Positions 1-64,000 of a DNA stretch of 64,000 bases are shown in pieces (position 1 is the stretch's first letter; each line of letters begins with the position of its first letter). Source of the stretch: Owenia fusiformis. Taxonomy: Eukaryota > Annelida > Polychaeta > Sabellida > Oweniidae. A model generated the notes under the pieces. The model did not search any database and was not told the DNA's origin. It saw nothing but the letters and a program-made list of their open reading frames with translations. Both the position numbers and the translations under genes were made by a program. The stretch is taken from NCBI GenBank assembly GCA_903813345.2, contig CAIIXF020000010.1, positions 16,937,181 to 17,001,180 on the forward strand, written 5' to 3'.

Positions 1-718
1 CTGTCACGCAAAAATAACTGGCGTGACTTCAAATTCTTCAGCAAATGCGTAACAAATACGCAAATTGCGGGACAGTTGACAGGCCTGCATTTTGGTGTCC
101 AAATTTTGAAGCTAGATGGCTTTTGAGGTTCCATTCTTTTAAAAGCTTTCATTGTATTTAGCTGAACTCAGTCTATATTTCGTATTTTTCACTCCAAAAA
201 AATCTTTTTTCCCATTGACTTAACATGGGCACCAAATTTAGCGATTTTTGAGCTTACAAAACGCAATTACTTCCGAACCGGAAGTCCGATTCAAATTTGG
301 TTTGCAGATTCGGATTCCTGAGATCATTCTATTTCATAACTCACATGTTGAATTTGGAGAATTTTTTTGTTCTGACTTACTTTCCGGACACCATATCTCA
401 AAATCGGTAACAGTAATCAAAAATCTGATGGCACAGCATGAAAGGGCTGTTTCTAAGCTACATGATGAAAAAAGACAAAGTTGTTTCGATAAATAACGAC
501 GAAGATAATAGACAGATTTAAGATTTGACCTAGTTCTTGAACTTTGACCTAGATAAAAAATTGACCCAATTTCCGAGAAACTAGATACTGGACCTAAATT
601 GACCATATACAGGACTTGACTCAATGTCTTCTAGTTAAGGAGAAAACGTGTGTAGAAGAATAAAGAAGAAGAAGAATACTGACAAAAGCTATAGACTCCA
701 GATTTCCATCTGGAGTCT
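1..718 (-). repeat. Hairpin-ended repeat copy A, left part of window
   Basis: Read on the minus strand the element starts with a perfect 11-bp hairpin (stem AGACTCCAGAT at 708-718 and its complement at 693-703, 4-nt loop). It is followed by ATAG, a pyrimidine TTC-repeat tract near 661-690 and AT-rich sequence with scattered AGGTCAA motifs. The same order (hairpin, TATAG, TTTTTGT, TTC repeats, AGGTCAA-rich body) occurs in the complete copy at 38662-40071, so both are one family although the hairpin stems differ in sequence. The far end lies beyond the window. I see no coding sequence inside. Assignment to Helentron-like elements is an inference. Confidence 0.6.
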
Positions 719-905
719 AATAAAAATGGTCCTGATCAACACAGGCTTCGCTATAAGTATTGCAGTAGCACATTGGTGGAGGAGGCCATGGTTCTTTACC
801 ATGCGTTTTTAGTGCGCTTTTGCTATTGAAAAGGTTGCCGCATTCATCGCACATGTGGCGTGTTGGGGCAGTTTCCTCCACTGGCTGTACGACAACCAGA
901 TCCAT
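717..905 (-). pseudogene. C2H2-like zinc-finger fragment
   Basis: A 62-codon reading frame contains CDECGNLF followed by spacing that fits CxxC-x12-H of a C2H2 finger (MCDECGNLFNSKSALKTH), but the second histidine is missing at the normal spacing. A better-looking acidic peptide (MPDDNLMFTQDDG) lies just upstream in another frame at about 930-990, preceded by a TTTTACAG acceptor-like site, so the region may be an old exon with a frameshift. The stop codon TAG is formed by the TTATTAG that begins repeat copy A. No donor site or further exon was found. It is probably a gene or transposon remnant rather than a working gene. Confidence 0.3.
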
Positions 906-1019
906 CTACAAAATAGTTGTCATATATATTGAAAATTACATCAAGATGTCCATCATCTTGAGTAAACATCAGATTATCGTCGGGCATCAAATATTCACCA
1001 TATACTACTGTAAAATTAT

Positions 1020-2490
1020 ATTTTTGTTGAATTATTGTCCCAACTCAAGTTTTTATGTAACCATATTTGTTTCTTCCTGATGTATCCAATGAGAGCGTTT
1101 AAGAAATATATGTAAAATATTAAAAATACACACATTCAAAATGATTCAATTAAAACCTAGCCAGTCTGTTCATTGAATCCAATTAGAACGTCTACTAATC
1201 CACATGATACATCATAATTAAATTGCTTTTTTAAAGCGGATATTTCATACCATAACCTCAAAAATATTATAAAATGCGTTGTATTTGTATTTTACTTCAC
1301 ACAGACATATTTGTGTACGTGAAATAATTATATTACTTGAATGTTTTATTCCCCATTATAAGGTAAACCTATGGCAATTATACATACCTTCTCACAGCTA
1401 TGAGCGAGGTGATAAAACTGGTCGAATGAACTCGTTTGAGTTATCTATTCGCTGTAAAATTATCAGAGAATGTGTGTTTATAGCGTTGCTTTGGTTTGGT
1501 AAATCAATGAAGTATGATATACACGGATGAGTAAATGTAGATTATTTAAACAAAAGTGCAAATTTCTTCCATTGAAAAGTACAGAGGCGGGTACTCACGA
1601 AACATTACATGTGCTTGACTGCATCCACATAGATCGACTAGCCACAGTGTTTGATGCAGTGATCATACTTGAGAATCATATTGAAATTAATCTTATTAAG
1701 CAAACAAGAATTAAAATACAGTGTACGTTACGCTAAAAACAAAAACTCCTTTGCACAATTACAGAACGATGATTCAAAATAGTTTTTTGAAACCCTTTTT
1801 AGAGTACTTCTCTCCTATAGTGCAGGAAATAATTGTTTGGACGGTGGTCAATGTTACATACACCCCCCCCCTCCATAAAATTAGTAACAGGATCCCCTTT
1901 TCGGCCACCTATCTAATCAAAGCCTGATTATGATTGGCGATTTAGATAAATTCGTCAAATGTCACAAATAACTGAACTACTAGATCTAGCATTGCAATTG
2001 AGTAAAGAATTAGATTTAAATATTGATATGCTTCGAAATGAAAACACACGATTGCCAATCTAATGGAAGGGGTACGTAATGAAGACGCGATATTGTGTTT
2101 ACCGTCCATCGTCCATCGCTCGAAAAGAAAATCGCATTGTCCTGACCAATCCATCTCACAAAAATCGCATTCACCTCAAACAAAAATTGAATTCGTCTCC
2201 CATTGGTGTGTTTATATTATTCAATAAAATTTTATATTTCAAAATGTCATTAGTTAAGTCATTCGGATATTTTGTAGACTTAAGATATAAGACTTCTGGT
2301 TTTGTTTCATCATACAAAGTTTAGAAATGGACTTCGAACTTCAGATTTCATTGAAGAGAGTTAGGAATATCATGATCGGAATTGAATATGGCCTATGGTT
2401 TTATACCCTGTGACAACATGATATTAACCTCTTGCCCTCTGAGCCCTCGAGAAATGTATCGTGTCCCTTTGGAAGGGTTGGTGCACCACG
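1020..2490. other. AT-rich intergenic stretch, nothing recognised
   Basis: Only short random reading frames are present, without splice-flanked coding signal, RNA gene or clear repeat. A run of C lies near 1863-1871. Confidence 0.5.
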
Positions 2491-2754
2491 TCACCCCCCC
2501 CCCCCCCCCCCGGCCAAAAAGTCTAGATCTTTCAAAAGCGTGCAGCTTTTCACCATTGTGAGCACTTTTCAAATACACCATTGACCATTCCAATGACTTA
2601 GCATCGGGATACAATCATGTATTTCACCAGTCTATGTTATGTCGATGCACCATTGAAGACTCCTCATTTCCCCAGAAGAACTCAAGTTGATCGAATCCCA
2701 AAAGGTACAATCATGCCAGCTTTCAGTCGGGGGGGGGGGGGGGGGGGGGGGTGA
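2491..2754. repeat. Poly-C / poly-G bounded segment
   Basis: An 18-base C run (2494-2511) preceded by TCA faces a 23-base G run (2729-2751) followed by TGA. The two ends are therefore inverted repeats of the form TCACCCC...GGGGTGA about 220 bp apart. The interior shares wording such as CAGAAGAACTCAAGTTGA with the MITE at 20417-20669. This fits a small inverted-repeat element whose ends expanded into homopolymers, but no target duplication was seen. Confidence 0.4.
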
Positions 2755-2807
2755 TGCCCAAACGAATTTCGGTTATCAGTCAGGGGGTACCATTGTGGCT
2801 AAAACAG

Positions 2808-2965
2808 GCCAATAAATTTTTTTTGAATTTTACAAATATTGATGCAACTTCTTTCAAAATTGAGCTAGAGGATCAAAATAAAGAGCATTTTACCCTTTTC
2901 TTCTTCTATCTCATGGTTCTATTTTTTTATTGGTTATCGCACCCATCGTACCCCCCCACTTGGTA
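2808..2965 (+). repeat. Dispersed repeat, diverged copy 1
   Basis: The segment (GAATTTTACAAATATTGATG, then a CTTCTTCTATCTCATGGTT block and a final C run) parallels 7585-7790, which has the same blocks in the same order, including a TTCTTCTATCTAATGGTTAT segment and G/C runs. The family is unnamed and no coding content is visible. Confidence 0.45.
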
Positions 2966-4235
2966 ACGCCTAATTGTTTTTTAAACAGGACATTAACAGG
3001 CGGGAAGTCTCAGGAAGATATATTGTATTAATATCTCTCAGAATATTCCCTATATCCAAAACATTCAAGTGCATAACCCCTATGTATTAACTTTATCATT
3101 TGAGAGGAGTTAAGCTACACGTTTTATAGACCAAGTGCACGTGAACTTGTAATATTATGACCCCTCCACATTGGTTTCTTCCCTATCATGAAAAATGGCA
3201 TCTATTGCAGTTTTCTAAACCTACATTCTAAAGGACGTATTCCAAGTTCCCCCCTCCCCCTATTCGCTCATGTTTATAATGTCCAGTGAAGATCATGAAT
3301 TAATGCACATGTATACATGTGTCTGATATGTACATGTATGATTACAATTGTAGAGTTAGAGTTAGTTTCCCTTTGTCACTTTTATGCATCTTATGTAAAC
3401 CTGTTTGAACTAATAAAATACTAAAAATATGATAACTTCATTCGAAATGCATGCAATTCACTCCAATTATATTTATTTTCATTATAGGATAGGGAAAGAG
3501 TTTTAATTAAAAAATAGACTGTGGTTGTGATTTGGGAGGGGGTATACTCTACTAAGGTGTTAGACCCAGCAATCTTCACAAATGGTGGCTACAACTTAAG
3601 TTCCAATTTATGAATCTCTCATTAAAATAAACAACTATTACTAAAGGTTCTTTCTGATTGCATTATACCAATGAAATTATAATCTCTGACTAAACTCGAT
3701 TTTAGATTTTAAGATATGAATTTTAGATCTCACTGTTATTTAACATTAAATGTCTAGTGTGGAATTGAGCGATAAATCTCCCGTCAAGAAAATGGAATGG
3801 CATCTCTTAGTCGGGCTCTTACTATGCTATTTGGACATTCAATCTCACTTCTGACATTGCGTGTGAGGTACAATTTGATCAAAGAATCAGAATCAGAATC
3901 TAGCAAATCGCAATCTTTGCCACAATCATTTATTCGGACATTGCACATACATCTATCGTTCCCAGGAAATTGTACATGTTATTAAAACTTCCAGTAATTC
4001 CGGAGACAAATGTATTATTTTGTTCTCTAGCGTCATTAGATGATAGCAAAAAGTAATTGATTGATTGAACAATTTATTTCCTTATTTTGTAAGTGTACCA
4101 ATGTATAAGATGACATGATTTATCATAATTACAGGGTCTTAAAAGTCTATGGCTACCCTTTGCATTCGTTCGACTTCTAATGCTGCTAATCACCCATCCC
4201 CTCTTCACAAAACGACGACATTTTAACTGCAAATT
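2966..4235. other. Intergenic, nothing recognised
   Basis: AT-rich sequence without coding signal. The small frame at 3797-3985 has no splice context and no recognisable motif. A short GAATCA repeat occurs at about 3886-3901. Confidence 0.5.
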
Positions 4236-4388
4236 CAGGCCCGTAGCCAAGGGGAGCGAGGGAGCGGCTGCTCCCCTCCTGGCCAAATGATGTTTTGCCA
4301 AAACAGTCAAAAAAGCCCCCCCACTCCCTTGGCAACCCCCCCCCCCATGGTAAAACCGCTCCCCCGGTAAATCCTTGCTACGGGCCTG
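4236..4388. mobile_element. MITE with CAGGCCCGTAGC ends, copy 1
   Basis: CAGGCCCGTAGC at the left end is the exact reverse complement of GCTACGGGCCTG at the right end. The interior is rich in C and G runs. A second copy with the same terminal inverted repeat lies at 47067-47259 inside NOMO. Terminal motifs containing CGTAGCC are typical of hAT-type MITEs in marine invertebrates, but no clean 8-bp target duplication is visible here, so the superfamily is an inference. Confidence 0.7.
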
Positions 4389-5836
4389 AAAATATTATAT
4401 ATTGATATATAATTTATAAACATGATTTTCTAGGTTCTAGGTTTCATGGGTCGTCATTCCCCCAGAGGCCTCCTTGAAACATACCGATTGCAATGTTTAC
4501 CCATTTCAAACATGTCTTAGGCCCAGGTCTTGTTGCACCATTTTCGTTGCCACATTCTTACAGGAAATGTATAGATATCGGAGATATATATCTACATAAT
4601 AGTCCTTTTATTTTTATTATAAAGAAGATGTTATCTGGATTGAGCATAAACTTAAACTTGAAAAACATCCGAACTCACCAACGACTTAATTATAGTGAAT
4701 GTATGGGGGGGGGGGGTAATGATTCCATCTTTTTTTTCTAGATTGGGCTCTAAAAGTAGACCTCTAATACGCCTTACTTTCTGGTCTAGACCAATAGTAT
4801 GCCTCTTTTTAAAGGCTTTGTTATGGCGTAGACCTACCCTGCGTGCAGAGTCTAGTTAAACTACGAAGGCGAAGCTCTTTTTTAAGAAGTGAAGTCAAAA
4901 AAAGGGTAGCGTAGACCAAATCATCTCCTTAAAGTTTTCTATTATAAGCATATAGACCAAAACTGCGCTTAAAACTTAACAATTATATATAGTCAAAATG
5001 ACCATTAAAAACTCCAATGATTACACAAGTGGCCATAAGTATACGCCTCAAAAACTCAAAAAGAAATGCAAGCAACATCTGAGACTAACATAAAAGGTAA
5101 AAACATATTGTCCTTTATTTAAGTTTCAATAGATAATGTAGCTTGATCATTTGATTTCACTTGCTGTTGGATAGGATATGAAATGATTCAAAATACTAGT
5201 CCATGTCCGTGCGATTAGTGTCAATTCATATAGTTTTGATTACAATCAGAATTCTCAATTTTGAGAATTCACTTTCAAGTCACTTTTCCTTTAATCTATC
5301 TGTAATCACTAATTAACTAGATCAATACATACTCAATTTCCTCTGCCCACCAACAACACTGTTATGTAAGGGCGGAAATAAATCACTGTAATCTTGTAAT
5401 CGGGCATTTGAAAATGACCCCTAAATTTCATCCATGTGCATGGTAAGAGCCAAGGGTAGATGGGGGGGGGGCTGGAACTCTTACATACGACTGGCCAAAA
5501 TTTCAATCACATGCAGTTTTCATCATTTTTGGACACTTTCAAAGAGCTCTTTGAATCTCAGGGCCGTTAGATGGGGAGGGGGTGTTCAGATATCACTATA
5601 TCTAGGATGTTGATCTGACATTATTTATGCAGGTGTAAAAGGGTAGGAGGTCCTATCAAATTATGGTCCTACTCTCCATCGATTTATATGGTGACCTAAA
5701 TACAACACTTTCCCTCATTATCTTATACGCAATCAGGGCCAGTAAGGGCCGTTAAGAAAGGGGACCATAATCCCTGGGGGACCATCATTTCTTTCACACC
5801 GGGATACCTTCTTGCCTTTTCCAAGTCGGTATTTTT
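4389..5836. other. Intergenic, G/C-run-containing repeats
   Basis: G runs occur at about 4706-4715 and 5462-5471. The 4740-4930 segment repeats TAGACC/GTCTAG words several times and may be an old palindromic element. No gene is seen. Confidence 0.4.
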
Positions 5837-5838
5837 TA

Positions 5839-7332
5839 CTTGGGTCAGTCAAAAAGTTCTGTTTATTTATCTCTAACTTTGTCATTTTGAGGAATTATTT
5901 CTTGATATTTGGTACATCTATAGAACATACATTTGTGCAAATATCGACTTAGCATTGTATCTCAACTATCATTGGTTACCGAATAATGGTTGCTATGGTA
6001 ACAGAAGGGCGGTGTACTCGGTTCAACCCAATTTTATTGATTTTCATACACTGTTATATTACATGAAATATACTTTAAACTGTCTCAATATTGAAAAACT
6101 CCTTTCTAACTAAGTCCCCGATGTCATATCTAAGTTTAATTTAGTTATTTAGCCTTCAAAATAGTGGCCTCCTGCAGTAATGACCTTTCGGTGTCTTTCT
6201 ACCCAGTCTCTGAAGACCCCTTTGAAACCGCCAGCCGACAATTCATTTAAACGTTTGCGCACCGCTGCCCGCAGAGCCTCATCGGAATCAAACCAGATCC
6301 CCCGAAGACCCCTCTTTAGATTGCTGGAGAGGTAAAAGTCACATGGAGGTGTGTCTGGGGAGTATGGTGCTTGTGGAATCCTGCTCCATTTGGAGGTCTT
6401 CCAAGGCAGTCTTGGCAACATTACTTGTATGGGGACGAGCATTGTCCATATTGAAGTGTGGCTTAAACCCTCGCCGTATCTTCTGACGTATGGCCCTACG
6501 TGTCTACCTACGCAAGATCTGGAATCATGGAACCCATTTTGAGGCTACGTAATGTTTTTTCAATACTTTAGTGATGATCGTATGACAAGAGCCATGAGAA
6601 ATATTCAGAATGGAACTAATCACATCCAGTGAAATGTCCCTATCTTGCTCAATCAACTCTGTATTTTCTCAGCATTGTCCTCATTCACAGAAACTCTTGG
6701 GCCGGCCAGTCCGTGCTTAATCAGTCAGTTTATCCCTTTTTCAAGACAAGAAGTCATTTTACCATCTACTGACAGTATTATATCTTGGAGCATCCTGTCC
6801 AATTGCACCAGTGAATATGTCTCTTGTAGTGTTTTCCTGTTTCTACCATACACAGTATCAAGTTTCTTTGCTTCCACTTTAACAACTTGGTAGGAGAATT
6901 AATATTTGACATGATTTTTTCTCAAAATCCCTTTTTCACTTTTTCATCTTTTCATCCTGAAAATCATCTATGTCAGCTGAAAATTGTCACAATTGAATAT
7001 TTCCTTGACTGTGATGTCATCAAGACAATAGAATTGGCATCAAAACCTGTCAATTTGCACAATCTGATATTTTAACATGAAAAACTGTTCAATGAATTGA
7101 TGCCAAATGAAATTAATGTGACATTAAAAATATGACGTTTTTTGCTGAACCGTGTACCCCGCAATTCTGTTACCATAGCAACCATATTTCAATAACCAAT
7201 CATAGTTGAGATACAATATTTAGCCAATAGTTGCACAAATATATGTTCTATAGATGTACCAATTATCAAGAAGTAAATCATCAAAGTGACAAAGTTAGAG
7301 ATAAATAAACAGAACTTTTTGACTGACCCAAG
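5839..7332 (-). mobile_element. Decayed mariner/Tc1-type transposon with long TIRs
   Basis: The element is 1,494 bp and flanked on both sides by TA (5837-5838 and 7333-7334), the expected Tc1/mariner target duplication. The ends are CTTGGGTCAGTCAAAAAGTT and its reverse complement. Similarity between the two ends continues for roughly 185 bp, to about 6025 on the left and from about 7147 on the right, which is long for mariner. Between them lies the C-terminal part of a minus-strand transposase reading frame, broken by a frameshift. The element is therefore not autonomous. Confidence 0.85.
6149..6470 (-). pseudogene. Mariner-family transposase, C-terminal remnant
   Basis: Mariner transposases cut and paste DNA with a DD34D catalytic triad. 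On the minus strand one frame reads MDNARPHTSNVAK (about 6410-6450), the block holding the second catalytic Asp. A different frame then reads PYSPDTPPCDFYL (about 6330-6370) with the third catalytic Asp, and it ends in WVERHRKVITAGGHYFEG, the typical mariner C-terminus, stopping at 6149. The frame changes between the two motifs, so the copy is inactivated. The N-terminal DNA-binding half was not recognised upstream. Confidence 0.8.
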
Positions 7333-7584
7333 TACTTATCTGCCCGCTTATCTGATCTTGAATAATAGAAATCAAGATAGGAAAAAGATACCGACTTGGG
7401 CAAGGCTACCCCATCCACCCTATTCTAATCTTTCTGGAAACTACTCCCCATGTGGTGCAATCGCATTCTGATACTCATAGCATCTTTCTGTTTCACCTGA
7501 AACATCATCTCAGGACTGAGAAGAAATGCGATGTCATGATGTGCGATCGTGGCATAACTTATTAAGCGAGCCCAAAAAATGTTA

Positions 7585-7830
7585 AGATTTATTTTGAATA
7601 TTACAAAAATTGATGCATCTTTCAAAATTCTTCAAAAATGAATGCATCTTTCAAAATTCTTCAAAAATGAGATTGAAACTTCAAATAAAAAAATTGAAAG
7701 CTCTTTTCTTCTATCTAATGGTTATGTTTTATAAGCTTTTTTTTGGGGGGGGGGAGGGGGGTGCCTTCGCACTCATAGCAACTCCCCCCCCCCCTCTGCC
7801 GTCTAGAGAGAGAGAGAGAGAGTCCAGAGA
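7585..7830 (+). repeat. Dispersed repeat copy 2 with short tandem duplication and homopolymers
   Basis: A 29-bp unit beginning TGCATCTTTCAAAATTC is directly duplicated at about 7612-7668. It is followed by the CTTCTATCTAATGG block shared with 2808-2965, G runs at about 7744-7761, a C run at about 7783-7795 and a (GA)n tract at 7806-7821. Confidence 0.6.
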
Positions 7831-8280
7831 TAGTTTGCAAAGCGTGCTCACGGCTTTCCATGGAAAACATCACCAGTTGCAGCTAGTCTCTTTTTTTATT
7901 TTTAAAGTTGCAACTAGTCTCTACAACTGTCACTGACTGAAGATCACAGACACAGACACAGTTACATGTACATTATGTCACTTGGTGAATACAAAATATG
8001 CCCTTTTTGGAATGTTCAGGATTCACGATGGTCAGAACAAGATTGTATTTTTGATAATACAAATGTATTACCTTTAAGCAGGTTTCAACGGATTTTGATA
8101 CACATTTTTTGCCGTGTGTCCTATTATGATTACAATCAGCAGTTTCCTAGATAAACATGACAACCGGGAGATAGTCTTCGGGCTGACATCTCGAAGCTGT
8201 TGTTTATGACTTCAATACGGTACATCAATATTGATTTCCTCGCAAAGTATTCAAACAATTCGTCTTTTAATAGGCTTTTT
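7831..8280. other. Intergenic, nothing recognised
   Basis: The sequence is AT-rich with short direct repeats (GTTGCAGCTAGTCTC and GTTGCAACTAGTCTC near 7873-7922). No coding signal was found. Confidence 0.4.
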
Positions 8281-8295
8281 TCAAAAATTTTACAC

Positions 8296-8331
8296 TTACG
8301 CTTTTACGCTTACACTTTTACGCTTACGTCA
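8296..8331. repeat. Short TTTTACGCTTAC tandem repeat
   Basis: Three or so imperfect units of a 12-18 bp motif (CTTACGCTTTTACGCTTAC) occur in a row. Confidence 0.6.
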
Positions 8332-8394
8332 TTTTAATTCATTCAAAATAATAGTTCACAAATGAATTCAGTTGTGGGGAACAGCAAAAGTACG

Positions 8395-8640
8395 GCTTGA
8401 GAGGGAGGGGGTATGTATGTACCCGGCAAATATAAGGGCTTTAACATGGGATTTAGGGGTAGGTACCCTCTACAAGTAGGGTTTTGAAGGGAGGTTGAAG
8501 GGGTATGTTACCTTCAAAAGTAGGATTTTAACGAGGGTCAAGGCCTTAGGGGGTAGGCCCCGGTGTAGACACCCTGTAAAATGGGTATTTAACAGGGGTT
8601 GAGGATTGATTGAAGATATCCTGGAAAAGCTTGGCTTTAA
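8395..8640 (+). repeat. G-rich degenerate minisatellite
   Basis: About four degenerate units of roughly 60 bp are seen. Each contains a TTTAACANGGG block, a GGTA(GG)TACCCT-like block and AAGTAGG. Strand asymmetry is strong (G on the plus strand). No gene is present. Confidence 0.55.
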
Positions 8641-9292
8641 CATGTGTTAGGATGTTAGTTAAAGTAGGGGCTTAATGTGGTCTTAAAAAGCTCCAACGTT
8701 CCTCTTAGGGTGGTTAGTCACAATTTTTTCTCTAAAACTCAATTGTATTGTTGTAGCCAGAATGTTTCGGGTCAAGAGACCAACTACGAAAGAAAGTTAT
8801 CAAAAGGATTAATGCAAATGCCTTTTATATGAACAAAATGTCAACTACATGCACGGGAGAGTTTCCTGCCCCTGCGATCTTATTTGTCCATTTAGAATAA
8901 GATAAACCATGTAACCAGGAGGTCCATGTATTCCGTTCTGACAGAATTTCAGATTCAATTTCAAATTAAGTTTATTATGTTCGAAATCCCGAATGTCCTC
9001 GGGAGAATCTCTTTTCGAAATTATAATGTCAGATAGATACAAAATAATATTGATATAACTGAATACACTTAATTTGGCTCCAGTTTTAATTAGACGGATT
9101 GACGGAGTCAGAAAATCCGCCAAATTAAAATCCGCCAAATTTCAGTTTGGAATTTTTGTCAAATGCACTTTAGAAATTAATCTTCTGGGGCCCCCTTTCC
9201 TGTCAACTGAGCATGTCATCAACATGTCATACATTATCCCAAAAGAAATACAGAAAATATCTTAGTAAATACCCGTCCTAATGACATAAACC

Positions 9293-9756
9293 ATGGGCTT
9301 TCAAGAGAATCTTTTGATAGCCCATGCATAAACATGACAAAAATTAAACGTCAGTCCTGATTCCGCCAAATTAAATAGCCACCAATATTTGAAATTGAGC
9401 AAATTCGTCAAATTAAGTAGCGTCAAAATAAGTGTATCTAAAGTATCTGTAAGGGGGGGGGGCTCAAGGCATAAAGATTACCGAGAGATACAAATCGGAG
9501 AAATAGATGAGATGATGAATATGTATTGTATGTTTTCCAGTTGAATTATGTTATTTGTTATTGGTCCTAATATGATTAGGGACCACCAATATGTATGTGA
9601 CAGTTTTGAAGTTCAAAAACGGGTAAAATTGGTTAAAGTAAATTGTATATGATAATCAGAGCCGGGATTCAGAGATACACAACTAAAATAACGAGGAATT
9701 AAAAATAGCCTATAGACCATGTAGACTGCAATCGTGGACTCCCTTGAAAGCCCATG
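9293..9756 (+). repeat. Hairpin-ended element, ATGGGCT family
   Basis: An interrupted hairpin at 9293-9325 has outer stem ATGGGCT/AGCCCAT and inner TCAAGAG/CTTTTGA. The arm is echoed as GAAAGCCCATG at 9746-9756. The same architecture, with the same stem family, is seen at 49901-49930 and 54240-54892. The interior contains a G run at 9452-9461 and no reading frame of note. Confidence 0.5.
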
Positions 9757-10311
9757 CTATAATCAAGTTAATCTTGGGATATCCCGTCTTTGAAGAAGCA
9801 AAAACGCAATCAAACAGTTAATTAGTTATTGTGCGATCTAGATTACAGATCAAAGAAATCAATTTCAAGATCATTATTACTATGTATTTAGTTCGTTGTA
9901 TTTTTGAAAAGGGGTACAAGAAAACTATGTATTAATATATCAAGGGCAGGGTGCTACTGAATCTGATAGTTAAAGCTGGGAAAATGCTCTCCCCCATTTT
10001 GCAAATATTGTGTGATGCCAATGAACCCTGAAATTTGTTTTTGTTTTCGCGAGCAATCAACAAATATGTTTATGAAAATCTTGCGAGTCCAGACATATGA
10101 TTCTCATTCTGTCTCAGCTTAGTGTTGATTAGATTTTATCCCCACTCTTCCGACGTCTGTGTCTCCCTCATTTTTACCCTATATTCAGTTTCTTTTTAAA
10201 CCAAATTTACAAATATCCGTTCATATATATAAATCAGTAGCTGTTTATGACAAGATTATGTTTATAGATTATCAAAAATTAAGGAAGCGTATTTTGTAAT
10301 TTCAACTATAT
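9757..10311. other. Intergenic, nothing recognised
   Basis: AT-rich; no coding or structural signal was seen. Confidence 0.4.
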
Positions 10312-10583
10312 GTTAGCCCCCCTCCCCATCGCCGACAGTAATGTATTGTTTAAAATAATACTGCATCCACCGGCCAATTATTCTTTCACCATTTTGAGCA
10401 GTTTTCGTGTGATTTTGAACAAATATCAAATGTGACCCCACCCCTGGAATAAGTTAGCCCCCCCCCTCGCCGACAGAGATGTCTAGTTTAAAATAATACT
10501 GTATCCCCTGGCCAATAACCATTTTGAGCAGTTTTCGTGTAATTTTTGAGCAAATATCAAATGTGACCTCACCCCTGGAATAA
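10312..10583. repeat. Two-unit tandem duplication, period 141 bp
   Basis: Both units start with GTTAGCCCC and share CGCCGACAG, TTTAAAATAATACTG, ACCATTTTGAGCAGTTTTCG and CCACCCCTGGAATAA in the same order (second unit from 10453). The units differ by scattered substitutions and small gaps, so the duplication is not recent. Confidence 0.8.
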
Positions 10584-10904
10584 TTCAAAAGTCATCCCCT
10601 TAGCAAATGCTGGATTCGGCCCTGGTACTTGTCAATGCGAAATAATGGGCGTTGATTAGTGGAAATACCCATTTAAACAGACCTTCTTAATTTATAACAA
10701 GTTAACAATTAAGAAGCCATGTTGCGATGTACTTTTCGTGACTCAAGTCGGATATAAAGTGAAAACATACTCTTTTTGATTTGATATCCCGTATTTAGCT
10801 AAAGCAAAACATGAAATATTAACACGTGCGGTAAATTATAATTTAAATGTTTCCATATATAGCGCAAAATCGCACATGGCAATTTATAACGACTAATTTT
10901 GTCT

Positions 10905-11060
10905 TGTGTCTAACCACGGCGTGCTTAGAGATTTCTAGACTCTAGTCACGCTCTGTCCACGCCAGCTCTAAGCACGTCTAAGCACGACTAGAAATCTCTA
11001 GATACACGGAGTTCCTAGACCGACTAAGCACGTCTAGAAATTACTAGAAATTCCACATTT
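10905..11060. repeat. Palindrome-rich TCTAGAAATC/AAGCACG cluster
   Basis: Words AGAGATTTCTAG and CTAGAAATCTCT, and CGTGCTTAG and CTAAGCACG, occur several times in both orientations over about 150 bp, giving many possible stem-loops. It is likely a small foldback element. Confidence 0.5.
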
Positions 11061-12470
11061 GATGCAGTGGGATATAAGGCATTGTTTGGTGGAATTTCAA
11101 TTCAATTCATTTTGTTCCTTAGCAACAACGGTTGCTATGGTAACCAAAAGTAGGGGTTAACGGAGCAGTTAAAAAATGAAGGGCTTGATCAACATAAATA
11201 TGCTCATAAATATCTCAAAATGACAGTTATTTTCAAATATTTGGTTTCATATTGTCTCAAGCCCTGAAGTCATGACAACTGTAACATATATTACATCATC
11301 ATGCTATTGTGATGTCACACAAAGCAGTGACACCAGGACACTGCCATTTTCAGTCCTTCTTGGATGGAGCAAAATTTGATTAAAATAGCAATGAAAAAGC
11401 AAGAATCACGTATAAACATCCGTGCTGAGATTAAATTTAATGCTTTGAAGAAGTTTTCAGTATTGGAGACCTAATGAGGTTTGTTGGAAGTCTATGGGAA
11501 AGAAAAAGTTTAAAAAATCTACAGTATATAGGTGGTATTCTGTGTTTGTATTCTGAATATGCTGTGAGAACCGAGATGACCAATCTTGGAAAATATGGTT
11601 TTGAGGGTGCATACCTAGAATGGTCGAGGATGTGCCAAAAATGCATTGATTGTCATGGCGAATACTTTGAGAAAGAGTGAGATTGCACCAGAAGGATAAG
11701 GAATCAATAGTCCTGCACAGAATTGATGTGGTCCACAAAATGACTCTCTAGAAGTCACGGATTAAATCACGTCCTGAATATCAGTTGAGACTTGTATATT
11801 TAACTAGCAATTTGTGACAAACAATGTGCTCCGTGGACCCTGTTGTGACGTCATGATTGGAACTCTCACTTTACTGAAGTTGGGTGTAACTTTTTGAAAT
11901 TTTCACAAAATGATTATCACATGTTTGTGGTTCTGTGTTCCAAGTTTGAATAAAACCTGGTTGATAGAAGTGGAGTTATAGCATTTGTCCCACTACTTAT
12001 GAATCCCCCCTCGTACATACAAAATTAGGTTAGAGGCATTATCAAAAGGCTCATATATCAACTGAAGGTTACCATGCATCTGTTATGTCATTTTCAAAAT
12101 GAATAAAGTAGGAAGTGCAATACCAGCATCCCAAAGTTCTATTTGGGCCCTATTGCTGATTGGTTGAGCACAATGCTACAAAAATAGCGCTTTGATCTAC
12201 TATTACTTACGGTACATTATATTAGTCTAATCATGGTGATTTAAGGAAAGTGATTTTTATGAGGGTCCATAAAGATAAGACTTCGTTAACTCTCACCTCT
12301 ATAAGCTCATGCATCAACTTTATACTTTGTGTGTTCTGTTGGGATTATAAGCATTTTGTGTGAGGGCTATTTAAAAAATAGGTTCTCACAGCATTTGAAT
12401 CGATGGAACATCCCAAAATAAGTTGAAAAGGCATTCAAATAAGGTGTTTTCTCTATATAAGGCGTTGAAA
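11061..12470. other. Intergenic; no upstream exon recognised
   Basis: A block near 11126-11150 (GGTTGCTATGGTAAC) matches a word inside the TIRs of the mariner element at 5839-7332 and may be a fragment of a related copy. The frames at 11437-11738 overlap on both strands without protein-like composition or splice sites. Missing 5' exons of the TPR-like gene could lie here or to the left, but none could be supported. Confidence 0.4.
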
Positions 12471-12640
12471 ATATAATGTATGTGCACTAATTTTACTGTT
12501 TATTGCTTTATCATTAATTTGTGTAACCCCAATTTAGATCAACAATAAAAGGTCCCATTTGAACGTGTTGTTTAATCATTTTCCTGAGTAAGAAATTGTT
12601 TGAGATATTTGACTTTTAAAAACAAATTGTTGGCTTTTCT
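12470..12640 (+). repeat. Repeat copy, inverted partner at 17925-18090
   Basis: The stretch around GATCAACAATAAAAGGTCCC, then GTGTTGTTTAATCATTTTCC and TTTGAGATATTTGACTTTTA is the reverse complement of the sequence at about 17936-18080 with few changes. The pair forms a 170-bp inverted repeat separated by about 5.3 kb and encloses most of the TPR-like exons. Confidence 0.75.
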
Positions 12641-12711
12641 TTTATTAATATTTGAATTTTCCACCATTTTTATCTTTATAAAATTAATATCTGATAATTT
12701 TGTAATTGCAG

Positions 12712-15700
12712 ATAGCGAGGAACATCTCTGCTGTTTACTTGCTTCTCTCCATTCTGAAAATGTACGACGTCAGGTGACCAACAAGGACACGTCACTCAAT
12801 GACCTTGAACTTGTATACAACTCTCTGCTAATGAGCAAAGGTAAGTCTAGCATTTCCTCACATATAGGCCTTTTTTATGTCCCCACCACATAGTGTGGGG
12901 CCATATTGTCGGCCTAGGCGCGTCCGTCCGTCCGTCCGTCTGTCTGTCCGTCCGTCCGTACGTCGGGCAGTTTTCTCCAAAACCGCTACCAATATCACAT
13001 TCAAATTTTCAGGGATAACTTATGAGTGCATACAGATGTGGACGAAAAAGTTTCAACTCGATACCTACTTCCTGTCGGCCATTTTGAAGTCAAATGCTAA
13101 AATCCTTGTCTGCAAACTTTAAGAAAAATGGCTTCACTGTTGTTTTTAAAACTTTAACATCCTGTTCAGCTCACTTGATTCTAGATCTGATTAGGTTTTG
13201 GACCTGTTAGCCCAGTCATGGCAGCCATTTTGAATGTCTTAAGAAAAGTTAGCGTGCGATAATACTTTGTATCATATTGAATGGTGTTTTTGAGTTTTCA
13301 TACTTAGACTATTTAGTAGCTTTATAAATAATTTCAGGTGTACTTTATTGTTAAAGCCTATGTTATTGTTAACAGTAGTTATATGTGCTAATTTTGTAAA
13401 AAGAAATCAGCAAAAACTTATAATCACTTTTTTATTGTCGGCCATTTTGGATTTTTCAATCTTTAAATCTTGTCTGTAAAGTCTTGTCTATGCGTTTTCA
13501 GGCGAACCGTTTGGTAGATCATTTTCAAATTTTCAGGGATGATTCTTAGTATGAAAATGTAGATCTGATTAGTTTTTGGCATTCTGGGTAAATGTCAAGG
13601 CAGCCATTTTGGATTTTCTGTCCTAAAATCTTGTCTGTGAAGTCTTGTCTACGCGTTTTCAGGCGAACCGTTTTGTAGATCATTTTCAAATTTTCAGGGA
13701 TGATTCTTAGTATGAAAATCTAGATCTGATTAGTTTTTTGGCATTCTGGGTAAATGTCAAGGCAGCCATTTTTGATTTTCCGTCTTAAAATCTTGTCTCT
13801 AAAGACTTGTCTATGCATTTCCAGGTGAAGCATTTGGTAGATCAATTTCAAATTTTCAGGGATGATTCTTAGAATGAAAATCTAGATCTTATAAGTTTTT
13901 TGGCATTCTGGGTAAATGTCAATAAGCCATTTTGGATTTTCCGACCTAAAATCTTGTCAGTAAAGTCTTGTCTATGCGTTTTCAGGTGAACCATTTGGTA
14001 GATCAATTTCAAATTTTCAGGGATGATTCTTATATGAAAATCTAGATCTGATTAGTTTTTTGGCATTCTGGGTAAATGTCAAGGCAGCCATTTTGGATTT
14101 TCCATCCTAAAATCTTGTCTGTAAAGTCTTGTCTTCGCGTTTTCAGGTGAACTGTTTGGTAGATCAATTTCAAATTTTTAGGGATGATTCTTAGTATGAA
14201 AATCTAGATCTGATTAGTTTTTTGGCATTCTGGGTAAATGTCAAGGCAGCCATTTTGGATTTTCCATCCTAAAATCTTGCCTGTAAAGTCTTGTCTACGT
14301 GTTTTCAGGTGAACTGTTTGGTAGATCAATTTCAAATATTCAGGGATGATTCTTAGTATGAAAATCTAGAACTGATTAGTTTTTAGGCATTCTGAGCAAA
14401 TGTCAAGGCAGCCATTTTGGATTTTTCTGTCCTAAAATCTTGTTTGTAAAGTATTGTTTACGCGTTTTCTGGTTTACTGTTTGACGGATCAATTTCAAAT
14501 TTTCAGGGATGGTTCTTAGTATGAAAATCTACAGCTGACTAATTTTTTGGGCATTCTTGGTAAATTTTAAGGTGGCCATTTTGCATTTTCCCTTTCAAAA
14601 TTGTAACAGTAGTCTTGTCTACTCATTTCCAGGATAACCATTAGACGGGATCACCCATTGGTGGGGACATATTGTACACATTTGTGTTCTTGTATTTGCA
14701 TTATTTTACATTATAGGGGTGTCTAGTGGCAGTATGTGTAGATTAAAAGTTGCATATTTGGTGGTTGGTTATGCCATTGAAGATCAGTCTCAGATCAGTC
14801 ATAAAATGTGAATTCAGTTTTGCCTGGATCTGACTTAAGATGGGGTCTTATGGAATAGACCATAAGAACAAGGAGTAGAATGGGGACTAACCATTTTACC
14901 CTTTTCCTGAGAAATTTTCCTTTTTTCCTTCCCCTCCTTCCTACAGTACATAAGACCAGATTTTATGGATTCCATCCTTTTATGTATCAAGTACACCATC
15001 ACAAACTCCCTTTATTGCCTGATATCAGACCTAAACCTATTTTGCCCAAATCCAATTTTTATGTCACCACCAAAAAGTGGTGACATATTGTTATGGTCTC
15101 CGTTTATTTCAATTGTGCTTACATATTTGTGCTGATATATTTGAAGAAAACATTTCATACTTTATTTAGTTGAGGCTGCCATATGGACAAGTGAGAGTAA
15201 CACAGACCTCCAGGGCCTGCACCAATGGTCAGTAAGACATCATGTGGCTTCATTACTCACGCAGGGAAAGTTCACAGAGGCAAATGAGTTCTTAAGTCAG
15301 GCAAGTGGCTGAGTCAAAGAGCAAAAGTAATTATGTTCTGGGGAAAGGGTAGTTTAAAGGGAGGATTGTGTTACACTAATTCCATTTTACTGTCATAAGC
15401 TGAGATGAGATGAGATGATGATTAAGATGAAAAAGGAGAGGGTACAATTCTAAATTCTGAAGAAGAAAACTGTTTTGATCTGTCTTCCAAAACTTCTGAT
15501 TTGTTTTTAGCAGTTTATACCTATGGGTATCTAATGCATAAATGTAACACTAGATGATTATACTACATGAATAAATCAAAAAATAGATATTATGCATACA
15601 ATTTTCATTTTTATAATTGCATGGAAAGAATTTTGACAGAATTTGTTACTGCTACCTAATTGATATTTTTTAAAATATAATTGCAGGCAAAGGAGATCTA

Positions 15701-18302
15701 CAGCAATGATGATGACCTAGATGCACTACTGGCCTATGCGAGTGGGGACTCCCTACTGGCCAACCAGAACAGCACAGGACCTTCCCTCAGTCTCAAGGTA
15801 CAAACAATCATTTGAATAGAAAGATCTGTAACAAATTGAGTACATTTGTATTTCTTTAAATACCAGATTTTCTCGCATATACGCCCCCCTAAATTTAGGC
15901 CCATGGGCCAAAAATCGAATGTAGTACGCTTATACGCCCATGGGCCTATAAAAAATGACTATTTATTGATTTTCTCAATAAATTCAAGAGTATTTTGTCA
16001 CTGGCAGATCGTTCTGTCTTTACTTTGTTTCAACATTAAGTTCAACGCTGTGCCGTAAGTGGCAGTGGTGGATCGTTTTGTTGTTACTTTGTTTCAACAT
16101 TAAGTCCAAGGTTGTAGGTGACATTTCCTTTATAATTCTTACAAAACATGCGGTAGGACTACAACAGTAGGTACGGTAGTCTTTGAGGATGATGGCTGAT
16201 GCCCACCATCTTCTCACCTTTACGCCCACTGGGCCAAAAATCGAAAGTAGTACACTTATACGCCCATGGGCGAAAAATTAGAGGTAAAATAACAGACGAA
16301 ATTACCCCTTCTTTCAGTCATACGCCCAGGGCTTATATGCGAGAAAATCCGGTACCAGTGCATTTTGATTTACATTATATGAATGTTCAGGGTTTTCTGG
16401 TCAATGTTTTCATCTCATGATACTTGTTAATTCAATATTGATACAAGCAATAATTTTTTAGTATACAATCTTATAATGTGATTCACTTGAGTGAACAATT
16501 ATCAGAACAAAAGGCGACAGAAGTAATTTACTTGTGTTAGAATACTATGACATCATATAGAGAAAACTGAAAAATTTTATTTACTTCAGATCCCTAGTCA
16601 ATATAAAAACAAACCCAAAATGAATAAAATTGATGCATTAATATATATTTTTAGTTGCAGTCTGAAGTGAATGTATACCAGGGTCTGGTAGATGAGGCAC
16701 ATGTTGTGTATAAACAGATCCTTGCTTCATGTCTCGACACCAGGTACTTTAAACTTCAGTACCTTCATAGCAATTATGGTCGTTCCTATTAGGCCACATT
16801 TTACAGTAATATGCAATTTTCGGGGAAATCGACTTATCGGTTTTGATAAAAAGATGGTGCTATTCATGTTTCAAGATTCTCTGCCTCCATTCTTAATGTT
16901 TTAAATGCATTCAATTTTCTACAACAGAATTGAAACTGATAAAAATGAACTGATATGCACTGAAAAGCAATGCATGTGCACATGCCGTAAATGGGTAATG
17001 CTATTAACATTTTGTGAATCGGACGCAATTTCTATATTTTTCTTTGCAGCACTGCTAATGTAAGAGAGGCTACTTTACTGAGACTTGCTCATTTGGCCTT
17101 TAAAGAAGTTCTGGTAGGTTCACTTACTACTCTGTTTACTCCAGAAGATGTACATGTAGTCTCTTACTTACTGCCTGGCAAAATTGTAAATTATGAAACC
17201 TAAACATGCAAACTACTAGTTTAACACTAGAAAACTTGAATTTTAATTTTCCAGTTTGTGTGTCTTAATGTTTATGATCCATTGATATGATTTATTATAG
17301 GGTATTGGTAGTGGTGGGGATGCCTGGAAATGGAAGGATGTTGCCTATGAAGCTCTTCAAGAGTTAAGACGTGTTAACCCATGGTCCCCTGCTGCAATGC
17401 TGATGAAGGGCATCCTTAGCATGGTCCATGAGAAAAATGCAAGGTAATTAGTTTTAATTGACTTATGGTCTCTGGAGGTCTTTACTCTCAAATACGAATG
17501 AATAGAGTATTTTGATTTCATTTAATATTGTAATATCTGTTAATGATCTTTTCATTTTGGTAATGCTTATTGAGAACTTTGCATATTGGTCCATTATGCT
17601 TTATAACTAGCTTTTGAAACAACCAGAGTATACTTATGTTTGAATTGAAGTATGTTGATGCAAGGTAACACATTCATGATTGTTATATTGTAGAAAAGCC
17701 AAGCGAGTCTTCCAAGAGATGTTGCAGAACTCCCCCGTGGGATCTGAAGCTACCCTAGCTCCCTCTATTGCTAGGAGTAATCTACTAAAGCTATTGATGC
17801 GGAAAGAGACTACAGAAGAAGCGAAGGTCAGTAGTTTTTGAAGCCATCAGACAAATGCTGATAATTGGGCATGTTTTATGATTCAAAAATGGTGGGAAAT
17901 TCAAATATTAATAAAAGAAACACCAACAATTTGTTTTTAAAAGTCAAATATCTCAAACAATTTCTTTCTCGGGAAAATGATTAAACAACACGTTTGAACT
18001 TTGAATGGGACCTTTTGTTGTTGATCTAAATGGGGGCTACCTAAATTAATGACAAAACAAATATACAGTAAAATTAGTGGATTTAGAAAGGAAATTATGC
18101 CAAAATTGCGCACAGTATTAAAATGATGACAAATATTGTGTCCTGTGTTCATACTGTATTTTAGTTTTTTGAAATTTAATTGTTTTTAATCTCATTGTTG
18201 CAGGAGCTATTAAAGGAGTACCCTGATGATAAAAATCTTCAGAAGCTGTTTGAGGACATCAAAATTTCAATAGCTCCTAAAGAGGCTAAAGTGGAATGGT
18301 GA
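12712..18302 (+). CDS. TPR-like alpha-helical repeat protein, C-terminal eight exons
   Basis: Exons: 12712-12840, 15170-15300, 15687-15797, 16655-16743, 17050-17113, 17301-17443, 17694-17826 and 18204-18302 (TGA). They join in frame to about 299 residues ending in EAKVEW. All introns are GT-AG except the one after 15300, whose donor is GCAAGT. The protein is a run of amphipathic helices with TPR-like spacing (LTQGKFTEANEFLSQAKEIY, GILSMVHEKNARKAKRVFQE, LLMRKETTEEAKELLKEYP) and no catalytic motif, signal peptide or membrane segment. The first exon begins inside a codon, so the N-terminus is upstream and was not found. TPR scaffolds such as SKI3/TTC37 are one family to test, but I do not recognise it. 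Its 3' end converges on NOMO. Confidence 0.85.
12877..14670 (+). mobile_element. Hairpin-ended tandem-array element (pearl/Helentron-like)
   Basis: The left end ATGTCCCCACC forms a hairpin (CCCCAC 12881-12886 with GTGGGG 12895-12900). A CATATTGT block and a (GTCC)n microsatellite at about 12924-12960 follow. A tandem array with period 161-164 bp then runs from 13441 to about 14650. GCCATTTT markers at 13441, 13603, 13764, 13926, 14087, 14249, 14411 and 14575 show seven full periods. The right end repeats the reverse complement of the first arm, GGTGGGGACAT at 14660-14670. Microsatellite plus ~160-bp array is the layout of bivalve pearl elements and of non-autonomous Helentrons. It fills the intron between the first two exons of the TPR-like gene. 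Confidence 0.8.
15061..15100 (+). repeat. Perfect 10-bp hairpin, ATGTCACCAC family
   Basis: ATGTCACCAC (15061-15070), six-base loop, GTGGTGACAT (15077-15086), then ATTGTTATGGTCTCC. It is the left end of an element related to 12877-14670 but with a changed stem. A minus-strand relative lies at about 22339-22393. Only the terminus is present here, 84 bp before the exon at 15170. Confidence 0.65.
15301..15302 (+). other. GC splice donor of a GC-AG intron
   Basis: The exon ends AGTCAG and the intron begins GCAAGT. The next exon starts at 15687 after TTGCAG. This keeps the frame (LSQ then AKEIY), and AG|GCAAGT is the standard context of the rare GC-AG intron class. Confidence 0.85.
15863..16352. 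mobile_element. TA-flanked MITE in a TPR-like gene intron
   Basis: The ends CCAGATTTTCTCGCATATA and TATATGCGAGAAAATCCGG are inverted repeats flanked by TA on both sides (15861-15862 and 16353-16354). The interior carries repeated GCCCATGGGC palindromes and ACGCCCA words. The TA duplication and short TIRs fit a Tc1/mariner or pogo-type MITE of 490 bp. No reading frame of transposase type is present. Confidence 0.8.
17925..18090 (-). repeat. Repeat copy, inverted partner of 12470-12640
   Basis: The minus strand reads like 12470-12640 (GGTAGCCCCCATTTAGATC, GTGTTGTTTAATCATTTTCC, TTTGAGATATTTGACTTTTA). It lies in the last intron of the TPR-like gene. Confidence 0.75.
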
Positions 18303-18494
18303 TTTTGTGAACAAATTGTCTGAAAAGTGCATCTAGGGATATGAATATTCATGGACCATACATCAGACTTAAATATACTAGAATCTTTTTGTTAAAATAT
18401 TTGGCAAAACTGTCTCTGAATGACCATTGAAGATTCATTATACATGTAGGAGTCTCGGAGCTTTGTTGCACTGCAGGTATTACATTACGCTTGT

Positions 18495-18500
18495 AATAAA
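18495..18500 (+). terminator. Candidate poly(A) signal of the TPR-like gene
   Basis: AATAAA lies 193 bp after the stop codon at 18302. A second AATAAA is at 18731. Confidence 0.45.
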
Positions 18501-19603
18501 TCAAATCCTGCAAAAAATGGCATTTATTTGGTGATTCCTCATCCTGAGAAAAATCATCCGAGGTAAAGGAAGGTGCAGGGATCAATGCTGCAAATTAATA
18601 GTATGGAGCCCCATTGAATGAATATGAGCATTTTTTCAGAAGAATGGTATTTGTCCACAAATGTACTTCTTGCGCCATGTGCAGAGGTTAGTTCTAGAGT
18701 AAATGGAAAGGGTAGTAGAGTTGGAAATTGAATAAAAAAATTACAAATCCAATGTTTTGTATTGTTAGAAGTTTGGTGATGACATTACATATATGTCACA
18801 TACTTTAACACAAGACAATTTTACAGTATAAAAGATTTATACATTCTTTATTCCCTATTTTATCTTACATGATAAGAGGACAACACATACAGGATGTAGA
18901 AATATTTACAATCTACTTTGAGAATTCAATATATACAATCAGACTTTGAGTGGAGGAGATGGTTCAAAATATTTATCATTAGGGAGGTGAAGCTACACAT
19001 ATTTAAGAGAACTTTTACATGAATGTGTAACGTCTCCAAGGATTACTGCCCCCCTCTCATTTGGTTTCTCCATGGACCTATAGCACACACATTCTTTATA
19101 CTCAACAGAACAAAGAAGTACAATAGAACCTGTGTAAGTGGAACACCCTTGGGACCACAAAAAGAGTTCACTAGGGAGGTGTCCCACTAATAGAGGTTCA
19201 TTAACATGGAGTACAAGTATATAGGCCATGGGATTTTAGAAACACTGTTCCACTTGTGAGGTGTTTCACTTACAGAGGTGTTCCACTTAGCAGGTTCTAC
19301 AGTTCTATGAAGGGGAGCGTAATTCCCGAGAGGACCATGCTTCTCATGTTAAGTTCTAAAAAAGTGCAGCTCTTATTATCCCATGGTTGAGCTCAAATCT
19401 GTATAGTATTAAATATTGTGAACACATATCAACTTGTGGATAAAAATGGTTTCACTCCAATTCTCCAGAATCTTATAGGAAATTTTTTGGTGTGACTAAG
19501 ACATAATATACTAATCACTTTTACAAGAACAAGTCTGAATATGTACTTTTTACAACCTCTTACAAAATGTGTACATCACTCAAGAGTGGACTAATAAATA
19601 TTA

Positions 19604-19609
19604 TTTATT
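19604..19609 (-). terminator. Candidate NOMO poly(A) signal
   Basis: AATAAA on the minus strand lies about 490 bp beyond the NOMO stop codon. Others farther on (18847-18852) are equally possible. Confidence 0.35.
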
Positions 19610-20100
19610 TCATATATAGGCACATTAAAGAAAAATTAATACACTGAAATTAAAGGAAATTGAAACTTGAAAGGGCCAAATTGCAGAGACCCATTCATAT
19701 GTTGTATAAAAGGATTGAATTTACAATAAATATAAACACAATCTGAACACAATAACTTTAAAAAACAAAATTGAATTAGATATAACAATACCATTAATAG
19801 AATAATGTTGAAATAAAAAAAATTACAAAAACTACAAGTAACATTTTGTTTCTACTACATAAGACAAATTGTGAAATACATCAGACAGATTACAAGGCTT
19901 TACTGTAAATCCCTTAAATCATCAATAACTACCATTTTCATATATTCGAGGCATATTTCAATCATATCATAACATCATTTACTTTATTGATCCAATTCAT
20001 CATTAAAAATTAATTTCATAGAGTACTATTCTGTATTTTGGTAGATCAATAATTTTGCATGATCTATTTGTTAAATTAAAATATCCTAAATTAATTTTAA

Positions 20101-23100
20101 TCACGCCTTCCTCGCTTTATTTTTCTTTTTGCCCATGATTTCTTCAGCAATACCCGCAATGTCGTCATTATCAGATTGAGGCTGGGGAATGTTCTGAGCT
20201 ATTTGCTTATTCACGGCACTTCGTAATTGTATAACACCTTGAGATAACATGGGTAGTAGCTGAAATATAGATACAGTGCAAAACTATGAATTCTGAAATA
20301 TTGAGATTAGATTGAATTTACTATTTCAGGTTTGTTTCAATCATATAAAGTTGTAACATTGAATCTAATTACTAACCAAAAATTTCAATAAGGCCTAAGT
20401 TCAGCTTTAATGTCTTGTTTAAGAACCCCTATTCTTAATATCTGAAAATGGATTCAAGCAATACTCTCCCACATGAATCAATACTACTTCTTTAGACTCA
20501 ATATGCAGGATGAAGTCAATTGCATCCCCATGTTAAGTCAATGGCACCCTTGCTGAAATTCTCATTGTTTCTCAGAAGAACTCAAGTTGACTGAATCTCA
20601 ACAATCAAAATCATTTGGAATAGTTTTGCTAGAAACCATTTTCAATAGTAAGAATAGGGGTTCTTAAACAGGAAATTGGGCTTGCTTTTTGGAACTTTTT
20701 GTTGGCTCTAATCCGTGTCAACCAATTGTCACTTTCACACCAAAATCCTCGTAAAAGGCTTACTTTGAAATGAATTCAGTTCAATTCTAACTTTACTCAA
20801 TTAATCAAGGCTGTATATACGTTTTAAGATGAAACATTAACTCTATTATTTCTCACCTTCTGGTAATTATAAGCCAGGGCTAACACAAGTAAAGTGAGAG
20901 GGAGTACTAAGACTGAACTCTGCGCCAATTCTTGCTCTATTGGACGTGGCTGAAATCAAACAGAACGTTTCAAAGATTAAGGACAGTTCATATATACAAT
21001 ATAATATGACATCCAGGAATAAATAAAGCAGTATTAGGTTAGATATAATATAATGATGATTTTAATTTAGTATCTTATCTTTACTTCCCATAATTCATAG
21101 ATCATATTTAATTAAAAAACATTTCGTACACAGAGTTACATTAAACTGCAAAAGATTTAACCCAGTGTTCATAATCTTGTAAAAGGCTGCCAAGTGGAAC
21201 ACCTGTGCCAGTAGAACACTTTTCAACTCTGTGACATTACAATTGAATGTGAAATAAACCTCCGAATGTGGAACACTTTTAAGAGGTACCAATTACCATG
21301 CAAAGTGTTCCGCTAATACCTTGGTCACATATGCTCCGATTGAGCGTTTTGTTCAATATTATATTCAATTTTGGACAAAATACTCAATCCGCCGGGCGCC
21401 GTGGTGAAAATCAGAGCAAATGTGACCAAGGCATTACACAGTTTTACTATACTTACTTTTGGATTGAACTTAAAGGTGAAGTGCTTGTATGTGGTGTCTG
21501 CTGTGAACTGGGTCTCAGGCAGAGTGAAGTCATGGGTGGAGCGACCAAGAGTGCTGGTCAATCGTAGGGAATACCTCTGAAACATCATAACATATATATA
21601 CAAATGTTAAGATAAACAATTCACCATATATAGTTAGGATTTTTATGAAACTGCCAATTTTGTTAAGTTCATTTTAAATCCAAAAGAACTTTGAGAATTT
21701 ACAATTATTGCAACTTTCATTATTAAGCTAAAACACAGAATTGTATGATTACTAATATTTACTTATTAAATACTGTATTATGAATCGCCCTTTTTGATTG
21801 AGCTTTTCAAGCAAACTTAACCACACACTATCAAGTATGCAATTAAGTTGTATTTATTATTGACAGAAATGAAACCTTTATTTGAATGTCATGTCATATT
21901 AACTGTGTGGCAATTTTTTTGTATCTTGATTAAAACATTGCCAATAGACCTTCCACATCTCTTAAATAATTGAACATGACATAACAAGTAAAACTCCAAC
22001 TTCATAATTTGTGAGTCGTGATACAACATTAATATGCAAACTATCAAAGTAAGAGACATGCACAGACAGCAGGTATAAAAACTCGGAAAATCTTATGAAG
22101 CGTAACAAATTATTCATCACAGAAAGTCAGAAAGAAGACAAACAAAACATAAGAGAAAATGTTAAGATTCATTGCTCTCCTTACTTTAGCTGTAGTAGCA
22201 TTCGGGACAGGTAAGCATTATTTCTAACTTGTAATAAATGTAACAATAGGGAATTATAAATGTAAAAATGACAGTGATTGTGACAGATACCTACTGCTAC
22301 TAATGGGGAGATTTCAAAGACAAACCGCAGAACACCATTCATAAAAAAGTTGGAGACTACAACATATGTAACCACTTGTGGTGGTGACATAAAAATCAAT
22401 TTCAAAGCTAATTTAACACTGACAAGAGGCTTTAAATGATATTGTAGGTGATGGAATTCATGAGAGATGGAGTAAAGGCTACAAAGGGACAATATCTAAT
22501 GCAGACTGTGGTGGAGAATTCAATGAAGAGGAACCAGCTTGTAGTCCATCATGTACGATTGATCTCAAGTTCCCTGTAGAGCTTGAAAATCTCAATGTAA
22601 GTTATACAGGGTGACACAAAAAGTGCTACCCTGTCACCCTGTATTAGAGGAAGCACTGTTCCTATTAGAATTCAAATCAGAAATTGAACTTCACCTGGGA
22701 ATATCATTGAGAGTACATCACCCAGAAAATGTTTTTTTCTGAAAATTGTCAATTGATTTAAGAAATAAAGAAATGTTTAAGCAGGAGTGCATGTACTTAA
22801 CCATACACATAATGCATGAGGGCAGACCCCAATTACATTTTCAGGATAGGTTAGTGCATACACAAATGCTTTTAAATCCAAAAAAAGAATGATACAGGGG
22901 TCTTTCTTGCAATTCAAATATATCGCTTCTTTATAAAAAATGACATTGTCAAGTTCTTTATGAAACCCTGATGCACTTTGATGTCACTCTTTTAGCATTA
23001 ATGACACTGCTCAGTTCATTACGAAACCATGTGTCTTGGATTATTTCTCTCAAATACTCTAAGGTGAATGGCTGAGACACACTTGATATATTTGAATTAA

Positions 23101-24461
23101 CTCTATGAACTTGAGAAGGTGGGAGGAGTTCAGGTTGAGCCTTTAAACAGAAACTTACCATAACAGAGGCTTCAATTAGCACCAGGAACATGCAATTTTT
23201 CGAGTTGTTTTTACATGAATTGCCTGACATACATGATGTTGTTTTCTGAAGTTTTGCAACTGTCCCATGTTAAAAATTAAATCATGACAATTTTGCCCTT
23301 CGTTTGTATTCTTGTTGCCTGTTGACAGAAATTCTAGTTAGTAAGTAGTTAGTAGAACTAAGTTAGTGATGTGTTTTTGTAGAGTGGCATGGCCTTTCCA
23401 ACACAAATCCTCAACAATGATCGTACAACATGGAGAATGGTGGCCCGACCCACAGAATGTGTTGAGGGAGAAACAACAATCTTTAAATTCACTGCAGATT
23501 TCAGAGAGGATTTCAGGAATGAGCTTTATGGTGATGGATACTATCTCACCATTGAAGCTCCCACTCTGATTTAAACTAGTGAATTAAAATGTAGGAGAAT
23601 ATTGATTTTACTCAACTGAAAATACACATTTGTTCAGTGCAATTGCTGTTATTTTAGTTTATTCATTAAAAATCCCAATGCTTCATTTATCAAATAAAAG
23701 TGGAAAGGGTGCATGAATGTTTAAAAAAAATTGCCAGGGGCAAAAACTGAAAGGACCAAGGGGTTCCTGGGGGTCAAGTCTGACATGAAAGTGGGGAGGT
23801 ATGGAATGGAAAATTGATTAACGTTTACCTGTCCATCCCTGGCCAGAGAGGGGAGGTAGAAGAAAGGAGTGTTCACTAAGGAGGCTGTATGGATCGGGCT
23901 GTCTGGATTCTCCTCCCTGTACAGACGCACCTGCATCAAATAAACATTAGCATATACTATTGTACTTATTTGGACAGTGTACTCTTATCTAAAAGACCAC
24001 TCCATAGTTGAATAGGCCACCAAAAGGTGTTAAAGTAAACATAAACAGTATTTTTCAACTTTCCAACACAACATAAATCTATGATTTTTTTTATCTAAGA
24101 CTTGCAATGCTGGACAGATGACACAGTAGTTCATTCTTCATTCCTTGATAAATTATTAAATTTAATATTTTTATGAACATACAATTCTGTTGTTATTATT
24201 TCACACAACAGACAGTATATTTTCAGGCTAAATTTTATCATTTGAGAGAACTTTGAAAATGATAAATAGATGGCTCTCACATTATACATTTTAGCTCTAT
24301 ATTTACCACCTACTCCTAATAGCTATAAGGTTAAAGGTAGAATAACTGACCTTGAGAGAACTGAGATATTGCACATCTGTTATGACATTCCCACTGACGT
24401 CCATCTGGTTGAGGCGTCGGAATGCTATCATGTTCACCCCTGTCATATCAGCGTTAGTAGG
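20101..24461 (-). CDS. NOMO: NOMO exons 25-29 (residues 996-1189)
   Basis: Coding exons: 24351-24461, 23829-23930, 21457-21576, 20857-20949 and 20101-20259 (stop TGA at 20101-20103). They encode the last luminal repeat (FRRLNQMDVSGNVIT, HFTFKFNPK), the membrane helix (SSVLVLPLTLLVLALAYNY) and the cytosolic tail. The helix is followed by an acidic stretch (QSDNDDIAGIAEE) and a basic end. Intron 26 (21577-23828) houses an entire plus-strand gene. Confidence 0.95.
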
Positions 24462-27400
24462 CTGGAATAGAGAAAACATGAGTACTAAGGGACACATGTA
24501 TTCCTCAAGGCACGAAGGGTGTCTGAAGAGTCATTTTTAAGGGAGACATTGCGACATGATGCCTGTTAATGCTGTACTTAAAAAATAGTACCATGGGTAC
24601 TGGGCTCACATGGTGTTGCTCAAAAGTTAATGATGGCAAAAATGACAACAAATAAAAAAACGGATATAATTTTTTGCCGATTTTTTGTAACAAAATTATT
24701 TCATACAACTACTCTTTAAAAAGACATGGCTTTTTTCATTAAAATGGCGACCATTTTGAAAATAGGCAAGCTTTTGAACCAGGAGTCATAGGGGAGTTTT
24801 TTGTATTGATGTTGAACAAAAATAACTTAAAACTGGAATCCTATCGACAGAGGTTTTAAGGCAAATGGTCCAAAAGAGGATTTCGCGAGACAGATGGACA
24901 AATCAATGTTAACTAAAATGGTTGAATATAAAAAAACTGATATAATTTTTTGCCGATATTTTGTAACAAAATGATTTCATACAACTGCCCTTTACATTGA
25001 CATGGCTTTTTACAATGCAGGACACCTGAAATTCTTTGTAAAGCTAGGAAATGGGCCAAAAGTGAATTTCTCGAGACAAAAATGACGACCATTTTGAAAA
25101 TAGGCGAGCTAACCAGGAGTCATAGGGGAGTTTTTTGTACTGATGTTGAACAAAAATAGTTTCTCAACAAATCAATTTTAGCAGAAATAAAGACATAAAA
25201 GAAACATTTTTCGTTGACTCCTGGCTCCAGTTTTCATATTAGAGTCGACTTGAGGAAAATGTGATATTTGAGTACACAAAAAACATTTCTCCAAAATTAG
25301 GCAAAAGTAAGTACCAGTATGGACCCCATAACATAGTTATGAGCATTAGTTCAGGCAGATCTAATTTATAAATTGTTGTCAGATGGATGGACAAAGGGAA
25401 GGATGGACAAGTGTCTTTCCAGAGGCTAACAAGCTGGCTTCTTTTGAACTTAAAGGAAAGCTAGGCGTACTATACCTTCTACACACTACTTGTTTGTGAA
25501 AAATTTTAAAATTACAAAATTAAGGTCTAGGAAACATAAATTAATTCAATTAACATTGTAATGTTGCCCTACAGTAAAACCTGTCTAATCTGAATGCCAC
25601 TAAGGCTGGCCAAGTGTTCAGACTGGCAGGTGTTCACATTTCAAGGTTTTGTATAACATGAAACAGGGCTCTCACTAGGAAATATTTAGGGTGTGCAGTG
25701 CAAACATCTTCAGCATTACCGTTCAATCGTGATAAATCATATTTATATTTTATTTTATCCTTTTTACATGCTATTATTGTATATTCAGTCAAGTTTAAGG
25801 GCCTATGGAATACCTCATTAGTAAAGTAATACAAAATGTAAGGATTTGGATGGGATTACAACCTCTTGGTTCATAAAAGGATTCTTACAAACTTACAGTG
25901 AGGTTAAACAAAGGCAAAACAAAGTAATCATTTTAACTATTTATTTCCTACTTAGACTACTTAGAGTCTTTAAAATGTAGTATAAACAATTTTACGAGTT
26001 TTTTAAGTCAAACAAGCACTTCTTCAGAGCATGATATTATATCATGTAAAATAAAAAACATAAACAATAGCTGCCTCTGATGTCTGATATGTATATATGT
26101 GGTGATATGTACAAGGAATCAGATGTGCAGGAGTGAAATGTTCATTAGTGAAATGTCCATGGGGTAAAATGTGCAGGAAATAAAATCTACAGGGACTAAA
26201 ATGTATAGGAGTGTGCAGGGGTGAAATGTACATTAGTGAAATGTATAGTGGATCAAACGTGTAGGGATAAAATGTCCATGAGTGAAAGGTACAGGGATAG
26301 AAATGTCCATTGGTGAAAGGTACAGGGATAGAAATCCGCAAGGATTAAAATGTATGGGTCTCAAATAGGTAAAGGGTGAAATGTCCATTGGTGAAAGGTA
26401 CAGGGATAGAAATCTGCAAGGATTAAAATGTATGGGGATCAAATGGGCAGGAGGTTAAATATTGTGAAGTGAAATGTCCACAAGGTATACTGTTGAGTGG
26501 CCAATTTGAAAATCGGCTTTCGAGCAGAACTTGTACCCCCATAGGGTATATGTGTACCATATATGAACAAAATCGGCCCAAGGGTATTCGAGTCACAGCC
26601 TTGGCAAAAACTTTTAGAAAAAAATTTAAAACTTTTTTTCTCTGTTAATCTTTTCTCAATATAATAAATATAAATTACTATAAAATCTTATTATGTATAT
26701 ACATGTACTAAACTTTAAAAAATTGGGTCTTTAAGGGTGAATTGTCTAAGGGGTAAAACGTTGAGGGCTAGCAGTCTTTTGGAGATTGTCTTTTGGAGAT
26801 GTAAGACGTTTAGATCAAAATAAATGAAATGTTAAATAAACACAGTATGTTTTTAATTACGGCATTGTTATGTTTCGCCAAATTTCTAACATGCCTTGAA
26901 TCTTTTTGAGCTCAATCGCAATAAATTTCTTAGGATCACTTTTCATAGGCCAGAAATTCCAAGTTTCAATTCCAAGTTTAATGTGAGTATGAGGTATCCC
27001 AGCTTTAGCTGCTAAAACCCCAGTAATGTACACATCATCCACCCAGAAAAAAGGAACAGTTAAAGATGCTCTGTAAATTGCAAAAGCAGCATTTTTTGTA
27101 TACAAAACAGCCATTCCAGAACAATAATCTGGATATATATCAGGCTCGAACTGCGTTTTTGTGACATACCACTTACTATTAGGATCACGTATGGGTCGTG
27201 TGTTAATCAACACACTACAAAATAATCCATTTTGCTGTTCTCCATTTGACTGTAGCTTTTTGATAAGAATTAAAAGTGAAGGAATATTAACAAATACATC
27301 ATCATCAGTGTTAAGGATATATGTTTCATTTTTGCAGAAATCTGTGGCCCATTTTAACCCTTTCAATACTTTAAGTGTAAGGTTCCTATATGCATCTTTG

Positions 27401-30400
27401 TAGTCCCCTTGAATGATATCCCTGTAAATTCTACTTTCATTCTGAATTGCATCATTAACACTCTTTGAGCCAGCATCACCGAGGAGAAATATATGGCGTA
27501 AAGAGAATCCATTCATTCTTGTAATAATTCCCCATGTTTTACGTATTATTTCCCTATGTTTTAGATGACTTGGGGCTGTCTTGATGATTACCAAGAGATC
27601 CGTTTTCATGTCGCACACCATGTGTTCGTTAATGAGGAATTCATCATCGCGTTGATTTGTGACTTGATGTGGTAAATTTTGTGTATGAATTTTTAGTGTT
27701 AGCGGTTTCCTCTGCTGAATGGTAACATCTTTGACTGTCAATGTAGTATCATTTTTTGTGTTCGTAAGAATTCCATTTGGTTCGATTGTTGTTTGTTCTT
27801 TGTACAAACTCTCATTTTTCATTTCAAACATTGCTTTATGCACTTCATTCATATGTTCTCTTGTGCTAAAAGCAGTAGGTGTCAACATACTTTCACTTCG
27901 TTTTTCCATCTTTTGTTTTTTGTATGTAGTAAAGTTCTCTTTCAAAGACATCGCATAAATCTGACTCTCATTTGGTTTCATAGTCATTTTTTGTTTGTTT
28001 GTGTTGACATTTTTTACTGAGAGGTAAAACAAATTCTCAGATTCCTGAATGATCAATTTAGTCTTTTCATTGTCAAAAACGTAGATTGAATTTAAGAGAA
28101 ATATAATCAAACTAATCCAACATATTCCAAGGAATGATTTGTTTTGTTTTGTTAGAAACATTTTTTCCTTTAGACTGGATGTGGTCTTAATTGCTTCTAT
28201 TTCTCTGGCTTCCGTTTCTTTATCTTCTCCTTTGGCGCTCGTTCTCATATATTTGACTTGTCAAAGTGCCAAGTGTGAACTTAAAGTCCCCATATAAAGT
28301 TTAAACCACTTTGGCTTATATTGTAGCCTTACCTAATGTTATCAAAATGTGATATGTGAAACTTTTTTGAATTTCAAAAATTGTTTTTGAAGGACTTTTT
28401 CTTCTAAAAATCATGAATTTATTTTAGAGGTCACACATATCTTTTAATAAGAAATAATTCATTTATTCTAATGTGTTTTTTGCCGATAATGGGTTCATAA
28501 ATAAGCGACAAATTAACTCAGCAACGTTTGAAAGTGGTTCAGAGAAAAATGCATTTCAAAATTGAGTTCTCATATCATTTAAAACAAAATATATTCTTCC
28601 TTTTAACCTGGTTAGACAATCAACATTGGTTTATTTTAGAAGTTTAGCATATTTAGAAAGGATTGACATTGATAATTTCTTTAAATCTTTTTCCAAAAGT
28701 TTTTTACCATCTGAGTGATGCCACTGTGTCATTTAGGTTGCAAAATATTTTTAATGTGTTAAACATTTAAGTGGCACAGAAGATATGACATTTAATTATT
28801 GAAATAGGGTGTCCTTTGTTCAATCTTTTCATTAGTGTTAAAAGATAATGTGTTTTGCACTGTATAATGGAATATCTGATGATTGAAAATTGAAAATTTC
28901 ATTTGAATAATGGCGGGAAATTTAAATATTTGAGAAATAAAAAGCTGCCAACTAATTTTTCAAAAATCTTAAGAATGATAAGAACATATTTTTAAAATTT
29001 ACATAGGGCCTTTAAATAAAACATAATATACCCCCACATACATTGCATTGGTGAAAGCATCGGTGAAAGTATACTGTAAAACATCAAGCTCTTCTTACTT
29101 ATAATTATTTTTCCAACATCTTGATATTATCGAGTGACTTTCTATCCTTGAATGGATGTTGTCCAGCAGTTCCAGAATCAGGACATCATGAAAAATGTTT
29201 TTTTTGATTGAGGGTTTTATTTAATTGCTAAAAAAGCCTTCCTAGTAATGACATTATAGATATCTAATCTAATCTATAACCTCAAAACAGCGGAAATCTT
29301 TTTTTGAACTGGAAAAACAGCAACTCCATGGAGTAGCAAATCCCACCGAAATTTTTTTTTTGATTACTAGAGGCCATCTTGAAAATTCCTTCTTGAGCAG
29401 AGCTTGTTTGTCCCTAGGCATCAACATATAACATGTAAACCATATCCGTCAATTAGCATTTGAGTTATCAAAGATTACATTCCTTTTTTTATGAAATATA
29501 GCAGCCATTTTGAAATCCAGCCCCCATTTTAGAAATCTTTCTCGAACAGAGCTACTGTGTTCCTAGGCATCAATATATAAAATTTGAACCAAATCTGTTC
29601 ACTGCTATTTGAGTTATTAACGATTACATTTTTACGAAAAATGGCGGCAATTTTAAAATTCAGTCATTGAAAATTCTTTGTGGAACAGAGGTACTGTGTC
29701 TCTAGGCATCATCATATAAAAGATCCAAATCCGTTCACTTGTATTTGAGTTATCAAAAATTACATTTTAATGAAAAATGGCGGCCATTTTGAAATTCAGT
29801 CGCCATCTTGAAAATTCTTTCTTGAACAAATCAACTTTGTGCCAAGGCATCATCATATAAAATTTGAACCAAATCTGTTCTCTAGTATTTGGGTTATCAA
29901 ATATTACAGTTTTTACGAAAAATGGCTGCTGTTTTGATATTTAGCAGTCATTTTGAAAATCTCTTCTTCAGTGTAGCTCCTTTGTTCCTAGGCATCTGTC
30001 TATAAAATTTGAACCAAATTCGTGAACTAGTATTTGAGTTATCAAAAATCACATTTTTTTATGAAAAATTATGGCCATTTTGAATTGAGGGGCCATATTC
30101 AAAATTCCTTCTCGAGCAGAGGTCCTACACCCATAAGCTTATAAAATTTGAATCAAATCTGTCGACCGGTATTTGAGTTATCGCCCAGACAAACGATGGA
30201 CAAATGCACGGATGGACAAACGCACACATTTTTCATTCAGTTGGATAATAACAACAACATCTTCATATAATTATTTGGTTGGAAAATCCTTTACAGTTTA
30301 CATTATTTTTATTTCACACAACAACACTATTTTATTTAAAAAATACTAAAATAAACTATCATGTTTTCTTGACAGTTTTCAGTCATATATCTTGAATGAG

Positions 30401-33400
30401 TACTTACTTAAGCGCACCTAATTTGTGCTTAACTATAATGTCGTTATGGTTCTCAGAATACCTACTAATAACAGTTCATGAATAATGAGGAAGTAATATC
30501 TAAAATCTAAGTAAGACGTTTATGTTATGTCATTGGTTTAAATTTTATGTATGCTAAGTGTTTTCTTAACACCTACACGCAAACTAAACAGCAGTAAAAA
30601 TGTGCATTTTTCAAATCCTGTGTTATTTTAACTAAATTAGTACCGTGGGTACTGGGCTCACATGGTCACATTTTTTGCTGATTTTTTGTTACAAAATTAT
30701 TTCAAGCCATCTGTCTCTCAGTCAATTAAAATGGCTGAAAAAAAAACGGATATAATTTTTTGCCAATAATTTGTAACAAAATTATTTCATACAACTACTC
30801 TTTACAGTGACATGGCTTTTTGCAATGCAAGACACCTGAAATTATTTGTAAAGCTAGGAAATGGGCCAAAATTGAATTTCGCGAGACAAAAATGGCGACC
30901 ATTTTGAAATCAGGCAAGCTTTTGAACCAGGAGTCATAGGGGAGTTTTTTGTATTGATGTTGAACAAAAATAACTTGAAACTGGAATCCTATCGACAGAG
31001 GTTTTAAGGCAAATGGTCCAAAAGAGGATTTTGCGAGACAGATGGACAAATGAATGTTAACTAAAATGGCTGAAAATAAAAAAACGGATATAATTTTTCG
31101 CTGATTTTTCGTAACAAAATTATTTCATACATCTACTCTTTACATTGACATGGATTTGTAAAAAAAATTATTTCAAGCCATCTGTCTCTCAGTCAATTAA
31201 AATGGCTGAAAAAAAAACGGATATAATTTTTTGCCAATAATTTGTAACAAAATTATTTCATACAACTACCTTTTACAGTGACATGGCTTTTTACAATGCA
31301 GGACAGCTGAAATTATTTGTAAAGCTAGGAAATGGGCAAAAAGTGAATTTCGCGAAACAAGAATGGCAACCATTTTGAAAATAGGCGAGCTTTTGAACCA
31401 AGAGTCATAGGAGAGTTTTTTGTATTGATGTTGAACAAAATTAACTTAAAATGGGAATCCTATCGACAGAGGGTTTAAGGTAAATGGTCCAAAAGTGGAT
31501 TTTGTGAGACAGATGGACAAATCGATGTTGACTAAAATGGCTGAAAATAAATAAATGGATATAATTTTTCGCTGATTTTTCGTAACAAAATTATTTCATA
31601 CATCTACTCTTTACATTGACATGGATTTGTACAATGTAGGACACTTGAAATTATTTGTAAAGCTAGGAAATGGGTCAAAAGTGAATTTCGCGAGACAAAA
31701 ATGGCGACCATTTTGAAAATAGGCGAGCTCTTGAACCTGGAGTCATAGGGGAGTTTTCTGAATTGATGTTGAACAGAAATAACTTAAAACAGGAATCCTA
31801 TCGACAGAAATTTTAAAACGTGCCACAGAAAGTGGATTTCGCGAGTCAGATAGACAAATCAATGTTAACTAAAATGGCTGAAAATAAAAAAATGGATACA
31901 ATTTTTCGCTGATTTTTTGTAACAAAATTATTTCATATATCTACCCTTTACATTGACATGGATTTTTACAATGTAGGACACCTGAAATTATTTGTAAAGC
32001 TAGGAAATGGGTCAAAAGTGAATTTCGCGAAACAAAAGTGACGGCCATTTTGAAAATAACCGATCTTTTGAACCAAGAGTCATAGGAGAGTTTTTTGTAT
32101 TGATGTTGAACAAAAATAACTTAAAATGGGAATCCTATAGACAGAGGGTTTAAGGTAAATGGTCCAAAAGTGAATTTTGCGAGACAGATGGACAAATTAA
32201 TGTTAACTAAAATGGCTGAAAATAAATAAATGGATATAATTTTTCGCTGATTTTTCGTAACAAAATTATTTCATACATCTACTCTTTACTTTGCAATAGA
32301 TTTCTACAATGTAGGACACTTGAAATTATTTGTAAAGCTAGGAAATGGGTCAAAAGTGAATTTCGCGAGACAAAAATGGCGGCCATTTTGAAAATAGGCG
32401 AGCTTTTGAACCAGGAGTCATAGGGGAGTTTTCTGAATTCATGTTGAACAGAAATAACTTAAAACAGGAATCCTATCGACAGAGGTTTTAAAACGTGCCA
32501 CTGTTATTGACAGAAAGTGGATTTCGCGAGTCAGATAGACAAATCAATGTTAACTAAAATGGGTGGAAAATAAAAAAATGGATACAATTTTTCGCTGATT
32601 TTTTGTAACAAAATTATTTCATATATCTAATCTTTACATTGACATGGATTTTTACAATGTAGGACACCTGAAATTATTTGTAAAGCTAGGAAATGAGCCA
32701 AAAGTGAATTTCGCGAGACTAAAGTGACGGCCATTTTGAAAATAGGCGAGCTTTTGAACCAGGAGTCATAGGGGGGTTTTCTGTATTGATGTTGAACAGA
32801 AATAACTTAAAACAGGAATCCAATCGACAGAGGTTAGCTAGGTAATGGGCTAAAAGTGAATTTCGCGAGACAAAAGTGACGGCCATTTTGAAAATAGGCG
32901 AGCTTTTGAACCAGGAGTCATAGGGGGGTTTTCTGTATTGATGTTGAACAGAAATAACTTAAAACAGGAATCCTATCGACAGAGGTTTTAAAACGTGCCA
33001 CTATTGTTGACGGACAGACAGACGGACAGACGGACGGACAAGTGAGTGATTGCAAAAGCTCACCATGTGAGCTAATAATAATAAAAAGCACAAAATTTGA
33101 AGTATAAGAATTAGATCAATCGTATCAATTCTTCCTATATGTTCCAGAAAATCCCTAAAAAAGTTCCAAGGGTTCTGAGACACTCTGTACCAGATGTAAA
33201 GAAATTATGGAAACTTTAATAATTTATACCTTGACAATGACCTCTTTGGGGGCCACTCTCTCTATGTGTTGATTGACATCATCACCCTTCAGTTGGATGA
33301 CATATTCACAATAAGGCTGCAGACCCCTTATTCTATAACTACCATCCTGCTCTGTTTTACCTAAAACATGCATAATAATTATATCAATCTCAGTGTTTTG

Positions 33401-36400
33401 ACCTAAGGGTATTTTCAGTCTGATGGTATTGTCAATATTAAGGTATTTTTTGATTTGAGGTTATTTTCAATTTTAAATCGGAGGGTATTTACAATAAACT
33501 AATCATAACTGAACTTTCTCCAATCAGTCTGTACAATTCTTTCAATCTCAAGGAAATTCAAACTAGCCAACATGTTGTTTTTCACTACAGTTAATAATTT
33601 AATATGATCTGTCTTGTTTCTCTTGATATATCACATTTATCTCAAAAAAGCAATATCTTAAAATCCTTGTCATGAAATAATGTCAACATGTTCTCCTATG
33701 TGACAGCCTTCTTACCCTCTTCTTGTAGGTCACTGCAGTTGTTCTTGCCCACTGACTCTATGATAACAACTTGTTCAGGTTCTCCATTCAGTGATGACAC
33801 TGTACCATACACACTGAAATATGTAGCATTTTCATGGGTTTGTTTGGGAAATTTCTTACATCAAATGGCAACCATCTTGTTTTTCCCCCTTCAAATTACA
33901 CTGGCGGGAAATTCAACAATTTGAATTTCTTTTTAATTCTTCATTGGTCTAATAAGTTATTTCTTCTTTGTATGTCATACATGTTGCCATTGATGGTTTT
34001 TTCTATGATTAATGACTATTTTCTTTTTGTTAAGATACTTATTCTGACTCTCAGCAGGGGGTTAATTATGCATCAAAACTCGTGAAAAAGTAAATATACT
34101 TATCAAATATAACTAGGACAGTAATAAAAACCATATTTCGCATACATTTGACTGAGGGACCAAAAGGGCATATACCCGGACACATCCTTTGTTTCTATAA
34201 GTTTGAACAGAAGATTCGGTGTAATGTAAATATGCATCATTGAATCAGATGTAATTTTAAAATATGACCTACCTGTAAGCAACCCTGCTGCCAATAATAT
34301 CTATATTGACAGTGCTGCCCTCTAGGACATTAATCATCTGTGAGGCAGGAGTGAATTTGTACTCCTTCATCATTGGTCGCAGGAAATACTCTCCTGGGCT
34401 CTAAAAATGAAGTTCAAAAATGAATTTTAGATTCTCTCATATAACATGTATATACAGTGAAACCCGTAAAGGGGAACACCTTTAGTAGAAGTGGAAGACT
34501 TCAGAGTATCAAGACCAACTGACTTATTGTTAAATGAACCTCTGCTAGTGGAACACTTTTAAGAGGTACCAAAAAGAAAGAAATTTATATTTTGAGTTTT
34601 TTATGTATTTGTTATCTGGGACACCAATACGACATAACATTGACAATGTATTTCCATGTATATGTACTTCAAAATCTCTCTCCCATGACTCCTATAACTA
34701 CAGAACAATTATAATGTAATCTCACCAGGTTTCCAAAGGTCATAGTTCCATTAGTGTGGCTGAGGTTGTTGCTTCTGTAGGCTGATCCCCCACTCAGAGA
34801 CAGCAAGACACCTCCCAGTGGAGTACCCACTGTGTCAGATACCTACACAGGGCGTAATGAATATTTTATTAGCATCATATTAGCTTATTTTAAAGAATCA
34901 TGTCAAACAGATAAAATATAAAACATGTTCCCTAATTTTATGTGTTCCTACACCCCATCCCACAAACATAACCAATCACTACATGTGCAAAATGCAATTT
35001 AAAAGTCTTCTATAAATCTTACCTTAGCTAAGACTTGCCCAAGTTTGAAAGCCTTGAAGAAACCCTTTCTCCCCTCAATAGGTGTCAGCACATAGCCTTC
35101 TTTTTCAGCATTCACACTGTAATCTTGGTCACCATGTAAGGGGCCCACTCTGGAAAATACGATTTTGGAATTACATGTACAGAAATATAAAAATACAGAG
35201 GGATGGAGATAAACTGTATTCAATGCATGCCTCTAGTGGCAGAGGCATAGAAATGGGGATAACATTTTACCTGTATTTTCCCTTGGCGTCAGATATGACC
35301 TTGAGAGGGTCTGTGCCAGCATCAGATGATATGGAAACGTGGACACCCTGAAGTGAGGGCTGGATTTCACCCTCTATAAACACACCCTTTTTGCCTTGAA
35401 ATCTTACAGGCTCCACAGGACAGCCATCTATAAAACATTAAGGCAGAATTTAGGAATTATACAAAGAGACAGTATGGAGGAATTTTACTACACAAAGAGA
35501 CAGTATGGAGGAATTTTATTACACATAGAGACAGTATGGAGGTGTATTCTCAGCATACCCAGCTTTGTGAAATTATCAATATACATTTACAGTAAAAGTG
35601 TGTAAGAGGAACACCTTTCGTACCTCTAAAGTGTTCCATTTACAGAGGTTCATCTAATATCAAGTCATTTAAGCAAAGGACCCTGAATTGTTCCTCTTTA
35701 CCCTACTATCACACCAAACTAGTTCTCACTACGTTCTCAAAAACGGGCTTCAACTGTGTACGAACGGACTGGACCTACTAAGAACCGTTTGGGATCTATT
35801 AACAAACTCCATCGAACGTACTCGAACGGGTAGGTCCTCTAGAACTTAGACAATGCTCAAAATGTTCTCGTGGTCGTCACGTTCTACAATTAGAACGAGT
35901 GACAACGTACTAACGACGAGCTGGACGTACTACGAACGGAACCGCCGTACTTCAATCCTACTAGGGACGTTTTAACAACGAGTTGAATTGTCTGAGGACG
36001 TGTTGAGAACGAGGTAGAACTAATTTCAAACGGGTTTAAACTGATTGAGAACGTATTTAACACTGCTTATGAACGAGTTAGCAAAAATATAGCTATCACA
36101 CCAAACAAGTTGCCACTGCGTTCTTCAAAACTGTGTGCGAACGGAATGAACGTAGCTGCAACTTTCTAAGGTCTATTTACGAACTTTATGATCGTTCTCA
36201 GGCGGGAATGTGATTTTAGAATTTTGAATCGATTCAAAATTCGATGGCGACCATAACGTTCTGTAATCAGGTCATGTTGACCTTCTAGACTAAGGGACGC
36301 GTTCTACTACGTTGTACACCGACGTGGTGCGACCTGAACGAACTGCGAACGAGAAGGACGTATTGAAGACTGTTTAAGAACGAAGAAGCTAATTATTTCA

Positions 36401-39400
36401 GACATATTTCCCGACCACAGCCAGATTGAGCCCGTTTCACGACGTTTTCGTAGGACTGGCAAGAACGGGTAAGAACGAGTTTGGTGTGATAGGGGGGTTA
36501 CAGGCTTTACTTTATGTTTGATGTCTCATCCTTTTATTCAAAGCCAATGTCACTCTGTAAGTTGTTATTTAGACTCACCTTCAACTGTTACAAGTTGTTG
36601 GGCTGGATAGAATAACACCACACCAGAGCTTGGTTTCATCCCTAGCTGTTCACCAGTCCTGAAAGCGTCATTTATATAAAAATATATTAAGATTATTTCT
36701 GTTGAAATTGATCAGTATTTGATCTCAACAGCATTAGAGCAACTAGGTTCTGCTCCCTGTTAAATATGCAACAAAGGTGTACATACTTAGCCATGTGAGA
36801 AAATTTGTAGGAAAAGGGCCCCTTGGGTGGTGCTTGTTTCTTTTCATCCTTGTTCTGAGTGGGAGGCGGAACACCATCTGCTTCAAGGGGTCCTAATACA
36901 ACTTCAGTGTTGTCACCTGCAGATCTGTAAAAATAAATTATTCCTTGTAGCTTTTAAGTACAGATGTATGTACTTTTTCACACAACATGTTCCAAACTTA
37001 AGAAAAATTAGAAAACCTGGTTTTATCTTATTTACTCAGCAAATCATATTTACCTGTGGGGGTCAATTAAAAGACATTATTTAAATGTACCATTAATTTG
37101 TGGAATCAAAGAGACTGTTAACAGTCTAATAGAATTTGAAAATGAAATAAAATGGATCAAAATCAACCTACGTTATAGTTACTTTGATGTCATTCTGTAG
37201 TTCATTTGTAGTAACAACTCCAGATACCAGGTGGCGCACTGCGGTCAGAGACAACACTTTGGGGGCAGACCTAAAACAATTTTGGAAAATTAGTAAATGA
37301 ATCGCTCAGAAGTTTAATCAGATTGAAGTATAATATATAAAACTGGCACCGAAAGCTCTAAATGTTAACATAAATAGAATATAACAGAACATAGGAGAAG
37401 TTGAAAAAGGCTTACGTGTCATATTTGAAGATCTCCTGCTGGAACTGGTGGCAAGAGACAGGGCTGAGACTGTAAAGACCAGGCTTGGCCAGACAGAACC
37501 TGTTGACACCCTTAGATACACTGAATGAACCAACATTCCCTGGTTTCCCTTCCTGGGCAAAGTTCTGCAAACATATTTTAAATTTAAAATTTATTGAAAT
37601 TTTAAAATGCAAAAAGTAAATTCAAGGTAATGTCTCCAGTGAATTTCAGAATTCCCCCAATCAGAATATACAGTAAAAGGTGTATTATTTATATCCGAAT
37701 AACTCTCTAATCTGAACCAAAAATGGACCAAAATTTGTTACTTCCCATTGACTTACATGTTAATAAAACCTTGAAATGTGAACAACTGCTAATTCGAAAG
37801 CTTTTGGCTGGTCCCAATTTAGACAAGTTTTACTTCATATTGATAATGAGATACAGTTCCATTGCTGAAAAGTTCTGCATTGTATTGCATTAAATGGAAA
37901 TTGTAAACCCCAAATGTTTTGAGGCTTTGACCCTGGTACAATTCCAATAACTTACCAGTGTTATTTCATGAGATAATGTAACAGAGAGTATATATCCTGT
38001 GTGTTCAAACTGGAGATCAGTTATGTCTTTATCCTGAACATCAAAGTCAATGCTTCTTTCCTTCCAACACCATTCATCCTGAGAAACACTCGCTGCAATA
38101 ACATGTTCAATATTTTTAAGTACAACAAGATGTTACAACTACACTTTAACATTATGACTTTTAGACAGACAATCATATTACTTTTTCAGAAAATGCTTAG
38201 GATTTTTAAAATAGGTTTCGAAAGATGTATATTTCATTGAATAATGCTAGATTAGAAAAATTCAACATTTAAAGATGTATTCCCTGTTCTAACTAGATTT
38301 TCAGGGTTGTGAGTTTTTTCGAGATCTTTAAAATGATACATGAAATGTTTAGTATTTACATACTAATCTAAGCCAGCAGGTAAATGCTAACCTGCTGTAA
38401 TCAAAAATCAATACACGTTCAATACATGATGTATGTTCAAGAGATTCACATACCTCTATATTTGCCAGGCATTATGTCTGTGTATGTAAATGTGCCAGAT
38501 GATGTCACTTGTGCCACTTTACGCTCGTCTGTTCGTCCAACTGCAGCCAAGATCACTTGCATCTTTCCACATGATTCTAAAACCACAGATGGATAATTAT
38601 TACTTTATAATTTCAAGTTGTTCTTCAAGCTCACCCACGATGAACAAGAACTATCAGTTATTAGGAGGCCCTTCCAGGGGGCCTCCTATAGTTTTTGTAG
38701 TTATTCTTCTTCTTCTTCTTATTCTTTTTAGCACTTTTTCTCCTACTTCTAGCTAGGTCTGAATGAACTCTTATATGCTCCTACGAGGGACATGAGCTGG
38801 ACTTGTCGGGAAATTAGTTCATATCTAGGTCAAGGTCAAAGGTCAAAATCTAGGTCAAATCTAAGCTTTTTTAAGTTTCTCAGATTTCGTCCTCATACTT
38901 CATTATTTCTTGCGATGAATTAAAATGTAACTAGATATAAGCATTCTCTACAAATTGCTCACTATATGTACGCGTTAATTTTTTACCGTTTTTGAGATAT
39001 TTGACGTCAAAAATCGTCAAAAATCGGTCATTTTTCAACTTGCTTCAAATGAACCAGATTTTTTTTAAAAATCATCTACAAGATCTCAGGAACTCAAATA
39101 TGTCCTTACTTTTGACCTCCGACCTTCGGTGACCTTCGAAAGATAAAAAAAGTTGTTTTTTCAAATTGATTTTCTGGATTCAAATTTAGGTATATTTGAT
39201 CACAAAGGACCCACTGAGGTCTAAAAAAATAAAATTTGCAAGGTCAAAGGTCAAGGTCATCAAACTAAATCACAAACTGTGTTTTCTAAGTTTCTCAAAA
39301 TTGGAGACTACAAATCAATATTTTTTCATGAAAGTCAGGATATATATTCCTCTATAGGTTCTACACATATTAGCAATTGACTATTTATTAAAATTGTGTA

Positions 39401-42400
39401 CCAGTTTTGAGATATTGGAACTCAAAAACTGAAAAAAGGTCAAATTTCGAAACTTTTCAAGACTAAATTTCAACTTGCTTCAAATTGACCAATTTTTTTT
39501 TTAAACTCATCTACACGTTCTCAGGATTCCAAATCTAACTTTACTTTTGACCTTTGACCTTTGGTTGACCTTCAGTGACCTCCGAAAGGTCAAAAAACTT
39601 GATTTTTCAAATCGATTTTATGGATTCAAATTTAGGTATATTTATTCACAAAAGACCTTCTGAGGTCTAAAAAAGTAAAATTTGCAAGGTCAAAGGTCAA
39701 GGTCATCAAACGAAATCACAAACTGTGTTTTCTAAGTTTCTCAAAATTGGAGACTACAAATCAATATTTTTAAATGAAAGTCAGAATATATATTCCTCTA
39801 CTAAAGGTTCTACACATATTAGCAATTGATTATCTTTTAAAATTTGGCTCCAGTTTTGAGATATTATAGCTCAAAAACTGAAAAAGGTCAAATTTCAAAA
39901 TTTTTTAAGATCAAATTTCAACTTGCATTAATTCCACCAAACCTTTTTTAAAAATCATCTACAAGTTGTCTGGAGTTCATATATGACCTTGTATTAGAGA
40001 TTTGACCTTTGGCTGGCCTTTGAATGTTCAGAAACGAATATAGGGCCTCCGTAAGATTGCTTGCAATCTTAGATCGTTAGATCTCTAGTTATTTTTCATT
40101 GTCATATTCCTTACTCTCTGATTGGTCTATGTCCTACATGTGACTCAGGAAATATAAAGCAACATTCCCTGGCTGTGAGTTAGTCAAGTGTAATCTGAAT
40201 CATATACCCAAGCTGGCATTTCGTCGTGTATACCTTTCTATATATCATCTTAATAATTGATATCTTTATGACTGCATTCAATATTTTAGATAAGTCATTC
40301 TCTTATTTTCCTCATTTCTCATGAATCCTGCAGATTTCACATGAAATTGGCATTTTTCTTTTGGAGCCACAAAGTTCACTTATTTAACTAGCAAAGAAGA
40401 TCTTTCAAAACTGAAAGGAGTAAATATTGAAGCTCAATTCACGATTCTTTCAATTTGAACATGTAATACGTTGATGCCTCACCTAAGCATGCCACTTTGC
40501 CAGTAACTTTGGCTTGGAACTGTGAAAAGAGAATCCCATCTACAGAAGCATCTGTGACTGTCACTTGTTTATCAAATGGGGCTAGTTTCAAACCAGCTCT
40601 GATTTCTTTGGCACTCAATACAGGCTGGAAAAAATAATAAGACATGAAATTGTATAGTCCACCCGTGTAGCTCAGCGGTAGCGCAGGTACCTCTTACGCA
40701 ATAGGTCCCGGATTCGATCCCCGGTTCAGGCAAGACTAAAGGATGAGTCTGGGAATGAGTCTGGGTATCAACTTAGAAAGTATTGAAAATTGTAATGTCT
40801 GAAAAACCAACTCAATCACACATATTATTAAACTTCAATATCTTATCCTTCTTCTGAGATTACAAAAATATCAATTTGTATCACAATTGATGAAGAATAT
40901 TGGCATCAAAGACAGTGCATATCACTTTGTCAGAATTGAAAAAATATCAATGGCAAATATTAAATGAATTATTTATGCAAAAAGTTTGAAACATATCTTC
41001 CAAAACATTGGTTACTTTCTTTGTATAGACATTGAATGGTATTTCTGGATAAGTGAATTGGTGTTTATCTGGGTAATCAAGGGATTATAGTCACTCAAAG
41101 TTACTGAGCATCCAGTTTTGAGACTTCAATTGTGTTGGTGATGTTACACATATTTCAGTCAAATTCATGCTGAGCACAACATTTTGGTTTCAATTTTATA
41201 ATCTCTATACATGATCCTGGTGATGAAGAGTCAGAATCAGTCAAAAGACCTAAACCGTAAAACTGTGCACAGTGTGAAAACTAAAAGTGAAGCAACCTTT
41301 TTTCTGATATTTCTTACATCAATTGGCAACCATCTTGTTTTTCCCCCTTCAAATTAAACTGGCGGGAAATTCAAAAATTTGAAAAAAATTTTAATCCTTA
41401 AATATATTTCAAAAATATGATTTTATTTTTAATTCTTCATGGGTCTTAAGTTATTTCTTCTTTGTATGTCATACATGTTGCCATTGGTGTTTTTTTCTAT
41501 GATAATGACTATTTTTTGTTTTGTTAAGATATTTATTCTGACTCTCAGCTGGGGGTTAATTATGCATCAAAACTCGTGATAAAGTAAATATACTTATCAA
41601 ATATAACTAGGACAGTAATAAAAACCATATTTCACATACATTTGACTGAGGGACCAAAAGGGCATATACCCGGACACATCCTTTGCTTGTTTGCGTAAAG
41701 TACTTCAGGGTGTTTGACTGAGTGGTCCGCAACTCGTACAAAAGGCTGTGGTGTGTACTTGTATGTCTATGTATAAGTGCACATAAAAGAACACAGGGCT
41801 CCTTCAAGGAGGGGTTTCTGGGTCTATCTTCCATGTTAATTACGTAAATTACGACCGTATATATACGGGACATACCCAAGAGGTATTGCTCACCTTCATT
41901 GGTGGTAAACAAAATACAATACAAAAGTGCTCAATAAACGATGTAAGTAAATTATAGAATGGCTTGATGAAGCACTTAATTCAAAATGTAAGAGAATTAC
42001 ATTGAAACATTTGACTCTGTTAATTTATCCTTAATGAAATGTCACTAATGAATTTTAATCTTCTAATAATATTCTATAACTACTATCATTTTATACACAT
42101 CATTATTACAAGTGAACAGAATAGAGGGCGTTTCACTTTATTTAGCCCTTTGCTGATATCTACTAAGATATGCATGTAAGAATATCTTACCTTCAGAGAA
42201 TATACTCCTGGTTTAACTTTAGTACAGAATTGACCTTTAGCATCTGAGGACAAGGTGACGGTTTGTTGACCTTTCGACTCCAAGGTCACTTGCCTTGTGG
42301 TATCAAGTTGGTCTAAGCTGTCAGGTACTCTATCTATCACAATCTTACCACAGACACTGAACCTAGAAATCAGGATTTCAAGATATGAGGGCTGAGGGGA

Positions 42401-45400
42401 TTTAAGATGATAGGATTTAATAGGAGCCCCGAAAACAGGAGGTTTTAAGGTACACTCACACAATGAAAATTTTTATGATTATAAATACCACTAATTAATC
42501 ATCTGGTTAATATTTCCCACCTTTTAATTGGATATTTACACATTATGTTAGAATAGATTAAGCTTTCAAATTAAAATATTTTGATAAAATAGTACATTTC
42601 TCATTTTTCAAACTTATTTTGTGAAAGAGTAGAATTTTTACATGCCTATGTGGCAAATCTTGATATTTTCCCTGAGCTTTTTCCTATACAGAGAAGTGAT
42701 AAAGGATTCTCACAGAGGTTTAAAATAAAATTAAAAGTATGTTGTGATAATAAGAATCCCATTCGAAAATTCTGTCGCTCAAAATGATAATCTAAATTTC
42801 ATTAAAAATCTCCTATTTGCAACATATTAAATTCACACATCAATCGAATTGCTTTACAAAAAACTAATTTTAGTTTATTTGAAACATAGGAACAAATTCT
42901 ACACTAAGGGCTGATGTGAAAAAGTCACCCCACCTCGGTGGGAATTGAACCCATAACCTCCCGATTAGATCTTGAATGCTATACTATTCAATGACTTTGA
43001 TTTAAACTCACTTGGTTGCTATGAGGGGTGGTAGCTGTGGTGTATTGGGGGTCACCTTCACTTCCATAGCTTCAAACTCCAGTCTGTCTGCCTTGGCTGT
43101 AAGACTGTATGTGCCAGTCTTCATGTTATCAAGATGGTAGAAGCCCCCTTGTTTAGTTATAGCTAGTTCCTTATTGTTGAGTAATATCTTAGCACCATCT
43201 ATACCAGCCCCCTAGAACCAAAAAGTATGAGTAACTAAGTAAGAAGTTGAAAATACCAGAAAACTGCAAGGAGAATGGCTGATATTCGTGATTTTGTATT
43301 TTGAATACACGACAGGACTTCGCGATACCCATATATGGAAAGAATATCAAGTGGCGTCCTTGGGAGCCTATCCTCCTTGAATATGAGCCTAGCTAGCTAT
43401 GAGGCATGCAACTCACCAAAACTAGAGACATCTTTAGGACTATGCAAATCATGCCATTTTGTAGAAATTGAACGCAAATATCATTATATTGTTCTAGATC
43501 ATCTTTGCAATGCTCTCGGTCAGTATTGTTATATTGAACTAGATCTTACCTTAGCAGAGACCTTGACTTGTCCACTAACAGAAAAACCAGCGACTTGGAA
43601 AGATTTCTGGAAGATAAATTCATTATTTAATTAAAGTTACATTAACTATACATGTAAATATATCTTTAGATAACCGAACACTTGAGTACAGTACAGTATA
43701 CAATTGTTGACCTCTCCAAAGGTCAACCGGCAAAATTGTATACCGAGACTGTAAACCGAGAAACTACTGTTGACAGAGACCGAAGGTCGAGGTCAACAGT
43801 AGTTTCAAGGTTTACAGTCGAGGTATATGATTTTGACGGTTGACCGAATGGAGAGGTCTACAATTGTTTTGTTAGTCAGAAGAAACTAATAATACACATA
43901 TAGACGACAGTCATCAATCATGGCTTCATTTCACAATCTTCTCCCTGAACCCCGCCAGCAATAATCTTTTAAGAAAATCTGAAGACAGTTGAAGCTAAAC
44001 TCTCTGTTTTCGGCACATAACTGCGTACTCATTAGTAAACTTTCAATGTTAATTTTGCGTTTCTATTTGTATTTTTGCTATACTCGTCGTGTAGAAAAGT
44101 ATCACTTTCATCAACGTTTACAAAATGTCCGTCTACCATGTTTTTTTCTGTCAGCATTGTGACGTCATATTTCCCATAATTCACAAGTGTAGTACAGTAA
44201 CATACGCGGTCAATAATATGATATCCCATGATGCACAAGTGAGGTACAGGCAAAAATGTTGACCGCTAATAGACCAATCAGATGCGAGTATTTACAGTGA
44301 GGTACTAACAATAAAACCTGTATACAGTAAAACCTGCGAACAGGGAATGCTCTTGGGACTGGAGGAAAGTTTCCTTGTCCAGAGGTTTTCCCTATAGAGA
44401 GGGGCCGCACTTTCAGCAAACTCAAACTTGCCGAATAAGCATATTTGTATATATATGGGCATGTAAGAACTGAATTTCAAGTTTCATCAACCCCATTTCA
44501 TATCATTGATAATCTAGAAGTTTGGATCAATAAACGATTTAAAGAGATTTGGCTCAACATGACACATGTACTTATCTGTTATCTCCATAAAACAATTGTG
44601 TCAGTCCCTAGATTATCACAACTGATTAGATGTAGTTAGGTTTGTTGAAAGGAAGAATTAGTGTCATGATAATCAGTAATGAACAGACTAGTATTAGTTT
44701 TAAAATATATCAGGGTAATTAACAATGGGTGGGATGCTACATCCTGTGAACAATTGGCTTATCTTAATCTCATTCATATTAATCCAAGCTTTTTAGAATC
44801 AGATATTGGATTAAGACTTTCACACCTCTAAAAAACAATGGAATATACAGTGTCACCAATATTCCAAATTCCTTGTTCACAGGTGAATTTTCATAATTTG
44901 CCCCAAAATAGTGTTCCTTGTTCCCTGTTCACAGGTTTTCCCTACAGAGAGGGTCCGTTAACATGTAAGTCAATGGAAAAATATTTGGTTCTTTTGAAAA
45001 CCATTCCTTGTTCATAGGTTTTCCCTACAGAGAGGTATTCCCTCGGGCAGGTTTTACTGTATCTAAACACCTCTCAATGTTACTGTTCCATTTTTTTTAT
45101 CTAATCTGCCATAAACATTTGTTTTAAAAAATGTGAAATGTGAACACCTGTCAATCCAAACACTTTTAACTCCGCTTTCAGATTATACAGGTTTTATTGT
45201 ATTTGTATAGTTGTTATATCTATATGTCAGGTTTTACTGTATTTGTATAGTTGTTATATCTACATGTATTGAAGAAATGTCATGTTACCCATTGTATAAA
45301 GCATTTGTACCTCTGGTTTAGTTATTTTCTACTTATTTTGAAAAATCACAAATCTTAATATTTCTTCAAGGGACTTTCAGCATAGATATATCTGACCTAG

Positions 45401-48400
45401 CAAATGGAGTTGGGGGTATATCTTACCTCTAGTACAACAGTGTTGTGATTCACAGTAAATATCTTACCTCTAGTACAACAGTGTTGTGATTCACAGTAAA
45501 GTCAAGCACTGATGGAATCACATCAAATGTTATGTGTTCTCCCTTGTAGAATGGCATCTACAAACATGAAATAAAAAAGATTAAAGAATCATTATCAATG
45601 TAATCTCAAATGTATGATAATTACAAATGAGTGCAACAGAACAGAATATTTGTCAATCTGCTCTTTGTGTATTGTTGAATACACTCATCATAAATATACA
45701 GAGAATATCATTCCTTATCATTCAATATTTGCATAATATTCAGAACTCATGATGGAATATCCAGAACTTACAATGGAGTATTTAGAGTACAATGGAATAC
45801 TTAAGTATTCAGAAGTAACATTAGAATTCTTAGAAATTGGAATTCAGAAATCACAATGAAGCTTTTAAATCTTAAATAAATTCAAAAAATCTTCAGAATA
45901 TATTATTGGAATACTCAAAACTTACAAATCTTAAAGAATTTCCAATGAAATACTCAGAACTTACAATCGAGTAGTCAGCAGCCGGTAGCTGTGGGAAGCT
46001 GAATGATCCGTCTTGACCAGATACAACATGACAGAGCGGCTGTTTTCCTGCAGGGGCTTTGAATGCAGCCACAGGTTTGGTGTCACAGCCTTTGATACTC
46101 TTAGCTGACACAGTTTGGGAGAAGAGAATGAAATTCACTCCTTTGATTGGCTCTCCCTCACTGAACACCTTCCCCTAAAGTATCAAAAAGAGGCTGTCAG
46201 CTTTTAACTATTAGCATTCACTAAAATGCCAAAAATCTGTTTCAATCTTTATTCTGTTAGACATTATAGTACATGTATAGTATTTGAATTTCATATTATT
46301 ACATAATAATACACAATTCATTGTGACACTGTTCTACATCTAAAATATGGACATGAGCACTTACGCTGACATCATATCCCAGCACAACAATAGAGCTGCC
46401 CGCATCACCATTACCATTGGAGATCTCGACCTCCACATTGTTCTGTAACATTTTTGTTAAATCATGTAGTTACAATACAACAGTGCAATATTGCATCGGT
46501 TTTGATTATACCCAAATGTGTGTGATATCAAAATATGCATGGTGATACTGATCTAAAAAATTCAAAACAATTCTTGTCCTAAATAATTGATTACATTTCA
46601 GTCTTGGACATTTGTTTATATGGCTTTCGGGGGGATGAAGAGATGCTCATATACCCTGTATATTCAATGCCCAGTAAATTAGCTGCTGCTTTTTTGAGCC
46701 ACTATTAAGTATGATTGACAAGAACTTATTTTGTTATAGTTTTCAGAAATTCTTAAACTGCAGCGTATAGCTAACCCCGTCCCCTATTTGGTTGGTCCTT
46801 GGCCTTCCATTCAATCATTGCATCCTATTGAACTCAAAATCCTAAATTAAACCTACCTTCTCAAATGTCCAGGTTGGGTGAGAAGCTTGGACCATGTACT
46901 TCCCAGGTAGGAGTTTATCAAACTGGTAGCTAGAAAATAAAGAGATATCCAAAATCAATCAATGCATTTTATGTTTTACATGTGTATTAAATGTTGGCTT
47001 TTCAAATGTGAAAAGTCAGATTAGACTGAATTCGACTGCAATTGTGTATGTGTAGTACTAAGTGAGCAGGCCCGTAGCCAGGATTTGCCAAGGGGGGTTC
47101 AGTTTTCAGAAATTTCCAGGGGCGGGTTCACATTTGACAATTTTGGCCCAAATATGGCTAAAATCACTTGAGAAGTCCTCAAAATGGTGAAAAACTGCAT
47201 GATATTGAAAGAATTTTCGCCCGAACCCTACGAACCCCCCCCCCCTGGCTACGGGCCTGGTGACTGCAGTGGTGAGTGATCAATTTTTATGAATCTAAAG
47301 ACAAAAAAACAAAGATAATATCACCGTATAAAACAAGTCATCTGAATTTTAAACGAATGCATAGCTTACCTGCCACCTTGTACTGTCTTGGTCTGAAGTC
47401 TGGTATCAGTGGAGGTAGTCTTAGTCAATGAGACTAGGACCCCCTCAGGTCCACTAGCACTGCCCTTACTGATCACCTAGTATAATACAGAGTAGACATA
47501 TGTGTAACATACAATTCCCATATACAAAGTTCTCAAATGACTATATTTTGTTGAACCTTTATGAATGTTCATTTCAGAGTATCAATTTGAATGACCAAGT
47601 TACAAATAATATATGGTGGATTTTTTGATTTTCAATATTTCATGAATTTCGTACATAATAATACTTCTTAATCAAGCAAAAATATGTGTACAGTATTTAC
47701 TATTTACGATTACCCATCATAGTCAAAATAAATTGCATGATAAAACAATGTATAATTACCTTGCCATTGACAGCAAAGCCAGTGAATACAAAGTTGATGT
47801 CCTCTCCCTTGCTACATTTATCTGTTGTCCCATCCACATGAAGGTCAACACTGGATGGTTCTGAAACAAAGATTGATTTATAGTCATTATCAATGTTGAC
47901 TTTATTGAGATGGGGACAACAATAGTAGGGTAAAGTCAGAGATAAGTTTGAGAAGTCATTCAATCATCTCTACATGTTTGGTTTATTTTTTTAAATTATT
48001 TAGTAGTATAGTACCCATCCATATTTTTTTCAGGCAATCACTGATCTATCATCAGTGTCCCAAATCAAGTACAAAGTTATTGACTCTGAATTGCTTTTTA
48101 TGCTGTATAATATACCCAGTGCACTCAGATTTAATATAACCCTATTCTTTTTCAGAAACCTTCTTAAGGCTGAAATCAAAACTTCAATGAACATTTCACA
48201 TGATGTGTTTTAGGGAATAACATCTTACCAAAGCTCCATCCTGTGGGTGGCTCAACCTTGAGGACATAATCTCCTTTGTCATAGAGGGGTATCATGTAGT
48301 AGCCATTGTTAGGGGCACAGTCAGTAGAATACTTCAAGCTGCCATGTTTTGTATATAATTTCACCTAAAATATATAGATAGCACTGACAATAATGAAGGT

Positions 48401-51400
48401 TGCACTGAAGGATACACTTGACAAAATTAGGTGAGCACTTGTTTTCTATTGCTCTATAGTGCAGAAACAAACTCTTCGCTGAAAATGGGCAATCTTATTA
48501 GACGATCAATTACTTGAGAATAGTAATGTGTCTTCCCATAAAAGTAAAAACTGTAATGTAGGCCACTTGATACAAACGTAAATAACATACGTGTACCTCA
48601 ATAAAATCTATACTTTTTTGATTTTTTATGTAGTCCAATCCCCAACCATAACAATGAAAGAATAATTTCATTAAGATTGATCTTTTCAATTAATTTTTTA
48701 ATTCCTCAATTTAATCATACATCCAAGCTCTGTAGCAATGATTTGTGGACTAAATACAGGAATGACACTTGAAACTTGTCAAAGTCATTAGGGGTGGGGT
48801 AGTATGTATCCAACAGACCAAATATAATATTCGGTCTGAATTTATTCAGACAAAGAATACAGTCTAAGGGGTGGGGAGCCTCGCCTAGAGTCCATTACAC
48901 TGGTTTATTGCATCAGTAGAATCCCAAAAATAAGAAACCGAGAGACCATTGTGCAATAATATATGGAAAAGTATATTCATATTGTACATGAATGACATAT
49001 TTCAGATTTTTTAGTATTTTGTGCAATAAGCCTGTGCCCTCTTGTAATTTGAAGAATTTCAGCCATGTTAATCTTTAATATTGAAAATAACATACTGTAG
49101 CACAGACGCATCCAAATATAAGAGGCCACACACTTTATAAGCCAAACTAGAAGCAACCCAAGATAAACAAATGTCATTCATGTACAATAGGAATATATTT
49201 TTCCATATATTATTGCATAATGGTACTTTGATTTCTTATTTTTTAGGTTTTACTGACGCAATTAAACAGTGGACTTAACACTGTATGAAGCCTTGGAGAC
49301 ACTCATTTTTCTAAATATGATTTACGTGGTATATTTTTCTGCTGTTTAAGAGACTTTGGGATACTTATGTTAATTCAAGAAAATATGACACTTATCAATT
49401 ATTTTTGCTGTTTGGTCCCACTTTCTAGCCTAGAGCTACATAAAAAAAGAATCCTATTCACCTTTCCACAAAGTAAAGAAAATCGATAATTTCCGGCGCG
49501 CTGATTGGCTGTATGCAAATGAGTCAAATCAATGACGTCCAATGGTAGAAAGTTTTGAAGAATTAGTACAGCCAGCATAGGAATATTTTGAATAAACTAC
49601 AATAAAAAGGATTCTATTTGCCAAATGCACAAATTATTTTTAATCAAATAAGAAATATGGACGGGGCACTTTGATTCCGAACCTTATGTAGTTTAAATTA
49701 ATCATTTTTTGACAGAACTATTGTTTATTAAGACTTCTGAGATCAGCTTCACATACCCGGGCTCACATATCTCGTGCGATTGTAAACAAAAAATGTAAAT
49801 TGTGAAGTTACAAACAGCTCGGTTTAATTATCTGATAGTGGTCATACAATTAACAAAATATTTTCAAAAGCATGCATGAATATGTTCCGGTAACTAAAAC
49901 CATGGGCTTTCAAGATCATGAAAGCCCATGACTAAACTAACTTTTTTTTCATTGGAACTTTTTCCAGTTGCAATTTCAGTAAAACGTAGAACGGGTTTCT
50001 CGCTAAACGCAACTGGGCCTCATTAAAAAACCTTCATTCTATCCTCCAAACTTGGAGAACGCCCATTGGCTATTAAAAAGATAACTTCGAAGCCAAATTT
50101 TCTATCCAAGAAGCTAGACTTAAACCATTACTTTATTATTTACCAAATGAAATTTGTTCATAGTACATATACGATATCGTTACCTTTTGGTGTTAATTCG
50201 CCATCAGCGATGTCAATAACGATCAGCAATGTCAACATATCATCAATAAATATTATAGATATACGCTCTTTCTTTGAAATCTTTCCGGTGATCATTATTC
50301 AAAACCGATCATCACATAACTAATTTATCGTATGACAAGTGAGGTTTCACAAGTGAAGTTTTCAGGACACCCTGCATATTCAGGTTTGTTTTCTAAGCGT
50401 TCTCATTATTTTCGAGAAATCCATCATCATTTTGGCTAAGAAAAATTCTACAGTCTGCTGGATCTATTTTGACAGTTTTGCTTTAGCAAGATATTCTAAC
50501 AAATTGACTGTTTCTACACTGAATAAAAAACATTTTCCTGGGAATATTTGGATCGGGAGATACGCAGCGGGAAATATACATTGGAATATATAAATTCTAT
50601 ATTCCGATGTTTTCATGTATAATATTTTCAAGATACGATCTTATATATGACTTGCAGAAATAGATAGGAAGTAATCGTGATTAGTTAATTGAATTATGGG
50701 AGTAGTGAAGTCAATGATTAAATGAATAAGAGCAAATGTTTTTAATTTGAACAGGTCATTCATCAAATGACACTGAAGATTAACTTAAAATAGATTGTCT
50801 ATCTATATATTTTTATGCATCAGAGACATGTTATAATGTTGGTGAACCAATGATTATGATAATTTCACCTGTTCACATGCCATAGCCGTAGGCAACGGGG
50901 GTTCGGTGGGTTCGAACGAACCCCCGGTCAGGATTTTCCAAAATATCATTTTGCGGAAAAATGCCTCAACCAGAAACATTAAATTACTGTGCTATTTGAA
51001 AACTACATATATGAGCAGTAAATGAATTGATATTTGTTATGGTGAACACGAGAGGCTTATTTTGTTAAAAACATGTCATCATGAAGTTACACTTCCCTCA
51101 AAACGTTTGGCAAACTTAGGCATGGGATGAGATTAAATTGTCGGAAGACCCCAGAGCATGAGATTTTACATTAAGAAATAACAATAATTTCGCACAATTA
51201 ACTTAAAAGCTGATTCTTCTCGGACAAAATAACCCATCTTGGGCAATGGCTAAATCAGTCCTTTGTAGGATTTTTTAAGCCAGTTCTGGTCCAATAAAAA
51301 GTTATTGAAAGTTATTGTAAACAATGCAGACATCCCATACTCCGAATGATTTTTACAACATTGACGAATAAATATCTGGAATCGTCGTAATATTGATAAA

Positions 51401-53605
51401 ACACATGTTCTTTCAAATGTGTACATCTCTGTTTTGTTTTATTTCAATAAAAATTTAAAATATTTCTTGGGACGTCCCTGGGGCTGGGAAGTCCCCGAAA
51501 CTAATTGTGTTAAATAATTAAAAACGTTGTGAAATGAATTATTTAAAAGCGTATATCATTTATAAACACAAGCATTTGTTCAAATTTATTCATTCTTTCA
51601 TTTGTTCAGTATTTATTACCCATCACTTTTTCAAAGAAAAAGCAATCATTGGAAAAAACGATTTTGTTTTTCCAGATTTACTCCACTCATCTTGGAGATT
51701 GTATAGAATTCAAATTGTTATCGTTCCAGTTTACTTGCTCTCCATTTTCATGTTAATGTCATGATATGCTTAGCAAATAAATTACATAATAAAAAACATT
51801 GAAAAATCATATGGTATTAAGCTTCAAATAAAGAAGGCCTAATTGTCATCAAGCCGTCTGAACTTAACAAAATACGTTACAGTCGCTTGTATTTATATAG
51901 GCCATAGGATTTATATCCAGCAAAACGTTTTTATTATCAATTGCAGTTGATCTGCTCCGGGGGACTTACCACTGAGCTCCGGGACGTTCAAAGAAATATT
52001 TTAGACTTTTTAAAACAAAGCATAACCGAGACCTACTTATTTGAATAACAGGTGAATAACAGATTACAGAATAGATGTTTTCATCAGTAATACGACTATC
52101 CCGGATAGTTTAAAAAGCCTTCGTGTAAACGTTGTGAAAAGTTGTCATAGAAGAACGATCTTTCGGAGTATAGGGTGTTTAATCCGAACTGGCTTCCAAC
52201 AAAGTTCCTGCAAAATAATGATAAGCCATTGCATGAGGTGATTTATTTTGTCCTAGATGAAGTAGCTTAAGTTAAAGAATAAATTGTTGATATTCCTTGG
52301 TAACAAATCGTGCTCCAGGGTCTTCCAGAAATCAGACGAAATAATGGTGGATCCGGGGCAAATCAGATTTCAGGATATATATTCAGTAAAAGATTCACCG
52401 AAAAATATTTTGATGCAGAAAATTAATTATAAGTTGTCTGACTTTTTTTGCACGCGCACGTTGCCTGTTTTTTAATTGTGAACATTAAAGTTACAAAGTA
52501 GTCTTGCTCAAAGAATGTATCCATCCCAATATACAGTCTTGTATACAAGATCATTTTTGAAAATCATTTTTACGTCCTGTGTTATTTCAATGGGACAGGT
52601 TTCTTGATGAAGCCGATTACTTTCAGACTTTGCTTAACGTAAATAAATACATCATTTTTGTTAAATAAAATTCAAATTCAATTGTCTACTTGATGAAGGT
52701 ATTAAAATGAATTATATTCCCCCTCCCAAAATAGTTTTTTCTTTACAAATTATGCATATAAGAATTCAAACTTAAAGATGCTTTAATACATAATCCAATG
52801 GGTTAGTTAGGATTGCCAAACTTTTGGAGGGGGTGTAATTGTACAAATTGCACAAAAAATGTTTTTATTTGAGGAGCCCTAATGAAGGGGGGGGGGGATT
52901 TGTGAATAACATAAAAAATAACATAAAAATAGAACCCCCGGTCACCAAATCCTGGCTACGCCACTGCATGCAGTTCCCATTATGATTGAAAAATGACTGG
53001 GAGTAATTCTCTTCAATTTATTTACTCATTATGAACAGAAATTTAATATTTAAATCGCTTAGAAGGCGTAAATAAATGTCAATTTGACGTTCAATAAAAA
53101 ATCCGTCAATAATTTACTGATAATTTGCACATTTGAAGAGGTAAAACTTACAGCAATCAACCGAGGATTTACATGTAAACTCAATTGCATTTGTTTTTCG
53201 CGGGAAAAAGTTTCTCCCATTGACGTCACAGATTTTTAAGCGGCTCGTTATAATATTCATGAGCTGACTTTATGGAAAGGTGAATAACAAGAAAATCGTG
53301 ATTAGAAGTTTTGCTTCATCAGAGTAGACCCACCATTTCCATTAGCTCCATAGTGTAGTATTCTGTAGGGGAATCGGTGTACAGGTACAGGTAAAGATAA
53401 CCTTGAACAATTACTTCATGAAATCGATGGGAAGTGGGCGATAATAAGTGAAAATAAGAATTTTCCTCACCTCAACTTGGGAATAGTTGATATCTACATC
53501 CGATTTGACGAATCCACCACATCCTAAGATATCCTGGGAGTGTACACTACTCACAAAACACAGAAAGTATGCCGAAAGTAGCCTAATGACGCCTAAGGAG
53601 GTCAT
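20101..53605 (-). CDS. NOMO: NOMO (nodal modulator), complete 29-exon gene
   Basis: NOMO is a type I ER membrane protein made of a string of Ig-like/carboxypeptidase-regulatory-type beta-sandwich domains. In vertebrates it partners Nicalin and TMEM147 in the multipass translocon and modulates Nodal signalling. All 29 coding exons can be joined in frame across GT-AG introns to 1,189 residues, close to the roughly 1,220 of vertebrate NOMO. The chain starts with a signal peptide (residues 1-23, cleavage near VHS-QD). It ends with a membrane helix near residues 1118-1134 and a lysine-rich tail (MGKKKNKARKA). Family blocks include DILGCGGFVKSDV, STDCAPNNGYYMIPLYDKGD, GVNRFCLAKPG and SSLNGEPEQ. No frameshift or missing domain was noticed. 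Exon coordinates are given in the four block entries. Two other genes are nested in introns 24 and 26. Confidence 0.97.
20417..20669. mobile_element. MITE in NOMO intron 28
   Basis: The left GTTTAAGAACCCCTATTCTT and right AAGAATAGGGGTTCTTAAAC ends are perfect inverted repeats, with a further GAAAATGG/CCATTTTC pair inside. The interior resembles 2640-2710. The length is 253 bp and it has no reading frame. Confidence 0.8.
21178..21312. repeat. Fragment of the GGAACACYTTT repeat
   Basis: GTGGAACACCTGTGCC, GTAGAACACTTTTC and GTGGAACACTTTTAAGAGGTACC occur in a row. The last block is identical at 34549-34571. It probably derives from a DNA transposon end. Confidence 0.5.
22074..22080 (+). promoter_or_regulatory. 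TATA box of the nested secreted-protein gene
   Basis: TATAAAA lies 79 bp before the ATG at 22159. Transcription would start about 25-30 bp downstream, giving a 5' UTR near 50 nt. Its position within a NOMO intron, on the other strand, supports an independent promoter. Confidence 0.6.
22159..23574 (+). CDS. Small secreted protein, possibly CBM2-like, nested antisense in NOMO
   Basis: Exons 22159-22210, 22448-22596 and 23383-23574 (TAA) join across GT-AG introns to 130 residues. A signal peptide (MLRFIALLTLAVVAFGT) leads to a mature chain of about 112 residues with four cysteines (NADCGG, PACSPSC, TECVEG), enough for two disulfides, and tryptophans in ERWSKGY and TTWRMV. Beta-strand pattern and aromatic placement resemble a single family 2 carbohydrate-binding module (WxxGY...TIDLKFP...FKF), but that is inference from pattern only. 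A TATA box 79 bp upstream and AATAAA 119 bp downstream make a complete small gene. It lies wholly within NOMO intron 26 on the opposite strand. Intron 1 carries a hairpin-ended repeat terminus. Confidence 0.82.
22330..22393 (-). repeat. Hairpin-ended element terminus, ATGTCACCAC family
   Basis: On the minus strand ATGTCACCAC, a short loop and GTGGTTACAT form a near-perfect stem, then TGTTGTAGTCTCC follows, matching the order at 15061-15100. It lies in intron 1 of the nested secreted-protein gene. Confidence 0.5.
23693..23698 (+). terminator. Poly(A) signal of the nested secreted-protein gene
   Basis: AATAAA lies 119 bp after the stop codon and before NOMO exon 26, so the transcript can end inside the intron. 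Confidence 0.6.
24587..25440 (-). mobile_element. Hairpin-ended element, truncated AGCTCAC family copy
   Basis: The far end shows the AGTACC/GGTACT hairpin (24587-24601) next to GCTCACATGG (24604-24613), identical in layout to 30639-30665. The body contains the ATTTTTTGCCGATTTTTTG and GACCATTTTGAAAATAGGC words of the 338-bp array, and a decayed GGACAA tract lies near 25386-25410. The first hairpin is no longer recognisable. It lies in NOMO intron 24. Confidence 0.7.
25572..25660. repeat. Pogo/Tigger-like terminal fragment
   Basis: ACAGTAAAACCTGTCTAATC resembles the terminal inverted repeat of pogo/Tigger elements. Similar words in either orientation are at 37669, 44325 and 45190. Confidence 0.45.
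26120..26480. repeat. Degenerate minisatellite (GTGAAATGTCCAT words)
   Basis: About 15 units of 15-25 bp alternate between GTGAAATGTCCATTAGTG, AAAGGTACAGGGATAGAAAT and AGGATTAAAATGTATGGG. A longer unit of about 110 bp is itself repeated. The opposite-strand reading frames are repeat products. Confidence 0.75.
26857..28248 (-). CDS. GT31 beta-1,3-glycosyltransferase, intronless, nested in NOMO
   Basis: A single 463-codon exon encodes a type II Golgi membrane protein. A lysine-rich cytosolic tail (1-37) is followed by a membrane helix at about 39-58 (FLGICWISLIIFLLNSIYVF), a Ser/Thr/Asn-rich stem to about 205 and a galactosyltransferase family 31 domain. Diagnostic blocks are LLVIIKTAPSHLKHREIIRKTWG, FLLGD, the metal-binding DDD at 315-317 in ILNTDDDVFVN, YPDYCSGMAVLY and WVDDVYITG (403-411). 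Such enzymes transfer Gal or GlcNAc from UDP-sugar in beta-1,3 linkage. Acceptor specificity cannot be read, so no symbol is given. The catalytic blocks are intact and the length is normal. It lies within NOMO intron 24 on the same strand. Confidence 0.95.
   Translation of the reverse strand: MRTSAKGEDKETEAREIEAIKTTSSLKEKMFLTKQNKSFLGICWISLIIFLLNSIYVFDNEKTKLIIQESENLFYLSVKNVNTNKQKMTMKPNESQIYAMSLKENFTTYKKQKMEKRSESMLTPTAFSTREHMNEVHKAMFEMKNESLYKEQTTIEPNGILTNTKNDTTLTVKDVTIQQRKPLTLKIHTQNLPHQVTNQRDDEFLINEHMVCDMKTDLLVIIKTAPSHLKHREIIRKTWGIITRMNGFSLRHIFLLGDAGSKSVNDAIQNESRIYRDIIQGDYKDAYRNLTLKVLKGLKWATDFCKNETYILNTDDDVFVNIPSLLILIKKLQSNGEQQNGLFCSVLINTRPIRDPNSKWYVTKTQFEPDIYPDYCSGMAVLYTKNAAFAIYRASLTVPFFWVDDVYITGVLAAKAGIPHTHIKLGIETWNFWPMKSDPKKFIAIELKKIQGMLEIWRNITMP
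28249..29340. other. Upstream flank of the GT31 gene, nothing firm
   Basis: AT-rich, no coding signal. TGGCGGGAAATTTAAATATT at about 28911 resembles a word in the dispersed repeat at 33851 and 41309. No TATA box at a convincing distance was picked out. Confidence 0.35.
29340..30235 (-). repeat. Tandem array, ~145-bp period, with GGACAAA tract
   Basis: The word GAGTTATCAAA and close variants recur at about 29461, 29611, 29746, 29890, 30037 and 30176, each unit also carrying GGCCATTTTGAAATTCAG- and CCTAGGCATCA-type words. The right end has degenerate GATGGACAAA repeats. Array plus microsatellite is again the pearl/Helentron layout. It lies in NOMO intron 24. Confidence 0.75.
30639..33073 (-). 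mobile_element. Hairpin-ended tandem-array element, AGCTCAC family
   Basis: On the minus strand it begins with AGCTCAC, a 3-base loop and GTGAGCT (33057-33073). A (GTCC/GTCT)n tract (33009-33041) and a tandem array with ~338-bp period follow. Markers GGCGACCATTTTGAAA and close variants fall near 30893, 31363, 31700, 32040, 32380 and 32728. It ends with CCATGTGAGC (30656-30665), the reverse complement of the first ten bases across the left arm and loop, beside a second hairpin AGTACC/GGTACT (30639-30653). It lies in NOMO intron 24. Confidence 0.8.
33230..35427 (-). CDS. NOMO: NOMO exons 19-24 (residues 743-995)
   Basis: Coding exons: 35271-35427, 35023-35149, 34726-34842, 34273-34400, 33716-33813 and 33230-33360. 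The segment encodes luminal repeats with GKKGVFIEGEIQP, GDQDYSVNAEKEGYVLTPIE, LGGVLLSLSGGSAYRSN, MMKEYKFTPASQMI and VYGTVSSLNGEPEQ, the best conserved part of the family. Intron 22 is almost entirely one dispersed repeat copy (33851-34191). Intron 24, downstream of this block, is 8.8 kb long and contains the nested GT31 gene. Confidence 0.95.
33851..34191 (+). repeat. Dispersed repeat in NOMO intron 22, partner at 41309-41686
   Basis: The two copies share long nearly identical blocks from TTTCTTACATCAAATGGCAA to ATACCCGGACACATCCTTTG. Copy two has an extra AT-rich insertion of about 45 bp. The high identity suggests recent activity or gene conversion. Confidence 0.8.
35428..35705. repeat. Short tandem repeat and GGAACACC fragment in NOMO intron 18
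   Basis: AGAGACAGTATGGAGG is repeated three times (35466-35542) with intervening ATTTTACTACACA-type spacers. Words of the GGAACACCTTT/AGAGGTTCAT repeat follow. Confidence 0.6.
35706..36492. mobile_element. GAACG-rich inverted-repeat element
   Basis: CTATCACACCAAAC occurs at 35706-35719 and again at 36093-36106, and its exact reverse complement is at 36479-36492. The stretch is CG-rich relative to its surroundings and densely packed with GAACG/ACGTAC/CGTTC words that look like a diverged short-motif repeat in both orientations. It could be one 787-bp element with an internal end copy, or two related elements side by side. No reading frame is present. Confidence 0.75.
36579..43606 (-). CDS. 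NOMO: NOMO exons 9-18 (residues 311-742)
   Basis: Coding exons: 43550-43606, 43012-43211, 42191-42362, 40483-40624, 38454-38576, 37956-38092, 37416-37564, 37172-37270, 36787-36924 and 36579-36658. The reading contains VTPNTPQLPPLIATK-FSVCGK, EWCWKERSIDFDV, GVNRFCLAKPGLYSLSPVSC and a low-conservation lysine-rich linker (PTQNKDEKKQAPPKG) where vertebrate NOMO also has a charged insert. Introns carry a hairpin-ended element (intron 12), tRNA-like SINE pieces (introns 10 and 11) and a dispersed repeat (intron 11). Splice phases are mixed but consistent. Confidence 0.95.
38662..40086 (+). mobile_element. Complete hairpin-ended element, GGAGGCCC family
   Basis: The left end is a perfect 10-bp hairpin (TAGGAGGCCC 38662-38671, GGGCCTCCTA 38679-38688). 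TAG, TTTTTGT, TTC repeats and three diverged ~440-bp units rich in AGGTCAAAGGTCAAGGTCAT and CTCAAAAACTGAAAAA words follow. At the far end GGGCCTCC (40043-40050) repeats the reverse complement of the first arm, followed by a second perfect hairpin (TAAGATTGC at 40052, loop TT, GCAATCTTA to 40071) and CTAG at 40085-40088. A terminal hairpin followed by CTAG before T fits Helitron/Helentron ends. It occupies most of NOMO intron 12. Confidence 0.8.
40661..40732 (+). repeat. tRNA-like SINE head or tRNA pseudogene
   Basis: The 72-bp stretch has an A box (TAGCTCAGCGG) and B box (GGATTCGATCC), a T-stem of four good pairs with an A-C mismatch at the loop, and a possible anticodon loop TTACGCA (ACG). 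The acceptor stem pairs poorly (about three Watson-Crick pairs), so it is not a functional tRNA gene. A tRNA-derived SINE head or a decayed tRNA copy is the likely source. It lies in NOMO intron 11. Confidence 0.65.
41309..41686 (+). repeat. Dispersed repeat in NOMO intron 11, partner of 33851-34191
   Basis: It is near-identical to 33851-34191, including TTAATTATGCATCAAAACTC and the end ATACCCGGACACATCC, plus an AT-rich internal insertion. Confidence 0.8.
42926..43000 (-). repeat. Second tRNA-like SINE fragment
   Basis: On the minus strand GGGTTCAATTCCCACC matches the tRNA B-box/T-arm, preceded at tRNA-like distance by TAGTATAGC, an A-box-like word. Stem pairing elsewhere is poor. It lies in NOMO intron 10. 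Confidence 0.45.
43701..43867. mobile_element. Foldback element with ~75-bp arms
   Basis: The left arm starts CAATTGTTGACCTCTCC and the right arm ends GGAGAGGTCTACAATTG. Inner blocks AAACTACTGTTGAC and GTCAACAGTAGTTT are exact complements around a ~17-base centre. The whole stretch can fold into one long hairpin. It is a MITE-like foldback in NOMO intron 8, 95 bp from exon 9. Confidence 0.8.
45421..45461 (-). repeat. 41-bp tandem copy of the end of NOMO exon 8 with its splice donor
   Basis: The 3' end of exon 8, the GAG|GTAAGA donor and a few intron bases are duplicated exactly in tandem just inside the intron. Use of the second donor would add 41 nt and bring TGA into frame, so the first donor (exon end 45468) is taken as the real one. 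Confidence 0.85.
45468..53605 (-). CDS. NOMO: NOMO exons 1-8 (residues 1-310)
   Basis: Coding exons: 53471-53605, 48229-48364, 47760-47860, 47370-47476, 46857-46929, 46365-46442, 45965-46174 and 45468-45557. The start is the ATG at 53603-53605, chosen because a hydrophobic signal peptide (MTSLGVIRLLSAYFLCFVSS) follows directly and leads into the conserved CGGFVKSD block. The segment holds the first luminal beta-sandwich repeats (VDLHVDGTTDKCSKGEDINF, GSASGPEGVLVSLTK, GKVFSEGEPIKGVNFILFSQ). Exon 8 ends at a donor (GAG|GTAAGA) that is duplicated 41 bp downstream. Intron 1 (48365-53470) is the second longest and is full of repeats. Confidence 0.95.
47067..47259. mobile_element. MITE with CAGGCCCGTAGCCAGG ends, copy 2
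   Basis: CAGGCCCGTAGCCAGG at the left is the reverse complement of CCTGGCTACGGGCCTG at the right. It is 193 bp long, has internal G/C runs and is related to 4236-4388. It lies in NOMO intron 4. Confidence 0.8.
48889..49276. mobile_element. Foldback element in NOMO intron 1
   Basis: Arms of about 120 bp are inverted repeats: GTCCATTACACTGG against CAGTGGACT at the outside, and TGCAATAATATATGGAAAA and CATTCATGTACAATA blocks inside. A ~120-bp spacer separates the arms. No reading frame is present. Confidence 0.75.
49901..49930. repeat. Perfect 12-bp hairpin, CATGGGCTTTCA family
   Basis: CATGGGCTTTCA (49901-49912), loop of six, TGAAAGCCCATG (49919-49930). Same stem family as 54240-54268 and 9293-9325. 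It is probably the terminus of a hairpin-ended element in NOMO intron 1. Confidence 0.65.
49931..53470. other. NOMO intron 1, distal part; transposon remnants only
   Basis: No coding exon was seen. CCGTAGGCAACGGGGGTTCG near 50886 and GGTCACCAAATCCTGGCTAC near 52941 look like the two ends of an old CGTAGCC-type hAT-like element spanning about 2.1 kb. A kappa-B-like word GGGAAGTCCCC is at 51486-51496. A G run lies at 52887-52897. Confidence 0.4.
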
Positions 53606-53656
53606 AATTGGCCAATTCTTTTTGCGAATTATTTTCCACGATTATTAAACTATAGA

Positions 53657-53708
53657 GGGCGGGGCAATCGAAGACGACATCTATCAGCAGATTTTAGGGG
53701 AAGTCCCC
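53657..53708. promoter_or_regulatory. GC box and kappa-B-like palindrome upstream of NOMO
   Basis: GGGCGGGGC (53657-53665) is an Sp1-type GC box 52 bp upstream of the NOMO ATG. GGGGAAGTCCCC (53697-53708) is a near-palindromic kappa-B-like site fitting GGRRNNYYCC. The BCL3-like gene on the other strand begins about 2.2 kb away, so both genes might share this divergent region. Function is inferred from the words alone. Confidence 0.4.
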
Positions 53709-54239
53709 AAGATGGAATAATTAAAAATGCAACATTCTGATTGGTTAATTTATAAACATCTGACAAAGAGGGGTTTCCCAAGTGATCCTGCCACACGGAC
53801 AAAGTACATACGCCATTTTTCAAGGTATTTCATGATTCATTTGCACTAAGTGTTCTCGAAAAAGGAGTGCTTAGTATACGTAAACAAGTTTCGAAGATAC
53901 CAACGTACATCTGGACATTTGTTTACCCCTTGGTTTCGACGCTTGGAAGCGAAGGTGAGACTCTTTTATTTTGGTTATCAAACTGGGAAAAACAGATGAC
54001 CTTCACATTTCAAATTCCCACCCTACAAAAACTAACAATTGTTCCCAGGCACCTGAATGATATAAGTGAAATAGAAACTTGATTTTTAACATTATATTAT
54101 AACATATGGTTTTAAGGAATTACTAGAAAGCAGATAAACATTAAAAATGTCCAGTTTTAGTCTTGCAGATAGACTTGATTCACTTTAGAAAAATCTATTG
54201 ATGTAAAAATATAGGCCTAATTCAGTCTATAGAGCTATA
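53709..54239. other. Divergent intergenic region
   Basis: No coding exon is supported. GCGAAGGTGAGA at about 53950 looks like a splice donor and could end an untranslated first exon of the BCL3-like transcript, since the coding exon at 55880 starts at an acceptor site. This is unproven. Confidence 0.3.
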
Positions 54240-54892
54240 ATCATGGGCTTTTAGAGAAAGCCCATGATATAATACAACTGCTTACAACAACAGCCCCAGC
54301 TATGGTATACATGCACATTGTAGGATGAAGGTAAAAGGATGTATCATGGGCGTAGGGCTATATTTTGAGTTGGTACGCACACCCGGGGATGCCTGATCGG
54401 AGGGGGGGGGTCCGGGGGTATTGTTCCCCCGGGATTTTTTTTCAAGGACGTTATTTGATGGAATCTAAGCGTTTTTACCAACATTTTTTTTCAAATTCAT
54501 TTGGTACGCCTTTGCGTATTTTGCGTAATAGGCGCTACGCCCATGTGTATCATCCTCCGATCACAGGGCTTCAAAATCCAGAATATCTTCTTTCTTTTTA
54601 CCCCCTGCTATAACCAAGTTGGACGCGCCCGATTGAAACTGAATCACGTGATCTTATTATGCGCCGATGACGTATACATGATATCTGTCGCAGTGTTGCG
54701 ACAGCCAATCAAATTGGGAGTTCTTAATCGGGGAAATGCTAACTGCTTATAGCAGGGGGAAGAAGGAGGTACGGATTCTAGACACCTGCTTAGGAGGATG
54801 ATGTGTATAGCTATCCAGGCTTTACAAAAACGTTAAAAAACGACTTTTGAGGATTACCATCAATTTGATCCCTTTTCTGTTGAAAGCCCATG
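54240..54892 (+). mobile_element. Hairpin-ended element, CATGGGCTTT family, with nested MITE
   Basis: The left end is a perfect 12-bp hairpin (ATCATGGGCTTT 54240-54251, AAAGCCCATGAT 54257-54268). The arm is echoed as GAAAGCCCATG at 54882-54892. Inside, ATGGGCGTAG (54346-54355) and CTACGCCCAT (54535-54544) bound a 199-bp inverted-repeat insert containing G and C runs. Confidence 0.65.
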
Positions 54893-55879
54893 AGCAAATG
54901 TAATACATGCACTTTCAATTTAATCCCCCAAAACAAATTTCACAATGAATGTCTCCATACCATCCAACGTATATTGATGACATAATACTCGTAGCCCGCT
55001 TTTGTGGAAATCCAATGTTATGTGATGGTCATTCCCATAACATCAATATATTTGTAGACACCTCCTAACACTTAGTGAATTCCTGGAATTATTTTACATT
55101 TATATACAAAATGAACTCTAACTAGGGTATTAACTAAACATTCTATCATATTGCAATCGATTCGTCATATTAATATATGATATTAAAAATGCATAATGCT
55201 TTCAAGTAATAAGCCCAAAAAGGCAATGTTATTACATCCCTTCTTAATTATACTGGACAAAGCATTCTTCATATTGCCAAAAGTAGGGGTCATTGTTACA
55301 GCTTCAAATCTGTCAATATTTTATCAATTTCTGTTTTTTTACATGAAATGAAAGATATTCACACAAAAGTAGAGACCAATGACACACACGGCAATGTGCT
55401 GTATTAAGGCTTTGAAAAGGGGTGAAAATCACTTTGACAGTTGTGTACAACCTTTAAAATAGTGTTGAAACACCATGTGTTTTTAAAAGTGTTAAACAAA
55501 TCATTACTTTTTAAGAACGCCCATGAGAAAATCTTTGAAAAATTTGCATCTCAATATAATTTTTTCATCCCTGTAAAGCATGTAGGCAAACTGATTTAGT
55601 ATTTCAGAATAATTAGTAAAAAACAATAGTGAATCAATAAAATTGTTTTCTGAGACAATTTGCATGGCATGATATTTATAACTTCAAATTATGTTAGGCA
55701 TATAATTTAAGATTGAGCATTTTAGTCTCAAAATAAATCCTGGGCAGGTATATAGGATGAATACTACAGTATTTATTCTATGAATATGTTAATTACAAAT
55801 ATAACCTATGAAACTGTATGAAACCAACTTCCTGGTTGTTCCTGAATCATCAATACAAATATACCTGTTTTTCCTATAG
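54893..55879. other. Upstream of the BCL3-like coding start
   Basis: AT-rich, no gene seen. It ends with a good splice acceptor (TTTTTCCTATAG, ending at 55879), so it is probably an intron in the 5' UTR. Confidence 0.45.
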
Positions 55880-58800
55880 GTGATGTTTCTATCCTGAATA
55901 TAAGCCCAATTTAACACAATGCCGCGTAAAAGCAAGTCTGCTAAGGCGGCACCAGAGCCTATGGGGGAAGAAGAAGACCGTCTTGTTGCAGCCTATGCTC
56001 TCTCGTCTCTATCATCAGGTGTATCAAGTCCCCTAGAAGTCTCTAGAAAAACAAAGGTTCCACGCAAGAAAGCTGATAAGACTCTAAAAGTAAATATACC
56101 TCCACCCAGTGCCCTGAGGCCAAGTATGCTGGGAAGTGATGGACGTAACTTGACTGAGAGTAATGAATCTGATGTACCAATGTATGATGATACTGATGGG
56201 AATAGACCTTCAGTGGCTGGTGTGGGATTTAAACGTAAAGCAGAAGAGTTAAACTATTCCAAAGCACCTTTCATACATGTGCCAGTAATTCATCCTAATA
56301 TAAATAAGGTTGCAGCTGAAACAAACAGTCCGGGAAGCTCTCCAAATTCTGAGTCCTCTATAACAAATAGTTCTTTACCACCTAAAAAACGCAAATTGAA
56401 GGTGTTTGAGCAAAGAGAATCTTCATCTCCGAAAAGTGACACAGAAGATGGAATGATCCCAGTAGGTGTTGAGGATCAAAACACCCCAGCAGTTACGACA
56501 CATAACACATCACAACCATTCTATACTGTCGTCCATGAATCGCAAGGTAATTTTCCATAAATATATGTACATGAAAATAAAATGCATTTATAAGTAAATC
56601 GGTTTTTCTTTGTTTTTCACATACTATTGTCATAATTCATATTTGTTTTTCATTGATACATCTAAATTAAACATGATAGAAAATTCATTAATGAAATGTA
56701 TGTATATATTTCAGGGGGTATGAAAGTTTCTAATAGTGATCTATCTCAACAGCCTGATGCCATGGTTACAGAGCCCATGACACCAACAACAGCAACTATG
56801 ACGCATACAAATGACCTGTCACAAATCCCTTCACCTGACCAACAGAAGTCATTTATGATGGACCCAAAGAGGAACCTTATGATGATAAAAGAATGCCATA
56901 TGGCAATCACACCTGATGAAGATGGAGACTTGTAAGTATACATGATGACCAGTATAAGCAACAACCCTCCCCCAACAAAAAAAGAAATGTACACCCTCAA
57001 ATGAACAATGAACATTCTTTTCGGCAATGCTGATTTTGAAAGATAGACATTTACTGCAAATCTGCACAGTATATCTTTTCTGCTCGATTTGTTTTTATCC
57101 CTTGAACTGAGTTTGGACTTATATTGATTTGTACAGATCCACAAATGTACATGTTTTCAAGTCAATCTGTCAAGCACATTTTTTATTAAATAATAAAACC
57201 AATAAAGTTTGAAAAATCGTAAAATGTACTAAACGATTATGGAAACCTTCCATGTAACTCAATCAGGAAATAAAATAAAATCCCCCCTCCCAAATAATTC
57301 CCAGGAGAGTAAAGATAAAATATTTTGTGTATCTAATTCTAGGCCAATCCACATAGCTGTTGTTCATGGCAACCACAGAGCAGTTTTAAAACTCATCAAT
57401 CTCATGAAGATGCAGGGAGAGACATTGGATAGAAAAAATGCCTTAAGACAGGTAAATATTTAATAAATATATTTGGTATTTATGAAACTAACAGGTGTAT
57501 ATTTCTAGACATAAATCATTATCAGTTACTTGATGAAGGGCTAAAATATTGTTTGGGCAATATTTTCTGTGATTTGACATGGAAAAGTCCCCTAATATAT
57601 ATATATACCTCTTGTGTTTTGGGGAATAAGCACAATGGCCCTGGGAACATACCCCATAGCTGTAATTCTTGTAGAAATCTTTTTTTAAAAGAAATTATTT
57701 CTCTATACAAACATGACAAGACAATTAAAAACAGTTCAGCTAGAAATCATGCTATAAGGAATAACTTTCATAATTATTCTTATATAATATTTCAGACTCC
57801 ATTGCATCTTGCAATACTGACAGAAGAGCCACAGATTGTGTCATGCCTCATCCAAAATGGTGCAGGGATACGGGTGCTTGATCGCTATGGGCAAACATCA
57901 CTACATTTAGCTGTCAGTAGAGGAAGCCCTGCCTGTCTTGATGCCATTATAGAGACATCTAATGACCTCCCCATAAATGAGAAAGACTTTGAAGGTAATC
58001 AAAATTATTTCACATCCCATGTACCAACCAATTCTCCCTTTCGCTGTTCGCCCTTTGAATCAGAACGTTCGCAAATATGCACTGAAAAAGCACTCAAAAA
58101 GGACAAAATTTGATTGGTCAATATTTTCCCACTATGCATTTCGCGTAGCTATTTGCGTGACCCGAAAGTTCTAAATCAAACTAATTACGCAATTTTGTTT
58201 TTACACCCGCACGCTAAATAAAACAATGTTACCATCGAAAGTGTTCTTCTTTGTCATTGCTTTAATAGTCAGTATACCGAGTTTAATCAATAAAAAATTG
58301 TACAATGAACAACAAAAATCGGAAACGAGTACTATAGATTTGCTTTCGGACCACTGAACAGATTGATCTAGATAATAGCGACACGTCTTCTTTGGTCTAC
58401 TGCTCAGTTGTTTGTGGGTTTTCAACGTAACTCTATAATGTAATTTGAAGATGAATACTTTTATTCAGTTGTTGCATCGATGTTGCAGTTTCTAGTGCGG
58501 TAAGATTGGCATGAAAGTATTGAAAGTCGAATGGAATTGTTTTTTCCAATATGGCGACTAGTCAACTGATCACGTGACCTTCTCTTCCGGAATATTTTCT
58601 CACTTTTCAATCATCGTTTTCTCCACGCCATGAATCAATACAATGAAAAAAATAGCTGTTATATTAAGATTAATAAGAGATCAATCGTTTCTCATAATTT
58701 TTTCTGTACTCTCGTACGGGAATATGAACGAATATATCGATTGAAAAATAGGTGTGAAAATCCCCATGTTAAACCTATGAGGGAAAACAAGGAAGTATAA

Positions 58801-61621
58801 CTTTGTTCCTCCGCGAACTGCATCATGGGAAATATTTTGACCTTATAAGGAAAAAGTTTTGCGTCTCCTCTTTTGAAGAGGGAACAACGATTTCGATAAT
58901 TGAATCACCTAGCTATGAGTTCAATCACTGGTGATCCGCTTGATTACCAATTAATCGTTTCGGTAACCAGCGTAATCGAGTGGATAACCAGTGTCAAACG
59001 TACAAAAATGCACAAATTTTAGGATATTTATTTGTATTTATGCATTTTAAATTGAGGAAGAATCCCTTGAAAACCCTCATGATAACACTGTGTTAGCTAT
59101 CCCTATTCTTATGATTTACATGCTTATTTTGACTAAAAAAATATTAGGCTAGGCTGTTCTTGTATTAGATATAATGTTTAGCATACCCAATCTAATACAA
59201 AAAATGGTCAGTGCAACATTCAAATTTCGTTTTGTTTTCTAGTACATAATAAGCAGCTTTTGAGAATATAAGAAAAATGAAAAGCTTTATCACTCCATCC
59301 ATCTGCAAAATCTTATCATGTTAAACAATGATATCCTTTTTTCTCAGCTGGATGCTGACTCCTTATTTTATGTGTTTTTTGTCAAAATATCTCAACTTTG
59401 TCCTGCTTTTTGATGATCTTATATTACATAGTATTGAACTGTCATTGAGAGATAAATCATGATGCAGTGAAACTTTTTTTAATGAACACCTGTCTCTAGT
59501 GAACACCTGTCGCTAATAGACACCCTTCCTCATCACATACCTTACTGACTTCTGTATAAATTACCCTCTCTGTAATGAACACCTACCTACAGTGAAAACA
59601 TTTGTACGGCTCTATTGGTGTTCATTGTATGTAGGTCTCACTGTATTATTATGATATAATCATGATTTGATTGAGGAAACATTGTACATATTAATGAGTG
59701 TACACAAATCAGACCCAAGTGTGATATTTAGTCAGTTTTCTAGGAATATATTCTGATGAACTCACATTTCAGGACAAGGAATAAAGGAATGAATCAACTA
59801 CGAACATGTGCACATACATGTAACATATGATCTCAATTGTGATAAACTTTTGTGCCTCTAAAAAATGATCAATCCTTGGTGCATCACAAACATAGCAGGG
59901 GTTTCATTAGCAGCAGGCATAGGCGATTTTCACCAGTTGTTTTCACATAATTGCCTGTTGTTTTTAGGGACTTATCAACTTTGCCATGTTAAATTTATGA
60001 TTTCCATTAATTTTGCCTGTTGTTTTCATTTATTTAGCCTGTTGTGAGAAATTCTAGTGTAACCCCCCCCCCCCCCCCCCCCGCCACCATAGCTTTATAA
60101 TCCCAATCTACCAAGTCCGATATCGATAAAGTGTAGCGTCAGATTCATGAATGATTTGTATTGGTATTTACTGCTCCATTTATGAATGAATTGCAACTTT
60201 AAAAATCTCAGCTTAAATAAGTCAGAAATAGGCAATTTATAATCAATGTTTTATTGTTAACATCACTAGTCCTAGGATAAATAAATAAGTTATGTGATAT
60301 GTACCTTCAGATATGGGGTTTATCCATCTTTATTTATATTTCCCCCCAAGATATCTCTCATGAACCTAAATCATGCTGTTATTATTTTGACGTGAATATC
60401 ACTGTAACCTGGTAAAAAACGCCAAGTATGATACATGTATATGCCACAGCACTTTATTGTTAACAGCTTTGCTTGTGGTGGGAATTCACTGCTTGGAAAT
60501 ACCAAGTCCATTGAAGTAAACCCAATAATACGAGTCAGTTTCTCCAATTGATGCCAATTCAACCCAGTTTAGGGATTGGTTTTTCTCAAAATTGAATTAC
60601 TCTTTTTTATGTGTGGAGGTCATAGGTTAAGTGCACTTAGTTGTTTTTTGAATGAAATGTACCACTTGCTCAAGAGTTTGTACTTTATACTGAATTCATA
60701 GTATTCAAGTATTTTGAAGATTGAAATGATGACTAGCAGGCTTTAGGTTTTAAGTTTCAAAGTCCCCTTTTAATCAATCTAACATTTTTGTTATCATAAA
60801 TAGTTCTTTTTTAAGTATTAAAGGAAATCTGTAATTCTTATTTCTATATTAATGCTAACAATTTTATCTTAGTGAGTGTGTATGTAAAGATAATTATTAC
60901 ACTTCAGTTTACTTCTGTTAGAGCTTGTAGTTTACGTGCCTTAAAGCAAATGAAAATGTCTTTATTTTAAAGGTGCAATAACGAAAGATTAACGATGAGA
61001 GTAACTTTCTGAAAAAGTCGATCTATCAATAGATTCCCTTCAATCTCAAACATTTTTGTAAAAATTTTTAGTTTTCATCAAATACAGTATGCACTTTTGG
61101 GATTTTTAAAAAATAGACATGAAAAGGAAAGATAAGGGCCCAAAATGTTCTGATTTGTATTTGATATTATGAGTAATATATGTACTTTATTAGATATATC
61201 TGTGATCTCCCTAGCATTAAAGCAAGTGGGCGCAGAACTCACCTGAGATTTTGAAAATAGGCTTGCACCCATCTGAAAAATCATTTGCACCCACTTGAAA
61301 ATGAGAAAAATCATGGTATATTGGCACTTTTTGACCAATTTTGGTCTGAATTGTAAAAATGAGAATTTTGCACCCACCTGAGAAAAAAACCATGGGAGAT
61401 CACCGTACAAAATATTGAATATTATCGATTTCTAATCTTTAAATTATTATACAGCTGCATGGAAGTATATACACTGTACAGATATTGTATGTAAGTTCAT
61501 TGTTTACTTTTTGTATGCTTTATTTATTTCAGGTCGCACCCCTCTCCACCTTGCAATAGAGACGAGTAGTGGTCACATTGTGCGCAGACTCATTAAAGCT
61601 GGAGCCAACGTAAACGTTGTG
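55880..61621 (+). CDS. BCL3: BCL3-like nuclear I-kappa-B, N-terminal five coding exons (continues off right edge)
   Basis: Coding exons: 55919-56546 (exon from acceptor at 55880, with 39 nt of 5' UTR), 56715-56931, 57343-57451, 57796-57994 and 61533-61621, all GT-AG and in frame, 414 residues so far. The first ~280 residues are Ser/Pro-rich and disordered, with basic nuclear-localisation-like clusters at 104-107 (FKRK) and 155-161 (PKKRKLK), and no DSGxxS degron was noticed. Ankyrin repeats follow: DEDGDLPIHIAVVHGNHRAV, TPLHLAILTEEPQIV, GQTSLHLAVSRGSPACL and RTPLHLAIETSSGHIVRRLI. The DEDGD(x)PLHIAVVxGN start and the RQTPLHLA...LDRxGQT spacing match BCL3 more closely than I-kappa-B-alpha. BCL3 binds p50/p52 homodimers in the nucleus and tunes NF-kappa-B transcription. 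Remaining repeats lie beyond 64000. Confidence 0.92.
57995..59895. other. BCL3-like intron 4, left half
   Basis: No exon was seen. AACACCTGTCTCTAGTGAAC and GAACACCTACCTACAGTG words at 59480-59640 are the GAACACC repeat also found near 19130 and 34460. Confidence 0.45.
59896..60082 (+). mobile_element. MITE copy 1 (CAGGGGTTTCA ends) running into poly-C
   Basis: The left end CAGGGGTTTCATTAGC and body GCCTGTTGTTTTCA, TTTAGCCTGTTGTGAGAAAT match the reverse complement of 61799-61965. The right end, expected to read ACCCCTG, has become a 20-base C run (60063-60082). Confidence 0.8.
60083..61532. other. BCL3-like intron 4, right half
   Basis: AT-rich, nothing recognised beyond a short repeat of CACCCACYTGA words at 61265-61382. 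Confidence 0.4.
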
Positions 61622-61798
61622 GTAAGTTGCTTTACACATCATGCGTGACTTCTTTGAAATACAAATTGGTGAAATACCTTGAAATCATATCTTTCCAAGC
61701 TTGGCAAAATACAATCATAAACAAAAGATACTTTTTAAGGGAAGTTCTCTCTTCTGATTTATGATAAAAAAATCAGGGTCTCAATACCAGTATATATA
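61622..61798. other. BCL3-like intron 5 start
   Basis: Begins with donor GTAAGT. No feature was found. Confidence 0.5.
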
Positions 61799-61965
61799 CA
61801 GGGGTTTCACTAGAATTTCTCACAACAGGCTAAATAAATGAAAACAACAGGCAAAATTAATGGAAATCATAAAGTTAACATGGAAAAGTCCCTAAAAACA
61901 TCAGGTGGTTTTTGTGAAAACAACCTGTGAAAATCACCTGTTGCCTGCTGCAAATGAAACCCCTG
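61799..61965 (-). mobile_element. MITE copy 2 (CAGGGGTTTCA/TGAAACCCCTG ends)
   Basis: A 167-bp element with terminal inverted repeats CAGGGGTTTCA and TGAAACCCCTG. It is in opposite orientation to the copy at 59896-60082, and the two copies bracket BCL3-like exon 5. Confidence 0.85.
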
Positions 61966-64000
61966 ATAAAGCATGGATTGTAAAATGGAATTTAAATGGA
62001 TTTTTAGTATGAAATTAGGTGAATAAAGGAATTAGGTTAATAAAAAAACATTAATATCTCAAAAATTGTTTATACAGGTATCTTGTATCTGTTCTGCATT
62101 CTAATATATCTCCAGCAGCTGCCTCTTGTACAACGTCAACTCTCTAGTGAGAATCCATAAAAAAGCAAATTCTCAGAATTGATACTAAATCTCTTTCAGT
62201 TTTGATTCTAGCCCAGACTTGACCGCTTTAAGAGTTAGTTTCGTTTCTCCAACTTGAACATGATACATCATTTTAACAAGTGTACCTTGTGCTTAGTTAT
62301 TTCTGATGGCTTTGGTAAAAATACAGAGTAGGCAATTAAAATGGTACACTTTACAGCATTCATAAGATTGAATTTATGAATACATCCACAAATGTTTAAA
62401 CTTTGTACACATTAATTTTCATGAAAGGTTTGAATATACTCTTTTAAATAGAATATATGTGGGTGTACCATTTTTATTTGCCCACCCTGTACATGTACCA
62501 ATTTTCCTCACAAGAACAGTGTTTTATAAAAGTGGCCCTGATTAAATACAAGCTGCCTGGGTTCATGATTGCGTAAATTTCTAGATAATTATTCACAATA
62601 AAGAAAATTTTAGCATTATAACTTGCATTACTGATAGATTCTTATCCATTTTTCTAAAAACAAGCAGCTTAAGAAGTTTTTTGATATATTGGGTAATAGA
62701 CAATTAATTAAGAAAATTAAAAGGCAAGAGATTCACCTCTTAAATGAGCATTTTTCTAGATTATGTGATGCAGGGGTATTTTATTATCAGAGTTAAAAGA
62801 TGACATAGTTTAATTTTATGGGGCTTTAGTGCCCTCCTCCACCAAACAAAAAATGGAACATTGTATTTTGACCTAGTCTTTATTTAGGTCTTCGATGTTT
62901 GTTTATTGAAATCTAAGTATAACATAACATTTCACATCTGTAACCTTTTTAAGAACATTTTCATGAGCTCACATGTTCCAGTAGTTTTGAATTATATTAT
63001 TTTGGCTTCTGAATGTAAAGATTCAATTTGTTTTGGTTGATCTTGGAAAGAACATTAGTTTTGAGATAAGTTTCTATTTTCAGTAGAAAGTTGCATAAAA
63101 ACAATATTCTTTAAGCAAGCATGGCTGGAGAATTAAACATATTTTATGTTGTGCAACTGCTCCTACAAATGATTTGGCTGTTAATATCTTAACTGGATTA
63201 TTCGTATTCGAAAAATTGTGGCTGATGATATGACTTAACTTTCAAATTGATAGTTTTAAAGGGAGGCAATGAATTTGACTATTTTTCATCCTGGTGTAAT
63301 AGTTTTCTATGAATGGATACATAGTATGACTATGATTTTTCCTTTTTAGCTCAAAATACCTATATTAATACCATATTTTAACAATCATCAATTTCAGCCT
63401 CAAAAACTGCACGAAATTAATTTTTACCAACTAAATATTATTAGTTTGGTCATAAAATCAACAAATGAACTTTTGTAACTTTAGAGTCAGAATCTAGCAG
63501 CTGGTGGAGCATGTGACAGTTTTGCAGAGTAAACAGTGATGACTGTCAACAACTCTGAAATAAACATATCAAAACAATTTTGTGCATTTCCCAACAAGAG
63601 CCTAGTTCTAAATATTTCATTCAATTAAACCTCAAATGAGATCATTTCTCAAAGAAAAATAAATTCTGACCTCATTTCATGACGTTACTTTGATACGTTA
63701 AATTGTTTGTTGAGTAAAATGTTTGTTGGTGTCAGTTTATGAATGGAATGTGACGTGTTCAACTTAATGTGCAAGTCACTGCACTTTATTTATACGTGGA
63801 TACAGTAGAGCTATGAGTCATGAATTTTCAAAAAATTCCCCTATGTCAGAATGACCTTTAGAAACTTAAAGGTCATGACATTTTAGTGTAAATAGGATGT
63901 TGTTTACTTAATGTTTAAATTGTCTTAAAAATGAATGATGGACCTTGCTGTTTTAACAATGTTAAGCATACAACAATTAAACATTGTTTCTGTTTCACAA
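61966..64000. other. BCL3-like intron 5, nothing recognised
   Basis: No further ankyrin-coding exon could be found up to the right edge. The sequence is AT-rich with no clear repeat structure. Confidence 0.5.

Follow-up and report, generated by a model that had tools for sequence, protein, structure and literature searches.

The defining mark of Helitron2 transposons is a 5′ repeat from which the 5′ hairpin is built, with a matching 3′ copy lying just before a 3′ hairpin (Bao & Jurka 2013, PMC3627910). The repeat, termed ATIR, is 8-15 bp long, and compensatory mutations are reported in two Culex elements; pairing between the 5′ and 3′ copies was suggested to destroy the 5′ hairpin and thus to set the endpoint of replication. 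Helitron1, according to the same paper, has neither a 5′ hairpin nor inverted repeats. Comparable ends have been described as the palindromic subTIRs of HINEs in the mite and of Helentrons in Culex (Thomas et al. 2014, PMC4067079), and in the Helitron2-like FoHeli1 and FoHeli2 of Fusarium, which carry a hairpin at each end and in which the bases of the 5′ hairpin recur inverted near the 3′ end (PMC5148889). The latter source also gives the targets, Helitron1 inserting between A and T and Helentrons in TT. In the Pacific oyster, HINEs are non-autonomous Helentrons with the order subTIR, complementary inverted repeat, microsatellite, tandem repeats, 3′ subTIR and palindrome (PMC7492417). Their subTIR is usually 11-12 bp, and most HINE types have perfect subTIRs in only a minority of flank pairs, so strict identity between arm and echo is not always kept.

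Here we describe an element of ~1.4 kb that very probably belongs to the Helitron2 branch of rolling-circle transposons as a non-autonomous Helentron (HINE). It lies in a window of 64,000 nucleotides, the whole stretch of DNA that was analysed, and adds one more example to a kind already known, since its hairpin and echo match the end structures described for Helitron2 and Helentrons.

Results

The window is animal DNA, judging by its genes: it holds six reading frames of at least 120 aa, and three of the five that were scanned against Pfam matched, to a galactosyltransferase, a NOMO domain and ankyrin repeats. None of these five matched a Rep/helicase. The parts of the element, together with a related left end at the edge of the window (element B), are as follows.

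38658..38661, plus strand: likely 5′ terminal bases, TTAT (putative terminus)
38662..38688, plus strand: 5′ hairpin with the 5′ ATIR/subTIR GGAGGCCCT (38664-38672) and its local complement at 38679-38688 (exact counts, hairpin scan, complementarity search)
38704..38718, plus strand: (TTC)5 microsatellite of the left module (from the sequence)
38998..40020, plus strand: central repeats, ~2.3 units of ~446 bp
40042..40050, plus strand: 3′ ATIR/subTIR, the echo, AGGGCCTCC (exact counts, complementarity search)
40052..40071, plus strand: 3′ palindrome/hairpin with a 9-bp stem, TAAGATTGC-TT-GCAATCTTA (hairpin scan)
40085..40096, plus strand: likely 3′ terminus region, CTAGTTATTTTT (spacings published for Helentrons in PMC4067079)
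521..719, minus strand: element B, a related left end, with a hairpin at 719-692 followed by a similar left module at 694-521; it leaves the window at base 1

Ends of the element

The hairpin scan of the window gave a 10-bp stem at 38662-38688, TAGGAGGCCC-TTCCAGG-GGGCCTCCTA, containing the repeat 38664-38672 as in Helitron2 and Helentrons; a preliminary description of this DNA had recognised the hairpin and made it shorter than it is. By exact count in the window, the arm GGAGGCCC (38664-38671) occurs once on the plus strand and its reverse complement GGGCCTCC twice, as the 3′ arm of the same hairpin (38679) and as the echo at 40043-40050, which confirms the placement of both in that description. 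A complementarity search between the ends extended the match to 9 bp (40042-40050 with 38664-38672), that is, one base past the stem and into the loop. The second hairpin, at 40052-40071, does follow right after the echo as had been proposed, with a gap of 1 base, and the 3′ ATIR/subTIR thus stands directly ahead of it, again as in Helitron2 and Helentrons. The 5′ arm pairs with its own 3′ arm or with the echo at similar computed DNA pairing energies (-14.0 vs -13.6 kcal/mol), which speaks for the HINE reading.

The CTAG noted earlier past the second hairpin is present at 40085-40088, so the element end first given, 40086, falls inside this motif. The element likely starts near 38658 and ends somewhere in 40085-40096, positions that suit the Helentron spacings of PMC4067079. 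AGTTATT is present at both ends of the element and the junction is therefore ambiguous. The putative first bases, TTATTAG (38658-38664), are common to element B (723-717, minus strand), which is weak evidence because TTATTAG occurs five times on the plus and eight times on the minus strand of the window.

Between the end modules lie two features that are frequent in HINEs, the (TTC)5 microsatellite at 38704-38718 and the ~446-bp repeats. The repeat units share 84% identity over 554 columns, falling to 63-77% in the outermost stretches, and contain GGTCAAAGGTCA-type motifs; they are absent from the arrays listed by Tandem Repeats Finder. Other repeats of the window include satellite-like tandem arrays at 13441-14591 (~162-bp units), 29379-30115 (145-280 bp) and 30693-32987 (152-471 bp), two copies of a 280-bp segment that are 94% identical to each other (33912-34191 and 41408-41685), and two fold-back repeats that match their own reverse complement, at 48898-49271 (74%) and 43700-43867 (82%).

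A related left end with a different stem

The left module of element B (694-521, minus strand) is identical to that of the first element in 125 of 181 alignment columns (E 6e-20), and its hairpin (719-692, minus strand) reads TAGACTCCAGAT-GGAA-ATCTGGAGTCTA. When the two stems were compared pair by pair, a single comparison of two elements concerning the arm and its local complement, all ten positions paired in both, four of them unchanged and six changed on both sides. As these six of ten pairs are doubly changed and still pair, the hairpin has been kept while its letters change. Element B thus keeps a hairpin in the same place beside a similar left module, a further point for the HINE reading. 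Within the 719 visible bases, the search for an echo of the B stem gave two candidates of 6 bases only, and these were not counted because the right end of B is probably outside the window. The low expectation (0.02) computed for a search motif of the left end is not independent evidence, because this motif was built from both of the left ends that it later matched.

Chance expectation and other candidates

An echo alone is common, as 334 of 682 simulated windows had a stem of at least 9 with a 9-base echo inside 3 kb, and a looser version of the full pattern was seen not only in 18 of 40 simulations but also at further A/T-rich spots of the real window. Both counts favour an accidental 9-bp match linking a palindrome to an unrelated hairpin. 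The strict combination, with a stem of at least 9, an echo of 9, a second stem of at least 8 beginning no more than 4 bases away and a span below 3 kb (thresholds chosen after the element had been seen), was found in only 1 of 682 simulated single-strand windows, and in the real window once on the plus and not at all on the minus strand. The expected count of this 9-mer in the interior of the element is 0.0004 from base composition and 0.0006 from dinucleotides. Chance is also opposed by the different, fully paired stem in the same place of element B, and by an order of parts that matches a known element type (oyster HINEs, PMC7492417); this reading is very unlikely. Window-wide, 15 inverted 14-base pairs were found, compared with none in 28 and one in each of 2 of 30 simulations, and they were not counted for the element because every repeat in the window contributes to them.

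The same geometry was also looked for at six other tandem arrays (starts 10308, 13441, 24741, 26123, 29379 and 30693), with 1.5 kb added on each side. Seven matches, all at the arrays 29379 and 30693 and in partly overlapping places, were rejected as A/T-rich or as a GGCGGCC-type palindrome inside the repeats. Elsewhere in the window, an unrelated set shows the same geometry and is possibly another HINE: CATGGGCTTTCAAG with an imperfect local complement at 9292-9326, a 14-base exact inverted copy ~450 bp downstream (9743-9756), and then a palindrome, GGGATATCCC, at 9776-9785. There are also two perfect 12-bp hairpins with a CATGGGCTTT arm, at 54240-54268 and 49901-49930; the former has a 10-base echo ~640 bp downstream, at 54880-54892, inside TTGAAAGCCCATG, and no echo was seen for the latter.

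Further copies were sought by pattern scans of two collections that are not of animal genomes. Four scans of viral_contigs returned 0, 0, 0 and 61 stretches and two of genome_contigs 0 and 10. Among the 71 matched stretches, the longest stem beside the motif was 6 bp, in one stretch, and blastn gave no match between these stretches and the element at E 1e-4; they are taken as chance matches, and no further copy was found in these non-animal collections.

Discussion

The order of parts equals the published HINE order (PMC7492417; also PMC4067079), and a double use of the 5′ repeat, as it would occur here, is described for Helitron2 (PMC3627910); both argue for the HINE reading. Against it, TC at 38654 and CTAG at 40085 formally permit the 5′-TC and CTRR-3′ termini of a canonical Helitron1, which would begin with TC (38654), finish with CTAG (40088) and sit between an A (38653) and a T (40089). 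These letters do exist in the sequence, an A followed by TC and a CTAG followed by T, as letters only and thus as putative termini, and the 3′ hairpin lies 13 bases upstream of CTAG, a point in favour of this reading. However, the window holds 157 copies of CTAG, element B lacks a TC at the corresponding position (the eight bases ahead of its hairpin are ATTTTTAT), and the 5′ hairpin and inverted repeats found here are the very features without which Helitron1 is described in PMC3627910. We therefore consider a Helitron1 very unlikely, and retain the non-autonomous Helentron.

Compared with Helitron2 (PMC3627910), the element has the same 5′ ATIR within a 5′ hairpin and 3′ ATIR immediately before a 3′ hairpin, the same kind of compensatory changes between related elements (here between arm and local complement, in two elements) and the same proposed pairing switch; it differs in its central repeats and in that no coding sequence was seen in it, the comparison being one of structure. 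With Cg_HINE of the Pacific oyster (PMC7492417) it shares the whole series from subTIR, inverted repeat, microsatellite and tandem repeats to 3′ subTIR and palindrome, again compared by structure, whereas its repeat unit is ~446 bp and its subTIR, at 9 bp, falls short of the usual 11-12 bp. This shorter subTIR counts against the HINE reading, yet it is inside the 8-15 bp of Helitron2. The mite and Culex Helentrons and HINEs (PMC4067079) likewise have subTIRs that are palindromic, and a stem loop at the 3′ end; there, the mite subTIRs are 12-15 bp and autonomous partners are known.

The switchable end thus already has a name and a proposed mechanism in the literature (PMC3627910). The preliminary description had held the geometry to be undescribed in Helitrons and Helentrons; this is refuted, as Helitron2 is defined by it (PMC3627910) and it is also reported for Helentrons and HINEs (PMC4067079, PMC7492417) and for Fusarium Helitron2-like elements (PMC5148889). 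Its suggestion that the geometry would suit a rolling-circle intermediate is sound. The same switch was proposed in 2013 as a replication-endpoint signal (PMC3627910). In the most likely mechanism, which follows the published proposals, the Rep/helicase of an autonomous partner would recognise and nick the 5′ end, aided by the 5′ hairpin, and would unwind the element and stop at the 3′ end; there, pairing of the 3′ repeat with the 5′ repeat would open the 5′ hairpin and mark the endpoint, and may perhaps also bring the ends together for joining.

A bolder proposal, which we regard as unlikely, is that recognition of the left end depends on hairpin shape and not on its letters, such that arm, local complement and echo could be replaced together while the left module is still recognisable. 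If true, this would let the matching of ends to one another change quickly within one family.

To conclude, the element itself is of little importance; it shows Helentron-type ends cleanly in an animal genome. With element B it forms a natural pair for asking whether Helitron2-type enzymes read the shape of the hairpin or its sequence, and whether pairing really switches as has been proposed.
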